Positions 1-64,000 of a stretch of 64,000 nucleotides of DNA are shown one piece after another. Origin of the DNA: Pedobacter segetis (GTDB lineage: Bacteria; Bacteroidota; Bacteroidia; Sphingobacteriales; Sphingobacteriaceae); the NCBI RefSeq assembly GCF_016623585.1, contig NZ_JAEHFY010000006.1, forward strand, positions 62,001 to 126,000, in the 5' to 3' direction. Position 1 is the first letter of the stretch, and each line of letters starts with the position of its first letter. Under the pieces are notes generated by a model. It saw only the letters and a list, made by a program, of their open reading frames with translations. It made no database searches and was not told the DNA's origin. Made by a program: the position numbers and the translations under genes.

Positions 1-2060
1 TTAGCCGTGAAAGAAATTAGTTTTACGGGTAATGTACCAACTTTACCAACCAAAAATGGTGCAAAGCTAGAAACTGTGGTGGTAATGGTATTGGCCGTAT
101 TATCGCCAGGGCCAGTAAAAGTACCGTAAGAAGAACCCGTATATTGTGCAACGCCTACACCTGCATCAGCAAATCCATTAAAATTGCTTCCTTCTAAACT
201 GGCATCCCAACCTAATGTTACATCACAATTGCCAGTACCGCTGGTTCTTGCAATATTGTAAATAGCATCTACTAAATCGGCTTTTTGAGTTCCTGATAGT
301 GCAGTTCCGTTTGGTGTGGCATCATTAGTTGCGCCTTGGAAAACGTTGATAGAAAAATCTGAACTTGCTGCGGGATTAAGAGTAACTGGTAAATAATTAG
401 ATGTTGAACCCACAGGTACTGATTTTGAAGCTGTTACTCCTAAAACTAAAACTTTACCCACATTGGCACCCGAAGTTTGTGTATTTAAATAGCTGGTTGA
501 TGAGCCTCCGTTAATAGAAGTGGTAGAAGAAAGGGTCAAGTTTTGTGATGGTGCAATATTTATCATTCCATTATTTAAGGAAAGATTTCCGACAATATTA
601 AGATTACTACCTATAGTAATTGAAGAATTAGCACCTGTCCTATCCATTATTAAATTATTTAAATTTTGGCTTCCTGAAGTGAATACCAATGTGCCAGAAT
701 TACCGCCGGTACTTCCTCCAATTGATAAACTAGCATTTGTGTTACCAGTTATTGTTCCTGTACCAGAAATATTACCATTAACAACCAATGTCATCGTTGT
801 TGAAGGAGTTAAGGCTGTTATCCCGTTATTGACTAAATTTGTAATAGTGCGTCCTCCGGTAATTGTATAAGTAACCCCAGAATTTACAGTTAAAGTCCCA
901 ATTTTTCCAGGGGCTTGGGTGCTTGGTAATTCTCCGGTATTAGAAACAGAAGAACCTATTTCTATATTTACCAAATCTGTTGCCTGTGTACCAAGCTGTA
1001 TAATAGATGTACTTCCAATGGATGTTCCGGAGGTTGTGCTCCTTTTTATTGTAGAACCATTTGCCATGGTACAAATGTTTGAAACAGCCGATAAAGTTGC
1101 CGTACCAGAAATCACTAAGCTATTATTTACCGTAAAATTAGTTGAAGCAGTTTTAGTGCTTGTATTGATTAAAACCAAATCATAATAATTATTAATAAGT
1201 ATTGCGCCATCTGAATTATTTGAACCAGGGCTTAAGAATGTTTGAGTTCCAGCTTTACTGTAAACCACTTTTCCGTTATTGTTAAAGGTTGTACAATCCA
1301 TTGTAGGCGTTGAGCCGGTAAGCTCTAAAGTTGCACCGTTTTCTATAGTAACGGTACCGCATTTGGTAGTAGAATTATTTCCTACAAAAGTAGATGATGC
1401 TCCACTTCTTGAAGTAATTAAAGTTGCCCCGCTCTTTATAGTTAAAGCTTCTGACGAGCCAATTGCAATAAATGACCCTGTAATAACCGTACCACTAGAA
1501 ATGGTAGTATTCTTAAATTTTATACCGGTATTTAAAGTCCCGATTGCCCCAACATTTAAGGCAAATTCTGCATCATTGGTTGTACCAGATGAATTCCACT
1601 CACCGGTCTCTGTAATATTTCTTGTAGCACCAATAAACTTTAAGATGCCAGGTAAAGTATTAGAGATCATACCACTAGCCGTGGCGGTACTGCTCGTTCC
1701 TGCATAAGTTCCATCTGATCCAGAAACATCGGCAGTGCCAGAAAATGCCCTAATCTTTCCGCTAACATTTAAAGTGTTTGTTCCAATAGCAACCCCTCCT
1801 GTTATGTTGATGTCTAGGTCTTTACAGTTTACGCTCGCAACATCAATCGTAATAACATGGGCATCTTGTATGTAAACATTGTTTGCAGCGGTTGGAGCCG
1901 TAGAAGCAGTTGCCCAAGTCCCTCCTGTTCTTATTTGCCAATTTGCAACATCGCTCCAGTTTCCCGTTGCTTTAGATCTATAATCACCATCAGTAGCTGT
2001 TTGGGCAAAACCCATTGTTGCAAATGCAAATAGCATTAAAAAGAGTAATAGTTTTTTCAT
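1..2060 (-). CDS. Large secreted beta-repeat protein, probable T9SS substrate (C-terminus outside window)
   Basis: The open frame runs from an ATG at 2060 without a stop to the window edge, giving about 686 residues. A signal peptide is clear (MKKLLLFLMLFAFATMGFAQ). The mature part is rich in Gly, Ser, Thr and Asn, with repeated short units such as SGTxT and NNGxI, as expected of a beta-helical or beta-sandwich surface protein. The last visible residues include LPVKLISFTA, which in Bacteroidota commonly comes just before a type IX sorting domain. I infer export by T9SS, but the sorting domain itself is not in view. Substrate and partner are unknown; adhesion is possible. It is followed upstream on the same strand by another secreted protein. 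Plus-strand frames over this gene are shadows. Confidence 0.8.
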   Translation of the reverse strand, partial: MKKLLLFLMLFAFATMGFAQTATDGDYRSKATGNWSDVANWQIRTGGTWATASTAPTAANNVYIQDAHVITIDVASVNCKDLDINITGGVAIGTNTLNVSGKIRAFSGTADVSGSDGTYAGTSSTATASGMISNTLPGILKFIGATRNITETGEWNSSGTTNDAEFALNVGAIGTLNTGIKFKNTTISSGTVITGSFIAIGSSEALTIKSGATLITSRSGASSTFVGNNSTTKCGTVTIENGATLELTGSTPTMDCTTFNNNGKVVYSKAGTQTFLSPGSNNSDGAILINNYYDLVLINTSTKTASTNFTVNNSLVISGTATLSAVSNICTMANGSTIKRSTTSGTSIGSTSIIQLGTQATDLVNIEIGSSVSNTGELPSTQAPGKIGTLTVNSGVTYTITGGRTITNLVNNGITALTPSTTMTLVVNGNISGTGTITGNTNASLSIGGSTGGNSGTLVFTSGSQNLNNLIMDRTGANSSITIGSNLNIVGNLSLNNGMINIAPSQNLTLSSTTSINGGSSTSYLNTQTSGANVGKVLVLGVTASKSVPVGSTSNYLPVTLNPAASSDFSINVFQGATNDATPNGTALSGTQKADLVDAIYNIARTSGTGNCDVTLGWDASLEGSNFNGFADAGVGVAQYTGSSYGTFTGPGDNTANTITTTVSSFAPFLVGKVGTLPVKLISFTA

Positions 2061-2145
2061 CGTATTTAATTTTAATTGGTTTATAATTATTTGGTTTCAA
2101 GTTGGGCAACCCGTTATTAGACAATTAATACGGCTTGCTTCTATT

Positions 2146-2970
2146 TTATAGATTATCCGCGTACTCTACATTATCTATCCAAGCGTAAGGCTTGGCATCG
2201 CTATCTTTTGGCTTGTAACCAAAAATGATGAAAGCATTAATTGCTTTACCCGCTTCTAAACCTGGGTTAGGGAAATCCATTGAGACTTTTGTTCCATTTA
2301 CCCAAACTTGGCTAGTGCCAGCTTTAATAGTTTGGTTATTGCCTTCCTTGGTATAGGTTTTGTCTTCTTTAGAATTGTTGGCATATATATCCAACATATA
2401 TTCGGTGTTTTTTGCAAAGGATGTACCTTTTAAAGTACTCCATTTTGTACCGTTTCGGTATGCGAACGCAATTTCGTCTCCTTCGGCCATTTGCCATCTA
2501 AAACCCGCAAAAATTTCGTCGCTACCTTCTTTGATGTTAGAATTTCCCCTAAAAACATCTTCATCATCTACAGAGTTTCCATTTGCATAATACCATTGCC
2601 CATTTGTAGAATTATCAAATTTGATATTAAAAGAGTTTTTGAGTACAGAAGTACCTGCAATATCATAAATGGCAAATTTACTGGTTGTAGTGCCCGCCAA
2701 CATCTCTAAACCAGCACCTTTGAAAAAGGAAGGTCCTTTTTTGGTTATGTTTAATTCTCCGGAACCATCAGAGGCATTGCGCACACGTACCGTTTGTTTG
2801 CTCTTATCTGGATTAACAGCAGGTTTAGGACCAAATTTTTTAGATGATGCACCAGGGTTTGGATTAAAAATGGATTCAGACTCTCCAAAATCATAAGTCC
2901 ATTTGTTTGTTTGAGCTTTGGCAGATAAACATATTGAAATGATCAATACAGTAATTAATTTTTTGTACAT
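2146..2970 (-). CDS. Secreted protein of unknown function, probable jelly-roll fold
   Basis: A 274-residue protein with a signal peptide (MYKKLITVLIISICLSAKAQ). The mature chain has many aromatic residues and alternating short strands (GQWYYANGN, EIFAGFRWQ, EIAFAYRNGTKW, YAWIDNVEYAD), which suggests a carbohydrate-binding or polysaccharide-lyase-like beta sandwich. I recognise no catalytic motif, and there is no T9SS sorting domain at the C-terminus. A good Bacteroidota promoter lies just upstream on the same strand, so it begins its own transcript, which may continue into the surface-protein gene 85 bp downstream. A periplasmic or extracellular role with glycans is inference from the fold impression only. 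Confidence 0.75.
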   Translation of the reverse strand: MYKKLITVLIISICLSAKAQTNKWTYDFGESESIFNPNPGASSKKFGPKPAVNPDKSKQTVRVRNASDGSGELNITKKGPSFFKGAGLEMLAGTTTSKFAIYDIAGTSVLKNSFNIKFDNSTNGQWYYANGNSVDDEDVFRGNSNIKEGSDEIFAGFRWQMAEGDEIAFAYRNGTKWSTLKGTSFAKNTEYMLDIYANNSKEDKTYTKEGNNQTIKAGTSQVWVNGTKVSMDFPNPGLEAGKAINAFIIFGYKPKDSDAKPYAWIDNVEYADNL

Positions 2971-3015
2971 CTTTTTTAGTTAAATAATAAATTGGCTAAC
3001 CAAATTTTGGTTAAC

Positions 3016-3045
3016 CAAAACTATGGTTTATTTTTTATTAAGCAA
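3016..3045 (-). promoter_or_regulatory. Bacteroidota-type promoter of the 2146-2970 gene
   Basis: On the minus strand TTG (3043-3045) is followed after 19 bases by TAGTTTTG (3016-3023), an exact match to the TTG-N19-21-TAnnTTTG consensus of Bacteroidota housekeeping promoters. Predicted transcription start is near 3009, giving a leader of about 40 bases. The -7 element sits beside an AT-rich inverted repeat (TTGGTTAACCAAA). Confidence 0.75.
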
Positions 3046-3254
3046 ATGATTATTGAAACTTAATGTTTCTGATATTCACTAGTCTAAATAATTGGTTATT
3101 ATAAAAGTAAATAGATGGCTACTTACCATGGGGTAGGATTTTAAATATTGGGAGTAATATCTTAAAAGCAAAAAAAATAGGGATATATATACTTCAAGAT
3201 TAAATATTACTGATAAAAAAGTAGGGGGGAAAATTTGAAAGAAAGCAGTAAAAA

Positions 3255-3284
3255 CAAAAAAAGATGCTAAAATTACTCAGCACC
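3255..3284 (-). terminator. Probable terminator of the GH13 gene
   Basis: Read on the minus strand, GGTGCT and AGCATC can form a 6-bp stem (one G-U pair) with a 10-base loop, followed by a run of T. It lies 24 bp after the stop codon of the GH13 gene. The stem is short, hence moderate confidence. Confidence 0.5.
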
Positions 3285-3307
3285 CTTTTTGTGATAAAAA
3301 TAATTTC

Positions 3308-5119
3308 TCAATCTTGAGATAAAATCAAAGCGGTATAAGGTGCGATAGAAACTTCGGCACTATGCTCAAAACCATCGCAAGCATCGGCGAAAGCCTCTAC
3401 ATCATAAGATTGGTAGTTACCAAACTCTTCGTTATAGCCTTCCCAGTCAGAATTGAACCTTACTTTCCAAATTCCTTCTCCGGGGAAACCTATTCTATAA
3501 ACCGCTTTTTCATCTGTAGAAAAATTTAGTACAATAACCGTAGTATCTTTAGGGCCACCTTCTTTCCATCGCTGGTAAGCAATCAGTTTTTGATCATTAT
3601 CTACCCTAATCATTTGGATGTTTTGCCCGCTTAAACCTAAAGTTGTTCCATTTTTATTTAAACGGAGGGCAATCAAATCTTTATGAAGATCAAAGTAACC
3701 TTTATATTTTTTCAATAAAGACCAATCTATCGGGTCGGTATCAGAAAACCATTTATCTTCCAATATCTCTTGGCCTTGAAAAATCATCGGGATGCCTGGA
3801 GCCGTCATTACCATAGCCATGCCCAAACTTGCCCTTTTTTTAGAAAACCAATTGTTCACATCGCCATGTCCGATCTCTTCCACGATCCTTGCGGTTCCGT
3901 TACCAACTTCGTCATGAGATTCTGTATAAATAACGCGTTTAAAAGCTCCGTTACTATAACGTTGGGTTAAAGCTTTAGCCGCCATTTCCATATCTCTATT
4001 TTCATCCTCTTGTGTGATCAGCACATCGCGGATGGTATGCACAAAAATAGAATCCCATTGGCTATCAAAACCTACGCCACCAGAAGCGGTATCATTTGTG
4101 ATGATTTCTAGGTTGTGCAAATCTTCTGCAATCATTATTTTTTGAGGATATTTTTCATTTACCTCTTCATTAATTTCTTTCAATAAACTTATGGCCTCAT
4201 AAATTCCCTGTGCCATATCTTGTCCTTCTTCCACATGGCGCATATAATAGGTGCTATCCAAACGCAAACCATCAATATGGAAATCCGTTAACCACATCCT
4301 AGCATTATCTTTTATATAATTTCTTACCTCTTGCCTACCATAATCTGGCCTTGTATCTCCCCAAGGCGTATTAGATTTCCAATCGTTATAAAAATAGATC
4401 CCTCCCTTTTCGTTTTCGCTCCAACCGTCAAATTGCCAAAGATCAATATCAGAAGGGCCAAAATGATTATAAACAGCATCTAAAACTACGGCTATACCGT
4501 TTTTATGGGCTTCCTTTACCAATTCTTTTAAAGCATTTGGCCCACCATAATCAGATTCTATCGCAAAGGGATAAGCTGGATTATAGCCCCAAGAATATGC
4601 CCCAGGAAACTCATAAGGTGGCATAATCTCTATCACGTTAATTCCCAAATCTTTTAAGTAAGGTATTTTCTCTTTTAAGGTATAAAAATCGCCGGGTTTG
4701 TTATCTTCTTTTACGTTAAAAGTACCTATATGAAGCTCATACATAACTGCTTCGTTCCAATAAGGCATAAAAGATTCATCGCCATCCCAATCAAAACTAT
4801 TGATGTCATAAACAACAGAGTTCCCGTTAGAATTAGTCAATTCCCTAGCATAAGGATCGTTCTTAAAAAGCTTATCATCATTTTGGCTGATGATTATAAA
4901 TTTATATTGGCTACCTGCTTTGGCATTTGGTACATTTAAAGCATAATAACCATTTTCTTCTTGTGCTAATTCTAGCTCATCATCTGTCCAGTTATTAAAG
5001 TCTCCGGTTACAAAAACTTGTTTTGCATTTGGTGCCCAAACCCTAAAGAATACACCTTTATCGTTTACGATGGCTCCCATGCCACCAATATTGTTTTTTT
5101 TGTTCGATTCTTTTGCCAT
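3308..5119 (-). CDS. GH13 family alpha-glucan enzyme with N-terminal CBM48 (amylase or branching-enzyme-like)
   Basis: A 603-residue protein without signal peptide, so probably cytoplasmic. An N-terminal CBM48/early-set domain (FRVWAPNAKQVFVTGDFNNW, about residues 24-43) precedes a GH13 (beta/alpha)8 barrel. The four GH13 regions are visible: DAVYNHFG, GLRLDS (nucleophile Asp near 287), IAEDLH (acid/base Glu near 330) and ESHDE (transition-state Asp near 400). An all-beta C-terminal domain ends in APYTALILS. The family acts on alpha-1,4/1,6-glucans such as glycogen. The HDEVGN form of region IV resembles branching and trehalose-forming enzymes more than plain amylases, so the exact reaction is open. 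ATG start at 5119; no other glycogen gene is adjacent. Confidence 0.88.
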   Translation of the reverse strand: MAKESNKKNNIGGMGAIVNDKGVFFRVWAPNAKQVFVTGDFNNWTDDELELAQEENGYYALNVPNAKAGSQYKFIIISQNDDKLFKNDPYARELTNSNGNSVVYDINSFDWDGDESFMPYWNEAVMYELHIGTFNVKEDNKPGDFYTLKEKIPYLKDLGINVIEIMPPYEFPGAYSWGYNPAYPFAIESDYGGPNALKELVKEAHKNGIAVVLDAVYNHFGPSDIDLWQFDGWSENEKGGIYFYNDWKSNTPWGDTRPDYGRQEVRNYIKDNARMWLTDFHIDGLRLDSTYYMRHVEEGQDMAQGIYEAISLLKEINEEVNEKYPQKIMIAEDLHNLEIITNDTASGGVGFDSQWDSIFVHTIRDVLITQEDENRDMEMAAKALTQRYSNGAFKRVIYTESHDEVGNGTARIVEEIGHGDVNNWFSKKRASLGMAMVMTAPGIPMIFQGQEILEDKWFSDTDPIDWSLLKKYKGYFDLHKDLIALRLNKNGTTLGLSGQNIQMIRVDNDQKLIAYQRWKEGGPKDTTVIVLNFSTDEKAVYRIGFPGEGIWKVRFNSDWEGYNEEFGNYQSYDVEAFADACDGFEHSAEVSIAPYTALILSQD

Positions 5120-5425
5120 AAAACTTTTTATTTAATTGTGATAAGCTAATTTGAAGCCAATAAAATCTGAGGAAAATAAATTTATGGGGTTAAATAGTTA
5201 GCCATTGGCTCTTAATTTTTTTGTTCTGTTGTCAACAAAGATCCTGCTACTGGTTTGCGAAGTGGTAAAACGCTCCGATCATTATCAAACCAATGATAAA
5301 TTATAAAATTAAGATTGGTTAATATTTACCTCAAATAAAAAACCACAACATTAAACAATTGTTAATGTAGATAGAATTAAAAAGTTAATTCTTATTTTGA
5401 GCAGCGAACACAAGTACAGAAAAGA
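5120..5425. other. Divergent intergenic region with an inverted repeat
   Basis: A 306-bp AT-rich gap between the divergent GH13 and rnr genes. I found no exact TAnnTTTG promoter; the nearest to one on the plus strand is TTATTTTG just before rnr. The only clear structure is a 7-bp perfect inverted repeat (ACATTAA, ACAATTG, TTAATGT) at 5348-5368, which could be a regulator site or a weak hairpin. I see no small gene or RNA. Confidence 0.5.
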
Positions 5426-7555
5426 ATGTCTAATCACAACGGAAACTCTATAAAGCAAGTCCTCTTACAACTTATTTCAAACGTTTTTGAGCAATCTGGC
5501 AACAAGCCATTAAATCATAGGCAAGTAGCCGCCCAATTAAACATCATTGATCCCGCTTCTAAGGCCACTATTTTAGAGATTTTAGAAGATGAAACGGTTA
5601 ACGGTATCTTTTTGGAAGTTGGCAAGGGCAAATATAAACTGCATGAGGTAAAAGCATTCTTAACCGGTAAAATCTCTATGGCTAATGATGGTTCTGCATT
5701 TTTGATACCAGATGATGAGTTTGAAAAGGATATTTACATAGGCCCCAGAAAATTAAGAACCGCTTTACATGGCGATTTAGTTAAACTTCATGTTTATGAG
5801 AGCAGCAAGGGAAAACGTAAAGAAGGCGAAGTAGTTGAGATTTTGCAAAGGGCCAAAATGGAGTTTACCGGCATTGTCAAACTCTCCCAGCACTTTGCTT
5901 TTTTCATTCCGGATGATCGCAAGATGTTGCATGATATCTTTATCCCTTTAGAGGATTTGAACGGTGCAAAAAACGGGATGAAGGCTTTGGCCAAAATAGT
6001 TGATTGGCCTTCTGGTGCTAAAAACCCAGTAGGTATCATCAAAAACATTTTAGGTAAACAAGGCGAGAACAATACCGAAATGAACGCTATTTTAGCTGAA
6101 TACGGTTTTCCCCTAACCTTCCCGGCCGAAGTAGAAAAAGAAGCCGAGAGCATTTCTACGGCGATCACAAAAGAAGAAATCGCAAAAAGAAGAGACTTTA
6201 GGGAGGTTACCACTTTTACCATTGATCCTTTTGATGCCAAAGATTTTGATGATGCCATTTCGTTTAAGACTTTGGAAAACGGAAATTATGAAGTGGGTGT
6301 ACACATTGCAGATGTTTCCCATTATCTAATTCCAGATTCTGCCCTTGATAAAGAGGCTTACGAACGCGGCACTTCCGTTTACTTGGTAGATCGGGTTATC
6401 CCGATGTTGCCCGAGGTTTTATCTAACGGTTTGTGTTCTTTAAGGCCCAAAGAAGAAAAATATTGCTTTTCTGCCGTTTTTGAATTAGATAAGGAAGCAA
6501 ACATACACAGCCAATGGTTTGGCAAAACCGTAATCTATAGTGATAAAAGGTTTGCCTACGAAGATGTTCAAGAGATTATTGAAGCAAAAAAAGGCGAATT
6601 TAGCAAAGAGATCCTCACGCTAAATGCCCTAGCTTATAAATTGAGGGAACGTAAGTTTAAACACGGGGCAATCAGCTTTGAAAGCACTGAAGTAAAGTTT
6701 AAACTAGACGAGCGGGGTAAACCAATTGGCGTTTATGTAAAAGAGCGTAAAGATGCGCATAAACTGATAGAGGATTTTATGCTTTTGGCCAATAAAAAAG
6801 TGGCAGAATATATCGCTAAAAAAGGAAAGGGAAAACACAAATATACCTTTGTTTACAGGGCGCATGATACCCCAAAACCTGAAAGCTTAAAAGCATTTGC
6901 AGAGTTTGCCGCAAAATTTGGACATAAAATATCTACCAAAACAGATCGCGAAACCGCAAGGTCCTTAAATAAATTAATGGCAGATGTAGAAGGAACAAAA
7001 GAACAAAACGTTTTAACATCTTTAGCCATCCGTTCTATGGCCAAAGCTATTTATACCACAAAAAGCAGCAGCCATTATGGTTTGGCTTTTGATTTCTATA
7101 CGCATTTTACCTCACCGATCCGCCGGTATCCCGATGTGATGGTACATCGATTATTAGAACATTATTTAAACGGTGGCGATAACGTAAGTGCCGAGCATTA
7201 TGAAAAAATGTGCCAACACGCTTCACAAATGGAGAAAAAGGCAGCTGATGCAGAAAGAGCTTCCATTAAATATAAACAAGCAGAATACCTTCAAGATAAT
7301 ATTGGCCAAAACTACCAAGGTATTATCTCTGGTTTAACCGAGTGGGGAATGTATGTAGAAATTGAAGAGAACAAATGTGAAGGGATGATCAGGTTAAGGG
7401 ATATTTCTGATGATTTTTATGTGCTAGACGAAAAAAACTATTGCATCATCGGCCAAAAGAAAAAGAAAAAATACCAATTGGGGGATGAAGTTAAGATAAA
7501 GGTAAAACGGGTAGATCTGGCCAAAAGGCAAATCGATTTCATTTTGATGAGCTGA
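5426..7555 (+). CDS. rnr: Ribonuclease R
   Basis: A 709-residue RNase II/R family 3'-5' exoribonuclease, which degrades structured RNA and takes part in RNA quality control. The order is: N-terminal winged helix (about 1-70), two cold-shock/OB domains, the RNB catalytic domain with the acidic motif DPFDAKDFDDA near residues 269-279, the conserved HFTSPIRRYPD near 563, and a C-terminal S1 domain with a basic tail (KKKKK region). Length is normal for RNase R and longer than RNase II. ATG at 5426. It stands alone; the tandem arrays begin right after its stop codon. Confidence 0.95.
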   Translation: MSNHNGNSIKQVLLQLISNVFEQSGNKPLNHRQVAAQLNIIDPASKATILEILEDETVNGIFLEVGKGKYKLHEVKAFLTGKISMANDGSAFLIPDDEFEKDIYIGPRKLRTALHGDLVKLHVYESSKGKRKEGEVVEILQRAKMEFTGIVKLSQHFAFFIPDDRKMLHDIFIPLEDLNGAKNGMKALAKIVDWPSGAKNPVGIIKNILGKQGENNTEMNAILAEYGFPLTFPAEVEKEAESISTAITKEEIAKRRDFREVTTFTIDPFDAKDFDDAISFKTLENGNYEVGVHIADVSHYLIPDSALDKEAYERGTSVYLVDRVIPMLPEVLSNGLCSLRPKEEKYCFSAVFELDKEANIHSQWFGKTVIYSDKRFAYEDVQEIIEAKKGEFSKEILTLNALAYKLRERKFKHGAISFESTEVKFKLDERGKPIGVYVKERKDAHKLIEDFMLLANKKVAEYIAKKGKGKHKYTFVYRAHDTPKPESLKAFAEFAAKFGHKISTKTDRETARSLNKLMADVEGTKEQNVLTSLAIRSMAKAIYTTKSSSHYGLAFDFYTHFTSPIRRYPDVMVHRLLEHYLNGGDNVSAEHYEKMCQHASQMEKKAADAERASIKYKQAEYLQDNIGQNYQGIISGLTEWGMYVEIEENKCEGMIRLRDISDDFYVLDEKNYCIIGQKKKKKYQLGDEVKIKVKRVDLAKRQIDFILMS

Positions 7556-7564
7556 TTCTTAATT

Positions 7565-7738
7565 TTGTGGAAAGCTGTAATCGGTTGCCTGATTTGTGGA
7601 AAGATGTAATCTGTTGCTTGTTTTGTGGAAAGCTGTAATCGGTTGCCTGTTTTGTGGAAAGCTGTGATCGGTTGCTTGTTTTGTGGAAAGCTGTAATCTG
7701 TTGCCTGTTTTGTGGAAAGATGTAATCTGTTGCTTGTT
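7565..7738. repeat. Tandem array, 29-bp unit, six copies
   Basis: Six units begin with TTGTGGAAAG at 7565, 7594, 7623, 7652, 7681 and 7710, an exact 29-bp period. Units differ by a few substitutions, with two recurring variants in the middle (GCTGTAATCGG or GATGTAATCTG). The period is not a multiple of three, so it does not encode a protein repeat. There are no unique spacers, which excludes CRISPR. It begins 10 bases after the rnr stop codon and abuts the second array. Read on the minus strand the unit contains ACCGATTAC, which also occurs in the second array. Confidence 0.95.
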
Positions 7739-7739
7739 T

Positions 7740-8150
7740 ACCGATCACAAATAACAAACTATAAAAGCACCGATTACTGAATACCGATTACCAATCACAA
7801 ATAACAAACTATAAAAGCACCGATTACTGAATACCGATTACCGATCACAAATAACAAACCATAAAAGCACCGATTACTGAATACCGATTACCGATCACAA
7901 ATAACAAACTATAAAAGCACCGATTACCGATCACAAATAACAAACTATAAAAGCACCGATTACCGATCACAAATAACAAACCATAAAAGCACCGATTACT
8001 GAATACCGATGACCGATCACAAATAACAAACCATAAAAGCACCGATTACTGAATACCGATGACCGATCACAAATAACAAACCATAAAAGCACCGATTACT
8101 GAATACCGATTACCGATCACAAATAACAAATCATAAAAGCACCTATTACA
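7740..8150. repeat. Tandem array, 50-bp unit with two 36-bp short forms, nine copies
   Basis: Units begin ACCGATCACAAATAACAAA at 7740, 7790 (one substitution), 7840, 7890, 7926, 7962, 8012, 8062 and 8112. Most are 50 bp. The units at 7890 and 7926 are 36 bp and lack 14 bases between two copies of ACCGATT, the expected product of slippage or recombination between short direct repeats. The last unit is degenerate and breaks off about 30 bases before the next start codon. Near-identity of the units suggests recent expansion or continuing homogenisation. Function unknown. Confidence 0.95.
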
Positions 8151-8179
8151 AAAAAAATACAAAGCACCGAACAAAAAGA

Positions 8180-9154
8180 ATGCACAGCATACAACAATTA
8201 CAAAATATTATAGATAAGGCAGTTAAAGAAACAACATACCCTCTAGAGCCTAAAGAATTATACCAACCTATTGCTTATTTAATGGCTTTGGGCGGCAAAA
8301 GATTGAGACCTGCCTTGGTTTTAATGGCCACAGATTTATTTAATGGCAATATTGATGATGCGCTCTCGCCTGCCCTTGCCGTAGAACTGTTCCATAATTT
8401 TACCTTGATGCATGATGACATTATGGATAAAGCCCCTTTAAGACGTGGACAACCAACCGTACATGCCAAATGGAACGATTCTGTTGCGATACTTTCTGGA
8501 GATGTAATGTTTGTGAAAGCCTACAAAATGATGATCCAGGTTAAACCTGAGATTTTATCAGACGTTTTGGAAGTTTTTAATGCAACAGCGATTGGCGTTT
8601 GCGAAGGGCAACAAATAGACATGAACTTTGAAAACAGAGATATAGTTGAAGTTGATGAATACCTAGAGATGATAAGGCTAAAAACCGCCGTTTTGGTGGG
8701 CGGTGCTTTAAAGATCGGTGCTTTAATCGGCAATGCTTCAAAAACAGATGCAGATAACCTTTATCAATTTGGAGAGAATTTAGGTATCGCTTTCCAACTA
8801 CAGGACGATATTTTAGATGTTTACGGCGACCCTTTAAAATTTGGCAAACAAGTTGGTGGCGATATCATATCCAATAAAAAAACCTTTTTGCTAATTAAAG
8901 CTTTAGAATTGGCCAAAGGCGATGATTTAATAGCGCTTAAACATTGGATAACAAAAACTGATTTTAATGCCGAGGAAAAAGTAAACGCAGTAAGGAATAT
9001 TTATGACAAAATAGGCATTAGGGATTTATCAGAACGCTTGATGCAATCTTATACCCAAATAGCCTTAAACAATCTAGAAAAAATAAAAGCACCTGCAGAA
9101 AACAAAAGTGTTTTGATGGATTTTGCGGATATGCTGATCAAAAGAGAAAATTAA
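8180..9154 (+). CDS. Polyprenyl (farnesyl/geranylgeranyl-type) diphosphate synthase
   Basis: A 324-residue trans-isoprenyl diphosphate synthase. The first aspartate-rich motif is DDIMD (near residue 80), followed by GQPTVHAKW; the second is DDILD (near 212), with GKQVGGDI after it. The family condenses isopentenyl diphosphate with an allylic diphosphate for quinone side chains, carotenoids or lipid carriers; chain length cannot be read safely from sequence alone. ATG at 8180, directly after the tandem arrays, so its upstream regulatory region is short or lies within them. The hydroxyacyl-CoA dehydrogenase gene follows after 10 bp, which suggests co-transcription. Confidence 0.93.
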   Translation: MHSIQQLQNIIDKAVKETTYPLEPKELYQPIAYLMALGGKRLRPALVLMATDLFNGNIDDALSPALAVELFHNFTLMHDDIMDKAPLRRGQPTVHAKWNDSVAILSGDVMFVKAYKMMIQVKPEILSDVLEVFNATAIGVCEGQQIDMNFENRDIVEVDEYLEMIRLKTAVLVGGALKIGALIGNASKTDADNLYQFGENLGIAFQLQDDILDVYGDPLKFGKQVGGDIISNKKTFLLIKALELAKGDDLIALKHWITKTDFNAEEKVNAVRNIYDKIGIRDLSERLMQSYTQIALNNLEKIKAPAENKSVLMDFADMLIKREN

Positions 9155-9164
9155 AACAAAAAAC

Positions 9165-10058
9165 ATGATCAAAAAAGTGGCGATAATAGGCTCGGGAACG
9201 ATGGGAAACGGGATAGCCCATACATTTGCACAAAACAATTTTCAAGTTTCTTTAATCGATGTTTCTGATGATGCCCTAAAAAAAGCATTGATAACCATAG
9301 AAAAAAACCTTGACCGCCAAGTTGTTAAAGGAGTAATATCTGATGGGGATAAATCTAAAACTTTAGCAAATATCCAAACTTTTAATAATTTAAAAGAAGG
9401 TGTTGGGGATGCCGATTTAGTGGTGGAAGCGGCATCAGAAAATTTAGAGACCAAACTTAAAATATTTAAAGAATTAGATAATTTAACCAAACCAGAAACC
9501 ATCTTAGCTTCTAACACTTCATCCATATCTATCACAAAAATAGCTTCTATAACCAACAGAACCGATAGAGTGATTGGGATGCACTTTATGAATCCGGTCC
9601 CAGTTATGAAATTGGTAGAGGTAATTAGAGGTTATTCCACTTCTAATGAAGTTACAAATACTGTTTTAGAACTCTCAAAATCATTATCAAAATCTCCGGT
9701 AGAAGTAAATGATTACCCGGGTTTTGTAGCCAACAGAATTTTGATGCCCATGATCAACGAAGCAATTTATACTTTATTTGAGGGCGTTGCTGGTGTTGCT
9801 GAAATTGATACCGTGATGAAGTTGGGCATGGCGCACCCAATGGGGCCGTTGCAATTGGCAGATTTCATCGGTCTTGATGTTTGTTTATCAATATTGGAAG
9901 TTTTGCATAAAGGTTTTGGCAACCCCAAATATGCACCTTGCCCGCTTTTGGTAAATATGGTTGCCGCAGGCAAAAAGGGTGTTAAATCTGGCGAAGGCTT
10001 TTATTCTTACGATCATGGAACAAAAGATCTGATAGTAGCCGAAAAGTTTAGAAAATAA
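9165..10058 (+). CDS. 3-hydroxybutyryl-CoA dehydrogenase family protein
   Basis: A 297-residue NAD-dependent 3-hydroxyacyl-CoA dehydrogenase. The Rossmann motif GSGTMGNGIAHTFA is at residues 9-22, the catalytic-region motif GMHFMNPVP lies near 140, and NDYPGFVANRILMP marks the start of the C-terminal dimerisation domain. Length matches the short Hbd/PaaH form, not the fused FadB form. The reaction is the interconversion of acetoacetyl-CoA and 3-hydroxybutyryl-CoA or similar acyl-CoAs. It lies 10 bp after the polyprenyl synthase, probably in one transcript. No thiolase or crotonase gene is nearby, so the pathway is not shown here. Confidence 0.92.
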   Translation: MIKKVAIIGSGTMGNGIAHTFAQNNFQVSLIDVSDDALKKALITIEKNLDRQVVKGVISDGDKSKTLANIQTFNNLKEGVGDADLVVEAASENLETKLKIFKELDNLTKPETILASNTSSISITKIASITNRTDRVIGMHFMNPVPVMKLVEVIRGYSTSNEVTNTVLELSKSLSKSPVEVNDYPGFVANRILMPMINEAIYTLFEGVAGVAEIDTVMKLGMAHPMGPLQLADFIGLDVCLSILEVLHKGFGNPKYAPCPLLVNMVAAGKKGVKSGEGFYSYDHGTKDLIVAEKFRK

Positions 10059-10253
10059 CACCTTGATCAAATTCTTAGAAACATTGTTTTACCATTAAGG
10101 CATGAAGATTTTAAAATTCTTTTAATCTGATGTTATCTGCAAAATCTGCGGGAATAATTTTTGTAGTTTAAATGTTATCTAACCGATAAAATTCTTACAC
10201 ATCGTTTCTATCCAATTAATAATCAAAAAATTAGAATCTCAAAACAAAAAACC

Positions 10254-11093
10254 ATGATACTACATACTATTGATACCGGATTTTTCAAATTAGATGGCGG
10301 AGCGATGTTTGGCGTTGTACCAAAGGCCATTTGGCAAAAAACAAATCCTGCTGATGAAAACAATATGTGTAATTGGGCAATGCGATGTTTATTGATCGAA
10401 GATGAAGGGCGTTTGATCTTGGTTGATACCGGTATAGGCGATAAGCAAAGTGAAAAGTTCTTCGGTCATTATTATTTGCATGGCGATGATACTTTAGAAA
10501 AATCATTAAAAACATTGGGCTTTAGCCGAGATGATATTACGGATGTTTTTCTTACACATCTCCATTTTGACCATGTTGGTGGTGCTATTATACTTGAAAA
10601 CGATAAATTGATACCCGCTTTTAAAAATGCAACTTATTGGAGCAATGAAAAACATTGGGAATGGGCAACAAGCCCAAATCAGCGTGAAAAAGCCTCCTTT
10701 TTAAAAGAAAACATTTTACCGATCAAAGAAAGTGGGCAACTAAAATTTATAAACTGTGAAGATGGCGTTTCTTTCACAAAGAATATTAAAGTCCGTTTTG
10801 CTTTTGGGCATACCCAAGCGATGATGCTGCCACAGATTAGTTATAAAGGAAAAACCTTGGTTTACATGGCAGATTTGTTACCTTCCGTTGGGCATATCCC
10901 ATTGCCTTATGTGATGTCTTATGATATGTTCCCGATGAAAACCCTAGATGAAAAGGCGTTATTCTTAAAAGAAGCCCAAGAAGATAAATACATCCTAATT
11001 TTAGAACACGACCCCGTGAACGAATGCTGTACTTTAGAAATGACCGAAAAAGGAATTAAATTAGATAAAGCATTTAGATTATCTGAAATATAA
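10254..11093 (+). CDS. Metallo-beta-lactamase-fold hydrolase
   Basis: A 279-residue MBL-fold protein with the metal motif THLHFDHVGG (HxHxDH, about residues 101-110), a second histidine in FGHTQAMM, and the aspartate of YMADLLPS. There is no signal peptide. The family includes lactonases, glyoxalase II-like and other hydrolases; overall similarity to the lactonase-like subgroup (LILVDTGIG at the N-terminal strand) is an impression only, and the substrate is unknown. ATG at 10254. It is preceded by 195 bp of AT-rich DNA in which I find no exact promoter match, and it converges with the S41 peptidase gene. Confidence 0.88.
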   Translation: MILHTIDTGFFKLDGGAMFGVVPKAIWQKTNPADENNMCNWAMRCLLIEDEGRLILVDTGIGDKQSEKFFGHYYLHGDDTLEKSLKTLGFSRDDITDVFLTHLHFDHVGGAIILENDKLIPAFKNATYWSNEKHWEWATSPNQREKASFLKENILPIKESGQLKFINCEDGVSFTKNIKVRFAFGHTQAMMLPQISYKGKTLVYMADLLPSVGHIPLPYVMSYDMFPMKTLDEKALFLKEAQEDKYILILEHDPVNECCTLEMTEKGIKLDKAFRLSEI

Positions 11094-11113
11094 AACCTTT
11101 AACAAATCTTTAT

Positions 11114-12706
11114 CTATTTCTTATGCAGATCATCAATCATCCCATTAAATGAATTAGGTTGCCCTATCGACTTAAACATCAATTGATTGGCTGGTGTTTG
11201 AGTAGAATTAACTTTTATTGTATTATTGCTAGTAGCGTTTGTAAAAACACCTGTATTAATATAAGACAATGCAGAAGCTAAACTTAGTTCTTGTGGATCG
11301 CCAAAATCTCTTGTTACATCATCCTTTTTTGGAGAATCTGGCGTAAAACCAGCAAAATAATTACCTTGTCCTGCAGAATTGGTATTATAAAAAGAAGACA
11401 TGTAAACATCGTATTTATCAATACGGATAGGGAAAAAGCCCACTGGCTTACCATAAGAAGTAGCACCAACGGTTTTGACATCAACATAAGGTTTTAAACT
11501 ATTTATAACCAATTCACTAGCAGATGCCGTTCCCCCAGTTGTAATAAATATTACTTTACTTACATTATTTAAAGTACCTGTTTTAATAAAATTATAAGTG
11601 TTGCCATTTAAAGAATAATCGTCCTGAAATTGTGTTCCGCTAGTTATATTACCGGCTTGGTCTCTATTTGGTTGATTTTTTAATATAGTAGCTTTCCCTT
11701 GTTGTAAAGTTGTATTATAAGTTAAAGAAAACATTTTCTTTCCATTTACACTTAAAGGGGCAATCAAATTAATCATTTGTTGCGCTGTACTCACAAAACC
11801 GCCTCCATTATATCTCAAATCTATTACCAAGTTTTCTACGCTTTGAGCAGCAAATTTTGAGAATACAGTATTCAAAATATCTTGTGAATTAGCAGAACTA
11901 GAAAACCTGGCGAAAGCCAAATAACCCACTTTTTTACTCCCAACAGTTAAAACAGTATCCTTATATACCGGGCTGCTATCATATTGTGTTCTGTTTACTA
12001 TTACATCAAATGGTGTTCCATCTGCTCTTTTACCACCAATTGAAATGGTTTGTGAATTATCATCAAAAATAGTTGAGTTTATGTAATCTACTTCATTATC
12101 GAAATCGGTTCCAATGTTTTTCCCATTTATTTTATTAATATAAGTACCTCTACCAAGCCTAAAACTAGCTGCTGAAGAACCCGGAGAAACATAATTCAAA
12201 TAAACTTTATAATCAGCTTTAGAATTACCAACCGCAGATAAACCCCCAAAGCCAAAACCATCTCCTTTTCCGTCTAAACCTACCGAGCTTTTTAAATCCT
12301 TTACAAAAGTGATTTTACCACTTGCAACCAAATCTTCTATATAAGAATATTTAGGCCTCATTATTTGAACACCATCAGCATCAGCAATATATTCATAAGG
12401 TTTTCCCGTTGTTGGGTTTGTTTTTAATTGGGTAATGGCAAAAAGCTCATCATTTAAGTTATCAAGGATGGTACTCTTGGAAGAATACTTCCTTGGCATA
12501 AAAACACCATAAGTTGGCAAAGCATCGTTCCATAAATAAACCTGTTGGGCGTATAGAAACAAAGAATCTTTAGAAAGTTCATCTCTAGAGGCTGTACCTG
12601 AAGGCGGACCTGTAATGTCTAAATTAGGCTTGTCCTTTTTACAAGAGGAAAAAGAAATACCCAAAATAAAAATACCGAACACTAATTTGCTAATCACTTT
12701 TTTCAT
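11114..12706 (-). CDS. S41 family peptidase, lipoprotein
   Basis: I start at the ATG at 12706 because it begins a lipoprotein signal (MKKVISKLVFGIFILGISFSSC, lipobox SFSSC); the eight upstream codons in frame add nothing. The protein has about 530 residues. A PDZ-like region (YLNYVSPGSSAASFRLGRGTYI) precedes the S41 catalytic domain. The serine is in GGTASASELV and the general-base lysine in TSYGKPVG. S41 proteases cut near C-termini of substrate proteins; here the enzyme is probably tethered to the outer membrane facing the periplasm. It is last in a minus-strand run and follows the HAD-like gene after 64 bp. The C-terminal 60 residues are Asn/Thr-rich. Confidence 0.88.
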   Translation of the reverse strand: MKKVISKLVFGIFILGISFSSCKKDKPNLDITGPPSGTASRDELSKDSLFLYAQQVYLWNDALPTYGVFMPRKYSSKSTILDNLNDELFAITQLKTNPTTGKPYEYIADADGVQIMRPKYSYIEDLVASGKITFVKDLKSSVGLDGKGDGFGFGGLSAVGNSKADYKVYLNYVSPGSSAASFRLGRGTYINKINGKNIGTDFDNEVDYINSTIFDDNSQTISIGGKRADGTPFDVIVNRTQYDSSPVYKDTVLTVGSKKVGYLAFARFSSSANSQDILNTVFSKFAAQSVENLVIDLRYNGGGFVSTAQQMINLIAPLSVNGKKMFSLTYNTTLQQGKATILKNQPNRDQAGNITSGTQFQDDYSLNGNTYNFIKTGTLNNVSKVIFITTGGTASASELVINSLKPYVDVKTVGATSYGKPVGFFPIRIDKYDVYMSSFYNTNSAGQGNYFAGFTPDSPKKDDVTRDFGDPQELSLASALSYINTGVFTNATSNNTIKVNSTQTPANQLMFKSIGQPNSFNGMIDDLHKK

Positions 12707-12770
12707 GAGAAAATTTATAAAAACTAACAACGTGTAATTTATAAAAAAAGTTTTATCTAATGTTAGATGC

Positions 12771-13376
12771 TCAAATAATTTTTTGATAGTCTATTTTTAG
12801 CATTGTTGCCATTTGCTCATCGATAACATGGTTAGAAACCAGCAAAATATCGTTCTTAATTAATCCGTTCTCTTCAATTAGGTAATTAATTGATGCTGAT
12901 GATGGTTTTGCTTCAAACTCATCGGCAAAATAAACCTTCAGATATTTATCTAAGCCATGCCACTCTGTTTGGGTGATCTTATTTAATTGCCTTTTCGGAT
13001 TACCGCTAGTAAGTATATAGATCTGTTTTCTATTGATAGTTAATTCTTGCAACAATTCTAAAACTTCTTTATAGAGCAATAATTTTAGCGGCAACTTGGC
13101 ATTCTCGAACAGTATATTTAGGTTTTCACGGTATTTCAAATCTAACCCAAAAACATTCGCTGTTTCTTCAAACATTTCTTTTTGCCCATGGGTTTCATAC
13201 CGCTTTGTGATAAAATTGAGCATTTCTTGTGCAGGCGGAAATGTTTCTAAATATTCTATAAAGTTGGCAAATAGGTAATAAACCTGTAAATCGTAATCTT
13301 TTTGTGGGATTAAAACATCATCTAACTCAAAAATGATTGCTTTTTTATTAGGAGGAATATCTTGATATTTTAACAT
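12771..13376 (-). CDS. HAD-superfamily-like protein with altered catalytic motifs
   Basis: A 201-residue protein with the HAD overall plan. Motif I reads FELDDVL instead of FDLDDTL, so the nucleophilic aspartate is a glutamate. Motif II (LTSGN) and the motif III lysine (AKPSS) are present. Motif IV is VSNHVIDE in place of GDSxxD. Phosphatase activity by the usual aspartyl-phosphate route is therefore doubtful. Its start overlaps the stop of the upstream ATP-grasp-like gene by one base (TAATG), implying translational coupling and a shared function. It could be a binding or regulatory pseudo-enzyme. ATG start at 13376. Confidence 0.8.
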   Translation of the reverse strand: MLKYQDIPPNKKAIIFELDDVLIPQKDYDLQVYYLFANFIEYLETFPPAQEMLNFITKRYETHGQKEMFEETANVFGLDLKYRENLNILFENAKLPLKLLLYKEVLELLQELTINRKQIYILTSGNPKRQLNKITQTEWHGLDKYLKVYFADEFEAKPSSASINYLIEENGLIKNDILLVSNHVIDEQMATMLKIDYQKII

Positions 13377-14077
13377 TACGATACTGCGCTTTTTATCCTC
13401 AAAATATTCAAACCTTCATAATCTACCTGGTAAAAACCCAATGCGCTTTTATCATAGATCATATTTTCTAATTTAGAGACCATCTCATTTTCGATATTCT
13501 CTAAAAAATGAAATTTTTCTCCATCAAACAAAAAATGAGAAGTTTTAATTTTCTTTTGATGGGTGTATAAACTCATTTTTTGAAAATCGGGCCTATTAAA
13601 CAATTTACCTAATTGGATAAATGAAACAGCGTTTATTTTATTCCAAACGGTCTCAAAATCTTTAGTTTCATCGTTTAACAAAATCAAATCTCCATAGCCT
13701 TCTGCATTTGCTAAAGCGATGTTGTGGTTTGGGTAACCTAAAGAAAGGATCATGGACGATAATTCATTATAATTATTGGCTTCTGCCGATGGATTGCTAA
13801 AAATCAAGCTCTCATTGTTTGATAGCATGAGTTTTATATCAAACTCTTCAAATAAAACCTTTGACCTCTTAAGTGGCAATAATTCTTCCAAACTCATCGG
13901 ATAGATGATATTTACCTCATTATCCAAACAAAATCTCAAAATTTCATGGGCAATGGATATGCTTTTTTTTGGTGGGAAATCGGGATGTAAATCTCCAAAA
14001 AGAATGGTTTCATTTCTTAAAAGATAAGCTAATTTAAAACTAGCAGGGTTTTCTGAACGCGTTATTAAAACCTTCAA
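13376..14077 (-). CDS. Unrecognised protein, possibly a degenerate ATP-grasp-type protein
   Basis: A 233-residue soluble protein starting at a TTG (14077), three bases after the stop of the lolD-like gene. The N-terminus (MKVLITRSENPASFKLAYLL) reads like the Rossmann-like pre-ATP-grasp domain of carbamoyl-phosphate-synthase-type ligases, but it is short and I cannot identify the metal-binding residues of an ATP-grasp active site. Tight coupling on both sides (3-base gap upstream, 1-base overlap with the HAD-like gene) says it is expressed and probably works with the HAD-like protein. No function is assigned. Confidence 0.65.
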   Translation of the reverse strand: MKVLITRSENPASFKLAYLLRNETILFGDLHPDFPPKKSISIAHEILRFCLDNEVNIIYPMSLEELLPLKRSKVLFEEFDIKLMLSNNESLIFSNPSAEANNYNELSSMILSLGYPNHNIALANAEGYGDLILLNDETKDFETVWNKINAVSFIQLGKLFNRPDFQKMSLYTHQKKIKTSHFLFDGEKFHFLENIENEMVSKLENMIYDKSALGFYQVDYEGLNILRIKSAVS

Positions 14078-14080
14078 TGA

Positions 14081-14737
14081 TTAGTTTTGAAAAATTAATC
14101 CGTCTTTCATTGTTATTTTTCTATCGGCCATATCGGCCAAATCTTCGTTATGGGTAACTATGACGAAGGTGTAATTGAATTTATCCCTTAAATCGAAAAA
14201 TAATTGGTGCAATTCTTTGGCATGTTGAGAATCTAGGTTACCAGAAGGTTCATCGGCCAAAATCAATGCTGGTTTATTGATCAAAGCTCTTGCAACTGCC
14301 ACTCTTTGTTGTTCGCCACCAGAAAGGGCAGATGGTTTATGGTTTGCCCTATCTGTTAAACCTAAAATATTTAACAGTTCTAAAGCTTTCTTTTCTGTTT
14401 CTGCTTTAGGTTTTTTAGCAATGTAAGCCGGAATACAAATATTTTCTAATGCGGTAAATTCTGGCAACAAATGGTGGAATTGAAAGATAAAGCCGATATT
14501 AACATTCCTAAAATTACTTAGGTTTTTAGCACTTAAGGAAGAAACATCCACATTGTTGATACTTACCTCTCCTTGATCTTGTTTATCTAAAGTGCCAATA
14601 ATATGCAGCAAAGTACTTTTACCGGCACCAGATGCACCAACAATACTTACGATCTCTCCTTTGTTTATAGAAAGATCAACACCTTTTAATATCTGTAGAT
14701 CACCATAACTTTTGGTAATATTTGTGGCTTTTAGCAT
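14081..14737 (-). CDS. lolD: ABC transporter ATP-binding protein, LolD-like
   Basis: A 218-residue ABC ATPase of the LolD/MacB group. Walker A is GASGAGKST (about 34-42), the Q-loop follows in [17 protein letters not shown], the signature is [15 protein letters not shown], Walker B is [13 protein letters not shown], and the switch histidine is in VTHNEDLA. In LolCDE this subunit powers release of lipoproteins from the inner membrane. No permease gene is adjacent, so the LolC/E partner must be encoded elsewhere, and a different partner cannot be excluded. ATG at 14737; 36 bp after rpiA in a minus-strand run. Confidence 0.87.
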
Positions 14738-14773
14738 AATTCTAAATTAATAAGAGGATTGTTACAAAACGGG

Positions 14774-15439
14774 TTAATCAATTTGTAAAATCCCACCCTC
14801 TCCATCTTCACTGATAATTAAATTGGCCATGCCAACAAATAAACCATTTTCTACTACGCCCGGTATGGCATTCATTTTAGCTTCCAATTCTTTGGGGTTT
14901 TTGATCTCTTTAAATTTACAATCGGTAATATAGTTCTGGTTATCAGTTATAAAGAGTTTGCCGTCTTTTTCCCTAAATTTTGGTTCGCAACCTAAAGCTT
15001 TAAGCTGATTAATGGTTATTTCCTTAGCAAAAGGAGTAATTTCTACCGGTACTGCAAAATCTCCTAAAATATCACATCCTTTAGCTTTATCTGCTATGAT
15101 CACATAAAATCTGGTAATGGAGGCAATTATTTTCTCCCTCAAAAGCGCACCGCCACCGCCTTTTATCAAATTTTTATGGCTATCATACTCATCTGCACCA
15201 TCAATGGTAACATCAATTTTTTTTACCTCAGAAATATTCAATAAAGGGATATTTAAACTAAGCGCCAGTTCTTCTGTTGCTTTAGAAGTTGGCACACCTT
15301 TGATGTTCAAACCGTTTTTTACCATTTCGCCAATTTTCATAATCGCAAAATAAGCGGTAGAGCCTGTCCCAAGTCCAACGATCATCCCCTCTTTAATATG
15401 TTCTGTTGCTTTTTCTCCTACTAATTGTTTTGGGTTCAT
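14774..15439 (-). CDS. rpiA: Ribose-5-phosphate isomerase A
   Basis: A 221-residue RpiA when started at the ATG at 15439 (MNPKQLVGEKA); an in-frame TTG seven codons upstream would only add MKRKQTI and is less likely. The substrate loop GLGTGSTA, the catalytic motif DGADE and the GGGGALLREK segment are all present. The enzyme interconverts ribose 5-phosphate and ribulose 5-phosphate in the non-oxidative pentose phosphate pathway. It lies 36 bp after the Dph6-like gene and 36 bp before lolD, consistent with co-transcription. Confidence 0.94.
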   Translation of the reverse strand: MNPKQLVGEKATEHIKEGMIVGLGTGSTAYFAIMKIGEMVKNGLNIKGVPTSKATEELALSLNIPLLNISEVKKIDVTIDGADEYDSHKNLIKGGGGALLREKIIASITRFYVIIADKAKGCDILGDFAVPVEITPFAKEITINQLKALGCEPKFREKDGKLFITDNQNYITDCKFKEIKNPKELEAKMNAIPGVVENGLFVGMANLIISEDGEGGILQID

Positions 15440-15496
15440 GATGGTTTGTTTTCTCTTCAAAAATGATGTTTATTTATCTACTAACAAACAGTAATG

Positions 15497-16225
15497 TTAT
15501 TTTTCTATCAGATCTATGTACCAAAAACCTAAATTCTTTGGTTTATCCTCCTCTTTTTGGAAACAATTATCATCTGCGCTTTTAGGGGCTTTATAGGCTT
15601 TAAAAACCTTCTCTCCCAAAGTAAATGAAATCGGTTTTTTAAAAATTGGCCCTTCAAAAGCAAAAGTATGAAACTCGCCGTTCTCGCCGCAAACGTCAAC
15701 TTCTTTTGGCAAGTTTTTAATCAATTCAAAATCGATTACCTTGCCTACAAAATCTCCTAAATTTTCTTTTGTGCAAGCAATGATGGTTTTAAAACCTAGA
15801 TCTATGAATTCTTTTATCAATTCTGATGTTTCTCTCTGCCAAAGAGGAAAAATTGCTTTTAGCCCTGCCTCTGCCAATCTTTCTTCTCTATATTTTTTCA
15901 AATCTTCCAAAAAAATATCCCCAAAAACAGAATGGGTAATGCCTTCGTTTTTCAGTTTATCTAAATGGGAACGCATTGTGCTATCATAAGCACTCATAGT
16001 GGGCATCTCTGGCAATCTGATCTCATATAATGGAATGCCTATAGATTTTACTTGCTCTAATAATAATTGATACCTTACACCATGCATAGAAATACGGTTT
16101 ACGCTATCATTTATGGTGGTAACCAAATATTTAATATCTAATTGCGGGTTTTTTAAGCAATGATAAAGCGCTAATGAAGAATCTTTTCCCCCGCTCCAAT
16201 TAAAAATACAGGATATTTTATTCAC
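15497..16225 (-). CDS. Dph6-type ATP pyrophosphatase (diphthine-ammonia ligase family)
   Basis: A 242-residue adenine-nucleotide alpha-hydrolase protein with the PP-loop SGGKDSSLALYHCL near residues 11-24 and the family motifs GDIFLEDLKKYREER and CGENGEFHTFAFEGP. In eukaryotes and archaea the family amidates diphthine on EF2. Bacteria lack diphthamide, so the bacterial substrate is unknown. It starts at a GTG (16225) that overlaps the end of the sirtuin gene by 8 bp, suggesting translational coupling. Confidence 0.85.
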   Translation of the reverse strand: MNKISCIFNWSGGKDSSLALYHCLKNPQLDIKYLVTTINDSVNRISMHGVRYQLLLEQVKSIGIPLYEIRLPEMPTMSAYDSTMRSHLDKLKNEGITHSVFGDIFLEDLKKYREERLAEAGLKAIFPLWQRETSELIKEFIDLGFKTIIACTKENLGDFVGKVIDFELIKNLPKEVDVCGENGEFHTFAFEGPIFKKPISFTLGEKVFKAYKAPKSADDNCFQKEEDKPKNLGFWYIDLIEK

Positions 16226-16910
16226 TCTGCAAAAGTTTATTTACCAAAAGCGGGACTGCCTTGCTTGCCTTTTCCTGTATCTTGATGAGCTTATTTGGCA
16301 AATTTACATTTGGTATTTTTGGGTCGATAACATAAATTGGTGTATGTGGGTTTACATATTGTAATAAGCCTGCGGCAGGATAAACCGCCAAAGAGCTGCC
16401 CACCAAAATCACAATATCTGCCTTTGGCATTTCATATATTGCTTTGGTAATCATTGGCACAGCCTCACCAAACCAAACCACATGAGGGCGCAACTGCGAA
16501 CCTAGCTCACATTGATCGCCCATCTTAATTTCATGGCCGTTCATTTTATAGATTAATGCTGCATTTTTAGAAGATTGGGAATAAATAATTTCTCCGTGTA
16601 AATGTATGATTGCTCTAGAGCCTGCCCTTTCATGTAGATCATCTATGTTTTGGGTAATAATGAGGGTATCAAATTTCTGATCTAATTTTGCCAAAGCCAA
16701 ATGAGCGGCGTTAGGTTTTGCAGCCATTACAGATCTTCTCCGTTCGTTATAAAAATCTTGCACCAATGCTGGGTTTCTTTTCCAAGCCCCAGGAGTTGCC
16801 ACATCATCAATGTTATAACCTTCCCACAAGCCATCGGCATCTCTAAATGTATTCAAACCACTTTCAGCAGATATACCTGCTCCCGTTAGGATGATTATTT
16901 TCCTTTTCAT
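16218..16910 (-). CDS. cobB: NAD-dependent protein deacylase (sirtuin, CobB type)
   Basis: A 230-residue class III-like sirtuin. It has the NAD-binding GAGISAESGLNTFRD (about 10-24), the TQNIDDLHERAG motif, the catalytic HLHGE histidine and GSSLAVYPAAGL. The FYNERRR segment matches the Tyr-x-x-Arg pair that favours succinyl- or malonyl-lysine in CobB/SIRT5. The zinc-binding segment, however, keeps only one cysteine (GDQCELGSQLRP); the others have become Tyr, Gly or Ser. The family removes acyl groups from lysines using NAD. ATG at 16910; first gene of a minus-strand run. Confidence 0.9.
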   Translation of the reverse strand: MKRKIIILTGAGISAESGLNTFRDADGLWEGYNIDDVATPGAWKRNPALVQDFYNERRRSVMAAKPNAAHLALAKLDQKFDTLIITQNIDDLHERAGSRAIIHLHGEIIYSQSSKNAALIYKMNGHEIKMGDQCELGSQLRPHVVWFGEAVPMITKAIYEMPKADIVILVGSSLAVYPAAGLLQYVNPHTPIYVIDPKIPNVNLPNKLIKIQEKASKAVPLLVNKLLQSE

Positions 16911-17044
16911 AAATATGATTTGAAGTTAATAATTTTAGATTAAATCCTTTAAACCCACCAAAAATTTAAGCTTTTTTTTATCGTGAGATCATAAAATTAA
17001 GTTCAATTGGTTGTTCTAGGCAAGATGTTTGTACTTTTATTGAA

Positions 17045-17097
17045 ACGATACATGAATTATTTTTGGCGATCGTTAATTTTCAAAACTATTGTATCGT
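17045..17097. promoter_or_regulatory. Inverted repeat around a -7-like element upstream of the alcohol dehydrogenase
   Basis: ACGATACA (17045-17052) and TGTATCGT (17090-17097) are perfect complements 37 bp apart. Between them lies TATTTTTG (17058-17065), a match to the Bacteroidota -7 element. A TTG at the right distance is not found (spacings 15 and 26). The arrangement could hold a regulator over the promoter of the gene at 17134; this is inference. Confidence 0.4.
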
Positions 17098-17133
17098 ATC
17101 CATGTTAATAAAATCATAAACAAAAATTAAATT

Positions 17134-18183
17134 ATGACTCAAGTAAAAGCTTACGCTGCCGAAAAAGCAGATAAACCATTGGCCCCTTTTAAATTAGACA
17201 GAAGAGAGGTTGGAGAAAATGATGTTGAAATAGAAATCTTGTTCTGTGGTGTTTGTCATTCTGATATCCACACAGCTAGAAACGAATGGGGAGGCACCAT
17301 GTACCCTGTTGTGCCTGGGCATGAGATTGTAGGTAAAGTAACCAAAATTGGCAGTAAAGTTAGCCATCATAAAATTGGTGATACCGTGGGAGTTGGGTGT
17401 TTTGTTGATTCTTGTGGCCATTGCTCTAATTGCGAAGATGATTTAGAACAATATTGCGAAAACGGGAACTCACAAACCTATAATTCAAAACTTCAGGATA
17501 AGAAAACCATTACTTATGGTGGCTATTCTACCCATATTGTAGTAACAGAAAAATTTGTTTTAAAAGTTTCTGATAAATTAGAATTAGCCGCAGTTGCGCC
17601 ACTATTGTGCGCTGGTATTACCACTTATTCGCCTTTAAAACATTGGAATTGCAAAAAAGGGGACAAAGTAGCTGTTGTAGGCTTGGGCGGTTTAGGGCAT
17701 ATGGCCGTTAAACTAGCAGCTTCTATGGGTGCAGAAGTTACCATGCTAAGCCGCTCTCCAGAAAAAGAAAAAGATGCAGAAGAGTTGGGAGCACATCATT
17801 TTATGTTAACCACAAATGAGGAAAACATGAAAAAAATGGCCAATTCTTTCGATTTAATTATCAATACCGTTTCTGCAAAGCATGACTATAATGAGTATTT
17901 GGCTTTGTTAAGAACAAATGGGACTATGGTATTATTAGGTGTGCCACCAGAAGCAATCCCTGTTGGAGCCGTAAACCTTATCTTTGGAAGAAGGAGTTTA
18001 GTGGGTTCTTTAGTAGGTGGAATTAAAGAGACACAAGAAATGTTAGACTATTGCGCAGAACACAATATTGTTTCTGATATAGAACTGATAAATATAGATC
18101 AAATTAACGATGCTTACGAGCGTACCTTGAATGGTGATGTTCACTATCGTTTTGTTATTGATATGGCTTCCTTAAAAAATTAA
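17134..18183 (+). CDS. Zinc-dependent NAD(P) alcohol dehydrogenase, cinnamyl-type
   Basis: A 349-residue medium-chain dehydrogenase. Catalytic zinc ligands are in GVCHSD and PGHE. The structural zinc cluster is CGHCSNCEDDLEQYC (about 95-109). The cofactor motif is GLGGLGHMAVKLA near residue 190. Sequence and length match the YahK/CAD-like group, which reduces aldehydes to alcohols, usually with NADPH; the physiological substrate is not evident. ATG at 17134. It stands alone between divergent cobB and a convergent protease gene, and ends at a strong terminator. Confidence 0.92.
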   Translation: MTQVKAYAAEKADKPLAPFKLDRREVGENDVEIEILFCGVCHSDIHTARNEWGGTMYPVVPGHEIVGKVTKIGSKVSHHKIGDTVGVGCFVDSCGHCSNCEDDLEQYCENGNSQTYNSKLQDKKTITYGGYSTHIVVTEKFVLKVSDKLELAAVAPLLCAGITTYSPLKHWNCKKGDKVAVVGLGGLGHMAVKLAASMGAEVTMLSRSPEKEKDAEELGAHHFMLTTNEENMKKMANSFDLIINTVSAKHDYNEYLALLRTNGTMVLLGVPPEAIPVGAVNLIFGRRSLVGSLVGGIKETQEMLDYCAEHNIVSDIELINIDQINDAYERTLNGDVHYRFVIDMASLKN

Positions 18184-18200
18184 GATTGCTAAAAAATCAA

Positions 18201-18237
18201 AAAAGGGAATAGTCTTTATAGATGATTCCCTTTTTTT
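18201..18237. terminator. Bidirectional terminator between the alcohol dehydrogenase and the trypsin-like protease
   Basis: AAAAGGGAAT (18201-18210) and ATTCCCTTTT (18225-18234) form a 10-bp stem with a 14-base loop and continue into a T-run. A-rich sequence on the other side gives a T-run for the convergent minus-strand gene as well. Confidence 0.85.
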
Positions 18238-18255
18238 ATGCTTTAAACTTTCTAC

Positions 18256-19350
18256 TTAATTATAAACCTTCACTATAAAAATATAATCTTGCATTTTCTT
18301 AATTTGAGCAGTTCTATTTAAGCCCGCTAATGTATTCTTCTTGTTAATGTTTATTTTTTCTTTCAAAGAATCTTGAGGGATATTACCGATACATTTCAAT
18401 AGAAAATCTGACTTTACCGCAAATGCCGCTCCATCTGCTTGGGTCTGTTTACCACTTACAATACCAATTACATTTCCTTTGTTATCCATTAATGGTCCAC
18501 CAGAATTACCCGGATTAACAGGAATAGAAATTTGATAAGCAGTTGAATCTCCACCATAACCTGTTGAAGAACTTAAATAACCCTTGCCATAAACAATATC
18601 ATCTTTTGGATAACCGATGGTATAAACATCCTCTCCTAAATCTGCGTTAGATTTTTTAAACGTATAAGGTAAAGGGGATAGATTTTTGAACAATGGATCT
18701 ATGATTTGAAGGATGGCAATATCATAAGTAGGATCGATGTAAATAGTTTCTACCTTAAAAGATTCCCCTTTTCCGTTTTGCACATAAACAGAATCTGCAC
18801 CTTTAACAACATGGTAATTGGTTACCAAATACCCGTTAGAAGACAATGCGAAACCCGTACCGCCATATTGGCTATTATCGCTCGGTTGGTTGCTGCTACT
18901 ATTTATATTGTTTATAAGTGCTCTTTGAGAGCGCTTAATGGTTTCCATATCTCTTTTTAGCTCACTGTAATTAGATACGTGGTTTTGCCCATCAAACTGC
19001 CCCGTAAAATATAACGTGGATAGGGTAAAAAGAATGGCAATACTTGCCGCAACGGCTAAACTCCTTTTGGTTTTTCTCCAAAAAGAAATAATTTTAGATG
19101 GTGCTTTGTTAAATTCTTCCTTTAAGGCATCCAAATCAATTTCTTCGTGGATTTTGCCCATCTGTATTTTTAGTGCCTTTTTATCTCCGTAAGATTTTAA
19201 AGATTGCAAGAAATTGAAATGCTCTGTAACTTTTTTATCAAAAGAAGGGTTGCTTATCCTTTCATCCTCAAAATCTGCGGCCTGTTTGGCATCCATTTCC
19301 TTAAACAGATAGGCTTCTATTTCCTTTATCAAATCAATCTCGCTTTTCAT
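18256..19350 (-). CDS. Membrane-anchored S1 (trypsin-like) protease with anti-sigma-like N-terminal region
   Basis: A 364-residue protein in three parts. Residues about 1-85 are cytoplasmic and resemble anti-sigma N-terminal regions (IEAYLFKEMDAKQAADFEDE). A single membrane segment follows near 94-116 (SLAVAASIAILFTLSTLYF). The periplasmic part is an S1C-type protease with His in TNYHVVKG, Asp in YDIAILQI and Ser in NPGNSGGP; there is no PDZ domain. The start codon overlaps the stop codon of the upstream sigma factor (ATGA), so the two are translationally coupled. I infer that it is a membrane sensor/regulator of that sigma factor, with the protease domain acting as sensor or effector. A plain periplasmic protease is the alternative. 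Confidence 0.85.
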   Translation of the reverse strand: MKSEIDLIKEIEAYLFKEMDAKQAADFEDERISNPSFDKKVTEHFNFLQSLKSYGDKKALKIQMGKIHEEIDLDALKEEFNKAPSKIISFWRKTKRSLAVAASIAILFTLSTLYFTGQFDGQNHVSNYSELKRDMETIKRSQRALINNINSSSNQPSDNSQYGGTGFALSSNGYLVTNYHVVKGADSVYVQNGKGESFKVETIYIDPTYDIAILQIIDPLFKNLSPLPYTFKKSNADLGEDVYTIGYPKDDIVYGKGYLSSSTGYGGDSTAYQISIPVNPGNSGGPLMDNKGNVIGIVSGKQTQADGAAFAVKSDFLLKCIGNIPQDSLKEKININKKNTLAGLNRTAQIKKMQDYIFIVKVYN

Positions 19351-19922
19351 ATATTCTCTTTACTAAAAAATAGTTTTTTTAACCTTTGTAGGCATTTATA
19401 CTTTTGGGTTTTGGCGTTATCTGCATTGGTATAGCCAAATTTCTCACTTATATCTTGCATCGATTTATTGTGGATATAAAAATCCTCGATAATTGTTTTA
19501 CAAGGTTCGCCCAGTTGTTGCAAGGCGCTATCCATCATCACAAACTGCTGGTCTTTTTCTTCATGGCTAACCAGGTCCTGCTCTACCGAAAAATGATCTT
19601 CATAATCATTGATGTTTTCGTTATACCTACTTTTATGGTTTAACCTTTTAAGCCACAACCTTCTGCAAACAGAATATAAGAACGTTTTTAATTTACTGGT
19701 CAATTCAAAATCACCACTTTTTATTTTATCATGAAGAATGATGATCCCTTCTTGATAAACATCTTTAGCATCATCCTCGCTCCCACTATTGTTAACGATC
19801 AATTGATAGACCATCGGAAAATATGCCTTGTAAAGATATTGAAGCGTTGAAGAAGAATTATTAAGAATCCCTAAAATAATCTCGTTATCTGTTGGCTTAA
19901 AATAATTTGTCTTGCTGCTCAC
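19347..19922 (-). CDS. ECF-like RNA polymerase sigma factor
   Basis: A 191-residue sigma-70 family protein starting at a GTG (19922). Region 2 is visible around YPMV-like YFPMVYQLIVNNSGSEDDAKDVYQEG (about 33-60), and a region-4 helix-turn-helix around MQDISEKFGYTNADNAKTQKYKCLQRL near the C-terminus. The ATGA overlap with the protease/anti-sigma-like gene suggests a sigma and regulator module. The target genes are unknown. The small divergent lipoprotein and a pair of GTTAC repeats upstream may belong to its regulon; that is inference only. Confidence 0.88.
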   Translation of the reverse strand: MSSKTNYFKPTDNEIILGILNNSSSTLQYLYKAYFPMVYQLIVNNSGSEDDAKDVYQEGIIILHDKIKSGDFELTSKLKTFLYSVCRRLWLKRLNHKSRYNENINDYEDHFSVEQDLVSHEEKDQQFVMMDSALQQLGEPCKTIIEDFYIHNKSMQDISEKFGYTNADNAKTQKYKCLQRLKKLFFSKENI

Positions 19923-20047
19923 TGTTTAATACTATTTCCGCTAAATTGTAACCCTTAATCGATAAAAAAAAATAAAATGTTCAATTAATTCTATCCATCA
20001 ACTAAAATGCTGTTTTAAAGGCGAAAACAAAAAAAACATTTTTTTTC

Positions 20048-20082
20048 GGTTACGTGGGTTACCTTTTTGTTTTATGCGTATA
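20048..20082. promoter_or_regulatory. GTTAC direct repeats between the sigma-factor gene and the divergent lipoprotein gene
   Basis: GGTTAC (20048-20053) and GGTTACC (20057-20063) are direct repeats, and CGTATA follows 13 bases after the second. The layout resembles an ECF-type -35/-10 pair reading towards the lipoprotein at 20123. It does not match the TAnnTTTG housekeeping consensus. Tentative. Confidence 0.3.
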
Positions 20083-20122
20083 AAGGGGAAATTAATCACA
20101 AATTAAAAAGAAAAAAATTAAC

Positions 20123-20317
20123 ATGAAAAACTTATTCAAATTCGGATTTTTCGCTCTAGCATTATCATTATCAGTTGTTGCTTGTAATTCTAACAAAGCT
20201 TCTAACGAAACTAAAGATTCAGCTTCTATGGATTCAATTACTGTTGATACTATGGCTGTTGATACTGTTGCTGGTGATTCTTCAATGGTAAAAGTAGATA
20301 CTACTAAAGCTATGTAA
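20123..20317 (+). CDS. Small lipoprotein
   Basis: A 64-residue protein with a lipoprotein signal ending in a lipobox (SVVAC, cysteine at residue 21). The mature part is about 43 residues, low in complexity and acidic, with repeated (T/V)VDT units (ITVDTMAVDTVAGDSS). It is likely anchored in the outer or inner membrane. Function unknown. It is divergent from the sigma/protease pair and has its own strong terminator, so it forms a monocistronic unit. Short but with good start, signal and terminator. Confidence 0.75.
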   Translation: MKNLFKFGFFALALSLSVVACNSNKASNETKDSASMDSITVDTMAVDTVAGDSSMVKVDTTKAM

Positions 20318-20343
20318 TTCTGAAAATCTTAAAAGATTTTTAC

Positions 20344-20376
20344 AAAAACCGCTATCTATCGATAGCGGTTTTTTTT
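20344..20376 (+). terminator. Terminator of the small lipoprotein gene
   Basis: AAAAACCGCTATC and GATAGCGGTTTTT form a 13-bp perfect stem with a TATC loop, followed by more T. It lies 26 bp after the stop codon. Confidence 0.92.
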
Positions 20377-20593
20377 GTCCTTATTTTTTTTGTGGTCGAT
20401 TTTAATATGGCAGCTATTATTTGATTTATCGTACATATTTTGCCGCTAAGTGCACATTAATCGCAATTCACATTCTCTAAAAAATTTAGCGCCCATTTAT
20501 GGTTTGGTAGTTAAACGTTTTGTAGATAAACCTACATTAGTTAAATATTCTTTAAAATTTATTTATTTTAACCCTTCTATTTTTCCATTTTAA

Positions 20594-23500
20594 ATGCAGT
20601 TAGAAAAACTTGAGATTAAGGGGTTTAAAAGTTTTGGAGATAAAATCACCATCAACTTTAACAAGGGCGTAACAGCTATTGTTGGGCCTAATGGTTGTGG
20701 TAAATCTAATGTGGTTGATGCTATACGTTGGGTTTTGGGCGAGCAAAGCACCAGGATGCTACGTTCAGAGAAAATGGAAAACATCATTTTTAATGGTACA
20801 AAAACCAGAAAACAGGCCAATCTTGCCGAAGTTTCTTTAACTTTTGATAATACAAAAAACATTTTACCAACCGCATTTTCGCAAGTTACCGTTACCCGCA
20901 AATTATACCGCACCGGAGAATCAGAGTATCGTTTAAACGATGTACAATGCCGGTTAAAAGATATCACCGATCTGTTTTTGGATACCGGCATTGGTGCCGA
21001 TTCTTATTCTATCATTGAGCTAAAAATGATAGACGAAATTATTGCCAATAAAGAAGGCTCTAGAAGAAGTTTGTTTGAGGAAGCATCTGGGATTTCTAAA
21101 TACAAACTACGCAAGAAACAAACATTCAGTCGTTTAAAAGATACAGAAACCGATTTGAGCAGAGTTGAAGACTTATTATTCGAGATTGAAAAAAACCTTA
21201 AAACCCTAGAAAACCAAGCAAAAAAAGCCGAACGTTATTATAAAGTTAAAGAAAGGCATAAAATTTCGAGCCTGGTTTTGGCCTCTTTTAAAATAGTTGG
21301 TTTTAAGAATTCTTTAGCCGTTTTAGAAAAACAAGAAGAGAGCCAAGCACAGGGCAAGCATAATTTAGCCGTTAAGATTGACGAGCTGGACGCAACCATA
21401 CAAAAACATAAGTTTAACAACTTAAATAAAGAAAAAAATCTTTCTACCCAGCAAAAAGCCACCAATGATCTTATTGCAAAAATAAGGGCCTATGAAAGCG
21501 AAAAAAAAATAAAGAACGAACAGCTTAAATTCCTTCAAGAAAAAGAGAAAAGGCTTATAGAGGAAACAGAGAAAGATAGGAACCAACAAATACACATCAA
21601 TTACAATATCAAAAGATTACACGAAGATTATGTTTTAGAAGAACAAACCCTTAAAAAGCTTACAAATGCCTTAAATGAATTAAAAGAAGAACTTGAAGAA
21701 CTAAGAATACAACAGCAATCTAAAAAAAACCAGGTTGATAGTTTGCAAAAAGAAAATAACGAATTGCAGAACACGCTTTACAAAATAGAAAAAGAGGCTG
21801 ATATTCTAAACATCCAACAAGAAGCCCTATTGCAAGAAAGTAAGAGAAATTTTGAGGATACCAATAGCAGGGAAAATGAGCTGAATGAATTTAATAATGC
21901 CATTGCCATGCTAGCTATTAATTTATCAGAAAAACAGAAAATTTTAGAAGCACTAGAAACACAAGAACTAAACCTTAAAACCCAAATTGAAGATTTAGAA
22001 GAGAACGTAAACCAAAACAAAGAAAACCTTAACCAAAACAGCAGAAAACTAGATGCCAAACAAAACGAGTACAACCTAACCAAAAGCATGGTAGATAATC
22101 TGGAAGGTTTTCCAGAATCTATACGGTTTTTAAAGAAAAACAACCAATGGAATAAAAATGCGCCCCTACTTTCTGATATACTTTTTTGCCAAGAAGAATA
22201 CCGGGTTGCCATAGAAAGTTATTTAGAAAATCTGATGAATTACTATGTGGTCCAAGATTTTGAAGAGGCAATTTTTGCCATCAATTTATTGAGCAACGCC
22301 GCAAGGGGAAAAGCCAATTTTTTTATCTTAGATAGCCTTAAAAACTTGAAACGAGTTGCTTTTGATCCTCCCAAAAATGCCATTGCGGCATTAGATGTAA
22401 TAGATGTGGATAAGAAGTTTGATAACCTTTCTAACTATCTTCTGCAAAACGTGTATTTGGTTGATGATGAAATTTACAAAAACCTAGGCCCAGAAATCAA
22501 TCAGGATGATGTGATCTTGATCGGGAAATCTGGTAAGTTTTATAAGAGCAACCATATACTATCAGGCGGATCGGTTGGTTTATTTGAGGGCAAACGTATT
22601 GGCAGGGCAAAAAATCTGGATAACCTATTAAAAGAAATAAAAATACTCACATCATCATCAGAAAAATTAAAAGAAAAAATTACCGAAGAAACCCTTAAAA
22701 TAAACAGTTTAAAAGCTGCGAGCCAAATAACAGAGATCCAAAATATCAGAAAAGAGCAGAATTTATTGCAAAACGAATCAATATCGGTTAAAACCAAACA
22801 AGAACAATACTTATCATTTTTGCAAAACAGCCAAAACCGCAAGAAAGACATCGAACAAAAATTACTGGGCATCCAACACCAGATATTAAAGATCAATCCC
22901 AAGATACAAGAACTAAAAACCCAAAAACTAGCCTCAAATAACCAATACCAAGAAGAGCAAATGGCTTTCGCCGAGTTGAGCGAATTTTTAACGGTAAAAT
23001 CTTCTGCGTTTAATGCAGAAAACCTTAAATTCCATCAACAAAAAAACAAGCTTAACGGCATAGAAAAAGACCTAGAATATAGAGAAAGCCAATTAGAAAA
23101 CATAGAAAGCAGATTGAATAAGAACCAATCTGATCTTGACATAACCAAAGCCAACATCCTTGATACGGTGCAGCATACAGATAACGATGATGAAGATTTG
23201 ATAGCCATGTATCAACAAAAAGACGAGATGGAAATTGCGGTACAAGAAGCAGAGAAAGACTATTACAACTATAAAGAAAAAACAAACGAACTAGAGATCC
23301 AACTCAGTGAGTTACGTAAAAACAAAGATATTACCGAGCAATTAGCGGCTGATATCAAAGATAAAAAGAACAATCTAAAAATTGAGCTAAATGGTTTAAA
23401 AGAACGTTTGGCCGTAGAGTTCAATATCGAGATTGAAGATATTTTAGATGATGAACCGCCAGAAGATGAAAACCAAGAGCAGGTTAAAGCCGATGTGGAA

Positions 23501-24130
23501 AAACTTAAAAAACAATTAGACGACTTTGGCCCCATAAACCCGATGGCAATGGAGGCCTATAAAGAAATGGAGGATCGTTTTACTTTTATTAATGCCCAAA
23601 AGAAAGACCTATTAGAGGCCAAATCATCTTTGCTAGAGACTATTAAAGAGATTGATGATACCGCAAAAGAAAAATTTATGCAGGCTTTTGTTAGTGTTAG
23701 GGAAAATTTTATGAAAGTTTTTAGATCATTATTTAACGAAGAGGATAACTGTGATTTGATTTTATCGCAACCAGATGCACCATTAGAATCTGATATTGAT
23801 ATCATCGCAAAGCCAAAAGGCAAAAAACCGCTATCAATCAACCAACTATCTGGTGGCGAAAAAACCTTAACGGCTACTGCCCTTTTATTCTCGTTATATT
23901 TATTAAAACCGGCTCCTTTCTGCATTTTTGATGAGGTAGATGCACCTTTAGATGACACCAATATTGATAAATTCAATAACATCATCAGAACTTTCTCTGA
24001 TCAATCCCAATTCATTGTGGTTTCCCACAACAAAAAAACCATTGCAAGTACCGATATTATTTATGGGGTTACCATGGTAGAGCAGGGGGTATCTAGGGTA
24101 GTTGCCGTAGATATGAGGGAAGTTGCTTAA
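20594..24130 (+). CDS. smc: Chromosome partition protein SMC
   Basis: A 1178-residue SMC ATPase, normal length for bacteria. The N-terminal head has Walker A GPNGCGKSN (about 32-40). Two long coiled-coil arms (Glu, Lys, Gln-rich) flank a hinge around residues 500-680 that ends near GGSVGLFEGKRIGR. The C-terminal head has the signature LSGGEKT (near 1083) and Walker B FCIFDEVDAPLDD. With ScpA and ScpB (not in this window) it forms the condensin that organises and segregates chromosomes. ATG at 20594. No neighbour appears to be co-transcribed; a spaced sigma-factor gene follows. Confidence 0.96.
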   Translation: MQLEKLEIKGFKSFGDKITINFNKGVTAIVGPNGCGKSNVVDAIRWVLGEQSTRMLRSEKMENIIFNGTKTRKQANLAEVSLTFDNTKNILPTAFSQVTVTRKLYRTGESEYRLNDVQCRLKDITDLFLDTGIGADSYSIIELKMIDEIIANKEGSRRSLFEEASGISKYKLRKKQTFSRLKDTETDLSRVEDLLFEIEKNLKTLENQAKKAERYYKVKERHKISSLVLASFKIVGFKNSLAVLEKQEESQAQGKHNLAVKIDELDATIQKHKFNNLNKEKNLSTQQKATNDLIAKIRAYESEKKIKNEQLKFLQEKEKRLIEETEKDRNQQIHINYNIKRLHEDYVLEEQTLKKLTNALNELKEELEELRIQQQSKKNQVDSLQKENNELQNTLYKIEKEADILNIQQEALLQESKRNFEDTNSRENELNEFNNAIAMLAINLSEKQKILEALETQELNLKTQIEDLEENVNQNKENLNQNSRKLDAKQNEYNLTKSMVDNLEGFPESIRFLKKNNQWNKNAPLLSDILFCQEEYRVAIESYLENLMNYYVVQDFEEAIFAINLLSNAARGKANFFILDSLKNLKRVAFDPPKNAIAALDVIDVDKKFDNLSNYLLQNVYLVDDEIYKNLGPEINQDDVILIGKSGKFYKSNHILSGGSVGLFEGKRIGRAKNLDNLLKEIKILTSSSEKLKEKITEETLKINSLKAASQITEIQNIRKEQNLLQNESISVKTKQEQYLSFLQNSQNRKKDIEQKLLGIQHQILKINPKIQELKTQKLASNNQYQEEQMAFAELSEFLTVKSSAFNAENLKFHQQKNKLNGIEKDLEYRESQLENIESRLNKNQSDLDITKANILDTVQHTDNDDEDLIAMYQQKDEMEIAVQEAEKDYYNYKEKTNELEIQLSELRKNKDITEQLAADIKDKKNNLKIELNGLKERLAVEFNIEIEDILDDEPPEDENQEQVKADVEKLKKQLDDFGPINPMAMEAYKEMEDRFTFINAQKKDLLEAKSSLLETIKEIDDTAKEKFMQAFVSVRENFMKVFRSLFNEEDNCDLILSQPDAPLESDIDIIAKPKGKKPLSINQLSGGEKTLTATALLFSLYLLKPAPFCIFDEVDAPLDDTNIDKFNNIIRTFSDQSQFIVVSHNKKTIASTDIIYGVTMVEQGVSRVVAVDMREVA

Positions 24131-24259
24131 ACAAAAAACTTATTACCCTTTTTTTTGCACACAAATGGTTAAACAAAAATTTATGGAACATTTTTTGGGA
24201 TGAACTTATACGTTCAAACATTATGTTTAATAAAAAGCACAAAAAAGTTAAACAAAGTT

Positions 24260-24290
24260 TTGTGAATATCAAACTTAATAGTTAAGTTTG
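24260..24290 (+). promoter_or_regulatory. Promoter of the 24322 sigma factor, overlapped by a 9-bp inverted repeat
   Basis: TTG (24260-24262), 20 bases, then TAAGTTTG (24283-24290) is an exact Bacteroidota promoter. CAAACTTAA (24270-24278), TAG, TTAAGTTTG (24282-24290) is a perfect 9-bp inverted repeat covering the spacer and the whole -7 element, the right place for a repressor. The word GTTAAACAAA also recurs three times between about 24170 and 24321. Confidence 0.75.
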
Positions 24291-24321
24291 TTTAAGTAAA
24301 CATTACAAAAGGTTAAACAAA

Positions 24322-24861
24322 ATGACTAAAATAGAATTCAACACGCTGGTAATGCGTCAATCTTCTTCATTAAAAGTTTATGCACTACATTTTACACACG
24401 ATTCTGACGATGCAAATGATTTAGTTCAAGATACTTTACTTAAAGCAATAACCTATTACAATAAGTTTAAAGAAGGAACGAATTTAAAAGGATGGCTTTA
24501 CACCATTATGAAAAACACTTTCATCAACAATTATAGAAGGTTTATTAAAATAAGTTCTTTGGTAACCAAAACAGATGAAATATCTTCTTCCCAACTATCT
24601 TACAGTGCCATGAATAACGGTGGAGAGCAAAAGTTTATCATGGATGATATTAAAAAAGCACTAAACTCTTTACAGCAAGAATATTATGTTCCTTTTACCA
24701 TGTATTTTGAAGGTTATAAGTACCATGAAATTGCAGACCATCTTGATATTCCGATAGGTACGGTAAAAACAAGGATACACGTTGCCAGAAAATTATTGAA
24801 AAAAGATCTAAAGGCTTACGATAAGAAAGGTTTCAATCATCAGAACGAGTTAGCTGCTTAA
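24322..24861 (+). CDS. RNA polymerase sigma factor, ECF-like
   Basis: A 179-residue sigma-70 family protein. Region 2 includes HDSDDANDLVQDTLLKAI and LKGWLYTIMKNTFINNYRR (about 27-75), and region 4 includes YHEIADHLDIPIGTVKTRIHVARKLL near 135-160. Region 4 has the usual IPIGTVKTRI recognition helix. No anti-sigma gene is adjacent, so it is probably controlled through its promoter, which carries an inverted repeat over the -7 element. ATG at 24322; monocistronic, ending at a terminator shared with the convergent aldolase gene. Confidence 0.9.
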   Translation: MTKIEFNTLVMRQSSSLKVYALHFTHDSDDANDLVQDTLLKAITYYNKFKEGTNLKGWLYTIMKNTFINNYRRFIKISSLVTKTDEISSSQLSYSAMNNGGEQKFIMDDIKKALNSLQQEYYVPFTMYFEGYKYHEIADHLDIPIGTVKTRIHVARKLLKKDLKAYDKKGFNHQNELAA

Positions 24862-24884
24862 TAGAGCAAAAAATATGTAAAATC

Positions 24885-24917
24885 AAAAAAGCCAATCCTA
24901 AACAGGTTGGCTTTTTT
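24885..24917. terminator. Terminator between the sigma factor and fbaA
   Basis: AAAAAAGCCAA and TTGGCTTTTTT form an 11-bp outer stem around a short inner region. The T-run is on both sides, so it can serve both converging genes. Confidence 0.85.
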
Positions 24918-24941
24918 CATGATATAAAAACTATAATTAAT

Positions 24942-26021
24942 CTATAGTTTGTGGTTTACTCCAATGCAATTCAAATCTTCAAAAGCATCAGTCAATCTTT
25001 TCACAAACTGATCCTCTCCTTTTCTTAACCAAACTCTTGGGTCGTAATACTTTTTGTTTGGAGAGTCACTACCTTCGGGGCTACCGATCTGAGATTGTAA
25101 ATAACCTTCCTTCGCTTTGTAATAATTTAAGATCCCTTCCCAAAATGCCCATTGCATATCGGTATCAATATTCATTTTTATAGCTCCGTAAGAAATAGCT
25201 TCTCTAATTTCTTCTTGTGAAGAACCAGAACCACCATGGAAAACAAAGTTGATTGGCTTTTCAGCATCCAAATTGAATTTCTCTTTTACATATTCTTGAG
25301 AATTGTTTAAAATCACTGGCTGTAACTTCACATTACCCGGTTTATAAACACCATGCACATTCCCAAAAGCTGCTGCAATTGTAAATTTATCACTTACTTT
25401 GCTCAACTCTTCATAAGCGTAAGAAACTTCCTCTGGTTGGGTGTAAAGCTTAGAAGAATCAACATCTGTATTATCAACCCCATCTTCTTCGCCCCCTGTT
25501 ACACCAAGCTCAATCTCTAGGGTCATGCCCATTTTGCTCATGCGCTCTAAATAGCCTTTGCATATTTCTATGTTTTCTTCAATGGGCTCTTCTGATAGAT
25601 CGATCATGTGAGAAGAGAACAAAGGTTTACCATGTTGGGCAAAATATTTTTCACTAGCGTCTAATAATCCATCTAACCAAGGCAACAATTTTTTGGCGCA
25701 ATGATCGGTATGTAAAATTACGGCCACACCGTAATGTTCTGCCACCAAATGAACGTGTTGCGCAGCAGAAATCCCTCCTAAAATACAAGCTTGTAACTTG
25801 TCGTTTTGCAATGATTTACCGGCATAAAACTGTGCGCCACCATTAGATAGCTGTATAATAACCGGAGAATTTACCGCCTTTGCGGTTTCCATTACCGCGT
25901 TAATAGAATTTGTTCCTATTATATTTACAGCGGGTAACGCAAACTGATGTTTCTTTGCAATTTCAAACAATTCTTGAACTTGGTCCCCTGTAATAACTCC
26001 TTTAAAATCTTTTAAACTCAT
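24942..26021 (-). CDS. fbaA: Class II fructose-bisphosphate aldolase
   Basis: A 359-residue zinc-dependent aldolase of the type A class II group (FbaA length). Features are HTDHCAKK (zinc ligand and catalytic aspartate region, near residue 110), ELGVTGGEEDGVD, AAFGNVHGVYKPG and VFHGGSGSSQEEI. It splits fructose 1,6-bisphosphate into glyceraldehyde 3-phosphate and dihydroxyacetone phosphate in glycolysis, and reverses this in gluconeogenesis. ATG at 26021. Single gene, divergent from accD. Confidence 0.95.
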   Translation of the reverse strand: MSLKDFKGVITGDQVQELFEIAKKHQFALPAVNIIGTNSINAVMETAKAVNSPVIIQLSNGGAQFYAGKSLQNDKLQACILGGISAAQHVHLVAEHYGVAVILHTDHCAKKLLPWLDGLLDASEKYFAQHGKPLFSSHMIDLSEEPIEENIEICKGYLERMSKMGMTLEIELGVTGGEEDGVDNTDVDSSKLYTQPEEVSYAYEELSKVSDKFTIAAAFGNVHGVYKPGNVKLQPVILNNSQEYVKEKFNLDAEKPINFVFHGGSGSSQEEIREAISYGAIKMNIDTDMQWAFWEGILNYYKAKEGYLQSQIGSPEGSDSPNKKYYDPRVWLRKGEDQFVKRLTDAFEDLNCIGVNHKL

Positions 26022-26163
26022 TTTTATAATTATTTCTTGGCCTCGAAGTTAAAAAAAATTATCAAATCTTGGATTTTTGGTGGTTAATGTACAAAACAGA
26101 AAATAGAACAACATCTGCTTTTCAGCATTTTTTTTGTTTCTTTGCATCACACTATTTTAAAAT

Positions 26164-27009
26164 ATGGCTTGGTTTAAAAGAAACACAAAAGGCATCTCTA
26201 CACTTACCGAAGAGAAAAAAGAAGCTCCAGATGGTGTTTGGAACAAATGCCCAAACTGTAAAAAAGCACTTCATTATTCAGAGCAGGTAGAGAATAAATA
26301 CGTTTGTCATTATTGCGATTATCATTTAAGAATTGGGTCTAAAGAATATTTTGAGGTTTTATTTGATAACAATTTTTTTATAGAACTCTTTGCTAACCTT
26401 ACCTCTGGCGATCCTTTAAATTTTACAGATAACAAATCTTACCCGGATAGACTGGTAGAAAGTTACAAAAAAACAGGTTTAAAAGATGCAATAAGAGCGG
26501 CGGTTGGTAAAATAGACGGCCAAGACTTGGTAATTGCCTGTATGGATTTCAATTTTATTGGAGGCTCTATGGGCTCTGTAGTGGGTGAGAAAATTGCCCG
26601 TTGTATTGATTATAGTATCGAAAATAAGATCCCTTTTTTGATGATCTCTAAATCTGGTGGTGCCAGAATGATGGAGGCGGCTTTTTCATTGATGCAAATG
26701 GCTAAAACATCGGCAAAATTAGCTTTGTTAGCACAAGCAAAAATCCCTTATATTTCTTTATTAACAGACCCAACAACAGGCGGGGTAACGGCTTCTTATG
26801 CCATGTTGGGCGATATTAACATTGCAGAGCCCGGTGCTTTGATAGGTTTTGCAGGGCCAAGGGTAATCAAAGAAACCATCAAAAAAGATCTGCCAAAAGG
26901 TTTCCAAACCTCAGAATTTGTGTTAGAACATGGTTTCCTAGATTTTATAGTGGATAGAAGAGAGATGAAAGCAAAGTTGGCATCGTTTATAAAAATGATG
27001 CATAACTAA
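26164..27009 (+). CDS. accD: Acetyl-CoA carboxylase carboxyltransferase subunit beta
   Basis: A 281-residue AccD. The N-terminal four-cysteine zinc ribbon is visible (CPNCKK near 28 and CHYC near 49). The carboxyltransferase core follows, with [21 protein letters not shown] and [17 protein letters not shown], then the oxyanion-region GFAGPRVI. With AccA it transfers carboxyl from biotin to acetyl-CoA, the first step of fatty acid synthesis. accA is not adjacent, so the subunits are encoded apart. ATG at 26164; a strong terminator follows. Confidence 0.96.
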
Positions 27010-27022
27010 ATTTATAAAGCAT

Positions 27023-27054
27023 AAAAGGAGAGTAAAGGATACCTCTCCTTTTTT
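27023..27054 (+). terminator. Terminator of accD
   Basis: AAAAGGAGAG (27023-27032) and CTCTCCTTTT (27043-27052) make a 10-bp stem with a 10-base loop, followed by T. It insulates accD from the his operon. Confidence 0.88.
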
Positions 27055-27139
27055 AAAAAATTCACTAAATACCTTAAGAAATCACTTCTGCCTAAAATTT
27101 ATCAATTCCCTTATACTGGTTTTTTATCATTACAAAAAC

Positions 27140-27169
27140 TTGCATATCCCTTTTTGGTTATTATATTTG
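27140..27169 (+). promoter_or_regulatory. Promoter of the histidine operon
   Basis: TTG (27140-27142), 19 bases, TATATTTG (27162-27169) matches the Bacteroidota consensus exactly. Predicted start near 27176 leaves a leader of about 160 bases before hisG, which contains the His-rich leader peptide. Confidence 0.8.
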
Positions 27170-27206
27170 CGCAACACAATTTCTATCCAAAGAAATTTAT
27201 AAAGAC

Positions 27207-27269
27207 ATGAAAATAAAATTGGCCACATCACATCATCTACATCATCACCATTATGGTGTTGCTATATAG
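27207..27269 (+). CDS. Histidine-rich leader peptide of the his operon
   Basis: A 20-codon reading frame (ATG at 27207, TAG at 27267-27269) translates as MKIKLATSHHLHHHHYGVAI, with six His among seven consecutive codons. It lies between the his promoter and hisG, exactly where classical attenuation leaders lie. Stalling at His codons when charged tRNA-His is scarce would change folding of the downstream leader. A 13-base palindrome (CACCAT T ATGGTG, 27246-27258) sits within the His codons. Downstream there are only short AT-rich hairpins (GTTTTG/CAAAAC at 27273-27289, CAATT/AATTG at 27294-27306), so the terminator step is not clear. Role inferred from position and composition. Confidence 0.85.
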   Translation: MKIKLATSHHLHHHHYGVAI

Positions 27270-27272
27270 TTT

Positions 27273-27321
27273 GTTTTGTACGTCAAAACTTTTCAATTCT
27301 CAATTGTTTGTCTTTTATTTA
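27273..27321 (+). promoter_or_regulatory. Possible his attenuator hairpins
   Basis: Two adjacent short inverted repeats, GTTTTG-TACGT-CAAAAC and CAATT-CTC-AATTG, followed by GTCTTTTATTT. CAAA of the first could instead pair with TTTG after the second, so two exclusive folds are conceivable. All stems are weak and AT-rich. Confidence 0.35.
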
Positions 27322-27336
27322 TAATCTCAAAAAATC

Positions 27337-28188
27337 TTGAAAACTTTAAAAATCGCTATACAGAAATCTGGCAGATTGAATGAAAAATCTGTAGAACTGC
27401 TAAAAAATTGTGGCCTCAGCTTCGAAAACTATAAAAGTTCCCTAATATCCACGGTTTCTAATTTCCCTTTAGAAATCCTATTTTTAAGGGATGATGATAT
27501 ACCAGAATATGTGCAAGACGGCATAGCCGATATTGGTTTGGTCGGCGAAAACGTAATTGCCGAAACCGGTGTTGATGTAGCTTATTTACAACGACTTGGA
27601 TTTGGGAAGTGCACCTTAAAAATCGCAGTACCAAACAACAATCAATATCAAAACATTGCAGATTTAAGCGGAAAAGCTATTGCAACCTCCTACCCTGTTA
27701 TTCTTCAAAAATTCTTGGATAAAGAAAAAATTAACGCCGATATTAAAACCATTTCTGGATCGGTAGAGATTGCACCGGGTTTAGGTTTAGCAGATGCCAT
27801 TTTTGATATTGTTTCTACAGGCGGCACTTTACGTAGCAATGGCTTAAAACCTTTTGCAGATGTAATGTCATCAGAAGCTATTTTAATAGGTAGAAAAGGG
27901 ATAGAAAATGAACATTTAGTTTTAGAATTATTGCAACGCATACAATCGGTAATGCGGGCAAAAGAAACCAAATATGTGGTCTTAAATGTAGAAAAATCAA
28001 ATCTCGATAAAATTCTAAATTTATTGCCAGGGGTTAAAAGCCCTTCGGTTTTGCCTTTGGCAGAAGAAGGTTGGGTTGCCGTACATACCGTAATACCAGA
28101 ACGCGATTTCTGGAGCCACATCAACGAGTTAAAAGCCGCTGGCGCACAAGGAATTGTGGTAATGCCGATAGAGAAGATAATTTTATAG
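27337..28188 (+). CDS. hisG: ATP phosphoribosyltransferase (long form)
   Basis: A 283-residue HisG, long form with a C-terminal ACT-like regulatory domain, so HisZ is not needed. MKTLKIAIQKSGRLNEKS begins at a TTG codon (27337); no ATG fits better. ADIGLVGENV and DAIFDIVSTGGTLRSNGL mark the catalytic domain. It condenses ATP and PRPP, the first and feedback-inhibited step of histidine synthesis. It is the first gene of the operon and follows the leader peptide after 67 bp. The TTG start may lower its expression. Confidence 0.95.
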   Translation: MKTLKIAIQKSGRLNEKSVELLKNCGLSFENYKSSLISTVSNFPLEILFLRDDDIPEYVQDGIADIGLVGENVIAETGVDVAYLQRLGFGKCTLKIAVPNNNQYQNIADLSGKAIATSYPVILQKFLDKEKINADIKTISGSVEIAPGLGLADAIFDIVSTGGTLRSNGLKPFADVMSSEAILIGRKGIENEHLVLELLQRIQSVMRAKETKYVVLNVEKSNLDKILNLLPGVKSPSVLPLAEEGWVAVHTVIPERDFWSHINELKAAGAQGIVVMPIEKIIL

Positions 28189-28289
28189 TACCAAGATTAT
28201 TTAGAATCAAGATTTTAGCATCAAGTATCAAAAACTTTTAAAACGTTTTTATATTTTATAAAATAGAAACATTATTTAATATAGTATTT

Positions 28290-28409
28290 GGGCGTTTTAA
28301 CACGCCTGCCCGAACAAGCGGGCTTATCCACTATAGTTTTTTTGTTGTCGGCCTCAGCGGAGTTTAAGGTTAAAGCACCAAAAAAAGCTGTCGTTTCTAT
28401 CGTTAACGC
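28290..28409. repeat. Interspersed hairpin-type element between hisG and hisD
   Basis: About 120 bp bounded by GGGCGTTTTAACACGCC on the left and CTATCGTTAACGC on the right. Inside are a T-run, a core with CCTCAGCGGAG, and an A-run, so it can fold into a large imperfect hairpin. The right end occurs in inverted form near 35562. I recall elements with this layout (GGGCGT... GCGTTAACGAT) as common intergenic repeats in Bacteroidota genomes. It lies within the 293-bp hisG-hisD gap, which otherwise holds filler-like sequence. A frame through it is not a gene. Confidence 0.7.
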
Positions 28410-28481
28410 AAATAAAAAATGGAAAAAATCAATGACCAAAAATCAAATCAAAAGTCTTTATCTTTTGGAGAAGGATTTAGG

Positions 28482-29765
28482 ATGAGGCAATATTCTTTTT
28501 CAGGTTTAAGCAAAGCAGCTATTCAGAAATTGGTCCTAAGGAATGTTGATGCTAACAATAACATTCGTGGAACAGTAGAAGATATAATTTCTGAGGTAAA
28601 AGCAAAAGGTGATGGAGCTTTAAAATCTTTCGCCCAAAAATTTGATGGAGTTGCGTTGGATAGTTTGTTTATCGATAAAAATAAAATAGATGAATTAGCC
28701 GCAACTATCTCTCCAAAAGTAAAAGACGCCATCAACATCGCCTATCAAAACATCAAAAAATTTCACCAAACGCAAATATCAAAAGAAGAAAAGGTAGAAA
28801 CTACAACGGGCGTAACTTGTTGGAGAGAAGTAAGGGCAATTGAAAAAGTAGGTTTATATATCCCGGGCGGAACGGCTGTTTTGCCAAGTACTTTTTTAAT
28901 GTTGGGCATCCCGGCAAAAATTGCAGGCTGTAAAGAAATTGTGGTTTGCTCGCCCCCGCAAAAAAGCGGAGAGGTAAATGGCTATTTGGCTTATGTTGCC
29001 CAATTATTGGAAATTGATAGAATATATCTAGTTGGCGGTGCCCAAGCCGTGGCTGCAATGGCCTACGGCACAAAAAGCATCACAAAAGTTGATAAGATCT
29101 TTGGCCCGGGAAACCAATTTGTTACCATGGCAAAAACCTTGGTACAATCTACCACAAATACCGCTATTGATATGCCCGCTGGCCCATCGGAAGTTTTGGT
29201 AATTGCTGATGAAACGGCAAATCCTGTTTTTGTGGCTGCAGATTTATTGGCCCAAGCAGAACATGGCGTTGATAGTCAATCTGTTTTGGTTTGTATCTCC
29301 CAAGCAACCATCGATCAAACACAAATTGAATTAGAAAAACAATTAAATATACTGCCGAGAAAAGAAATTGCCGCAAAGGCCATGGCAAATTCATATACTG
29401 TTCTGGTTAAAGATTTAGAAGAAGCCATAGATTTCAGTAATGAATATGCACCTGAACATTTGATTTTGGCAACTGATAACTGGAAACCCATTACAAATAA
29501 AATAATCAATGCAGGTTCTGTTTTTGCAGGGAATTTAACCCCAGAAAGTGCCGGAGATTATGCCAGTGGCACAAACCATACTTTACCTACAAGTGCTTAT
29601 GCCCGCTCTTATTCTGGTGTTTCTTTAGATTCTTTTGTAAAAAAAATCACGTTCCAGCACATCAGCGAAAGCGGCATAAAAAATTTAGGGAAAACAATTG
29701 AGACTTTGGCAGAAATTGAAGGATTGCAGGCTCATAAAAATGCGGTATCTGTTAGACTGACTTAG
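28482..29765 (+). CDS. hisD: Histidinol dehydrogenase
   Basis: A 427-residue HisD when started at the ATG at 28482 (MRQYSFSGLSKAAI), which has a purine-rich GGAGAAGG upstream; a longer frame from 28419 would add 21 residues of non-conserved sequence. Motifs seen are GLYIPGGTAVLPST, GGAQAVAAMAYGT, GPGNQFVTMAK, DMPAGPSEVLVIAD, QAEHGVDSQS and APEHLIL. It oxidises histidinol to histidine in two NAD-dependent steps using zinc. Second gene of the operon, after the interspersed element. Confidence 0.95.
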   Translation: MRQYSFSGLSKAAIQKLVLRNVDANNNIRGTVEDIISEVKAKGDGALKSFAQKFDGVALDSLFIDKNKIDELAATISPKVKDAINIAYQNIKKFHQTQISKEEKVETTTGVTCWREVRAIEKVGLYIPGGTAVLPSTFLMLGIPAKIAGCKEIVVCSPPQKSGEVNGYLAYVAQLLEIDRIYLVGGAQAVAAMAYGTKSITKVDKIFGPGNQFVTMAKTLVQSTTNTAIDMPAGPSEVLVIADETANPVFVAADLLAQAEHGVDSQSVLVCISQATIDQTQIELEKQLNILPRKEIAAKAMANSYTVLVKDLEEAIDFSNEYAPEHLILATDNWKPITNKIINAGSVFAGNLTPESAGDYASGTNHTLPTSAYARSYSGVSLDSFVKKITFQHISESGIKNLGKTIETLAEIEGLQAHKNAVSVRLT

Positions 29766-29854
29766 ATTCAAGAAACAAGTATCAAGAATCAAGACGCTTA
29801 AACTGGTTTTTAACTAATGATTAATGAACTATTTCAACTAATGAACTCAAAAAA
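29766..29854. repeat. Low-complexity filler between hisD and hisC
   Basis: An 89-bp gap made of word-like repeats (CAAGAAACAAGTATCAAGAATCAAGA, written here as CAAGAAACAAG and TCAAGAATCAAGA, then AACTAATGA, ATTAATGAAC and AACTAATGAAC). Similar words occur at 63610-63700 and elsewhere. It does not encode protein and is not a clear hairpin. Confidence 0.6.
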
Positions 29855-30907
29855 ATGTTTGAATTAGATAAAATTTTAAGAGAAAATATAAAAAACCTAA
29901 AACCTTATTCTTCTGCAAGAGACGAGTTTAAAGGGGAAGCTTCCATTTACTTAGATGCCAATGAAAATGCGTTTGGATCGCCACTTTCTAAAGATTATCA
30001 TCGTTACCCAGATCCAATGGCCTATGCCGTAAAGATGCGCCTGAGCGAAATTAAAGGTGTGCCGGCCAGAAATATTTTTTTAGGGAACGGTAGCGATGAA
30101 GCCATTGATATTTTATTAAGAAGCTTTTGTAATCCCGGGGTTGATAACGTAATCGTTGTACCCCCTACTTATGGGATGTATGAAGTCTCGGCAAATATTA
30201 ATGATGTTGGGATAAAAAGAGTAAATCTTACTGAAGATTTCCAACTTAATTTAGAAAAGATTGCAGAAGCAATTGATAAAAACACAAAGTTGATCTTCAT
30301 TTGCTCGCCAAATAACCCAACAGGTAATTCTATCAACAGAGAAGATATTGAAACGCTTTTGGCCAATTTTAACGGGATTGTGGTGGTTGATGAGGCTTAT
30401 ATCAACTTTTCACGACAAAAAACTTTTATCCAAGAACTAACGGAATATGCCAATTTGGTGGTTTTACAAACTTTATCAAAAGCATGGGGATTAGCAGCTC
30501 TAAGGGTTGGGATGGCTTTTGCAAGCGAAGAAATAATCGAGGTTTTTAATCGTGTTAAACCGCCTTATAACATTAACCAAGCCTCACAAGAATTAGCTTT
30601 AGAAGCTTTACAAAATGTAGAACAAGTTAACAATTGGATCAAAGAAATTTTAAAAGAACGTGATGCTTTGGTTTTAGCATTAAAGAATTTTGATTTTGTA
30701 ATTGATATTTATCCATCAGACGCAAATTTTATTTTAGTGAAAACTGCTGATGCAGACGGGATCTATAAATATTTGACAGAAGAAGGAATTATAGTGAGGA
30801 ACAGAAATAAAGTGGAACTTTGCGAAGGATGTTTAAGGATTACAGTTGGTACAAACGAAGAAAATAAAGCGATGATCAACAGCTTAAAAAAATTGAAAAA
30901 TGACTAA
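29855..30907 (+). CDS. hisC: Histidinol-phosphate aminotransferase
   Basis: A 350-residue fold-type I PLP aminotransferase. Motifs are [11 protein letters not shown] at the N-terminus, [33 protein letters not shown], and the PLP lysine in [14 protein letters not shown] (near residue 210). It converts imidazole acetol phosphate to histidinol phosphate with glutamate as donor. Its end overlaps the start of hisB by 8 bp, which indicates translational coupling. Confidence 0.95.
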
Positions 30908-32036
30908 ATTACTTTTTATAGATAGAGACGGAACGCTTATTCTTGAGCCTGCAGATGAGCAAATTGATTCTTTTGATAAACTGGTTTTTTACCCCGGTGC
31001 CATTAGTAACCTATCAAAAATCGTGAAAGAAACCGATTATGAATTAGTAATGGTAACCAATCAAGATGGTTTGGGAACACCCGCCCATCCTGAAGAAAAT
31101 TTTTGGCCGGTTCAAAATTTCATCGTACAAACCCTTAAAAATGAAGGCATCAGCTTTAGCGAAATAATAATAGATAAAACATTTGCAAAAGACAATGCAC
31201 CAACCCGTAAACCAGGAACCGCTTTGCTAACTCATTTTTTTGATGCCGATAAATACGATTTAACCAATTCTTTTGTTATCGGCGATCGTTTAAATGATGT
31301 TGTTCTGGCTAAAAACCTAGGCGCAAAAGCCATTTGGTTAAACAATAACCCTGATTTGGGTGCAACCGAAGCCCAAAATAAAACCGATAATCTAAAAGAA
31401 GTTTTAGCACTTGAAACTTCAGATTGGGATGAAATCTACAGATTTCTAAAAGTTGGGGATCGCAAAATAGAACATATCCGTAAAACAAATGAGACAGACA
31501 TCCTCATCAAAATAAATTTGGATGGAAAAGGTAATGCAGATATTAAAACAGGATTGAACTTTTTTGACCATATGTTAGATCAAATCGCCCGTCATGGTGG
31601 CATAGACCTAACCGTACATACCAAGGGAGATCTACATATTGATGAGCATCATACCATTGAGGATACCGGAATTGCCTTGGGAGAAGCTTTTGCTTTGGCT
31701 TTAGCCGATAAAAAAGGAATTGAACGCTATGGCTTTTGTTTACCGATGGATGATTGTTTAGCACAAGTTGCCATAGATTTTGGTGGAAGAAACTGGATAG
31801 TTTGGGACGCAGAATTTAAAAGAGAGAAAGTTGGCGATATGCCAACCGAAATGTTCTATCATTTTTTCAAATCTTTTTCTGATGCCTCAAAATCTAATTT
31901 AAACATCAAAGTAGAAGGCGATAATGAGCATCATAAAATTGAAGCGATATTTAAGGCATTTGCAAAAGCCATTAAAATGGCCGTTAAAAGAGATATCAAT
32001 AATATGAGGTTGCCCAGTACAAAAGGAATATTGTAG
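30900..32036 (+). CDS. hisB: Bifunctional histidinol-phosphatase / imidazoleglycerol-phosphate dehydratase
   Basis: A 378-residue fusion like that of Escherichia coli. The N-terminal HAD phosphatase (about 1-165) has [10 protein letters not shown] and [10 protein letters not shown]. The C-terminal IGP dehydratase (about 185-378) has [31 protein letters not shown] and [15 protein letters not shown], the metal-binding histidine sets. It catalyses steps 6 and 8 of histidine synthesis. It overlaps hisC by 8 bp and is separated from hisH by a hairpin-rich gap. Confidence 0.95.
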
Positions 32037-32119
32037 GGATAACCCTTGGGTTATCCAGATAATTTTGAGGGATAACCTTTGGGTTATCCTTTAGGTTATC
32101 CGTATAATTGGGATAATCC
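32037..32119 (+). repeat. Cluster of GGATAACC / GGTTATCC hairpins between hisB and hisH
   Basis: Immediately after the hisB stop codon lie a 9-bp inverted repeat (GGATAACCC TT GGGTTATCC, 32037-32056), a second (GGATAACC ... GGTTATCC, 32070-32089), a further GGTTATCC at 32094-32101 and a GGATAATCC at 32111-32119. The T-runs expected of a terminator are absent. It could slow decay or processing of the his mRNA or be a REP-like mobile repeat. Confidence 0.85.
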
Positions 32120-32152
32120 AATGATTACCCCTACACAACACAACATTAAAAA

Positions 32153-32749
32153 ATGATAGGAATTGTAAATTACGGAGCCGGTAATATTTTTTCTTTAACC
32201 GCCGCATTAGAGAGATTGAATTTAGAATATGGCATGATCAATTCAGAACCTGAATTTGATTTGTATGAGAGGATCATTATCCCCGGGGTTGGACATGCCG
32301 GTGCCGCAATGAAAAAACTAATGGATACTGGTTTGGTTCCAAAAATAAAAAGCTTAAAGAAACCGGTTCTCGGTATTTGTGTTGGGATGCAGCTGATAAC
32401 AGATTTTTCTGAAGAAGGGGATTCTGAAATGTTGAAGATAATACCTGTTAAAACGTTAAAATTTAAAGAAGAAACCTCAAAGAAAATTCCTCACATGGGA
32501 TGGAACAAAGTTTTTTTAACACAAGAAAATCAATTATTTAACACAATAGTAGATGGGGCATATTTTTATTTTGTGCATTCCTATTTTATAGAATTTAATT
32601 CTAAATTTACCATCTCGTATTGTAATTACGGAATAAAATTTTCCGCAAGCATACAAAAAGATAACTTTTACGGAGTACAGTTTCATCCAGAAAAATCTGG
32701 CAAGGCCGGAGAAACGCTCCTTAAAAATTTCGCAAACTTAAAACTATAA
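32153..32749 (+). CDS. hisH: Imidazole glycerol phosphate synthase, glutaminase subunit
   Basis: A 198-residue class I glutamine amidotransferase. The nucleophile cysteine is in VLGICVGMQL (near residue 75) and the His-Glu pair in VQFHPEKSG (near 178). It supplies ammonia from glutamine to HisF. ATG at 32153; hisA begins one base after its stop codon. Confidence 0.95.
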   Translation: MIGIVNYGAGNIFSLTAALERLNLEYGMINSEPEFDLYERIIIPGVGHAGAAMKKLMDTGLVPKIKSLKKPVLGICVGMQLITDFSEEGDSEMLKIIPVKTLKFKEETSKKIPHMGWNKVFLTQENQLFNTIVDGAYFYFVHSYFIEFNSKFTISYCNYGIKFSASIQKDNFYGVQFHPEKSGKAGETLLKNFANLKL

Positions 32750-32750
32750 A

Positions 32751-33500
32751 ATGTACATTATTCCCGCTGTTGACGTTTTAAACCAAAAAATAGTTCGTTT
32801 GGTAGAAGGCGATTATAACCAAGTAACACAATATGAAGTTTCTTTAGAAGAACAAATTGAAACTTACCAATCTAACGGGACAGAGTTTGTCCATATCATA
32901 GATCTAAACGGGGCCAAAGGCGATTTCAGCAACCAAAAATATTTGTTCGATATCATCAGAAAAACCGAAATGAAGGTTCAGTATGGTGGTGGTGTTAGAA
33001 GTATCGATAAAGTTAAAGAGTTGATAGATGCTGGTATTCACAGGGTTATTGTTGGTACGCAAGCTATTACAAACCCTACTTTTTTAGAAGAACTGAGTAA
33101 CGAGATATGTAATAAAACTAAATGTAGCGATCAGGTTGTGGTAGCTGTTGATGTTTTAGATGAGGTTATCAAATATTCTGGATGGATGGAAAGCTCACCG
33201 ATAAAATTGATGGATTACATTGATAAATGCTTACAACTTGGTTTTTACCGTTTTTTATGTACCGATATTAATAAAGACGGGAAACTGGGGGGTGCAGGGG
33301 TAGATCTTTACAAAAAATTATTAGCCCACTCACCTTTCATTAAGCTAATAGCTTCCGGAGGCATCAGCTCTATGGATGACATTAAGGAATTAAACGATTA
33401 TAAAATAGAATCTTGCGTAGTTGGCAAAGCTATTTATGAAAACCGCATTTCTATAGATGAAATAAAAAATTGGAATTTGCAGCGTTTATCTTCTATCTAA
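32751..33500 (+). CDS. hisA: ProFAR isomerase (HisA)
   Basis: A 249-residue (beta/alpha)8 phosphoribosylformimino-5-aminoimidazole carboxamide ribotide isomerase. MYIIPAVDVLNQKIVRL carries the first catalytic aspartate, and the second lies in TDINKDGKLGG. GGGVRSIDKV and IASGGISSMDDI are the phosphate-binding loops. Its stop codon is directly followed by the hisF start, so the pair is coupled, as their sequential reactions suggest. Confidence 0.95.
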   Translation: MYIIPAVDVLNQKIVRLVEGDYNQVTQYEVSLEEQIETYQSNGTEFVHIIDLNGAKGDFSNQKYLFDIIRKTEMKVQYGGGVRSIDKVKELIDAGIHRVIVGTQAITNPTFLEELSNEICNKTKCSDQVVVAVDVLDEVIKYSGWMESSPIKLMDYIDKCLQLGFYRFLCTDINKDGKLGGAGVDLYKKLLAHSPFIKLIASGGISSMDDIKELNDYKIESCVVGKAIYENRISIDEIKNWNLQRLSSI

Positions 33501-34256
33501 ATGTTAAGTAAACGCATTATCCCTTGTTTAGACGTAAAAGACGGGCGTACTGTTAAAGGTATAAACTTTGTTGATTTACGTGATGCTGGCGACCCCGTTG
33601 AATTGGCTTGGCAATATTCTAACCAGGGAGCGGATGAGTTGGTTTTTTTGGATATTACCGCAACCCATGAAAAAAGAAAAACCACCATTGAAATGGTAAA
33701 ATCCGTGGCTAGGCAAATAAACATTCCATTTACCATTGGAGGTGGGATCACAGAACTAAAAGATGCCGAAGCTTTATTAAATGCTGGTGCAGATAAAATC
33801 TCTATCAACTCAGCAGCGGTAAGGAGACCAGAATTGATCAATGAGCTGGCCGATGCTTTTGGTGTTCAGTTTGTGGTTTTGGCTGTTGATACTAAACATT
33901 TATCTTCTGGGGATTTTGTACATCTAAACGGTGGCAGAATTGCGACAGCATTAAAAACCCAAAATTGGATCAAAGAAGCAGAGCAACGTGGAGCAGGAGA
34001 AATTTTATTGACCTCTATGGATAAGGATGGCACAAAATCTGGTTTTGACAACCTTCTTTTAAAGGAAATAAATGATATGGTCTCAATCCCCGTAATCGCA
34101 TCAGGCGGAGCTGGTTGTAGTCAAGATTTTATTGATGTTTTCAAAAAAAGTGATGTTGATGCTGCTTTGGCCGCTTCCGTTTTCCATTATGGCGAAATCT
34201 TAATCCCAGAATTAAAACAACTATTAAAGAATAACCAAATAGAAATCAGGATTTAA
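33501..34256 (+). CDS. hisF: Imidazole glycerol phosphate synthase, cyclase subunit
   Basis: A 251-residue barrel protein. [20 protein letters not shown] carries the first catalytic aspartate, [11 protein letters not shown] the second, and [10 protein letters not shown] and [10 protein letters not shown] the phosphate loops. With HisH it produces IGP and AICAR. In a usual his operon hisIE would follow directly; here a toxin-antitoxin remnant lies in between. Confidence 0.95.
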
Positions 34257-34272
34257 TTTTTTATCTTTAAAC

Positions 34273-34497
34273 ATGGAAACATTTACTGTAGAACTCATAA
34301 ACCCAAAAGCTAAAAAGTTATTACAAGATTTAGCGGATATGAATTTGATTACGATAAGCAAATCAAAAAAATCTTTAGATAATCTTTTGAATACCTTGAG
34401 GTCTAATGAAACTCCTAGCATCGAAGAAATAACTAAGGAAGTTGAAAAAGCAAGAACTAAGAGGCATGAAAGTAAAACAGCCAATAGTTATAATTGA
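34273..34497 (+). CDS. Putative antitoxin (partner of a decayed PIN toxin)
   Basis: A 74-residue charged protein (METFTVELINPKAKKLLQDL...), 16 bp after hisF. The form VELINPKAKKLLQDLADMNLI is typical of short antitoxins paired with PIN-domain toxins, with a helical, Lys/Glu-rich C-terminal half that would bind the toxin. The reading frame is intact. The next gene starts inside its 3' end (34466), as in many toxin-antitoxin pairs. The assignment is from context and general similarity; I cannot name the family. Confidence 0.7.
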   Translation: METFTVELINPKAKKLLQDLADMNLITISKSKKSLDNLLNTLRSNETPSIEEITKEVEKARTKRHESKTANSYN

Positions 34498-34881
34498 CAC
34501 TAACCTTTGGATTAGTTTCTTAATTTCTAGAGAGTTATCTTGGCTAGATGATTTAATTAAAATCTCATAAAATTAAATTAGTTTGTAGTGAAGAGTTATT
34601 AGCATAATTGAAGTAATAAATCGACCAAAATTTATAAAATACTTTAATTCAACAAAATCAATGCTTTTACAGAGTTGATTGAGAATTATTTAGAAGTTAT
34701 TAAAGTTGAATCTTCGATATCAATTTGTAGAGATGAAAAAGATGATTTTATTTTAGCCTTAGCTAAAGATGCCAAAGCAGATTATATAATTACTGGAGAC
34801 AACGATTTATTAGTTTTAAACCCATTTGATAAAACTAATATATTAACGTTTAAAGATTTTAAACAAAAATTTAAAAATTAA
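34466..34881 (+). pseudogene. PIN-domain toxin, broken by frameshifts
   Basis: ATG at 34466 gives IIDTNLWISFL (first PIN aspartate), but the frame ends at TAA 34568-34570. The same protein continues in a second frame (HKIKLVCSEELLA), then a third (IEVINRPKFIKYFNSTKSML), then the frame ending at 34881 (EKDDFILALAKDAKADY and TGDNDLLVLNPF, which carry the remaining PIN acidic residues). Three shifts, near 34568, 34606 and 34675, are needed to restore it. Assembled, it resembles COG1569-type PIN toxins. The toxin is therefore inactive unless the shifts are sequencing errors, which three within 200 bp makes unlikely. Confidence 0.8.
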
Positions 34882-34884
34882 TTA

Positions 34885-35472
34885 GTGAAAATAGATTTTA
34901 CAAAGAGCAACGGATTAGTGCCTGTGATCATTCAGGATGAGCAAACTTTAGAGGTTTTAATGTTAGGCTACATGAACGAAGAAGCTTACCAAAAAACCGA
35001 AAAAGAACAAAAAGTTACTTTTTTCTCTCGAACCAAAAACCGCTTATGGACAAAAGGAGAAGAAAGTGGCAACTTTTTAAATGTAAGATCAATTGCTTTA
35101 GATTGCGATAATGATACGCTCTTAATAAAAGTTAAACCGGTTGGGGCAACCTGCCATAAAGGTACGAGGAGCTGTTTTGATACGGATTTTAACCAGAATT
35201 TTATTTTCCAATTAGAAAATATCATCAACGATAGATATAAAAATCCCTCGGCTAAATCTTATGTTAATAGTTTAAGAGAAAAAGGTTTAAACAAAATTGC
35301 GCAAAAAGTGGGCGAAGAAGGTGTTGAGACCGTAATTGCGGCATTGGCCGAAACCGAAACGGATTTAATCAACGAATCCTCTGATCTGCTTTTTCACCTA
35401 TTGGTTTTATTGAAAGAGAAAGGTTTATCTATCAACGATATTGCTAAGAATCTGGAAGCTAGGCATCAATAA
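34885..35472 (+). CDS. hisIE: Bifunctional phosphoribosyl-AMP cyclohydrolase / phosphoribosyl-ATP pyrophosphatase
   Basis: A 195-residue HisI-HisE fusion starting at a GTG (34885), three bases after the decayed toxin gene. The HisI half has WTKGEESGN, DCDNDTLL and the zinc motif CHKGTRSCF. The HisE half has KVGEEGVETVIAAL near residue 140. The two activities are steps 2 and 3 of histidine synthesis. Last gene of the his operon. Because toxin decay left the spacing intact, read-through into hisIE seems preserved. Confidence 0.95.
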   Translation: MKIDFTKSNGLVPVIIQDEQTLEVLMLGYMNEEAYQKTEKEQKVTFFSRTKNRLWTKGEESGNFLNVRSIALDCDNDTLLIKVKPVGATCHKGTRSCFDTDFNQNFIFQLENIINDRYKNPSAKSYVNSLREKGLNKIAQKVGEEGVETVIAALAETETDLINESSDLLFHLLVLLKEKGLSINDIAKNLEARHQ

Positions 35473-35561
35473 ATATCAGAAGAATTAGCTGAAGCTAAAG
35501 GCATAAAGCTTAATACTACAAACCTAATATCTAGAATAGTATTCTTTTGAGTAAAACAAGA

Positions 35562-35655
35562 GCGTTAACGATTGGAGTGGCATCCCCGCCTGTAACTTGA
35601 GCAATTTTTTTTTGCCCTCCTGAGCGGAGTTGAAGGATAAGACAAAAAAAGATTA
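35562..35655. repeat. Partial copy of the interspersed hairpin-type element
   Basis: GCGTTAACGATTGGAGTGGCATCC begins a segment with a T-run, CCTGAGCGGAGTTGAAGG and an A-run ending in AAAAAAAGATT. The start matches the reverse complement of the right end of the 28290-28409 element, and GAGCGGAGTT resembles its core. The far end (GGGCGT...) is missing, so this copy is truncated. It lies between hisIE and gpsA. Confidence 0.65.
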
Positions 35656-35730
35656 CCTGCCAATTGCCATATTTAAAACGGCCATAAGTTTTATATATCT
35701 TTAAAAGAATTAAGGGTTTAAAACCACTTT

Positions 35731-36738
35731 CTAAGAAAGCTCATCGGCCAATAACTTCATTTCGATATTTGGAGCGTGTTTATCGTACAGAACGGCATAA
35801 ACCGCCCTGGCAATAGGCATATTTACTTTATGTATTTTATTGATTTGATGGATACAATTTACGGCATAATATCCTTCGGCGATCATATTCATCTCCAACT
35901 GTGCAGATTTTACGGTGTAGCCCTTCCCTATCATGTTACCAAAGGTACGGTTACGGCTAAATTGTGAATAAGAAGTTACCAGCAAATCTCCTAAATAAGC
36001 CGATTCTTTTATATCACGGTTGATCGGATGGATCGCATCTACAAAACGGCTCATTTCCCTTATCGCATTAGAGATCAAAACCGCCTGAAAATTATCCCCA
36101 AAACCAACGCCATGGCAAATACCACTTGCAACTGCATAAATATTCTTTAAAACGGCTCCATACTCTGTACCGTAAATATCATCAGAACTGTTGGTTTTTA
36201 TGTACCTGGTGTTGATCAATTGTGCAAACCTACAAGCTAGGTTCATATCTTGGCAGGCAATGGTTAAATAACTCAATTTCTCTAAGGCTACTTCCTCGGC
36301 ATGGCAAGGGCCGCTTATCACAACAATATCTTCCAAGGGGATTTGAAATTGACTGTGCATAAACTCGCCTATGATCTGGTTTTCATCTGGTACAATGCCT
36401 TTAATGGCCGATATGATTTTTTTGCCCCTTAAATCATCAGCGGTAATATCCTTTAATGCTTCCTTTAAAAAAGCGGCGGGTACGTTAAGCAAAACCATAT
36501 CTGCTTTAGAAATCACATCTTTAACGTTGGTAGAAATGTTTTCTGGCTTTACCTTAATCTCTACGGAAGAAAGATAATTAGGGTTATGTTGGTATTTGCA
36601 AATATGCCTCACGGAAGCTTCATCTCGCATCCACCAAAAAATCTCTTTTTCTTTTAGATTATCTGATAAAATTTTTACGATGGCGGTTGCCCAACTCCCT
36701 CCCCCAATAACGGCTATTTTATTTACGCTATCTTCCAT
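35731..36738 (-). CDS. gpsA: Glycerol-3-phosphate dehydrogenase [NAD(P)+]
   Basis: A 335-residue GpsA from the ATG at 36738 (MEDSVNKIAVIGGGSWATA); an upstream in-frame TTG would add seven residues. NAD motif GGGSWATA is near residue 12, SAIKGI near 115, and AVLKNIYAVASGICHGVGFGDN marks the catalytic domain with its lysine. It makes sn-glycerol 3-phosphate from dihydroxyacetone phosphate for phospholipids. Single gene; convergent with the his operon and downstream of the efflux pair's terminator. Confidence 0.94.
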   Translation of the reverse strand: MEDSVNKIAVIGGGSWATAIVKILSDNLKEKEIFWWMRDEASVRHICKYQHNPNYLSSVEIKVKPENISTNVKDVISKADMVLLNVPAAFLKEALKDITADDLRGKKIISAIKGIVPDENQIIGEFMHSQFQIPLEDIVVISGPCHAEEVALEKLSYLTIACQDMNLACRFAQLINTRYIKTNSSDDIYGTEYGAVLKNIYAVASGICHGVGFGDNFQAVLISNAIREMSRFVDAIHPINRDIKESAYLGDLLVTSYSQFSRNRTFGNMIGKGYTVKSAQLEMNMIAEGYYAVNCIHQINKIHKVNMPIARAVYAVLYDKHAPNIEMKLLADELS

Positions 36739-36782
36739 ATCAAAATGATAATAATTCAAATCGGTTTTTTAAGATTTTATCC

Positions 36783-36817
36783 AAAAAAAAATCCCAATCC
36801 TAAATATCGGATTGGGA
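36783..36817 (-). terminator. Terminator of the efflux adaptor operon
   Basis: TCCCAATCC and GGATTGGGA form a 9-bp stem with an 8-base loop. On the minus strand it is followed by about ten T, and it lies 27 bp after the adaptor stop codon. Confidence 0.92.
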
Positions 36818-36843
36818 CAAAATAATCAATTTAAAACGATTTA

Positions 36844-38196
36844 TTACTTCTTATCTGCAGTAAAAAGTTTAGATTTATCAACCACTTCAACATCCATTTT
36901 GTCTTTTAATGTTTTAGAAATAGCAGCATAAGGTGCGCTAACAACTTGTTGCCCAGCTTTTAACCCAGAAAGGATAATGATATTCTGATCATCCTGAATG
37001 CCAGTTTTAACCTCAACTTGTTTAACCTTATTACCATCAACCACAAATACATATTCTTTGGCCTTTGGCTTGTTTTTATCGCTTTTCTTTTGCTCTCCCT
37101 CATCTTTTTTAGGCCCATCAACTGTACTGCTTTTATCCTTGGCATTATCGTCTTCCCTTATCGTAACAGATTGTATCGGAACAACCAAGCCTTTTGTTCT
37201 TTCTGTTTGGATATCAACCGTTGCAGATAATCCTGGGCGGAAAGGAGAATTTGAGTTTCCTTTATTTGTTAGATCGTTATAAGAATCTTGTAAGATCTTC
37301 ACTTTAACGGCAAAATTGGTAACCTGATCTGCCGTAGTACCCACCACATTTGCAGAGCTGGCAATTTCTGTAACTATGCCCTTAAATTTTTTATCCATAA
37401 ACGCATCCACTTCAATCACGGCAGTATCACCTAAACTTAAACGGTTTATGTCATTTTCGTTCACATCAACATTAACTTCCATACTGCTCAAATTTGCGAT
37501 GGTCATTATTTCTGTACCGCTCATTTGTGCGGTTCCTACAACTCTTTCGCCCAATTCTACAGAAAGTTTAGATACGATACCATCAACAGGGGCAAAAATA
37601 TTAGTTCTGGCTAAGTTATCGCTAGCTTCTTTCACACCCGCACCAGATTGTTCTAAACCAAACTTGGCACCAATTAAAGCTTGCTTTGCCGATTCTAAGT
37701 TAGATTTTGAGGTTAAATATTCTGCCTGTGCCGCATCAAACTCAGCGGCAGAGATTACTTTGTCTTTATAAAGTTTTTGACTTCTTTTAAACTTAGATTC
37801 AACATTTTTTAAATTGGCCTCTGCCTGTACAATTTGTTGTTGTGCGCTTGCCACAGATGCTTTTTGGGCATTATAAGAAGCAACGGTTCTATCATAACCA
37901 GAAACTAGGATATCTGGTTTTATACGGCAAAGCAACTGACCTTTTTTAACTGCATCTCCTTCTTTGACGGCAAGCTCTACAATCTCTCCAGAAACCTCGG
38001 GGCTTAATTTTACCTCTACTTCTGGTTGTAATTTACCACTTGCAGATACTGTTTCTATGATATCTTTCTGTTCTGATTTGGTTACTGCAACCTGTACCGT
38101 TTTGCTTTTTCCTATCCAGCCCATTTTATTGGCAACAATTACGATTACCAGTAAAACACCAACTCCTATGAGTACATTTCTAAGCGTCTTATTCAT
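36844..38196 (-). CDS. Periplasmic adaptor subunit of an efflux system (HlyD/MacA family)
   Basis: A 450-residue membrane-fusion protein. An N-terminal membrane anchor (LIGVGVLLVIVIVANKMGW) is followed by a biotinyl-lipoyl half (PEVSGEIVELAVKEGDAVKKGQLLCRI), a long coiled-coil hairpin (about 90-190), the second lipoyl half (IFAPVDGIVSKLSVELGERV), a beta-barrel and a membrane-proximal domain. A Lys-rich insert (near 370-390) is unusual. It joins an inner-membrane pump to TolC; the TolC gene lies 30 bp upstream in the same transcript. No RND or MacB pump gene is nearby. Confidence 0.9.
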   Translation of the reverse strand: MNKTLRNVLIGVGVLLVIVIVANKMGWIGKSKTVQVAVTKSEQKDIIETVSASGKLQPEVEVKLSPEVSGEIVELAVKEGDAVKKGQLLCRIKPDILVSGYDRTVASYNAQKASVASAQQQIVQAEANLKNVESKFKRSQKLYKDKVISAAEFDAAQAEYLTSKSNLESAKQALIGAKFGLEQSGAGVKEASDNLARTNIFAPVDGIVSKLSVELGERVVGTAQMSGTEIMTIANLSSMEVNVDVNENDINRLSLGDTAVIEVDAFMDKKFKGIVTEIASSANVVGTTADQVTNFAVKVKILQDSYNDLTNKGNSNSPFRPGLSATVDIQTERTKGLVVPIQSVTIREDDNAKDKSSTVDGPKKDEGEQKKSDKNKPKAKEYVFVVDGNKVKQVEVKTGIQDDQNIIILSGLKAGQQVVSAPYAAISKTLKDKMDVEVVDKSKLFTADKK

Positions 38197-38226
38197 GTTA
38201 TATGATTATTAATTTTTGTTTAAAAT

Positions 38227-39564
38227 TTATAGTGTTAAAGGGTTTCCTAAATAAAAATCGATTACTTTTTGTCTAAAAATAACATTGTATTTGGCTTGGA
38301 TAAAGTCAAACTCGGCTTTATTATAGTTTGTTTGAGAAGTGTTTAACTCGATAACGTTAACCAAACCAACCTCATAACGTTGTTTGATAACGTTAAAAGC
38401 TTCTTTAGAAGAATTAAATGCACTTTTTGTTGCATCGTAACTTTTGATGGCAGATTTTAAATCTTGTACCGCTTGGCTAATAATCTTGTTCAGATTATTT
38501 TTTGCCAACTGCTCGGCAGCTTTTGCATTATCGTACCTAATTTTGGCTATGTTATAATTGGCCCTATTTCTATAGTTATTGAAAATTGGGATAGAAAGAT
38601 TAAAACCTAAATATTGGCCAAAGTTTCTATTGGTAATTTGATCATTAAACGAGGAGGGCACAGAGCTAGAATAACCAGTAGATAAACCCCCACCAAAACT
38701 TAACGATGGGTAAAGATTCCCTTTTGCAACATTAATTCCGTATTTGAAAGCCTCGGTATTATACTCTGCTAATTTTACATCGGGATAATTAACTACCGCT
38801 TTTGTATAAACATCATAACCTGTATAATTATTTTTAATGTTCTCTGGATCAGCTATCGCCGGTATTTGAACCGTAATGTTCTGTTCTGGGTTCATTTCCA
38901 TCAACTGCTTTAGGTTTAAAACAGAAAGCTCATACGCATTTTGTGCATTTGTTAAACTCAGTTCGTTATTTGCCACCTGTGCTTTTGCTTGTGAAAGATC
39001 TGCTTGTGTATTGTTGCCAACATCAAAGTTCTTTTGCGCAACACCCAATTGCTGGTTAGATAAGTCTAATTGCTGCCTGCTAGCCTTTATTAAATCTTGG
39101 TTGTTTAAAATTTGGAGGTAGGTATTAACAACAGATAAAGAAAGATCGTTTTTCATCTTTTCGATATTGCTCTTATCAGACATCAAAAAAGCTTTATTCT
39201 GTTTAATCTGGTTCATTAATGTACCGCCGCCAAAAAGAACCACTGAAGAGCTTATTCTTCCGTTAACCTGATCTACGCTTGAGTTAAGCAACCTGCCAGA
39301 TTGTTGGTCAAAAAACAAACCAAATTGCCTATTTGCCGAAGCGTTTGAAGTAACATTAGGATAAAGCTCATATTTAGTTTGTTTCAAATTTTCATCTGTT
39401 ATGGCAGCTTGGTATTGGGCTTGTTTAATTTGTAAATTATTAGCTAAGGTTTTTTCTACGGCTTGTTGCAAAGTGATCACTTCGGTCTCTTGGGCAAAAG
39501 CTTTAGTGCCAATGGTTGTTCCTAAAAAGCAAAAGAAGAGTATTTTTAGTTTTGTATATTTCAT
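38227..39564 (-). CDS. TolC family outer membrane efflux protein
   Basis: A 445-residue outer-membrane factor with a signal peptide ending near TKAFAQ (residue 25). It has the tandem-duplicated helical plan of TolC: VEKTLANNLQIKQAQYQAAI begins the first half and YDVYTKAVVNYPDVKLAEYN the second, with long Gln/Asn/Ala-rich helices. It forms the channel for the adaptor encoded 30 bp downstream. ATG at 39564; the operon appears to begin here. Confidence 0.92.
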   Translation of the reverse strand: MKYTKLKILFFCFLGTTIGTKAFAQETEVITLQQAVEKTLANNLQIKQAQYQAAITDENLKQTKYELYPNVTSNASANRQFGLFFDQQSGRLLNSSVDQVNGRISSSVVLFGGGTLMNQIKQNKAFLMSDKSNIEKMKNDLSLSVVNTYLQILNNQDLIKASRQQLDLSNQQLGVAQKNFDVGNNTQADLSQAKAQVANNELSLTNAQNAYELSVLNLKQLMEMNPEQNITVQIPAIADPENIKNNYTGYDVYTKAVVNYPDVKLAEYNTEAFKYGINVAKGNLYPSLSFGGGLSTGYSSSVPSSFNDQITNRNFGQYLGFNLSIPIFNNYRNRANYNIAKIRYDNAKAAEQLAKNNLNKIISQAVQDLKSAIKSYDATKSAFNSSKEAFNVIKQRYEVGLVNVIELNTSQTNYNKAEFDFIQAKYNVIFRQKVIDFYLGNPLTL

Positions 39565-39620
39565 TTTTATGATTAATTCTTTCAGTTTATAAATTTATAT
39601 ATACTTTAGTTCTTTAGGCT

Positions 39621-40313
39621 ATGTATCTTGTAAAAACTCCGTTTCTTTTAAAAAAAATCTATCCAAAATCTTTAATCTGGAACAAAAGCAGAGTTAATAA
39701 AACCATTTTTCTCACTTTTGACGATGGCCCTATACCAATTGTTACACCTTGGGTATTAAAAACTTTAAAAAACTTCAATGCCAAAGCCACATTCTTTTGC
39801 ATCGGCGATAATATCACCAAACATCCAGAAATTTTTGAACTGCTTAAAGCCGATGAACATGCCGTTGGTAACCATACTTTTAACCATTTAAAGGGATGGA
39901 ACACCAACGATGAGGTTTATCTAGAAAATTTTAAAAAATGCCAAGAATTAACACAAACCAATCTTTTTAGGCCACCTTATGGGAGGATTAAGTTTTCGCA
40001 GATTAGAAAAATCAGATGTGAGATATTAGATAAGAGATATGAGAACAATTTAAAAAATCAAGATGATTTGCAAAGCTCTCAATACTCAATACTAAATAAT
40101 CAATACTCTATAATTATGTGGGATGTTTTAAGTGGCGATTTTGACATTCATCTTTCTCCAGAAAAATGTTTAAAGAACGTGATTAAACATACAGAAAACG
40201 GTTCTATCGTTGTGTTTCACGATAGTTTGAAAGCTTGGGACAGGTTAGAATATGTGTTACCCAAAGCATTGGAGATTTGGCAAAAAGAAGGATATAAATT
40301 TGAGTGTTTGTAA
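39621..40313 (+). CDS. Polysaccharide deacetylase (NodB homology) with an insertion
   Basis: A 230-residue CE4-type protein without signal peptide. Motifs are TFDDGP (catalytic base and metal Asp, near residue 32), NHTFNH (metal His), RPPYG, WDVLSGDFD and VFHDS. Between RPPYG and the WDVLSGD strand there is a linker of about 43 residues, much longer than usual, whose DNA (40002-40113) consists of filler-like words. The frame stays open. The enzyme would remove N-acetyl groups from a glycan; substrate unknown. ATG at 39621, divergent from tolC. Confidence 0.88.
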   Translation: MYLVKTPFLLKKIYPKSLIWNKSRVNKTIFLTFDDGPIPIVTPWVLKTLKNFNAKATFFCIGDNITKHPEIFELLKADEHAVGNHTFNHLKGWNTNDEVYLENFKKCQELTQTNLFRPPYGRIKFSQIRKIRCEILDKRYENNLKNQDDLQSSQYSILNNQYSIIMWDVLSGDFDIHLSPEKCLKNVIKHTENGSIVVFHDSLKAWDRLEYVLPKALEIWQKEGYKFECL

Positions 40314-40322
40314 TTCTTCCAT

Positions 40323-40356
40323 AAAAAAAGCATCCTTAAATTTAATTCAAGGACGC
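40323..40356 (-). terminator. Terminator of the fructose-6-phosphate aldolase gene
   Basis: On the minus strand GCGTCCTT and AAGGATGC form an 8-bp stem with one G-U pair, followed by seven T. An alternative larger pairing of GCATC with GATGC is also possible. Confidence 0.75.
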
Positions 40357-40378
40357 TCATTTTATGATGCTTTTAAAA

Positions 40379-41038
40379 CTACTTACCAGCAGCTTTTTTA
40401 TGATCTGCCAAAAATTGGGCTAAACCATTATCAGTTAACGGATGTTTCAACAATCCTAAGATAGAACTTAAAGGGCCCGTCATCACATCGGCACCAATTT
40501 TGGCACATTCTACAATATGGGTAGAGTTTCTGATAGATGCCGCTAAGATTTCCGTTTCATAACCGTAGTTATCAAAAATCAGGCGAATATCTTCTACCAA
40601 TCCTAAGCTATCCGCACCTATATCATCTAACCTTCCCAAAAAAGGAGAAACGTAATTTGCCCCTGCTTTTGCCGCTAATAAAGCTTGGCCGGCAGAAAAT
40701 ATCAAGGTGCAATTTGTTCTGATGCCTTTATCGCTAAAATACTTCAACGCTTTTACACCATCTTTGATCATCGGTATTTTAACAACAATTTTATCGTTTA
40801 AAGCGGCCAATTTCTCCCCTTCTTTAACCATCCCGTCAAAATCGGTAGAGATTACCTCAGCACTCACATTGTCATCAACAATTTCGCAAATGGCTTTGTA
40901 ATGCTTCATTACGTTTTCATCACCCGTAATGCCTTCTTTGGCCATTAAGCTTGGGTTGGTAGTTACGCCATCTAATATTCCTAAATCTTGAGCTTGTTTA
41001 ATCTCATCCAGATTTGCGGTATCAATAAAAAATTTCAT
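40379..41038 (-). CDS. fsa: Fructose-6-phosphate aldolase / transaldolase-like protein
   Basis: A 219-residue short transaldolase-family protein (Fsa/TalC/MipB size). The N-terminus MKFFIDTANLDEI and DGVTTNPSLMAKEG are characteristic, and the Schiff-base lysine is in VVKIPMIKDG (near residue 85). Sequence alone does not separate F6P aldolase from true transaldolase activity. A TATATTTG -7 element lies at 41100-41107 on the minus strand. ATG at 41038; single gene. Confidence 0.92.
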   Translation of the reverse strand: MKFFIDTANLDEIKQAQDLGILDGVTTNPSLMAKEGITGDENVMKHYKAICEIVDDNVSAEVISTDFDGMVKEGEKLAALNDKIVVKIPMIKDGVKALKYFSDKGIRTNCTLIFSAGQALLAAKAGANYVSPFLGRLDDIGADSLGLVEDIRLIFDNYGYETEILAASIRNSTHIVECAKIGADVMTGPLSSILGLLKHPLTDNGLAQFLADHKKAAGK

Positions 41039-41099
41039 AATTCTATTTTTAAATTTGATTATTTGTTAATTAAGCTTCAATAAGCTTACCATTATGAGC

Positions 41100-41107
41100 C
41101 AAATATA
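41100..41107 (-). promoter_or_regulatory. -7 element upstream of fsa
   Basis: TATATTTG on the minus strand, 61 bp before the ATG. The nearest TTG upstream is 24 bases away, longer than usual, so only the -7 part is supported. Confidence 0.45.
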
Positions 41108-41205
41108 AATGAATATTTAGGAAATGACAGGCAACTAACAGTCTTTTGTAGAAGTAATGTTAAAAAAAGAAAAATCTGGATTTTTTAAAGAAAAGAAAAA
41201 AAAGT

Positions 41206-41302
41206 GGGTTAGCCCCTTCTATCGCACCGCTACAACCTCTTACCCTTGCTGCGTTCCCACCCTGGGGGAGTTCAGAAGGAGCTGGTCGTAGAAGACTAAC
41301 CC
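41206..41302 (-). ncRNA. ffs: Signal recognition particle RNA, small bacterial type
   Basis: On the minus strand, GGGTTAG at the 5' end pairs with CTAACCC at the 3' end, giving about 97 nt. The apical domain reads CCAGGGTGGGAACGCAGCAAGG: a GGAA tetraloop closed by G-C, with the conserved CAGG and AGCA of the Ffh-binding symmetric loop. A -7 element TACCTTTG (41307-41314) lies just before the 5' end and a T8 run just after the 3' end. It forms the SRP with Ffh (not in this window) for cotranslational membrane targeting. The remaining DNA from 41039 to 41385 holds only the fsa promoter. Confidence 0.93.
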
Positions 41303-41306
41303 GCCG

Positions 41307-41314
41307 CAAAGGTA
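41307..41314 (-). promoter_or_regulatory. -7 element of the SRP RNA promoter
   Basis: TACCTTTG on the minus strand ends five bases before the mature 5' end. A TTG lies 23 bases upstream, a little beyond the usual 19-21. Confidence 0.65.
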
Positions 41315-41385
41315 TCATTTTTTAACATTATCTTAAACAAGATTTCAAATTGATTGCTAAAACCTTGATATACATTTAATAAAAT

Positions 41386-42618
41386 TTATCTTTTCTTCTT
41401 TTTCTTGATTTTGGCTTGTGCTTCGGCCTCTATGATCAATGATTTCCAATCGTTTAGATTGGCCTCAGAAATGGCCAATGTCTCTTCATATTCTGTTTTC
41501 TTCAATGCCATCGTTTTGATGGGTTGTGTTAAGTAAGTTTCTATCTCTTCTAAAATAGGCTTTTCTTCCTCGCTACAAAAAGAAACCGCATTTCCTCGGT
41601 TGTTACCCCTCCCCGTTCTGCCAACCCTGTGCACATAATTCTCGGCAACATCTGGCAAATCGTAATTGATCACATATTGCACACCCTTAACATCCAGGCC
41701 CCTGGCACTAATATCCGTAGCGATAAGCACTTTAATTTTGCCTTCCCTAAAATCTTCCAAAACAGAAAAACGAGCTTCTTGTTCTTTATCGCCATGTAAG
41801 GTTGCAGTTACAATATTCACACGCTCCATGGCTTTAAAAACACGCTCTGCCCGCACCTTTGTACGCACAAAAACCAATATTTTTTTATCGGGATGCTCAT
41901 TAATGATGCGCTCTAAAAAAAACCGCTTGTCGTCCATATCAACAAAAACAACACCATGATCTACATTTTTAGAAACGGGGTCCTTGGGCGAAATCTGGAT
42001 CCTTACCGGTTTGCTCACCAGCGCATAAGCCAAATCTTTGATGTTCTCATCTATGGTTGCAGAGAAAAACAAGGTTTGCCTCCTTTTTGGCAAAAATTGT
42101 ATCAAATGCTGAATATCTTGATAAAAACCTTTATTGAGCATGTGATCGGCCTCGTCTAAAACCAAAAAATCTATCTTCTTTAAGTTCAGATGCCCTTTAT
42201 GCACCAAATCTTGTATTCTGCCCGGAGTTGCGATCAGCACATCTACCCCTTTTCTCAATCTCTCTACTTGAGGGTCAATATCAACGCCGCCAAAGATCGC
42301 TATCGTTTCTATATCGGTATATTTTCCCAGCTCATTAAAAACATCTTCAATTTGCAAAGCAAGTTCTCTGGTTGGTACCATCACAACCGCTTTAACATTT
42401 TGATCAGGATTACGGCCAATACTCGATTGCAGCATACTGATCAACGGAATAGCAAAAGCAGCCGTTTTACCGGTACCGGTTTGCGCAATCGCCAAAATAT
42501 CCTGACCAGATAAAATTTGAGGGATAGATTTAAACTGAATGTCGGTTGGCTTTTTATACTCCAACTCCTCTAAGGCCCTTTTTAATTGGGGCACAATGTG
42601 GTATTTACTAAATTTCAT
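41386..42618 (-). CDS. DEAD-box RNA helicase, RhlE-like
   Basis: A 410-residue helicase. Q motif (KPTDIQ), motif I AQTGTGKT (near residue 45), Ia PTRELA, Ib TPGR, II DEAD, III SAT, then helicase C motifs including ARGLD and HRVGRTGR. The C-terminus is a short basic tail (KIKKKKKR). It unwinds RNA duplexes with ATP in ribosome assembly, RNA turnover or cold response; which one is not shown. ATG at 42618; single gene on this strand between SRP RNA and a repeat-bearing gap. Confidence 0.93.
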   Translation of the reverse strand: MKFSKYHIVPQLKRALEELEYKKPTDIQFKSIPQILSGQDILAIAQTGTGKTAAFAIPLISMLQSSIGRNPDQNVKAVVMVPTRELALQIEDVFNELGKYTDIETIAIFGGVDIDPQVERLRKGVDVLIATPGRIQDLVHKGHLNLKKIDFLVLDEADHMLNKGFYQDIQHLIQFLPKRRQTLFFSATIDENIKDLAYALVSKPVRIQISPKDPVSKNVDHGVVFVDMDDKRFFLERIINEHPDKKILVFVRTKVRAERVFKAMERVNIVTATLHGDKEQEARFSVLEDFREGKIKVLIATDISARGLDVKGVQYVINYDLPDVAENYVHRVGRTGRGNNRGNAVSFCSEEEKPILEEIETYLTQPIKTMALKKTEYEETLAISEANLNDWKSLIIEAEAQAKIKKKKKR

Positions 42619-42689
42619 TCGGCGGTAAAGATAAGCATAAGAAAATACAAGGTTTTGTTTTTTTGAAGCGGTTTATGTTTGCAGGTTTA

Positions 42690-42764
42690 TGGAGCTTGTT
42701 CCCGCTATCCATTCATACGCCACAATGCCTTATCCACAGGCAGGTATCCATTGCTATCGGGGCT
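42690..42764. repeat. Interspersed element of the GGAGC...CGGGGCT type
   Basis: About 75 bp bounded by GGAGCTTGTTCCCGCTATCC and GCTATCGGGGCT, with near-complementary inner parts (GGCAGG and CCTTATCC segments). I recall elements with these ends (AGCCCCGATAG ... AGCGGGAACAAGCTCC) as widespread in Bacteroidota genomes. It lies in the 382-bp gap between the helicase and the YbjQ-like gene; I see no gene in the rest, only the promoter at 42904. Confidence 0.65.
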
Positions 42765-42903
42765 AAAAACTTAAGTCTTTCTTTTAAACAACCAATTTGC
42801 TTTTTATCATCGGTTAAAATTATTTTGCTATATTTTTCATTATCTAAATTTATCCATTTAAAGCCAAAGCTTTTTGCCCTAATTTTTTTAACCCAAAAGT
42901 GAT

Positions 42904-42934
42904 TTGGCTATTCGTTTCCAAAATAATATATTTG
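42904..42934 (+). promoter_or_regulatory. Promoter of the YbjQ-like gene
   Basis: TTG (42904-42906), 20 bases, TATATTTG (42927-42934): exact Bacteroidota consensus. Predicted leader about 60 bases. Confidence 0.78.
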
Positions 42935-43000
42935 GGTATGGTAAATTATCAGTGCCATAATAAAACGTATTAAATTGCCTTTTCATTTAGATCATTTATT

Positions 43001-43336
43001 ATGGATCAACATATCCTAATTACAACAAGCACAAATTTAGAAGGTTATAAAATTACCAAACAGCTAGGTTTGGTTAGAGGGATAACCGTAAGATCAAGAA
43101 GCGTACTGGGAAACATGGCTGGTGGTTTTATGACCATTTTTGGTGGCAGAAGCGCCATTTTTACAGAGCTTTGCGAAAAGGCAAGGGAAGAAGCCTTACA
43201 ATTGTTGATTTTACACGGGCAACAAATGGGAGCCAATGCCATTATAAATATGCGATACGACGCAAATGAAGTAATGAACGGTTTAACAGAGGTACTTGCT
43301 TATGGTACTGCGGTTGTGGTTGAAAAAACAGAATAA
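43001..43336 (+). CDS. YbjQ/UPF0145 family protein
   Basis: A 111-residue protein of the heavy-metal-binding-like YbjQ family. It has ITTSTNLEGYKITKQLGLVRG at the N-terminus, a central RSRSVLGNMAGGF, and HGQQMGANAIINMRYDANEV followed by a strand with AYGTAVVV. The family forms small pentameric or decameric rings; function is unknown. No signal peptide. Own promoter at 42904; a small secreted protein follows 111 bp downstream with its own -7 element. Confidence 0.88.
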   Translation: MDQHILITTSTNLEGYKITKQLGLVRGITVRSRSVLGNMAGGFMTIFGGRSAIFTELCEKAREEALQLLILHGQQMGANAIINMRYDANEVMNGLTEVLAYGTAVVVEKTE

Positions 43337-43410
43337 TTATTTTAATCTCCCTGCAATTTTAAACTCATATATTCCGTTTTTAACAAACTAAAAACTCACA
43401 AAATCGAATA

Positions 43411-43418
43411 TATTTTTG
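43411..43418 (+). promoter_or_regulatory. -7 element upstream of the lysine-rich secreted protein
   Basis: TATTTTTG, 29 bases before the ATG at 43448. No TTG is found 19-21 bases upstream. Confidence 0.45.
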
Positions 43419-43447
43419 GTAACGCAAATAATTAAAATTTAAAAATC

Positions 43448-43789
43448 ATGAAAAAACTATTGATGCTTGCACTGGTAGCTGTTATGGGCTTAGGTGTTTC
43501 TTATGCGCAAACAAAAGCCACAAAACCTATCACTAAAAAAGTAGAGAAAAAAACCGAAATGGCTAAACCTGCAATAACGGCCAAAAAAGACGCAACTAAA
43601 AAAACAGTTACAAACCCCAATAAAACTACTGTAAAATCTGCGGAAGTTACAAAGACCGCTGCCAAACCAACAGTTCCGTTAAAAAAAGACGGTACGCCAG
43701 ATAAAAGATACAAATCAAATGCTGCCAAAACCGGCCCATTAAAAAAGGATGGCACACCAGATAAGCGTTACAAAGCTAATAAGCCTTAG
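43448..43789 (+). CDS. Small secreted lysine-rich protein with a duplicated motif
   Basis: A 113-residue protein with a signal peptide (MKKLLMLALVAVMGLGVSYAQ). The mature part is about 25-30% lysine and rich in Thr and Ala, without cysteine. The C-terminus repeats PLKKDGTPDKRYK twice, separated by SNAAKTG. I do not know its function; the strong positive charge could bind nucleic acid, acidic glycan or outer-membrane lipid. A -7-like element is at 43411. It converges with pyrF. Confidence 0.82.
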   Translation: MKKLLMLALVAVMGLGVSYAQTKATKPITKKVEKKTEMAKPAITAKKDATKKTVTNPNKTTVKSAEVTKTAAKPTVPLKKDGTPDKRYKSNAAKTGPLKKDGTPDKRYKANKP

Positions 43790-43831
43790 TTTTAGCTTAA
43801 ACAGCTACGTATAAATTATTTCTGTTTAATT

Positions 43832-44659
43832 TTAAAAGCCGATCTTTTCAATTTCTATTGCCATCTCTAATTGTAATTTCTCGGCTTCATTTCTTGCGGC
43901 ATTGGCGAAATCTTCCCCATTAGAAGCGTAAATAATGGCTCTGGAAGAATTTACGATCAATCCGCAATCTTTGTTTATGCCGTATTGGCAAACATCTCTT
44001 AAAGATCCGCCTTGCGCACCAATACCCGGGACTAACAAAAAATGATTGGGGGCCAGTTTTCTAATATCGGCGAAAGCCTTACCTTTTGTAGCCCCAACTA
44101 CGTACATCATGTTTTCTTCATTTGCCCATTCTTGAGATTTTACCAATACGTTTTCGAATAAAAACCCAGATTTGCTCTCTAAAAATTGGAAATCTTTAGC
44201 GCTTTCATTAGAAGTTAATGCAAGCAAAACCACCCATTTATCACTATACTTTAAAAAAGGTTTTACAGAATCTGCCCCCATATATGGCGCAACGGTTACA
44301 GAATCGAAACTTAAACCAGAGCTTTCTTTATCAAAAAAAGCATCAGCATACATACTAGATGTGTTCCCAATATCGCCACGCTTGGCATCGGCTATAGAAA
44401 AAATATCTTTTGGCAAATAATTGAAAGTGTTTACCAAGCACCTCCACCCGGCTAGCCCCCTACACTCATAAAAAGCGGTATTTATTTTATAAGAAACGCA
44501 AAGATGTTTAGTGGCATCAATGATTTGCTTGTTAAACTCAAACACAGGATCTTCAAAAGCAAGCAAATGTTTGGGGATTTTGTTAATATCAGAATCTAAA
44601 CCTATACATAAAAAAGATCTTTTGGTTTTTATTTGTTTTATCAGTTCTTTACGGGTCAT
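43832..44659 (-). CDS. pyrF: Orotidine 5'-phosphate decarboxylase (type 2)
   Basis: A 275-residue PyrF of the longer type 2 group. FLCIGLDSD at the N-terminus, the catalytic [13 protein letters not shown] (near residue 88), and [12 protein letters not shown] phosphate loop. It decarboxylates OMP to UMP, the last step of pyrimidine synthesis. ATG at 44659; single gene, divergent from rho. Confidence 0.94.
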
Positions 44660-44885
44660 TTTAGCGATTCTGGATTATCCCCAAAAGTGATAAAATTTAT
44701 ATTGATTAAAAAAAAGTTTAAAAAGTTTTTTAATTACAAATAATTCTATATTATTGCACCATAATCTCAATTTATCCTTTTTCTACGGATTAAGTCAAAC
44801 AAATAAATTCACACTAAGATTTTAACTGTTTACCTAGTCAAAATGGATAAATCATATTTTAATCCCTTGACAATAATTCATATTA

Positions 44886-46439
44886 ATGTTTAATAAAACC
44901 GAATTGAACGACAAGCTTGTTTCAGAGCTTCGTGAAATCGCAAAAAGTTTTGGAGTAGAAGATACCGATGTTTTGCGTAAGGCCGATTTGATAGCTAAAA
45001 TTGGCGAACAACAAGATTTGATTACCGCTGCTAGAGGTTCTGGCGAGGTTGTGGAAGAAGAACTGCCTAAAGAAGAGAAAATAAAGAAAAGGACTAGAAC
45101 ACTTGTTTCTAAAGCAGAACCGGTAGAAAGAAAAAGCACTAGCCCTGCAGAAGAAGTTTCTTTATTCGATAACCCATCAAAAGAAGAAGCGCCAAGAGCA
45201 AGGGCAAAACATGTTATCGAAACTTCGCCAAAAGATAATCCAGAAAACGAGCAAAGAAGCGAGCCCAAATCCATCCGCCCGGATAAAAATTCTAAACCGA
45301 GAAATTCAGACTCTGCCTTTGACTTTGACAACGTAATCATCAATGAAGGTGTTTTAGAAATTATGCCCGATGGTTATGGCTTCTTAAGGTCGTCAGATTA
45401 CAACTACCTCACCTCGCCCGATGATATTTATGTATCGCAATCGCAAATAAAATTATTTGGATTAAAAACAGGCGATACCGTTAGGGGAAGCATTAGGCCG
45501 CCAAAAGAAGGTGAAAAATATTTCCCTTTGGTAAGGGTAGAGTCTATCAACGGAAGAGTGCCCGCCGAGGTTAGGGATCGTGTTCCTTTTGATTATTTAA
45601 CGCCTCTTTTCCCAACAGAAAGGTTAAATTTATTTATGAAACCTAGTGATTATTCTACCAGGATCATGGATCTGTTTACCCCAATTGGTAAAGGACAACG
45701 CGGTTTGATAGTTGCCCAACCTAAAACAGGTAAAACCAATTTGTTAAAAGAGGTCGCAAATGCGATTGCGGCAAACCATCCAGAAGTTTATTTGATCATT
45801 TTATTGATAGATGAACGACCGGAAGAGGTAACCGATATGGCGAGAAGCGTAAGAGCAGAAGTTGTTTCCTCTACATTTGATGAACCTGCAGATAGACATG
45901 TAAAAATAGCGAACATCGTTTTAGAGAAAGCCAAAAGAATGGTAGAGTGCGGCCATGATGTGGTGATACTTTTAGACTCTATCACTCGTTTAGCAAGGGC
46001 TTATAATACCGTTGCGCCTGCATCTGGTAAAATATTATCAGGTGGTGTGGATGCAAACGCTTTACATAAACCAAAAAGGTTTTTTGGGGCTGCCCGCAAC
46101 ATTGAAGATGGCGGTTCTTTAACTATTTTGGCTACCGCTTTAACAGAAACAGGCTCTAAAATGGACGAGGTTATCTTTGAAGAATTTAAGGGTACCGGTA
46201 ATATGGAGCTTCAGTTAGATAGGAAATTATCTAATAAACGTGTTTTCCCAGCTATTGATCTTACGGCCTCTAGCACCAGAAGAGATGATCTTCTATTAGA
46301 TAAAGAAACCTTGCAACGCATTTGGATCCTTAGGAACCACTTGGCAGATATGAACCCTCAAGAAGCAATGGAATTCTTGCTTACCCAAGTGAGAGGCACA
46401 AAATCTAATGAAGAGTTTTTGGTTTCTATGAATTCTTAA
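44886..46439 (+). CDS. rho: Transcription termination factor Rho
   Basis: A 517-residue Rho. N-terminal helical part (about 1-45), then a charged, low-complexity insertion (about 50-145, many Lys, Glu, Ser and Pro) as in Bacteroidota homologues, then the cold-shock RNA-binding domain ([15 protein letters not shown]) and the ATPase core with Walker [10 protein letters not shown] and Walker [17 protein letters not shown]. It terminates transcription at unstructured C-rich sites. ATG at 44886. The 226-bp upstream region shows no clear promoter match; autoregulation is usual for rho but not seen here. Confidence 0.95.
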
Positions 46440-46511
46440 AAGGCAAATGGTAAAAGGTTTAAGGCCGAAGGTTAGAAGCCTTAAACCCTATGCCTTAAAC
46501 CTCGTAACCTA
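46440..46511. repeat. Low-complexity filler between rho and pssA
   Basis: Word-like repeats such as AAGGTTTAAGGCC, AGGTTAGAAGCC, CCTTAAACC and TGCCTTAAACC fill the 72-bp gap. Not coding. Similar in style to the filler near 29766 and 63610. Confidence 0.55.
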
Positions 46512-47186
46512 ATGAATATAAAAAAACACATCCCAAACGCATTAACGTGTGGCAATCTGTTATCAGGTTGCGCTGGTATTGTTTACGCATTTAACGGCAA
46601 CCTTAAAACGGTTGCTTTTTTTGTTTTGGTATCTGGCATTTTTGATTTTTTTGATGGATTTGCAGCAAGGTTGCTAAACGTAAAATCTGATATTGGCAAA
46701 GAGCTAGATTCTTTGGCCGATGTAGTTAGCTTTGGTCTTTTGCCGGGCCTTGTTATCTACAAACTTTTATTGATGAGCGGTGCCGGCTATTTAGCTTACG
46801 CTGGATTTTTGATTACCATATTTTCTGCTTTGAGGTTGGCAAAGTTTAATATAGACACTAGGCAAACAGAAGATTTTATTGGCCTAAATACCCCAATGAA
46901 TACTTTTTTTATCATCTCTTTACCTTGGTTGGCAGATGATTTCCCTTTCATCAACAACAATTACTTTTTAATTACTATAGTATTGGTTGTGAGTTATTTA
47001 TTGGTTAGCGAGATTAGACTATTCTCTATGAAGATGCGTGGATTAAGCTGGACGGCCAATAAATATAAATTCATTTTCCTTATTTTATCGATAGTTTTAT
47101 TGGCTTTTCTTAAATTCGCAGCAATTCCGATAATTTTAATTTTATACATACTTTTTTCACAAATACATTTTAAAACCACATCATGA
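46512..47186 (+). CDS. pssA: CDP-diacylglycerol--serine O-phosphatidyltransferase
   Basis: A 224-residue membrane enzyme with several hydrophobic segments. The CDP-alcohol phosphotransferase motif is complete (DGFAARLLNVKSDIGKELDSLAD, read as DG-x2-AR-x8-G-x3-D-x3-D, near residues 49-71). It makes phosphatidylserine from CDP-diacylglycerol and serine, the precursor of phosphatidylethanolamine. It overlaps purS by four bases. ATG at 46512. Confidence 0.92.
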   Translation: MNIKKHIPNALTCGNLLSGCAGIVYAFNGNLKTVAFFVLVSGIFDFFDGFAARLLNVKSDIGKELDSLADVVSFGLLPGLVIYKLLLMSGAGYLAYAGFLITIFSALRLAKFNIDTRQTEDFIGLNTPMNTFFIISLPWLADDFPFINNNYFLITIVLVVSYLLVSEIRLFSMKMRGLSWTANKYKFIFLILSIVLLAFLKFAAIPIILILYILFSQIHFKTTS

Positions 47187-47437
47187 AAAAATTCACAGCC
47201 GCTATAGATGTAATGCCATTAAAAGAGATCTTAGATCCACAAGGAAAGGCTGTTACAGGCAGCATGAAAAACCTTGATTTATCAGAAATAACCAATATAA
47301 GAATTGGCCGCCATATCACTTTAGAGGTAACAGCAGAAAACAAAGAAAAAGCTACTGAAAAGGTAGAAACCGCCTGTAAAAAATTACTGGCAAACGTAAT
47401 AATGGAAAGTTTCCACTTTGAAATCAACGAGCTTTAA
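47183..47437 (+). CDS. purS: Phosphoribosylformylglycinamidine synthase subunit PurS
   Basis: An 84-residue PurS-like protein. MKKFTAAIDVMPLKEILDPQGKAVTGSMKNL and IRIGRHITLEVTAENKEKATEKVETACKKLLANVIMESFHFEI have the ferredoxin-like pattern and Ile-Arg-Gly positions of PurS. It bridges PurL and PurQ in the four-enzyme form of FGAM synthase. purL and purQ are not adjacent. Start overlaps pssA by four bases (ATGA), and the end overlaps the convergent Hpt gene by four bases. Confidence 0.88.
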   Translation: MKKFTAAIDVMPLKEILDPQGKAVTGSMKNLDLSEITNIRIGRHITLEVTAENKEKATEKVETACKKLLANVIMESFHFEINEL

Positions 47438-47811
47438 CCTTTTGCCAAAAGCTCTTCTTTTTTCTCTTTTAATTTGATATAAACTTTATCAAAAACAAGT
47501 TTTAAAGACTCAAAATCTTGTAAAATACCCATGTAATCATCTTGGTTTCTAGCTCTTGCCTCAATGCTTACCATAGTTTCTTTTGCCAATGCCAAACCCA
47601 TAAAACTTAAGGTAGGCTTTATTTTATGGGCGGCATCTCCAATAGCTTTAAAATCTTTGGCCACAACCCCTGCTTCTAATGCAGCAACATAATCTGGTGT
47701 CTGCATCAAAAAAATATCGATCATTTCAACTATAAAATCTGTATTATCATCAGCCAACTCTTGCAAATAAGACAAGTCTAATACCAATTCTTTTTTATCA
47801 TTTAATTCCAT
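47434..47811 (-). CDS. Hpt (histidine phosphotransfer) domain protein
   Basis: A 125-residue stand-alone Hpt domain. The phospho-acceptor histidine is in DAAHKIKPTLSFMG (near residue 62), within a four-helix bundle pattern. It relays phosphate between a hybrid kinase and a response regulator; the partners are not in this window. It begins one base before folK ends (minus strand, folK upstream), so the two probably share a transcript. Confidence 0.88.
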   Translation of the reverse strand: MELNDKKELVLDLSYLQELADDNTDFIVEMIDIFLMQTPDYVAALEAGVVAKDFKAIGDAAHKIKPTLSFMGLALAKETMVSIEARARNQDDYMGILQDFESLKLVFDKVYIKLKEKKEELLAKG

Positions 47812-47812
47812 A

Positions 47813-48301
47813 TCATATTTGTTTGTAAAGCTTTACGGGTAGTTGATCCAAACATTGGCTTTTTAACTGGTTAACCGTTAAACCTAAAACAGGGTGATTA
47901 AAATCCCCAGCGATCTGGTTCAATGGTGTTAAAACAAAATTACGCTGCGCTATAAAAGGATGCGGGACGGTCAGTTTTTCTGTTTGGATAACCATGCCAT
48001 CATAAAATAAAATATCAATATCCATTGTTCTTGCGCCCCATTTCGCCTCCCTTTCCCTGCCTAATAAATTTTCTATCTTTTGTGTTTGTGCTAGTAACTC
48101 TAGCGGTTTTAGATTGGTTTCAATAGCTACTGCAATATTTAAAAAGTGCGGTTGATCATTTACTCCCCAAGCTTCCGTTTCATAAATTGATGACATTTGG
48201 ATAGCTTTACCCACCAACTTTTGTAAATGCTTTAGGGCAAGTGAGATATTATTTTCCCTATTACCCAAATTACCCCCTAAAAGTAGGTAAACCTTACACA
48301 T
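47813..48301 (-). CDS. folK: 2-amino-4-hydroxy-6-hydroxymethyldihydropteridine pyrophosphokinase
   Basis: A 162-residue HPPK. LLLGGNLGNRENNI at the N-terminus and GARTMDIDILFYDG, followed by LTVPHP and FVLTPLNQI, are the conserved substrate and magnesium sites. It transfers pyrophosphate to the pterin in folate synthesis. ATG at 48301, divergent from sppA. A TATATTTG on the plus strand at 48341 serves sppA, not this gene. Confidence 0.94.
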   Translation of the reverse strand: MCKVYLLLGGNLGNRENNISLALKHLQKLVGKAIQMSSIYETEAWGVNDQPHFLNIAVAIETNLKPLELLAQTQKIENLLGREREAKWGARTMDIDILFYDGMVIQTEKLTVPHPFIAQRNFVLTPLNQIAGDFNHPVLGLTVNQLKSQCLDQLPVKLYKQI

Positions 48302-48315
48302 AAATGTTGTAACAA

Positions 48316-48348
48316 TTGCTTTTAATGCGCATCTAAAAATTATATTTG
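48316..48348 (+). promoter_or_regulatory. Promoter of sppA
   Basis: TATATTTG at 48341-48348 is an exact -7 element 32 bases before the ATG. TTG at 48316-48318 lies 22 bases upstream, one base beyond the usual spacing. Confidence 0.65.
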
Positions 48349-48380
48349 CAAAATACTATTTTAAAACAAAAAATCTCTAA

Positions 48381-50141
48381 ATGAAACAATTCTTTAAGTT
48401 TGTTTTTGCCTCTATGCTTGGTGTAATTATCGCCACCGTTCTTTTATTCGTAATTTTAATTGGTGGGGTTACGGCAATTGTATCTAGTTCTAACGATACG
48501 GTAGAGGTAAAAGAAAATACCATCTTGCATATCAATCTTAATGTCCCAATTGTAGAAAGAAGCACTTCTAGCCCCTTAGATAATTTAGACGTAGGCCCAT
48601 TTAAAGGAGAGAAAACAGTTGGTTTAAACGATATTTTAAAAAGCATCAAAAATGCCAAAGATGATGACCAAATAAAAGGGATTTATTTAGACGTTACCTA
48701 TCTGGTTACAGGTTTTGCTACCATAGAACAAATACGTGATGCTTTAATAGATTTTAAAAAATCTAAGAAATTCATCTATGCTTACAGCGAGGTTTATACC
48801 CAAGGAGCTTATTATTTAGCTTCCGTTGCCGATAAGGTTTATTTAAACCCTCAAGGTCTTTTAGAATTAAAAGGATTTAGTTCTCAGATCACTTTTTATA
48901 AAGGTGCGCTTGATAAATTAGGAATAGAAGCCCAAGTAATTAAAGTTGGGACCTATAAGAGCGCCGTAGAACCTTATATATTAGATAAAATGAGCGATGC
49001 CAATCGTTTACAAACTAAAGCTTTATTAGGTTCGCTTTATGATCATTTTACCAGTGAGATCTCTAAAAGCAGAAATATCCCACAAGATTCTATTATTGCT
49101 ATTGCCGATGGCTTATTATCCCGTTCGCCAGAAGATGCGGTTAAACTAAAATTGGTTGATGCCCTAAAATATAAGGATGAAGTTTTGGATGAGCTTAAAG
49201 CCAAAACCGAAACCGATAAAAAAGATAATCTGAACACCATAAGCGTTACAGACTATGCAAAAACGATAAAATCATCTTCTTCTGCAAAAGATAAAATTGC
49301 CGTTATCTATGCAAATGGAGAAATAAACGGGGGCGAAGGCGATGAAAATTCGATAGGTTCTGAAGGGATTTCTAAAGCTTTAAGAAAAGCCCGGTTAGAT
49401 GATAAAATCAAAGCCGTTGTATTAAGGGTAAATAGCCCGGGTGGCAGCTCACTAGCTTCTGATGTAATTTGGAGAGAGGTTTTATTAACCAAGAAGGCAA
49501 AACCGGTTATTGTATCTATGGGCGATTATGCTGCTTCTGGCGGTTATTATATTTCTTGCGCAGCGGATTCTATTTTTGCCGAACCCAATACAATTACTGG
49601 CTCTATCGGCGTTTTTGCCATTATCCCAAATCTAAAAGGTTTTTTAAACGATAAATTAGGGATCACTTTTGATGGGGTTAAAACTGGCCAGTTTGCAGAT
49701 CTGGGAAATATCTCGAGGCCATTAACATCACCAGAAAAAATGATCTTGCAAAAAGAGGTTAACAGAACCTATGCAGATTTCACTAAAAGGGTATCCGAAG
49801 GGAGACATATTTCTCAAGCTTATGTAGATAGTATTGGACAAGGAAGGGTTTGGACAGGTGAGCAAGCCATTAAAATAAAACTAGTGGATCGTATCGGGCA
49901 TTTAGAAGATGCCATTAAATGTGCAGCAAAAAAAGCTAAACTAGATGATTATAAAATTGTAAACTATCCTGAAATTAAAGATGGCTTATTTGGTTTATTA
50001 GATAACTCTGGGGATAAAATAAAAAGTTACATGGTTAAGCAAGAGCTAGGTACAAGTTATCAATATTATCAAAAGGTAAAAGAAATTTCCAATATGAGAG
50101 GTTTGCAAGCAAGAATGCCTTTTGATTTAGAAGTGAATTAA
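48381..50141 (+). CDS. sppA: Signal peptide peptidase SppA (67-kDa type)
   Basis: A 586-residue inner-membrane serine protease of the long SppA form (two tandem S49 halves). The N-terminal membrane segment is VFASMLGVIIATVLLFVILIG. The general-base lysine is in IKVGTYKSAVEPY (near residue 195) and the nucleophile serine in MGDYAASGGYYISCAAD (near 392). It degrades cleaved signal peptides left in the membrane. ATG at 48381. Own promoter and terminator, so monocistronic. Confidence 0.95.
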   Translation: MKQFFKFVFASMLGVIIATVLLFVILIGGVTAIVSSSNDTVEVKENTILHINLNVPIVERSTSSPLDNLDVGPFKGEKTVGLNDILKSIKNAKDDDQIKGIYLDVTYLVTGFATIEQIRDALIDFKKSKKFIYAYSEVYTQGAYYLASVADKVYLNPQGLLELKGFSSQITFYKGALDKLGIEAQVIKVGTYKSAVEPYILDKMSDANRLQTKALLGSLYDHFTSEISKSRNIPQDSIIAIADGLLSRSPEDAVKLKLVDALKYKDEVLDELKAKTETDKKDNLNTISVTDYAKTIKSSSSAKDKIAVIYANGEINGGEGDENSIGSEGISKALRKARLDDKIKAVVLRVNSPGGSSLASDVIWREVLLTKKAKPVIVSMGDYAASGGYYISCAADSIFAEPNTITGSIGVFAIIPNLKGFLNDKLGITFDGVKTGQFADLGNISRPLTSPEKMILQKEVNRTYADFTKRVSEGRHISQAYVDSIGQGRVWTGEQAIKIKLVDRIGHLEDAIKCAAKKAKLDDYKIVNYPEIKDGLFGLLDNSGDKIKSYMVKQELGTSYQYYQKVKEISNMRGLQARMPFDLEVN

Positions 50142-50160
50142 TAAAATTTTATTCTCTATA

Positions 50161-50198
50161 AAAAATGGGTTTTCATTAATTTGAAAACCCATTTTTAT
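50161..50198 (+). terminator. Terminator of sppA
   Basis: AAAAATGGGTTTTCA and TGAAAACCCATTTTT pair perfectly over 15 bp with a 6-base loop, followed by T-rich sequence. It lies 20 bp after the stop codon. Confidence 0.93.
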
Positions 50199-50340
50199 AT
50201 TTCTTGAATTCAAGGATTTAATTCCTGACCTTTTTTTATTATAGTTACTATACTCAAGCATAATGATTTTTAAATGCTAAGTTTTAAACCAATTTGAAAT
50301 CATCTGTCATTTTAATCATGATATTGGTAACTTAGCATCA

Positions 50341-52023
50341 ATGGAAAACAAAGAAATATCCAAGGCCTTTAAATTGCTATCGCAATTGATGGAACTGTAC
50401 CAAGAAAACCCCTTCAAGATAAAATCTATTGCAAACGCATCTTTCAAAATAGATAAACTACCTTTTAAATTAAAAGATAAAGATCCCGATGAACTAGAAA
50501 AGATTGAAGGTATAGGGAAAAGTATTGCTGCTAAAATCGCAGAACTATTGCAAACCGGGGAAATACAAGAATTAAACACGCTAATCTCTAAAACCCCGGA
50601 TGGTATTTTGGGTATGATGACCATTAAAGGTCTGGGGCCAAAGAAGATAGAAATAATTTGGAACGTTTTAGATATCGAGACCATAGGCGAACTTTATTAT
50701 GCCTGTAACGAAAACCGGTTAATAGAAGCTAAGGGTTTTGGTTTAAAAACACAAGAAGAAATTAAAAAGGCCATCGAATTTAAGATGGCAAATATGGGCA
50801 GGTTTCTTTATGCCAAATTAGAGAATATTGCCCTCTCTTATCAAAATGAATTTGTAAAAGCTTATCAGAAAATAGACAGCAAAGTTGAAGTTTTAATTAC
50901 CGGCCAGTTTAGGAGAAAATGTGAAATTATAGATGTTCTTTCTTTCTTAGTGGTATCAAATAATGATGAATTACTTCTGGATAATTTTCCGGATGTTTTA
51001 GATAGGGTTGAAACTAACCTTGAGAAAAGAGAAATTTTATTTCAAGACAGCAACGGCATCAAAATACAAATCACCATTTGTAAGCCAGAAGAAAAAGGAA
51101 ATGCACTTTTTAAAACAACCGGTTCTGATTTACATTTAAGTTTGATGGAGAATCATTTTAAATCAAATATGTTATTTGATAATGAGGAAGATCTATATCA
51201 GTCTGCAGGTATGGATTTTATTGTTCCAGAACTAAGAGAAGGTTTTGATGAGGTTGAGCTAGCACTTAAGCAGCAACTGCCAAAATTAATAGTGAATGAT
51301 GATTTAAAAGGCACTCTGCACAATCATAGTACTTGGAGCGATGGCGTACATAGCATTGAAGAAATGGCTTTATATTGTCGCGATGAAATGAATTTAGAGT
51401 ATTTGGGAATGTGTGATCACTCTAAAACCGCTGTTTATGCCAAAGGGCTAAGCATAGAAAGGGTTTTGCAACAGCATGAAGAAATTGATCATTTGAATAA
51501 AAAATTAGCACCTTTCAAAATATTTAAAGGCATAGAATCTGATATTTTATCTGATGGCAGCTTAGATTACCCAGAGGAAATCTTAAAGCGTTTCGATTTT
51601 GTGGTTGCATCTGTACATTCTGTCTTAAAAATGGATGAAGAAAGGGCTACAAACAGGTTAATAAAAGCAATCGAGAATCCTTATACAACTATTTTAGGCC
51701 ACCCAACCGGAAGGTTGTTGCTGAGTAGAAGCGGTTATCCCTTAAATTTTGAGAAAGTGATCGATGCTTGTGCAGCAAACAAAGTAGTGATAGAGATAAA
51801 TGCAAACCCATTAAGACTAGACTTAGATTGGCGCTGGCACAGATACGCCTTAGAAAAGGGCGTTCTATTATCCATAAACCCAGATGCACACCGCACTGAA
51901 GGTTTATTGGATATGCAATATGGAATTAACGTTGCCCGTAAAGGTGGCTTAACACCTTCTCATTGCTTAAATGCCCTAACCCTAAAAGAGATAGTATCTT
52001 ATTTTAATTCTAAAAAAGCATAG
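50341..52023 (+). CDS. PolX-like protein: altered polymerase domain fused to a PHP domain
   Basis: A 560-residue protein with the architecture of bacterial PolX. Helix-hairpin-helix segments are seen (EKIEGIGKSIAAKI, TIKGLGPKKIEI), then a polymerase beta-like palm, then a PHP domain. The PHP metal motifs are intact: TLHNHSTWSDG, CDHS, GIESDI, VASVHS, GHPTGR and NPDAH. In the palm, the expected GSxRR...GDxDIL is GQFRRKCEIIDVLSFLV, so the two aspartates are Val and Ser, and the expected third Asp segment reads IKIQITI. It is likely an exonuclease or scaffold without polymerase activity. ATG at 50341; coupled to the GT9 gene downstream. Confidence 0.87.
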   Translation: MENKEISKAFKLLSQLMELYQENPFKIKSIANASFKIDKLPFKLKDKDPDELEKIEGIGKSIAAKIAELLQTGEIQELNTLISKTPDGILGMMTIKGLGPKKIEIIWNVLDIETIGELYYACNENRLIEAKGFGLKTQEEIKKAIEFKMANMGRFLYAKLENIALSYQNEFVKAYQKIDSKVEVLITGQFRRKCEIIDVLSFLVVSNNDELLLDNFPDVLDRVETNLEKREILFQDSNGIKIQITICKPEEKGNALFKTTGSDLHLSLMENHFKSNMLFDNEEDLYQSAGMDFIVPELREGFDEVELALKQQLPKLIVNDDLKGTLHNHSTWSDGVHSIEEMALYCRDEMNLEYLGMCDHSKTAVYAKGLSIERVLQQHEEIDHLNKKLAPFKIFKGIESDILSDGSLDYPEEILKRFDFVVASVHSVLKMDEERATNRLIKAIENPYTTILGHPTGRLLLSRSGYPLNFEKVIDACAANKVVIEINANPLRLDLDWRWHRYALEKGVLLSINPDAHRTEGLLDMQYGINVARKGGLTPSHCLNALTLKEIVSYFNSKKA

Positions 52024-53010
52024 GTGCAGCATAAAAAACTCAAAATATTGGTTATCCGCTTTAGCTCTATGGGAGATATTATTTATACATCTCCGGTTGT
52101 TAGATGTTTGAAAAAACAGCTTCCAAACCCAGAAATCCACTACCTTACCAAAGCAAATTTTAAGTTTTTATTAGATCAAAACACATATATAGATCAGCTT
52201 CATTTATTAAAACCCAGGCTAAAAGAAACCATTGCAACGCTTAAGGCAGAAAACTTTGATTATGTGATAGATTTGCACAATAGTTTACGCTCAACCTTGG
52301 TTAAGGTAAGATTGGGTATAAAATCATCCACTTATAAAAAGGAAAGGTTTAAAAAGTGGTTAGCCTTAAAATGGGGGTTAAACCTTATTAAACCAGATCA
52401 TTTGGTTGATCGTTATTTAAAGGCCGTTAGCTTTTTGGGGGTTAAAAATGATTATCGACCCATAGATTACTTTTTACCCGAGAACACTAAACCAATACAA
52501 GAAATACTCCCAGATCATTACCAAGATCCCTTTATAGTCTTTATTATAGGGGCTACGCATTTTACCAAAAGAATGCCCAATGAAAAAGTTATTTCTTTAT
52601 GCGAAAAGATAGATTTTCCTATCGTTTTATTAGGCGGAGAAGATGTAAAATTTAACGCTGAGGTTATTTTTAAAGCCTTACCGAAAAAAATCATTAATTT
52701 AGTTGGAAAAATCAGCCTAAACGAATCTGTAACAGTGGTAAAAAATGCCACACAAGTAATTGGTTTTGATACTGGTTTAACGCACATTGCGGAAGCATTT
52801 AATAAAAAACTGATCACTATTTGGGGAAGCACCGTTCCAGAGCTACTGGGTGTGCAGCCTTACCAAGTTGAAAAACATTATGAAGCAGGGGTTGTTCTAT
52901 CTTGCAGGCCATGTTCTAAATTTGGTTTATCGGCTTGTCCAAAAGGTCATTTTAAATGTATGAAAAACATTAACGAAAATTTGATTATCGATTTTATCTC
53001 CCATGAATAA
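52024..53010 (+). CDS. Glycosyltransferase family 9 (heptosyltransferase-like)
   Basis: A 328-residue GT9 protein. RFSSMGDIIYTSPVVRCL at the N-terminus, GATHFTKRMPNEK, VIGFDTGLTHIAEAF and LWGST-like TIWGSTVPE in the nucleotide-sugar half, then a Cys-rich tail (CRPCSKFGLSACPKGHFKCM). The family transfers heptose or related sugars during lipopolysaccharide core assembly at the cytoplasmic face of the inner membrane. It starts at a GTG immediately after the PolX-like stop codon, and its 3' end overlaps the SixA-like gene by 8 bp. Confidence 0.9.
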   Translation: MQHKKLKILVIRFSSMGDIIYTSPVVRCLKKQLPNPEIHYLTKANFKFLLDQNTYIDQLHLLKPRLKETIATLKAENFDYVIDLHNSLRSTLVKVRLGIKSSTYKKERFKKWLALKWGLNLIKPDHLVDRYLKAVSFLGVKNDYRPIDYFLPENTKPIQEILPDHYQDPFIVFIIGATHFTKRMPNEKVISLCEKIDFPIVLLGGEDVKFNAEVIFKALPKKIINLVGKISLNESVTVVKNATQVIGFDTGLTHIAEAFNKKLITIWGSTVPELLGVQPYQVEKHYEAGVVLSCRPCSKFGLSACPKGHFKCMKNINENLIIDFISHE

Positions 53011-53509
53011 ACAATTACTAATAGTAAGGCATGCCAAATCTGATTGGAACGATCCTTCTATAAATGATTTTAACAGACCTTTAAACAGCAGAGGATCAAA
53101 GGATGCGCCATTAATTGGAGAAAAGTTGTTAAAAAAATCTTTTAAACCAGATTTGGTCATATCCAGTCCGGCAAAAAGAGCTTTAAATACTTGTGAGATC
53201 GTATGCCAGAAAATAGGTATCGAAAAATCTAAAATCATCACCAATTCTAATGTTTATGAGGCAAGTAGTAAACAATTGTTAAAGATTATCAACCAAATTG
53301 ATAACCAATATGATAAGGTTGCATTATTTGGGCACAATAACGGCGTTACAGATTTAACCGTTTATTTAAGCGATGCCGATATTTTCAATATCCCAACTAG
53401 CGGTATGGTTTTGATCTCTTTTGCTTTTGATGATTGGGAAATGATAGGTAAGGGAACTGGCGAAGTGGTTTTTTATGAATATCCAAAAAATTTGATTGAA
53501 GAAGATTAA
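53003..53509 (+). CDS. SixA-like histidine phosphatase
   Basis: A 168-residue protein of the histidine phosphatase superfamily. The RHAKSDW motif (near residue 8) carries the phospho-accepting histidine and SSPAKRALNTCEI and FGHNNGV the other arginine and histidine. Length and SRGSKDAPLIG match SixA, which dephosphorylates phosphohistidine on Hpt-type proteins. An Hpt protein is encoded about 5 kb away, but no link is shown. ATG at 53003, overlapping the GT9 gene by 8 bp. Confidence 0.88.
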   Translation: MNKQLLIVRHAKSDWNDPSINDFNRPLNSRGSKDAPLIGEKLLKKSFKPDLVISSPAKRALNTCEIVCQKIGIEKSKIITNSNVYEASSKQLLKIINQIDNQYDKVALFGHNNGVTDLTVYLSDADIFNIPTSGMVLISFAFDDWEMIGKGTGEVVFYEYPKNLIEED

Positions 53510-53514
53510 GATTT

Positions 53515-54603
53515 CTAATTCATCCTATATACCTTCCCGGGCAGGGAAATGATAACAGATTGCATCTCTAAGTTCAAAAGTGCCATAGTTAGTTTGCTCT
53601 GTGGCATTTCTAGCTTTATTTGAAGATCATCAATAGCAATGCTTCCGTTATCTTTAATTATATCTACTATCTTTTTATCATCTGCACTTAGGTTTAAAAG
53701 TAATTCTGGTTCTATTTTTTTATTAACCAATAAACCATCTAACCAGCCCATTATATATTCTATGTCCTCAGATTTTGTTAGTAAATGCGCCCTATTGGTT
53801 TTTATCAAAAAGTTGCAACCGTCAGAAAACTCATCATCTACCCTTCCGGGTACCGCAAACACATCTCTGTTATAAGAATTAGCAATTTCTGCCGTGATTA
53901 GCGCACCGCCTCTTTGCGTAGCCTCTACAACTATAACAGCATCTGCCATCCCCGCTATGATCCTATTTCGTTTAGGGAAATTTTGCCTATCGGGATTGGT
54001 TTGCGAAGGAAACTCTGTTAACAAGCCTCCATTAACCAACATTTTTTCTGCTACTGGGCGGTGCAAAGCAGGGTAAATCCTATCCAAACCATGCCCCAAA
54101 ACCCCAACCGTTGTAACATCCAAACTTACCGCTGCTTTATGTGCGGCAATATCGATACCGTAAGCTAAACCGCTTGCCACCAACAAACCATGATGTTTTA
54201 ATCCTTGTATCAGCTTTTCACAAAAATACCTCCCATAATTGGTTGCATTACGTGTACCCACAACTGCTACAATTTTTTGGTTGTTTAAATTGGCCGTACC
54301 TTTAAAATAAAGCATTGTGGGTGCATCAACACAGTTTTTTAATCTTTTTGGGTAGGTTTTATCCAAATAAAAAAAACTTTTGATTTTGTATTTCTCAATA
54401 AACTTAAGCTCTTCTTCTGCCCTGCCAAATGCGGTATGGTTCACAATTGATTCTGCGGTTTTGGACCCTATCCCGGGTATTTTTTCTAATGCTTTTTTTG
54501 ATGATGAAAAAACTTCTTCTGCACTTCCGCAGTAACTAATAAGTGTTTTTGCGGTAATGTCTCCAATTCCTTTAACAAATGTAAGTGCAATTTCGTGGAG
54601 CAT
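53515..54603 (-). CDS. dprA: DNA processing protein DprA
   Basis: A 362-residue DprA. A helix-hairpin-helix region is at the N-terminus (EKIPGIGSKTAESI). The Rossmann-like DprA fold follows (VVGTRNATNYGRYFCEKL, SGLAYGIDIAAHKAA, FPKRNRIIAGMADAVIVVEA), and then a C-terminal winged-helix-like domain. It loads RecA on incoming single-stranded DNA during transformation and is found in many species not known to be competent. ATG at 54603, 14 bp after rsmG, so co-transcribed with it. Confidence 0.94.
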   Translation of the reverse strand: MLHEIALTFVKGIGDITAKTLISYCGSAEEVFSSSKKALEKIPGIGSKTAESIVNHTAFGRAEEELKFIEKYKIKSFFYLDKTYPKRLKNCVDAPTMLYFKGTANLNNQKIVAVVGTRNATNYGRYFCEKLIQGLKHHGLLVASGLAYGIDIAAHKAAVSLDVTTVGVLGHGLDRIYPALHRPVAEKMLVNGGLLTEFPSQTNPDRQNFPKRNRIIAGMADAVIVVEATQRGGALITAEIANSYNRDVFAVPGRVDDEFSDGCNFLIKTNRAHLLTKSEDIEYIMGWLDGLLVNKKIEPELLLNLSADDKKIVDIIKDNGSIAIDDLQIKLEMPQSKLTMALLNLEMQSVIISLPGKVYRMN

Positions 54604-54617
54604 CGTTTAAGAATTGT

Positions 54618-55250
54618 TTATTGTGCAGGAAAATAAACTACGTATTTGGTATCGAAAAAATCTTCACCAAAATAATCTTTTAAAGGATATAACTTGATGT
54701 TATTAAGTTGAGAATCTTTTAATTCTTGATCTAAATTGCCACCTTTTAAATATAAAACCCCATTTGGCAATCTGTTTGTGCTTTCTTTTTTAAATTTACC
54801 TTTTATCCAAGGATAAAAATCTTTTAATTGCGTTACTGCCCTTGAAACAATAAAATCAAATTTTTCGTTTATTTGTTCTGCCCTGCTATGAACGGCTTTA
54901 AGGTTTTTTAACCCAATTGCAGATGAAACCTCATTAACAACTTTTATTTTTTTACCGATAGAATCTACCAATAGAAATTGGGTTTCTGGAAACAAGATAG
55001 CTAAGGGAATGCCGGGGAAACCACCGCCCGTACCAACATCCAAAACACTTTGGTTAGGCAAAAACCCGCAAACTTCTGCAATCCCTAGCGAATGTAAAAT
55101 ATGGCGCTCATAAAGCAGATCTATATCTTTTCTACTGATTACGTTTATTTGCGAATTCCAATTCTGATAAAGGCCCAACAACAGATCAAACTGTTTAATT
55201 TGGATTTGGGTTAAATTTGGAAAATATTTTTGGATGATTTTAGAAGTCAC
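54618..55250 (-). CDS. rsmG: 16S rRNA (guanine527-N7)-methyltransferase
   Basis: A 210-residue SAM-dependent methyltransferase. The SAM motif is LDVGTGGGFPGIPLAILFP (near residues 70-88); FDFIVSRAVTQL follows. It methylates G527 of 16S rRNA; loss gives low-level streptomycin resistance in other bacteria. It starts at a GTG (55250) inside the upstream sigma-factor gene with an 11-bp overlap, which implies coupling of the two. Confidence 0.94.
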   Translation of the reverse strand: MTSKIIQKYFPNLTQIQIKQFDLLLGLYQNWNSQINVISRKDIDLLYERHILHSLGIAEVCGFLPNQSVLDVGTGGGFPGIPLAILFPETQFLLVDSIGKKIKVVNEVSSAIGLKNLKAVHSRAEQINEKFDFIVSRAVTQLKDFYPWIKGKFKKESTNRLPNGVLYLKGGNLDQELKDSQLNNIKLYPLKDYFGEDFFDTKYVVYFPAQ

Positions 55251-55857
55251 TTTTTTCGCTTTTCAACCTTTTACTCAAAACGTTGGATAATAAATCTCTG
55301 CCCCTAAAAAGCTGGGCTTTAACCGTACCTAAGGGCAGATCTAGTTGTTCTGCTATTTCTTCATAAGAAAGCTCATCAAAATAACGAAGAATAATCAATG
55401 TCTTATATCTTGGGGGCAGCTTATCAATAATTTCTTTTAATTGCTCTGTTTGTTGTTTTTTGATGGATGTTTCTTCTGGGTTTAAGACATCGCTCTTTAT
55501 CTCAAAAACTCTGTCTTCGTTATTCTCCCCTCCGTTTAAAACATCAATTGATGTGGTGGCGATTTTCTTTTTCCTTATAAAATCTATACTACCGTTGGTT
55601 GCGATCCTAAACAACCATGTGCTAAAAGCAAATTCTGGCCGGTATTTCTCTAGGTTTTCAAATGCTTTTGCAAAAGTTGTTACGGTAATATCCATGGCAT
55701 CGTCTTTATTGTTCACCATTTTTAAAACCATAAAAAATATAGAATCTTTATAGCGTTGCATCAACTCTGCGTAGGCCTTCTGCTCGCCAGTTTTTGCCCT
55801 TTCTACCAAAGAGAAATCGTTTTTTGCATTATCAGAAAAATTGGGATTTACTTCCAT
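55240..55857 (-). CDS. RNA polymerase sigma factor, ECF-like
   Basis: A 205-residue sigma-70 family protein. Region 2 is around NNKDDAMDITVTTFAKAFENLEKYRPEFAFSTWLFRIATNG, and region 4 around LSYEEIAEQLDLPLGTVKAQLFRGRDLL. The 11-bp overlap with rsmG and 10-bp overlap with the upstream GT2 gene place it inside a tightly packed operon. No anti-sigma gene is adjacent. The C-terminus is Lys-rich. ATG at 55857. Confidence 0.92.
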   Translation of the reverse strand: MEVNPNFSDNAKNDFSLVERAKTGEQKAYAELMQRYKDSIFFMVLKMVNNKDDAMDITVTTFAKAFENLEKYRPEFAFSTWLFRIATNGSIDFIRKKKIATTSIDVLNGGENNEDRVFEIKSDVLNPEETSIKKQQTEQLKEIIDKLPPRYKTLIILRYFDELSYEEIAEQLDLPLGTVKAQLFRGRDLLSNVLSKRLKSEKSDF

Positions 55858-56996
55858 GCTGTTTTTTTTCTAAAAACTCCGGTTATGCCTAATGAAGTTA
55901 AATAAATATAATAAAAAGGATCTAAGATTATGAACCACCAAATTAAATCTTTATTTCTAAGTTTTATAAAAGGTTGATAAAAAACATAGATCTGCACAAC
56001 AAACCTTATTAAAAATATGATGGCGATAAGCAGTGGCTCTATCCTAAAAAACAAGCATAAAACCAAAAGAGCGTAAAACCCAATGGCCGATCCAAACTGT
56101 AAACCCAAATTTTTCCTGTCTTGGTTTTTATAAGCCTTGCCTGCACCTAAATGCCTGCTTTTTTGTTTCCAGTAACTTTTCCAGGTGGTTTTTGGCTCGC
56201 TCCAAACTTGGCTGTCTTCGCTAAATTCTATCTCTGTATTGTGAGCGTTGGCGTTTTGGTTTACAAATAAATCATCATCCCCAGAAGGGATGTGCATATG
56301 GGATGCAAAGCCTTTGTTTTTAAAAAACAACGACTTTTTATAAGATAAATTTCTACCAACTCCCATGTAAGGCATCGCGTTTAATGAATAAGCAAAATAG
56401 TTTAATGCGGTTTGATAAGTTTCATACCTGATTAAACGGTTTAAAAAACCTTTGCCCTTTATATACGGTGAATAGCCCAAAACGATTTCCGTTTTATCAT
56501 TTTGATAATGAGCGGTTATTCTATTTATCCAATTTTCAGATCCTGGTTTACAATCTGCATCTGTAAATAAAATTATATCGTGTATTGCCGCTTTGATACC
56601 CAAAGTTGCCGCAAATTTTTTAGCAGTTTTAAATCTAGGATGCTCTTCTATTTTCACTACTTTAAGATGTTTGTACTTAATGGCAAAATCTTTTAAAACA
56701 TCTTCACTATTATCATAAGAACAATCATTTACCACAATCACTTCAAAATTTGGATGGTTTTGTTCTAAAATAAAAGGTAAATAATTCTTTAGGTTTTCTG
56801 CTTCGTTTCTGGCACAAATAATAACAGAAACGGGCTGTGAATAATTAGTTTCTAAATTTTTGTTGGGCTTAAAAACAGAAAATTTTCTTTGTATTACCAG
56901 CAGATAGTAAAGCTGGATAATAAAGCATATCTGAAAAAGAAAAAATAATGCGTAGCTGATATAGATATCCAAATGGTTTGTGTATTTAATTGGCAA
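55848..56996 (-). CDS. Glycosyltransferase family 2, membrane-associated
   Basis: A 382-residue GT2 protein. One membrane segment is at the N-terminus (ISYALFFLFQICFIIQLYYLL) and several at the C-terminus. The GT-A core has PVSVIICARNEAENL, FEVIVVNDCSYDNS and the DxD-type FTDADCKPGS, with GDDDLFVNQ and QKSRHLGAG (QxxRW-like) later. Product is a polysaccharide or glycolipid; substrate unknown. There is no ATG near the N-terminus, so a TTG at 56996 is used, since a stop lies just upstream in frame. Overlaps the sigma-factor gene by 10 bp. Confidence 0.87.
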   Translation of the reverse strand: MPIKYTNHLDIYISYALFFLFQICFIIQLYYLLVIQRKFSVFKPNKNLETNYSQPVSVIICARNEAENLKNYLPFILEQNHPNFEVIVVNDCSYDNSEDVLKDFAIKYKHLKVVKIEEHPRFKTAKKFAATLGIKAAIHDIILFTDADCKPGSENWINRITAHYQNDKTEIVLGYSPYIKGKGFLNRLIRYETYQTALNYFAYSLNAMPYMGVGRNLSYKKSLFFKNKGFASHMHIPSGDDDLFVNQNANAHNTEIEFSEDSQVWSEPKTTWKSYWKQKSRHLGAGKAYKNQDRKNLGLQFGSAIGFYALLVLCLFFRIEPLLIAIIFLIRFVVQIYVFYQPFIKLRNKDLIWWFIILDPFYYIYLTSLGITGVFRKKTAWK

Positions 56997-57152
56997 ATTT
57001 CACTTTTTTACCTTAAAAACAAATATTTACGTAAAGGCTAAAAGCAAAATGCTGAAAGCAAAAAAACTGTTTAGAGTAAATTGTATTAAATATTAATGTA
57101 AAATTAATTAATACATCCAAATTAAGAGGTAATAATTAGGTTTTAAATTACA

Positions 57153-57575
57153 TTAAGTTCCCCATACGGTAACTACAAAATTTCGGCTGCCACCGTAATT
57201 ACGATGTTCACAAAGATAAACACCTTGCCAAGTACCTAAAGCCAACCTACCGTTTGTAATTGGGATTAAAACCGAAGAGCCTAATATAGAAGCTTTTAAG
57301 TGTGCCGGCATATCATCAGAACCTTCATAATCATGTTTATAATCGGTATCGTTTTCTTTTACCGTTTTATTAAAGAACATTTCAAAATCTTGCCTCACGG
57401 TTGGATCGGCATTTTCATTGATGCTTAAAGAGGCAGAAGTATGCTGGATGAAAAGCTGCAACATTCCCGTTTTTATTTCTGCGATTTGGGGAATTGCATC
57501 AATTACCTCGTTTGTAATCAAATGGAACCCTCTTCTTTTTTCTTTAATGCTAAATTGTTTTTGGTAAATGATCAT
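57153..57575 (-). CDS. YjbQ/UPF0047 family protein
   Basis: A 140-residue YjbQ-type protein. Typical segments are IQHTSASLSINENADP, DYEGSDDMPAHLKASILGSSVLIPI and LALGTWQGVYLCEHR. Members can have thiamine-phosphate synthase side activity, but the physiological role is unsettled. ATG at 57575. A 69-codon frame just upstream (57578-57787) is not counted as a gene. Confidence 0.9.
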   Translation of the reverse strand: MIIYQKQFSIKEKRRGFHLITNEVIDAIPQIAEIKTGMLQLFIQHTSASLSINENADPTVRQDFEMFFNKTVKENDTDYKHDYEGSDDMPAHLKASILGSSVLIPITNGRLALGTWQGVYLCEHRNYGGSRNFVVTVWGT

Positions 57576-57859
57576 GATTATATATTTCTATAAAATTTTT
57601 GTCTTTTCCGCACAAGCTTTCCTGCCCTCTGCCGGGCAATGGCAATTACTTTTTTCCGCAAGAAGTTACCAAACCCGAGCCAAGCGAACACATGAAAGCC
57701 TGTAAAAACAAATAATATTTGTATAAACTCTCGGCTGCGCCCTTTGCTACAATGAAAGTGCTTTAAAATAATTTCTTTAAGCCGCAAAGGCCAAGGCCTA
57801 ATAAGACCTAAAATTCAATTCTTCTTTTTAAAGCATTCTTCATATCACTTAAAAATTTT

Positions 57860-58750
57860 CTAATCTTTCGTTTTCTGAACCAATAATGCACTTAAATCTT
57901 CAAATTCTCCATTAAAAACATTCATATCTGCCCTTCCTTTTATCCCATCAATATGTGCGTTATCGGCATGTTGCCAAAAATCCCAACGGTTCTTTACATC
58001 TAATTTAAGCTTAGGCTGGTAATAATGCGCAAGCCATAATGGGTAACCCTCAAAATTTCCTCTCAAATGATCTTTATAAAATTGATAACCTGTATAAATA
58101 ATGGGTTTAACCTTGGTTCTCTTTTCTACTTCGTTTAAAAAATCTTGCAAATTAGGTATCAATTCATTGGCACTTAAACCCGCAGACTCTTCAATATCTA
58201 TAACAGGAGGTAAATCTCCGGCCTCTACTTTTACCGTTTGAAGAAAAAAACGAGCTTGCCAAATACCTGATTTTAAAGGTTTAAAATAGTGATATGCACC
58301 CCTGATCACCCCAGAGTTTTTGCTTTCCCTCCAATTTCTTTGAAAATAAGGATCAACCAAAGTAACGCCTTCTGTAGCTTTTATAAATGCGAAATTTATT
58401 TTTATACCATTAAATTCCATGGCGTTAACTTTTTGCCAATCAATTTTACCTTGGTAAGAAGAAACATCTATGCCGTGAACGTAATATTTCCTGGGGATTT
58501 TTATCCCAAATTTTTCATAATGTGGATATTCATCAAAAATAAAAAGATCATGAAACCATCTTGCGGTAGATACAGCAGATTTTAAGACTTTACCGTAATA
58601 AAGAGGAGAAAAAACCGAACAAACAATAATCAGTACGATCAATCTGAATTTCCATTTATTGCCATGCCTTTTTTTTGCTTTCTTAGGCTTGCTTTTCCCC
58701 TTTACAACAGGCGTTTTTTTTAAGGTTGTGGTATTCTTTTTGGCTGGCAT
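57860..58750 (-). CDS. Glycoside hydrolase family 25 (lysozyme-type muramidase)
   Basis: A 296-residue protein. The basic cytoplasmic N-terminus (many Lys, residues 1-34) precedes a single membrane anchor (FRLIVLIIVCSVFSPLYYG). The GH25 barrel follows: HGIDVSSYQGKIDW (first catalytic Asp), FAFIKATEG, GAYHYF, PPVIDIEES (Asp-x-Glu catalytic pair) and WLAHYY. It cuts the glycan strand of peptidoglycan on the outer face of the inner membrane, so it may act in cell-wall remodelling. ATG at 58750. Confidence 0.92.
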   Translation of the reverse strand: MPAKKNTTTLKKTPVVKGKSKPKKAKKRHGNKWKFRLIVLIIVCSVFSPLYYGKVLKSAVSTARWFHDLFIFDEYPHYEKFGIKIPRKYYVHGIDVSSYQGKIDWQKVNAMEFNGIKINFAFIKATEGVTLVDPYFQRNWRESKNSGVIRGAYHYFKPLKSGIWQARFFLQTVKVEAGDLPPVIDIEESAGLSANELIPNLQDFLNEVEKRTKVKPIIYTGYQFYKDHLRGNFEGYPLWLAHYYQPKLKLDVKNRWDFWQHADNAHIDGIKGRADMNVFNGEFEDLSALLVQKTKD

Positions 58751-58789
58751 TTATAAAATAAAAACAGAACGGTAGTAAAATTTTATCTT

Positions 58790-59791
58790 TTATTTCACAA
58801 ATTTTTTATCCAGATATTGGTATAAACGATCAACCGTGGTTTGCTTTAAAGACCAATCGTTTTTTAAAGCATAGTTTTTTTGGAGAAAATTATCGGCGGC
58901 ATCAAAAGTTTCAAACCTGTTAATTATTTCAATTGCCTCGCTGTAAGCCAAGTTATAGCCATTAAATAGCTCTTTGATAAAAACCATTTTATCGTTTAAG
59001 CTGATGGCCGTTTTCAAATCTGCAATTTGTTTGGTACTGCCGTTGCCATCCATATTTTTACCCAATTTTGCCGATAACATTTCGTTTAATGTCAATCTTT
59101 TTTCTTCTGCTGGTTTTGTTTCTTTTGGCATATCCATCACTTTATCAGCTAATTTTATGATAGGCTCTTCAACTGGATCAATTGTGGTTTCAGTATCTTC
59201 TTTAAACATTTCTGGCTCAGAAGCACTCATTTCCTTTGATTTTTCAACCAAAAAAGGTTCTTCTCCAATCTCTTCCTCCTCTAAATCTTTACCTCCATTT
59301 TCAAATGGTTTAATTATCTCCTTTTTAGATTTTTCTTCTAAAACACGCTTTTCATCTTCGCTTAAAACCCTATCAAAAACATTTTCTACTTCAATCTTTT
59401 TCTCAAAATCAAAGATCATCTCTGCGGGTTCTTCATCAAACGAAAAATCGAACATCTTTTTTTTTGTTTGCTCTTCTTTTTCCTCAATTATAGCTTCACT
59501 CCCTTTTCCGTCAACTTCATTTGCAATGGCTTCTTTTGTTTCATCGGGTTTTGGATAATGCTCTTCTAACCTAACTGCTTCTTTAGGCTCAATCAGTTTT
59601 TGTTCTAAATCTTTATTAAGGTCTAATTTTTTTAATATTTCGATATGGTCTATCAAAAAATCAGAATTTGCGGTAAATAATTCTAATTCTAACAGGCTGA
59701 TTTTTTTAGCATTAGTTAAATACTGATGTTGCTCTTCAAGTTCTTGAATAATTTTACCTATTTTTTTTAGGATTTGTTCTTTATTCATCAT
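58790..59791 (-). CDS. Acidic protein with conserved C-terminal helical domain
   Basis: A 333-residue protein without signal peptide. The N-terminal 60 residues look like a coiled coil (ELEEQHQYL, LIDHIEIL). Residues about 70-250 are acidic and low in complexity (runs of Glu with Lys and Pro). The C-terminal 80 residues are ordered (ADLKTAISLNDKMVFIKELFNGY ... TVDRLYQYLDKKF) and look like a helical domain found widely in Bacteroidota proteins; I assign no function. Start ATG at 59791 or one codon later. 40 bp before the GH25 gene. Confidence 0.8.
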   Translation of the reverse strand: MMNKEQILKKIGKIIQELEEQHQYLTNAKKISLLELELFTANSDFLIDHIEILKKLDLNKDLEQKLIEPKEAVRLEEHYPKPDETKEAIANEVDGKGSEAIIEEKEEQTKKKMFDFSFDEEPAEMIFDFEKKIEVENVFDRVLSEDEKRVLEEKSKKEIIKPFENGGKDLEEEEIGEEPFLVEKSKEMSASEPEMFKEDTETTIDPVEEPIIKLADKVMDMPKETKPAEEKRLTLNEMLSAKLGKNMDGNGSTKQIADLKTAISLNDKMVFIKELFNGYNLAYSEAIEIINRFETFDAADNFLQKNYALKNDWSLKQTTVDRLYQYLDKKFVK

Positions 59792-59886
59792 GATAAGGAA
59801 ACGTAATTATAGGGCATTTATGTTGGTAAAACGTTCTCAAAAATAACATATAATTCTGATATTAGCCGAAAGGTTTAAGGCGATTT

Positions 59887-60459
59887 ATGTTTGGCGATAA
59901 TAGGTTAAGAAGAAGAAGCGAATTTGGAGGAAGCATTGAGGTGGTTTGCGGATCGATGTTTTCTGGTAAAACAGAAGAACTTTTGCGCAGGTTAAAAAGG
60001 GCCGAGATTGCCAAACTACAAGTAGAAATCTTTAAACCAAAAACCGATACTAGGTATGACGAAACCGCCGTGGTTTCCCATGATCTAAACTCTGTACACT
60101 CTACCCCTGTTGATCATTCTTCTGCCATTTTGCTTTACGGTAGCAACGCACAGGTTGTTGGTATAGATGAAGCCCAGTTTTTTGATGAAGAATTGCCAGA
60201 CGTTTGTGTTAAACTAGCCAATAAAGGCATAAGGGTAATAATTGCTGGTTTAGACATGGATTTTGAAGGAAAACCTTTTGGCCCTATGCCTGCCTTAATG
60301 GCCATTGCCGAGGATGTTACAAAAGTACACGCCGTTTGCATGAAATGTGGTAACGCTGCCCTATTTAGTTACCGGTTGGTAGAAAATAAAAACCAAGTGA
60401 TGTTGGGCGAAAAAGAAAGCTATGAACCCAGATGCAGGGTTTGTTTCAATAATGATTGA
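59887..60459 (+). CDS. tdk: Thymidine kinase (type II)
   Basis: A 190-residue thymidine kinase. The P-loop [15 protein letters not shown] is near residues 22-36, [13 protein letters not shown] near 90, and the zinc cysteines in [13 protein letters not shown] and the C-terminal CRVC. It phosphorylates thymidine in nucleotide salvage. ATG at 59887, divergent from the acidic protein gene. Confidence 0.95.
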
Positions 60460-60470
60460 TTATCAAATAA

Positions 60471-63335
60471 TTACTTCACAACCACCATTTTCATTACCTT
60501 TTCCAACCCCTCAAAAGAGGCTCTATAAAAATAGATTCCGGTGTTTAGCTTGTTGGCATCCAAGGTAAAATTATGTGTTCCTTTTTTTAAATCGTTATTA
60601 AATAAAGTGTTGATCTTCTTCCCGGCTAGATCATAAATTTCAATGTTCAATTTCCCGTTTGAAGGTAGGTAAACATTAAAACTGCCTTTTGAACTGATCG
60701 GGTTGGGGTAATTTTGAGAAACTGAGAATTGGTTCAAAAGAACATTGGGGTTGGTTGCGGTGGTTAACTGTCCGTATTTTGTTTGTGCTGCAACGGCAGA
60801 ATTTTTAAGATCGGCCAGGTTATCACCCGCTAAAAAAGCAAAGGCAACTTTTACGCTTTGGTTTGGGGCTAAGTTATAAGGCCCATAACCAGACGTGAAC
60901 ATGATATCGATCCCGTCGCCGGTACCCAAAGTATTGGATTTAATCCCACTAGATAAAGTAGAGAATTTTTCTGCAGTGGTAAAATTACCATCTTCTTGAA
61001 AATCGCCAGGGATTTGATAGGACATTGGATAAAAAGCCGGTAAGGCATTTGCCGATAATAGCTTTACACCTGCATAATAAGAATTTGATGTACTGGCATA
61101 ACAATAAGCCAATTTTAAACCATCATCATACCTTAATAGATTTTTTGAACCACCATTTATATCCCAATCTGTAAATAAACCTATGTAAACGTTGCTTATC
61201 GCTGAGGTATTCAAATTTGTTACCTCATATTCTGCAATGATGTATTTATCATCTGGTGCGCTTTTGTAAGCGGTCATTCTATTTTTAACGTTAACGCCAA
61301 TTAAAGAACTATTTCCAAAATCATTAAAAATTGCGTTTGCATCATAATCTGCATTAGTATTTGTAACCTTTGTGATCCTTGCCACTTTCTGGAAATGATG
61401 ATCGTAAGCACCGCTTAATGCCCTAGCATTGTTAGAAACCTTGGTAGGCGAGTTGCCGATCATTAAGCTGGCCTCATATAATAAATCAGAATCTTTGTAA
61501 ATAAAGCCTAAACCGTTTGTAGCATCATCACCACTAAAACCTACCTTGCCTATACTAGTGCTTGTACTGTAAACTTTATTTACGGTTATGTTTTGGTAGT
61601 CTAAATTTACGGTTGTAGTAAAATATTCTTGATCTTGATAAGAGACCGAAGCGTTATTATAACTTAATTTAAAAACTACCGGCGTATTATCCAGGGTATT
61701 AGCTTGAACAACCACTTTAAACGGGCCAATGGTTTTGGTTTGATCGGTATTTATCGGCCCTAAATTTAGGCTGGCCGTTAGTATTTTTACATTCTGACTG
61801 CTACTGCTTAAACCTACCAATATATTATCTGTATTTTGCAGAATATCTTTTAAATCAAAATAATAAGATAAAGTATCGCCAGGTGTATAAGAGCCAGAGG
61901 AGTTACTATTGATCGTGATCTTCTGATTTTTAATTGATGGGGAGGTATTGCTTGAACTTACCGCTTTAAAAACATTCAATCGGCCTTTTCCCAATTGATC
62001 AATATAAGGGCCATTGCCAGATATACCATAAATATCGTCTGCATTTAGTCTTAAGATCTCGCCAGCTTGTATTGCTGTTAGGGTAGGGAATTTCGCCATT
62101 ACAAGGGCAACTGCACTAGAAACAATTGGTGTTGCCATAGAAGTACCCGTTTTATAACCGTACATGCTTCTATTTACGGTACTGTAAATATTGGTCCCGG
62201 GGGCAGAAATAGAAACATTATATCCAAAACTAGAAGAAGGTGCCTTAACATCGTTATCTTTAACGTTAGCAACCGCAAAAACTCCTTTATAGGCAGCCGG
62301 ATATTCTGGGTCTGCTGTGCCATCATTACCTGCGGCAACAACTACCAAACATCCTTTGCTCACTGCATAATTTATCACATCTTGCCCAAATGCGCCACCT
62401 CCGGGCCCTCCCCAAGAACAGCTGATAATTTTAACCCCGTGATCTACGGCGTAAACAATTCCATCGTATCCCCTATATATCGCTCTTGCATTGTCATCAG
62501 ACCCAACTTTTAAGATCATTAATTTTGCGGTTTGTGCAATACTGGCAATTCCTTTTCCATTATTGGTTACCGCAGAAGCCAAACCACTAACGTGGATGCC
62601 ATGATCAACAGAATCTGATTTAGCGCCTGGATCATTATCTTCTATAATGTTGTTTGCCGTTAGGCCAACAAAATCCCAGCCTTTATTATTATCTATATAA
62701 CCATCGTTATCATCATCTATCCCATTTACAGGATCGTTTGTATTAATAAAAATATTATCCGATAAATCTTCGTGGGTCAAATCTGAACCAGAATCTACGA
62801 TGGCAATCACGGTTCCATTTGCATTGGGCTGTACGTTCCAAGCTTCTTGTGCTTTAACTTGGGTTAAATAGTTTTGGGCTACTGGGAAAAATGGATCGTT
62901 AGGGTCAACAAAAGTGTGATATACAAAACTAGGTTCGGCATATTCTACCCTATCGTCTTTTAAAATCTCATTTATGGCATTTTCTACAGATAAATTATTA
63001 TCGTAACCTACTTCAAAGATCCTGTTTAAACCAGCTTTATCTATTTTCTGCTGATCTGCATAAGATTTTAATGAAACATCGCCAAACCTCAAAACAGCTC
63101 TCTGGTATTTGATTTTAATAGTTGATGGATTTTTTTTATCGCCAGTATCAAAAGTTTTAATCCCCGAAGGGGGCATATTTTTATATTTTATGATAACCGT
63201 ATTTGGCAAATAATCTTTACTGCTCAGTCCTTTTGGAAGATGATAAATACGATTATTGGGTTTAACGCCGATCCCCGTAAAAGATTGGGTTAATATTAAA
63301 ATGATGAATAAATATAAATAACCCGAGCTTTTCAC
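60471..63335 (-). CDS. Secreted S8 serine peptidase with T9SS sorting domain
   Basis: A 954-residue subtilisin-like protease. A GTG start (63335) leads a signal peptide (about 1-23). An N-terminal prodomain (about 35-140) precedes the peptidase with Asp in VIAIVDSGSDLTHEDL, His in VDHGIHVSGLA and Ser in GTSMATPIVSS. Several beta domains follow. The C-terminal 80 residues (NQFSVSQNYPNP ... YDLAGKKINTLF ... YRASFEGLEKVMKMVVVK) form a type A T9SS sorting domain, so it is exported across the outer membrane. It probably digests extracellular protein. Confidence 0.95.
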   Translation of the reverse strand: MKSSGYLYLFIILILTQSFTGIGVKPNNRIYHLPKGLSSKDYLPNTVIIKYKNMPPSGIKTFDTGDKKNPSTIKIKYQRAVLRFGDVSLKSYADQQKIDKAGLNRIFEVGYDNNLSVENAINEILKDDRVEYAEPSFVYHTFVDPNDPFFPVAQNYLTQVKAQEAWNVQPNANGTVIAIVDSGSDLTHEDLSDNIFINTNDPVNGIDDDNDGYIDNNKGWDFVGLTANNIIEDNDPGAKSDSVDHGIHVSGLASAVTNNGKGIASIAQTAKLMILKVGSDDNARAIYRGYDGIVYAVDHGVKIISCSWGGPGGGAFGQDVINYAVSKGCLVVVAAGNDGTADPEYPAAYKGVFAVANVKDNDVKAPSSSFGYNVSISAPGTNIYSTVNRSMYGYKTGTSMATPIVSSAVALVMAKFPTLTAIQAGEILRLNADDIYGISGNGPYIDQLGKGRLNVFKAVSSSNTSPSIKNQKITINSNSSGSYTPGDTLSYYFDLKDILQNTDNILVGLSSSSQNVKILTASLNLGPINTDQTKTIGPFKVVVQANTLDNTPVVFKLSYNNASVSYQDQEYFTTTVNLDYQNITVNKVYSTSTSIGKVGFSGDDATNGLGFIYKDSDLLYEASLMIGNSPTKVSNNARALSGAYDHHFQKVARITKVTNTNADYDANAIFNDFGNSSLIGVNVKNRMTAYKSAPDDKYIIAEYEVTNLNTSAISNVYIGLFTDWDINGGSKNLLRYDDGLKLAYCYASTSNSYYAGVKLLSANALPAFYPMSYQIPGDFQEDGNFTTAEKFSTLSSGIKSNTLGTGDGIDIMFTSGYGPYNLAPNQSVKVAFAFLAGDNLADLKNSAVAAQTKYGQLTTATNPNVLLNQFSVSQNYPNPISSKGSFNVYLPSNGKLNIEIYDLAGKKINTLFNNDLKKGTHNFTLDANKLNTGIYFYRASFEGLEKVMKMVVVK

Positions 63336-63389
63336 AAGATAAACTTATTAGAAATTAAATTTTTAAAGCATTAAATATAGCTAAATAAA

Positions 63390-63599
63390 TTAAATTTTAT
63401 CTGCGGTATAACCAGAATCTTTAACCGCTGCAACAATTTCATGCTCATTAAGTTGATGACCTTCTACGGTTAATATTTTAACGGGCTGGGACAAATCTAC
63501 TTCCCATTTTTCTATGTTTTGCAACGCATCCATTTTAGGTTGAATTGCTGCCACACAGCCACCACATTTTAAGCTTGTTTTAAATTTTAAAGTTTCCAT
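63390..63599 (-). CDS. Heavy-metal-associated domain protein (copper chaperone-like)
   Basis: A 69-residue HMA domain. The metal motif is KCGGCVAAIQ (near residues 12-21), in place of the usual GMxCxxC. It has the beta-alpha-beta-beta-alpha-beta pattern of CopZ. The copper P-type ATPase end that lies upstream suggests it hands metal to that pump. ATG at 63599; the filler region separates it from the ATPase gene. Confidence 0.88.
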   Translation of the reverse strand: METLKFKTSLKCGGCVAAIQPKMDALQNIEKWEVDLSQPVKILTVEGHQLNEHEIVAAVKDSGYTADKI

Positions 63600-63601
63600 G
63601 T

Positions 63602-63694
63602 TTTTTTATTTTAATTGAATGAATTGACTGATTACTAATGAACTAAAACCTAATGACTAATGAACTAAAAACTGATGAACCAATGACTAATGAA
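63602..63694. repeat. Low-complexity filler between the copper ATPase and the HMA protein
   Basis: Five to six copies of a TAATGAACTAA-like word (AATGACTAATGAACTA, AAAACTGATGAACC, AATGACTAATGAACTAA) fill most of the gap. Not coding. Similar words lie between hisD and hisC. Confidence 0.7.
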
Positions 63695-64000
63695 CTAACT
63701 AAACTTTAGCCTTAGGCTATTGCTTACCACACTAACAGAACTTAAGGCCATTGCCGCACCGGCAATCATTGGGTTTAGCAGAAAGCCATTTATGGGAAAA
63801 AGGAGGCCTGCAGCTAAAGGAATACCGATAATATTATAAATAAACGCCCAAAAAAGATTTTGTTTGATTATCCTAACGGTTTGCTTTGATAATTTAATTG
63901 CCTCAGTGATTTTATCCAAATCTGAAGAAATTAATGTGATTTTTGCTACATCAATGGCAATATCAGAACCCTTTCCCATTGCAATGGAAACATCGGCCCT
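63695..64000 (-). CDS. Copper-type P1B ATPase, C-terminal end (N-terminus outside window)
   Basis: The frame enters from the window edge and ends at 63695, giving 101 residues. [15 protein letters not shown] is the end of the hinge (GDGxND-A-x2-x(D)) of P-type ATPases. It is followed by two membrane segments and the typical [23 protein letters not shown] tail of Cu/Ag-exporting ATPases. The catalytic core is outside the window. It pumps Cu(I) from the cytoplasm. Next to a metallochaperone gene, as usual. Confidence 0.9.

Follow-up and report, generated by a model that had tools for sequence, protein, structure and literature searches.

How might a run of histidine codons ahead of hisG govern expression of the his operon when no transcription terminator stands between the two? 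The question is raised by a locus in the window, the whole 64-kb stretch of DNA (64,000 nucleotides) that was analyzed. A leader ORF at 27207-27269 (+) extends from ATG to TAG, encodes MKIKLATSHHLHHHHYGVAI in 20 codons before its stop, and ends 67 nt upstream of hisG. Its control codons, His-His-Leu-His-His-His-His (HHLHHHH; 27231-27251, +), place six His within seven codons. Such a density, at least six His per seven codons, occurs a single time in the six frames of the window and in none of 30 Markov-1 simulations of it. Upstream lies a Bacteroidota-type promoter at 27140-27169 (+), composed of TTG at 27140-27142, a 19-nt spacer, and TATATTTG at 27162-27169; the his mRNA probably starts at about 27174-27176. 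The TAnnTTTG box is the promoter type of the primary sigma factor of Bacteroidota (PMC9723704) and 54 of 60 relatives have such a box within the 75 nt that precede the leader ATG. A sigma-70 scan did not detect the leader promoter, as expected for the Bacteroidota type. The promoter, the 20-codon frame, and the six-in-seven His run had all been reported in a preliminary description of this DNA and are confirmed at these positions. The same is true of the palindrome that it placed within the His codons, which is CACCATTATGGTG at 27246-27258, inside and just past the last of them.

The gene that follows is hisG (27337-28188, +), which has a TTG start and was identified by TIGR00070 (E 2.8e-57) and TIGR03455. 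It is succeeded by hisD, hisC, the bifunctional hisB, hisH, hisA, and hisF (28419-34256, +) and by hisIE, the final gene of the cluster (34885-35472, +). Two gaps in the operon carry additional features. A G+C-rich inverted repeat, GCCCGAACAAGCGGGC, contrasts with its AT-rich surroundings between hisG and hisD (28190-28420), and two small ORFs of 74 aa and at least 68 aa (IITGDNDLL) occupy the gap between hisF and hisIE (34273-34881); by eye, the latter look like an antitoxin/PIN-domain toxin pair inserted into the operon. Elsewhere in the window, a small SRP RNA is encoded at 41202-41309 (-; Rfam RF04183, E 4.4e-21).

Conservation of the leader was assessed at two depths. The 80 nearest hisG loci were collected by scanning GTDB genomes with the HisG protein, and represent Pedobacter, Mucilaginibacter, Daejeonella, Pelobium, Olivibacter, Parapedobacter, and their relatives. 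A class-wide sample comprised 388 genomes, among which hisG was found in 170; the upstream regions of 110 were taken and 76 of these could be positioned automatically by means of the HisG N-terminus, including 62 from outside the family of the window. Families are designated here by label alone, f1 being that of the window (Pedobacter, Mucilaginibacter, and kin). A short His-rich ORF precedes hisG in 79 of the 80 nearest relatives. At least three His per eight codons are found ahead of hisG in 58 of the 62 genomes of other families, compared to 6 of 76 in the opposite-strand control; for at least four His per eight codons, the counts are 48/62 and 0/76. As the run is conserved both in relatives and in other families, a chance origin is excluded. 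The search for relatives that have lost it therefore failed to refute the preliminary reading of leader-peptide attenuation, which these counts strongly support. The locus has one of the hallmarks of a ribosome-mediated amino-acid attenuator, namely a conserved short leader ORF rich in codons for the end product, and the pattern of conservation makes it very probable that this is a His-sensing, ribosome-mediated leader.

What is absent is the usual output device. A terminator scan found no intrinsic terminator between the leader and hisG in the window, and f1 leaders provide no convincing example, the one automatic match among 89 being doubtful: the call, at locus L015, is a hairpin over the last His codons (P2, described below) followed by a short T-rich stretch. 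The intrinsic terminator between leader and first gene that characterizes classical attenuators is consequently not found here. This bears out the preliminary remarks that no strong terminator with a long T-run was visible, and that the switching step may differ from the enterobacterial model. By the same automatic search, 44 of the 62 leaders of other families contain a terminator-like hairpin, though a small number are questionable or correspond to an overlapping hairpin of family f2. The layout typical outside f1 is a leader, a GC-rich hairpin with a U-run, and then hisG, mostly with an ATG start. The f48 group, for example, shows it as AAACCCGTTTGAGTACATCAAACGGGTTTTTT; close to the leader stop, a CTCAAGCG/CTCAGGCG strand competes.

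Other amino-acid leaders in the same genome retain terminators. At L206, a Trp leader, MKIKINTKRWWWHNKNVASVALFVS, lies upstream of a gene for a chorismate-binding enzyme (trpE-like) and is followed by an intrinsic terminator; the trpE leader includes MKIKINTKRWWWHNK and RWWWHNK, and its terminator is ACCCGACGCTTCAACCCGTTGGGTTTTTTT. At L208, a Thr leader, MILTNTYTTTTTTLIA, lies upstream of a gene for a long aspartokinase (thrA-like) and is followed by the terminator GCGCCTTCCGAATAATCGGTGGGCGCTTTT. Since both leaders have terminators, their absence is specific to his and is not organism-wide.

Two further arrangements were observed in other families. In the terminator-bearing leaders of flavobacterial type at L126, L127, L131, L132, L175, L180, L181, and L185 (f48, f21, f22, f34), a strand between terminator and hisG is complementary to the 5' arm and loop of the terminator, as illustrated by GTTTGAGTAAATC / GATTTACTCAAAC at L131. 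Swapping of partners between species indicates that this pairing is specific (-12.0 vs -8.5 +/- 0.6, p 5e-5), and a second tier of control after the terminator is possible in these leaders. At L166, L168, L105, L138, L139, and L142 (f2 and part of f16), the leaders end in HHSS and a stop, and a palindrome such as ATTCCTCC-TAG-GAGGAAT spans the leader stop, with a T-rich stretch after it in some; the palindrome may form a terminator-like hairpin overlapping the leader itself.

In place of a terminator, f1 leaders contain a conserved fold of three elements (P1, P2, and P3), recognized by eye and by folding. In the window, these are preceded by P0, a small hairpin in the 5' UTR upstream of the leader start (AATTTCT/AGAAATT, 27178-27197, +), predicted by MFE folding at 25 and 37 C. 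P1 is a long-range helix that joins the region before the leader AUG and the first eight leader codons to the leader-hisG spacer. Its 5' arm (27201-27223, +), delimited by family-level complementarity, lies from just before the AUG through the start codon into the leader's opening codons (AAAGACATGAAAA..TTGGC). Its 3' arms (27282-27315, +) are GTCAA at 27282-27286, TTTTCA at 27290-27295, and TGTCTTT at 27309-27315, which pair with the leader codons, the leader start, and the 5' UTR, respectively; the median distance from the 3' end of the outer arm to the downstream hisG is 14 nt. P2 is the hairpin of the last His codons and the end of the leader (CACCAT-T-ATGGTG, 27246-27258, +), supported by folding and by counterparts in relatives (e.g. 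CATCGC..GCGATG). P3 is a hairpin unique to f1 (GTTTTG-TACGT-CAAAAC, 27273-27289, +). Its family form is GTTTC-TACG(T/C)-GAAAC, with covarying versions GTTTTG/CAAAAC in the window and GCTTC/GGAGC at L112; in the class-wide sample, the motif is found in 12 of 14 f1 genomes vs 0 of 62 others. Where the P3 pattern was matched in 11 relatives, the element lay upstream of hisG in all 11. P3 was also considered as a genome-wide element and rejected, as the genome of the window has one extra match, with two mismatches, and matches equal those of a reversed control.

The evidence for P1 comes from comparison between species. Its arms vary between genera yet match within each species: AAAGAC/GTCTTT and TGAAAA/TTTTCA in the window, AATCAG/CTGATTA and ACCAA/TTGGT at L023, AACGG/CCGTT in Mucilaginibacter, and AUGAACG/CGUUCAU at L058. 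RNAalifold on MAFFT alignments recovered P2 and P3 and P1 only incompletely, because the P1 arms slide between species; a partner-swap permutation test was therefore used, in which each 5' arm was paired with the 3' arm of its own species and with those of others. For 13 divergent representatives (<70% identity), with the 5' UTR and eight codons set against the spacer, own partners gave -14.5 kcal/mol vs -9.0 kcal/mol for permuted ones (sd 0.85, p<=5e-5). The negative controls (segment E against the hisG start; the P2 3' arm against the spacer) showed no gain. Compared to dinucleotide-shuffled 3' arms, the mean z-score over 60 species was -2.2, and 58% of species fell below -2. For the window alone, the energy of the single duplex is no better than that of shuffles (z +0.8), so the predicted P1 fold is well supported at the level of the family and not from the window by itself. 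The preliminary description had noted weak, AT-rich hairpins downstream of the leader; these are present, but they give an incomplete picture, as the conserved fold is the long-range P1. Rfam contains no match to the locus, with chance matches alone at a relaxed threshold: His_leader (RF00514) did not match at the gathering or relaxed threshold, nor did the T-box model match at the locus.

To relate this fold to translation of the leader, 60 leaders were folded with the footprint of a ribosome constrained to be unpaired. The modeled number of pairs in the codon arm of P1 is 8.4 in free RNA and 8.0 with a ribosome at the stop, and 0.45, 2.2, and 5.1 with a ribosome at the first, second, and third His codons; the outer arm is less sensitive, with values in the same order of 9.7, 9.4, 5.7, 8.1, and 8.8, and is predicted to survive a stall in part. 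The model suggests that the codon part of P1 is lost when a ribosome stalls on the first His codon but persists when the ribosome is at the stop. This has the logic of an attenuator, with a restraining helix predicted to form when the leader is untranslated or the ribosome has reached the stop, and to weaken upon stalling at the first control codons. In the window itself, the outer arm stays nearly intact in the model under a stalled ribosome (6.3 of 6.4 pairs). Taken together, the locus is probably, on balance, a ribosome-sensing His attenuator without an intrinsic terminator, where a fold that closes the leader has replaced the terminator.

The favored option for the output of this device, held tentatively, is translation initiation at hisG. 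The his mRNA would begin near 27175 and first present the 20-codon ORF with its six His codons. If the leader were not translated, or the ribosome stood at its stop, P1 would pair and the leader would be closed (OFF), leaving a structured block some 10-20 nt upstream of the hisG start; the 3' end of P1 would then fall in the region needed by the initiating 30S subunit. When His-tRNA was scarce, a ribosome would stall on the first His codons and cover the codons of the inner half of P1, so that the segment upstream of hisG stayed open and hisG was initiated more frequently (ON), an effect that operon polarity would amplify. Both His starvation as the signal and the direction of the switch are inferred. 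Bacteroidota mostly initiate translation without Shine-Dalgarno signals, and there is no such signal to score here. The hisG start is non-ATG in all 89 tabulated relatives with short spacers (46 GTG, 43 TTG), in which 53-83 nt separate the leader stop from hisG; an apparent exception outside this table is L199, where hisG begins Met-Gln-Thr immediately after a stop. Parapedobacter and Olivibacter present the chief obstacle to a purely translational output. In these bacteria P1 is kept (own partners -11 to -21 kcal/mol), and hisG lies 100-319 nt past the leader stop, with an ATG start in all five such members. P1 is therefore not tied to the hisG start in this group, and Rho or polarity remain candidates.

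An output through Rho would employ the same sensor and is a credible, if rather unlikely, alternative. When His is replete, the untranslated spacer and early hisG RNA would be open to Rho and RNA polymerase would be stopped, while a ribosome stalled in the leader, together with the fold favored thereby, would keep Rho off. This would be consistent with the absence of an intrinsic terminator and with the retention of the fold far from hisG in long-spacer relatives, and a Rho-linked option has been proposed for terminator-less mycobacterial cys leaders (PMC1262725). The spacer also contains more C than G (0.17 vs 0.10 on average), but C is moderately abundant at most, and conserved C-rich blocks were not seen; moreover, the spacers of the 89 relatives are short for Rho loading unless hisG is poorly translated.

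A classical switch between terminator and antiterminator could instead operate through weak AT-rich hairpins, either P3 with UUUU or CAATTCTCAATTG with a U-rich tail. The window does contain CAAAAC followed by TTTT, and CAATTCTCAATTG followed by TTTGTCTTTT, and most families of the class have leaders with a terminator. This reading is nevertheless improbable: the U-run after P3 is missing in Mucilaginibacter (GAAATAACAACC) and Daejeonella, the second hairpin is lost even among near relatives, and the terminator scan detected neither. Still less likely is a direct masking of the hisG start codon by the fold, in line with the blocked initiation at the TTG that the preliminary description had offered as one possibility. 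TTTTCA at 27290-27295 could pair either with leader ATGAAAA or with hisG TTGAAAA, and a TTG or GTG start is universal in the tabulated short-spacer relatives. However, complementarity of segments E and F to hisG is no better than with permuted partners (for segment F only this lack of gain was used, as a few species had empty segments that distorted the absolute energies of its swap tests). The hisG start is about 60% unpaired in every modeled state, and the predicted accessibility of hisG -20..+15 is near-constant between states (0.60-0.62). As the start codon is unmasked and its accessibility does not change, direct blocking is unsupported. That there is no attenuation at all, the small ORF being a relic or serving re-initiation alone, is scarcely credible: 36 of 60 relatives do have a short ORF that lies between leader stop and hisG and overlaps the start of the latter, which would suit re-initiation, but it is missing from the window and Daejeonella and its end is not conserved, and the His codons ahead of hisG are conserved class-wide, with a fold specific to the hisG leader. 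In Mucilaginibacter loci (e.g. L033, L037, L073), where this second ORF (MFLREITT...) is common, it starts 3-5 nt past the leader stop, and in several species it terminates within the start of hisG, the two codons overlapping as TTGA or GTGA; for want of a conserved end, and given its absence from the window and Daejeonella, MFLREI... was rejected as a shared element.

The usual teaching presents attenuation as a switch based on a terminator; here one bacterial class has both forms at hisG, which therefore provides natural comparisons for the gain and loss of terminators. A single genome likewise holds both, with his lacking a terminator and trp and thr possessing one. We tentatively propose an attenuator class restricted to Sphingobacteriaceae-like bacteria: the leader mRNA may close on its own start codon, and a stalled ribosome may free a gene whose non-AUG start is weak and which has no Shine-Dalgarno sequence; the ancestral terminator would have been lost at his and kept at trp and thr. 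The his leader is also a concrete candidate for regulated translation initiation in Bacteroidota.

In the erm/cat translational attenuators, a ribosome stalled in the leader by a drug disrupts a helix that holds back the gene downstream, and the Shine-Dalgarno sequence or start is masked. The proposed f1 device resembles them in that a stalled leader ribosome would break the helix restraining the next gene; it differs in that amino-acid supply is the likely signal and that no masking of a Shine-Dalgarno sequence or start is seen. The enterobacterial his attenuator (Rfam His_leader, RF00514) likewise has a run of His codons in a short leader preceding hisG, and there too the His codons pair with the strand that follows (a pause-type hairpin). 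In contrast to it, the window has no terminator/antiterminator and no Rfam match, and P1 uses the leader's own start region. In some attenuators the terminator is replaced by a structure that sequesters the ribosome-binding site (PMC9413887). Terminator-less leaders of unknown output have been described in Actinobacteria, as has the LEU element upstream of leuA (PMC1262725), which also combines a codon-run leader peptide with an unclear output and pairs its leader with the region before the gene. In the LEU element, the Shine-Dalgarno box is bound by the Leu codons within a pseudoknot (PMC1262725), whereas the f1 leader uses its start region and first codons to pair with a spacer that is not a Shine-Dalgarno sequence, and its His codons form their own hairpin.

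A further comparison lies within the Bacteroidota. The transcriptome of Flavobacterium psychrophilum provided clues to leader-peptide attenuation at amino-acid operons, and a conserved 5' element without an Rfam family was reported upstream of hisG (PMC9723704). No description of the f1 fold was found in the literature searched, most subscription journals being outside the search. The terminator-bearing hisG leaders (the F. psychrophilum element, by its description, f48, and others) share with f1 the orthologous position, the His-rich leader, and the promoter type. They are distinguished by a GC-rich hairpin with a U-run and a mostly ATG hisG, whereas f1 has neither and contains P1 and P3 instead. 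Attenuation of hisG in flavobacteria is already reported, and the terminator-less fold is the new part.
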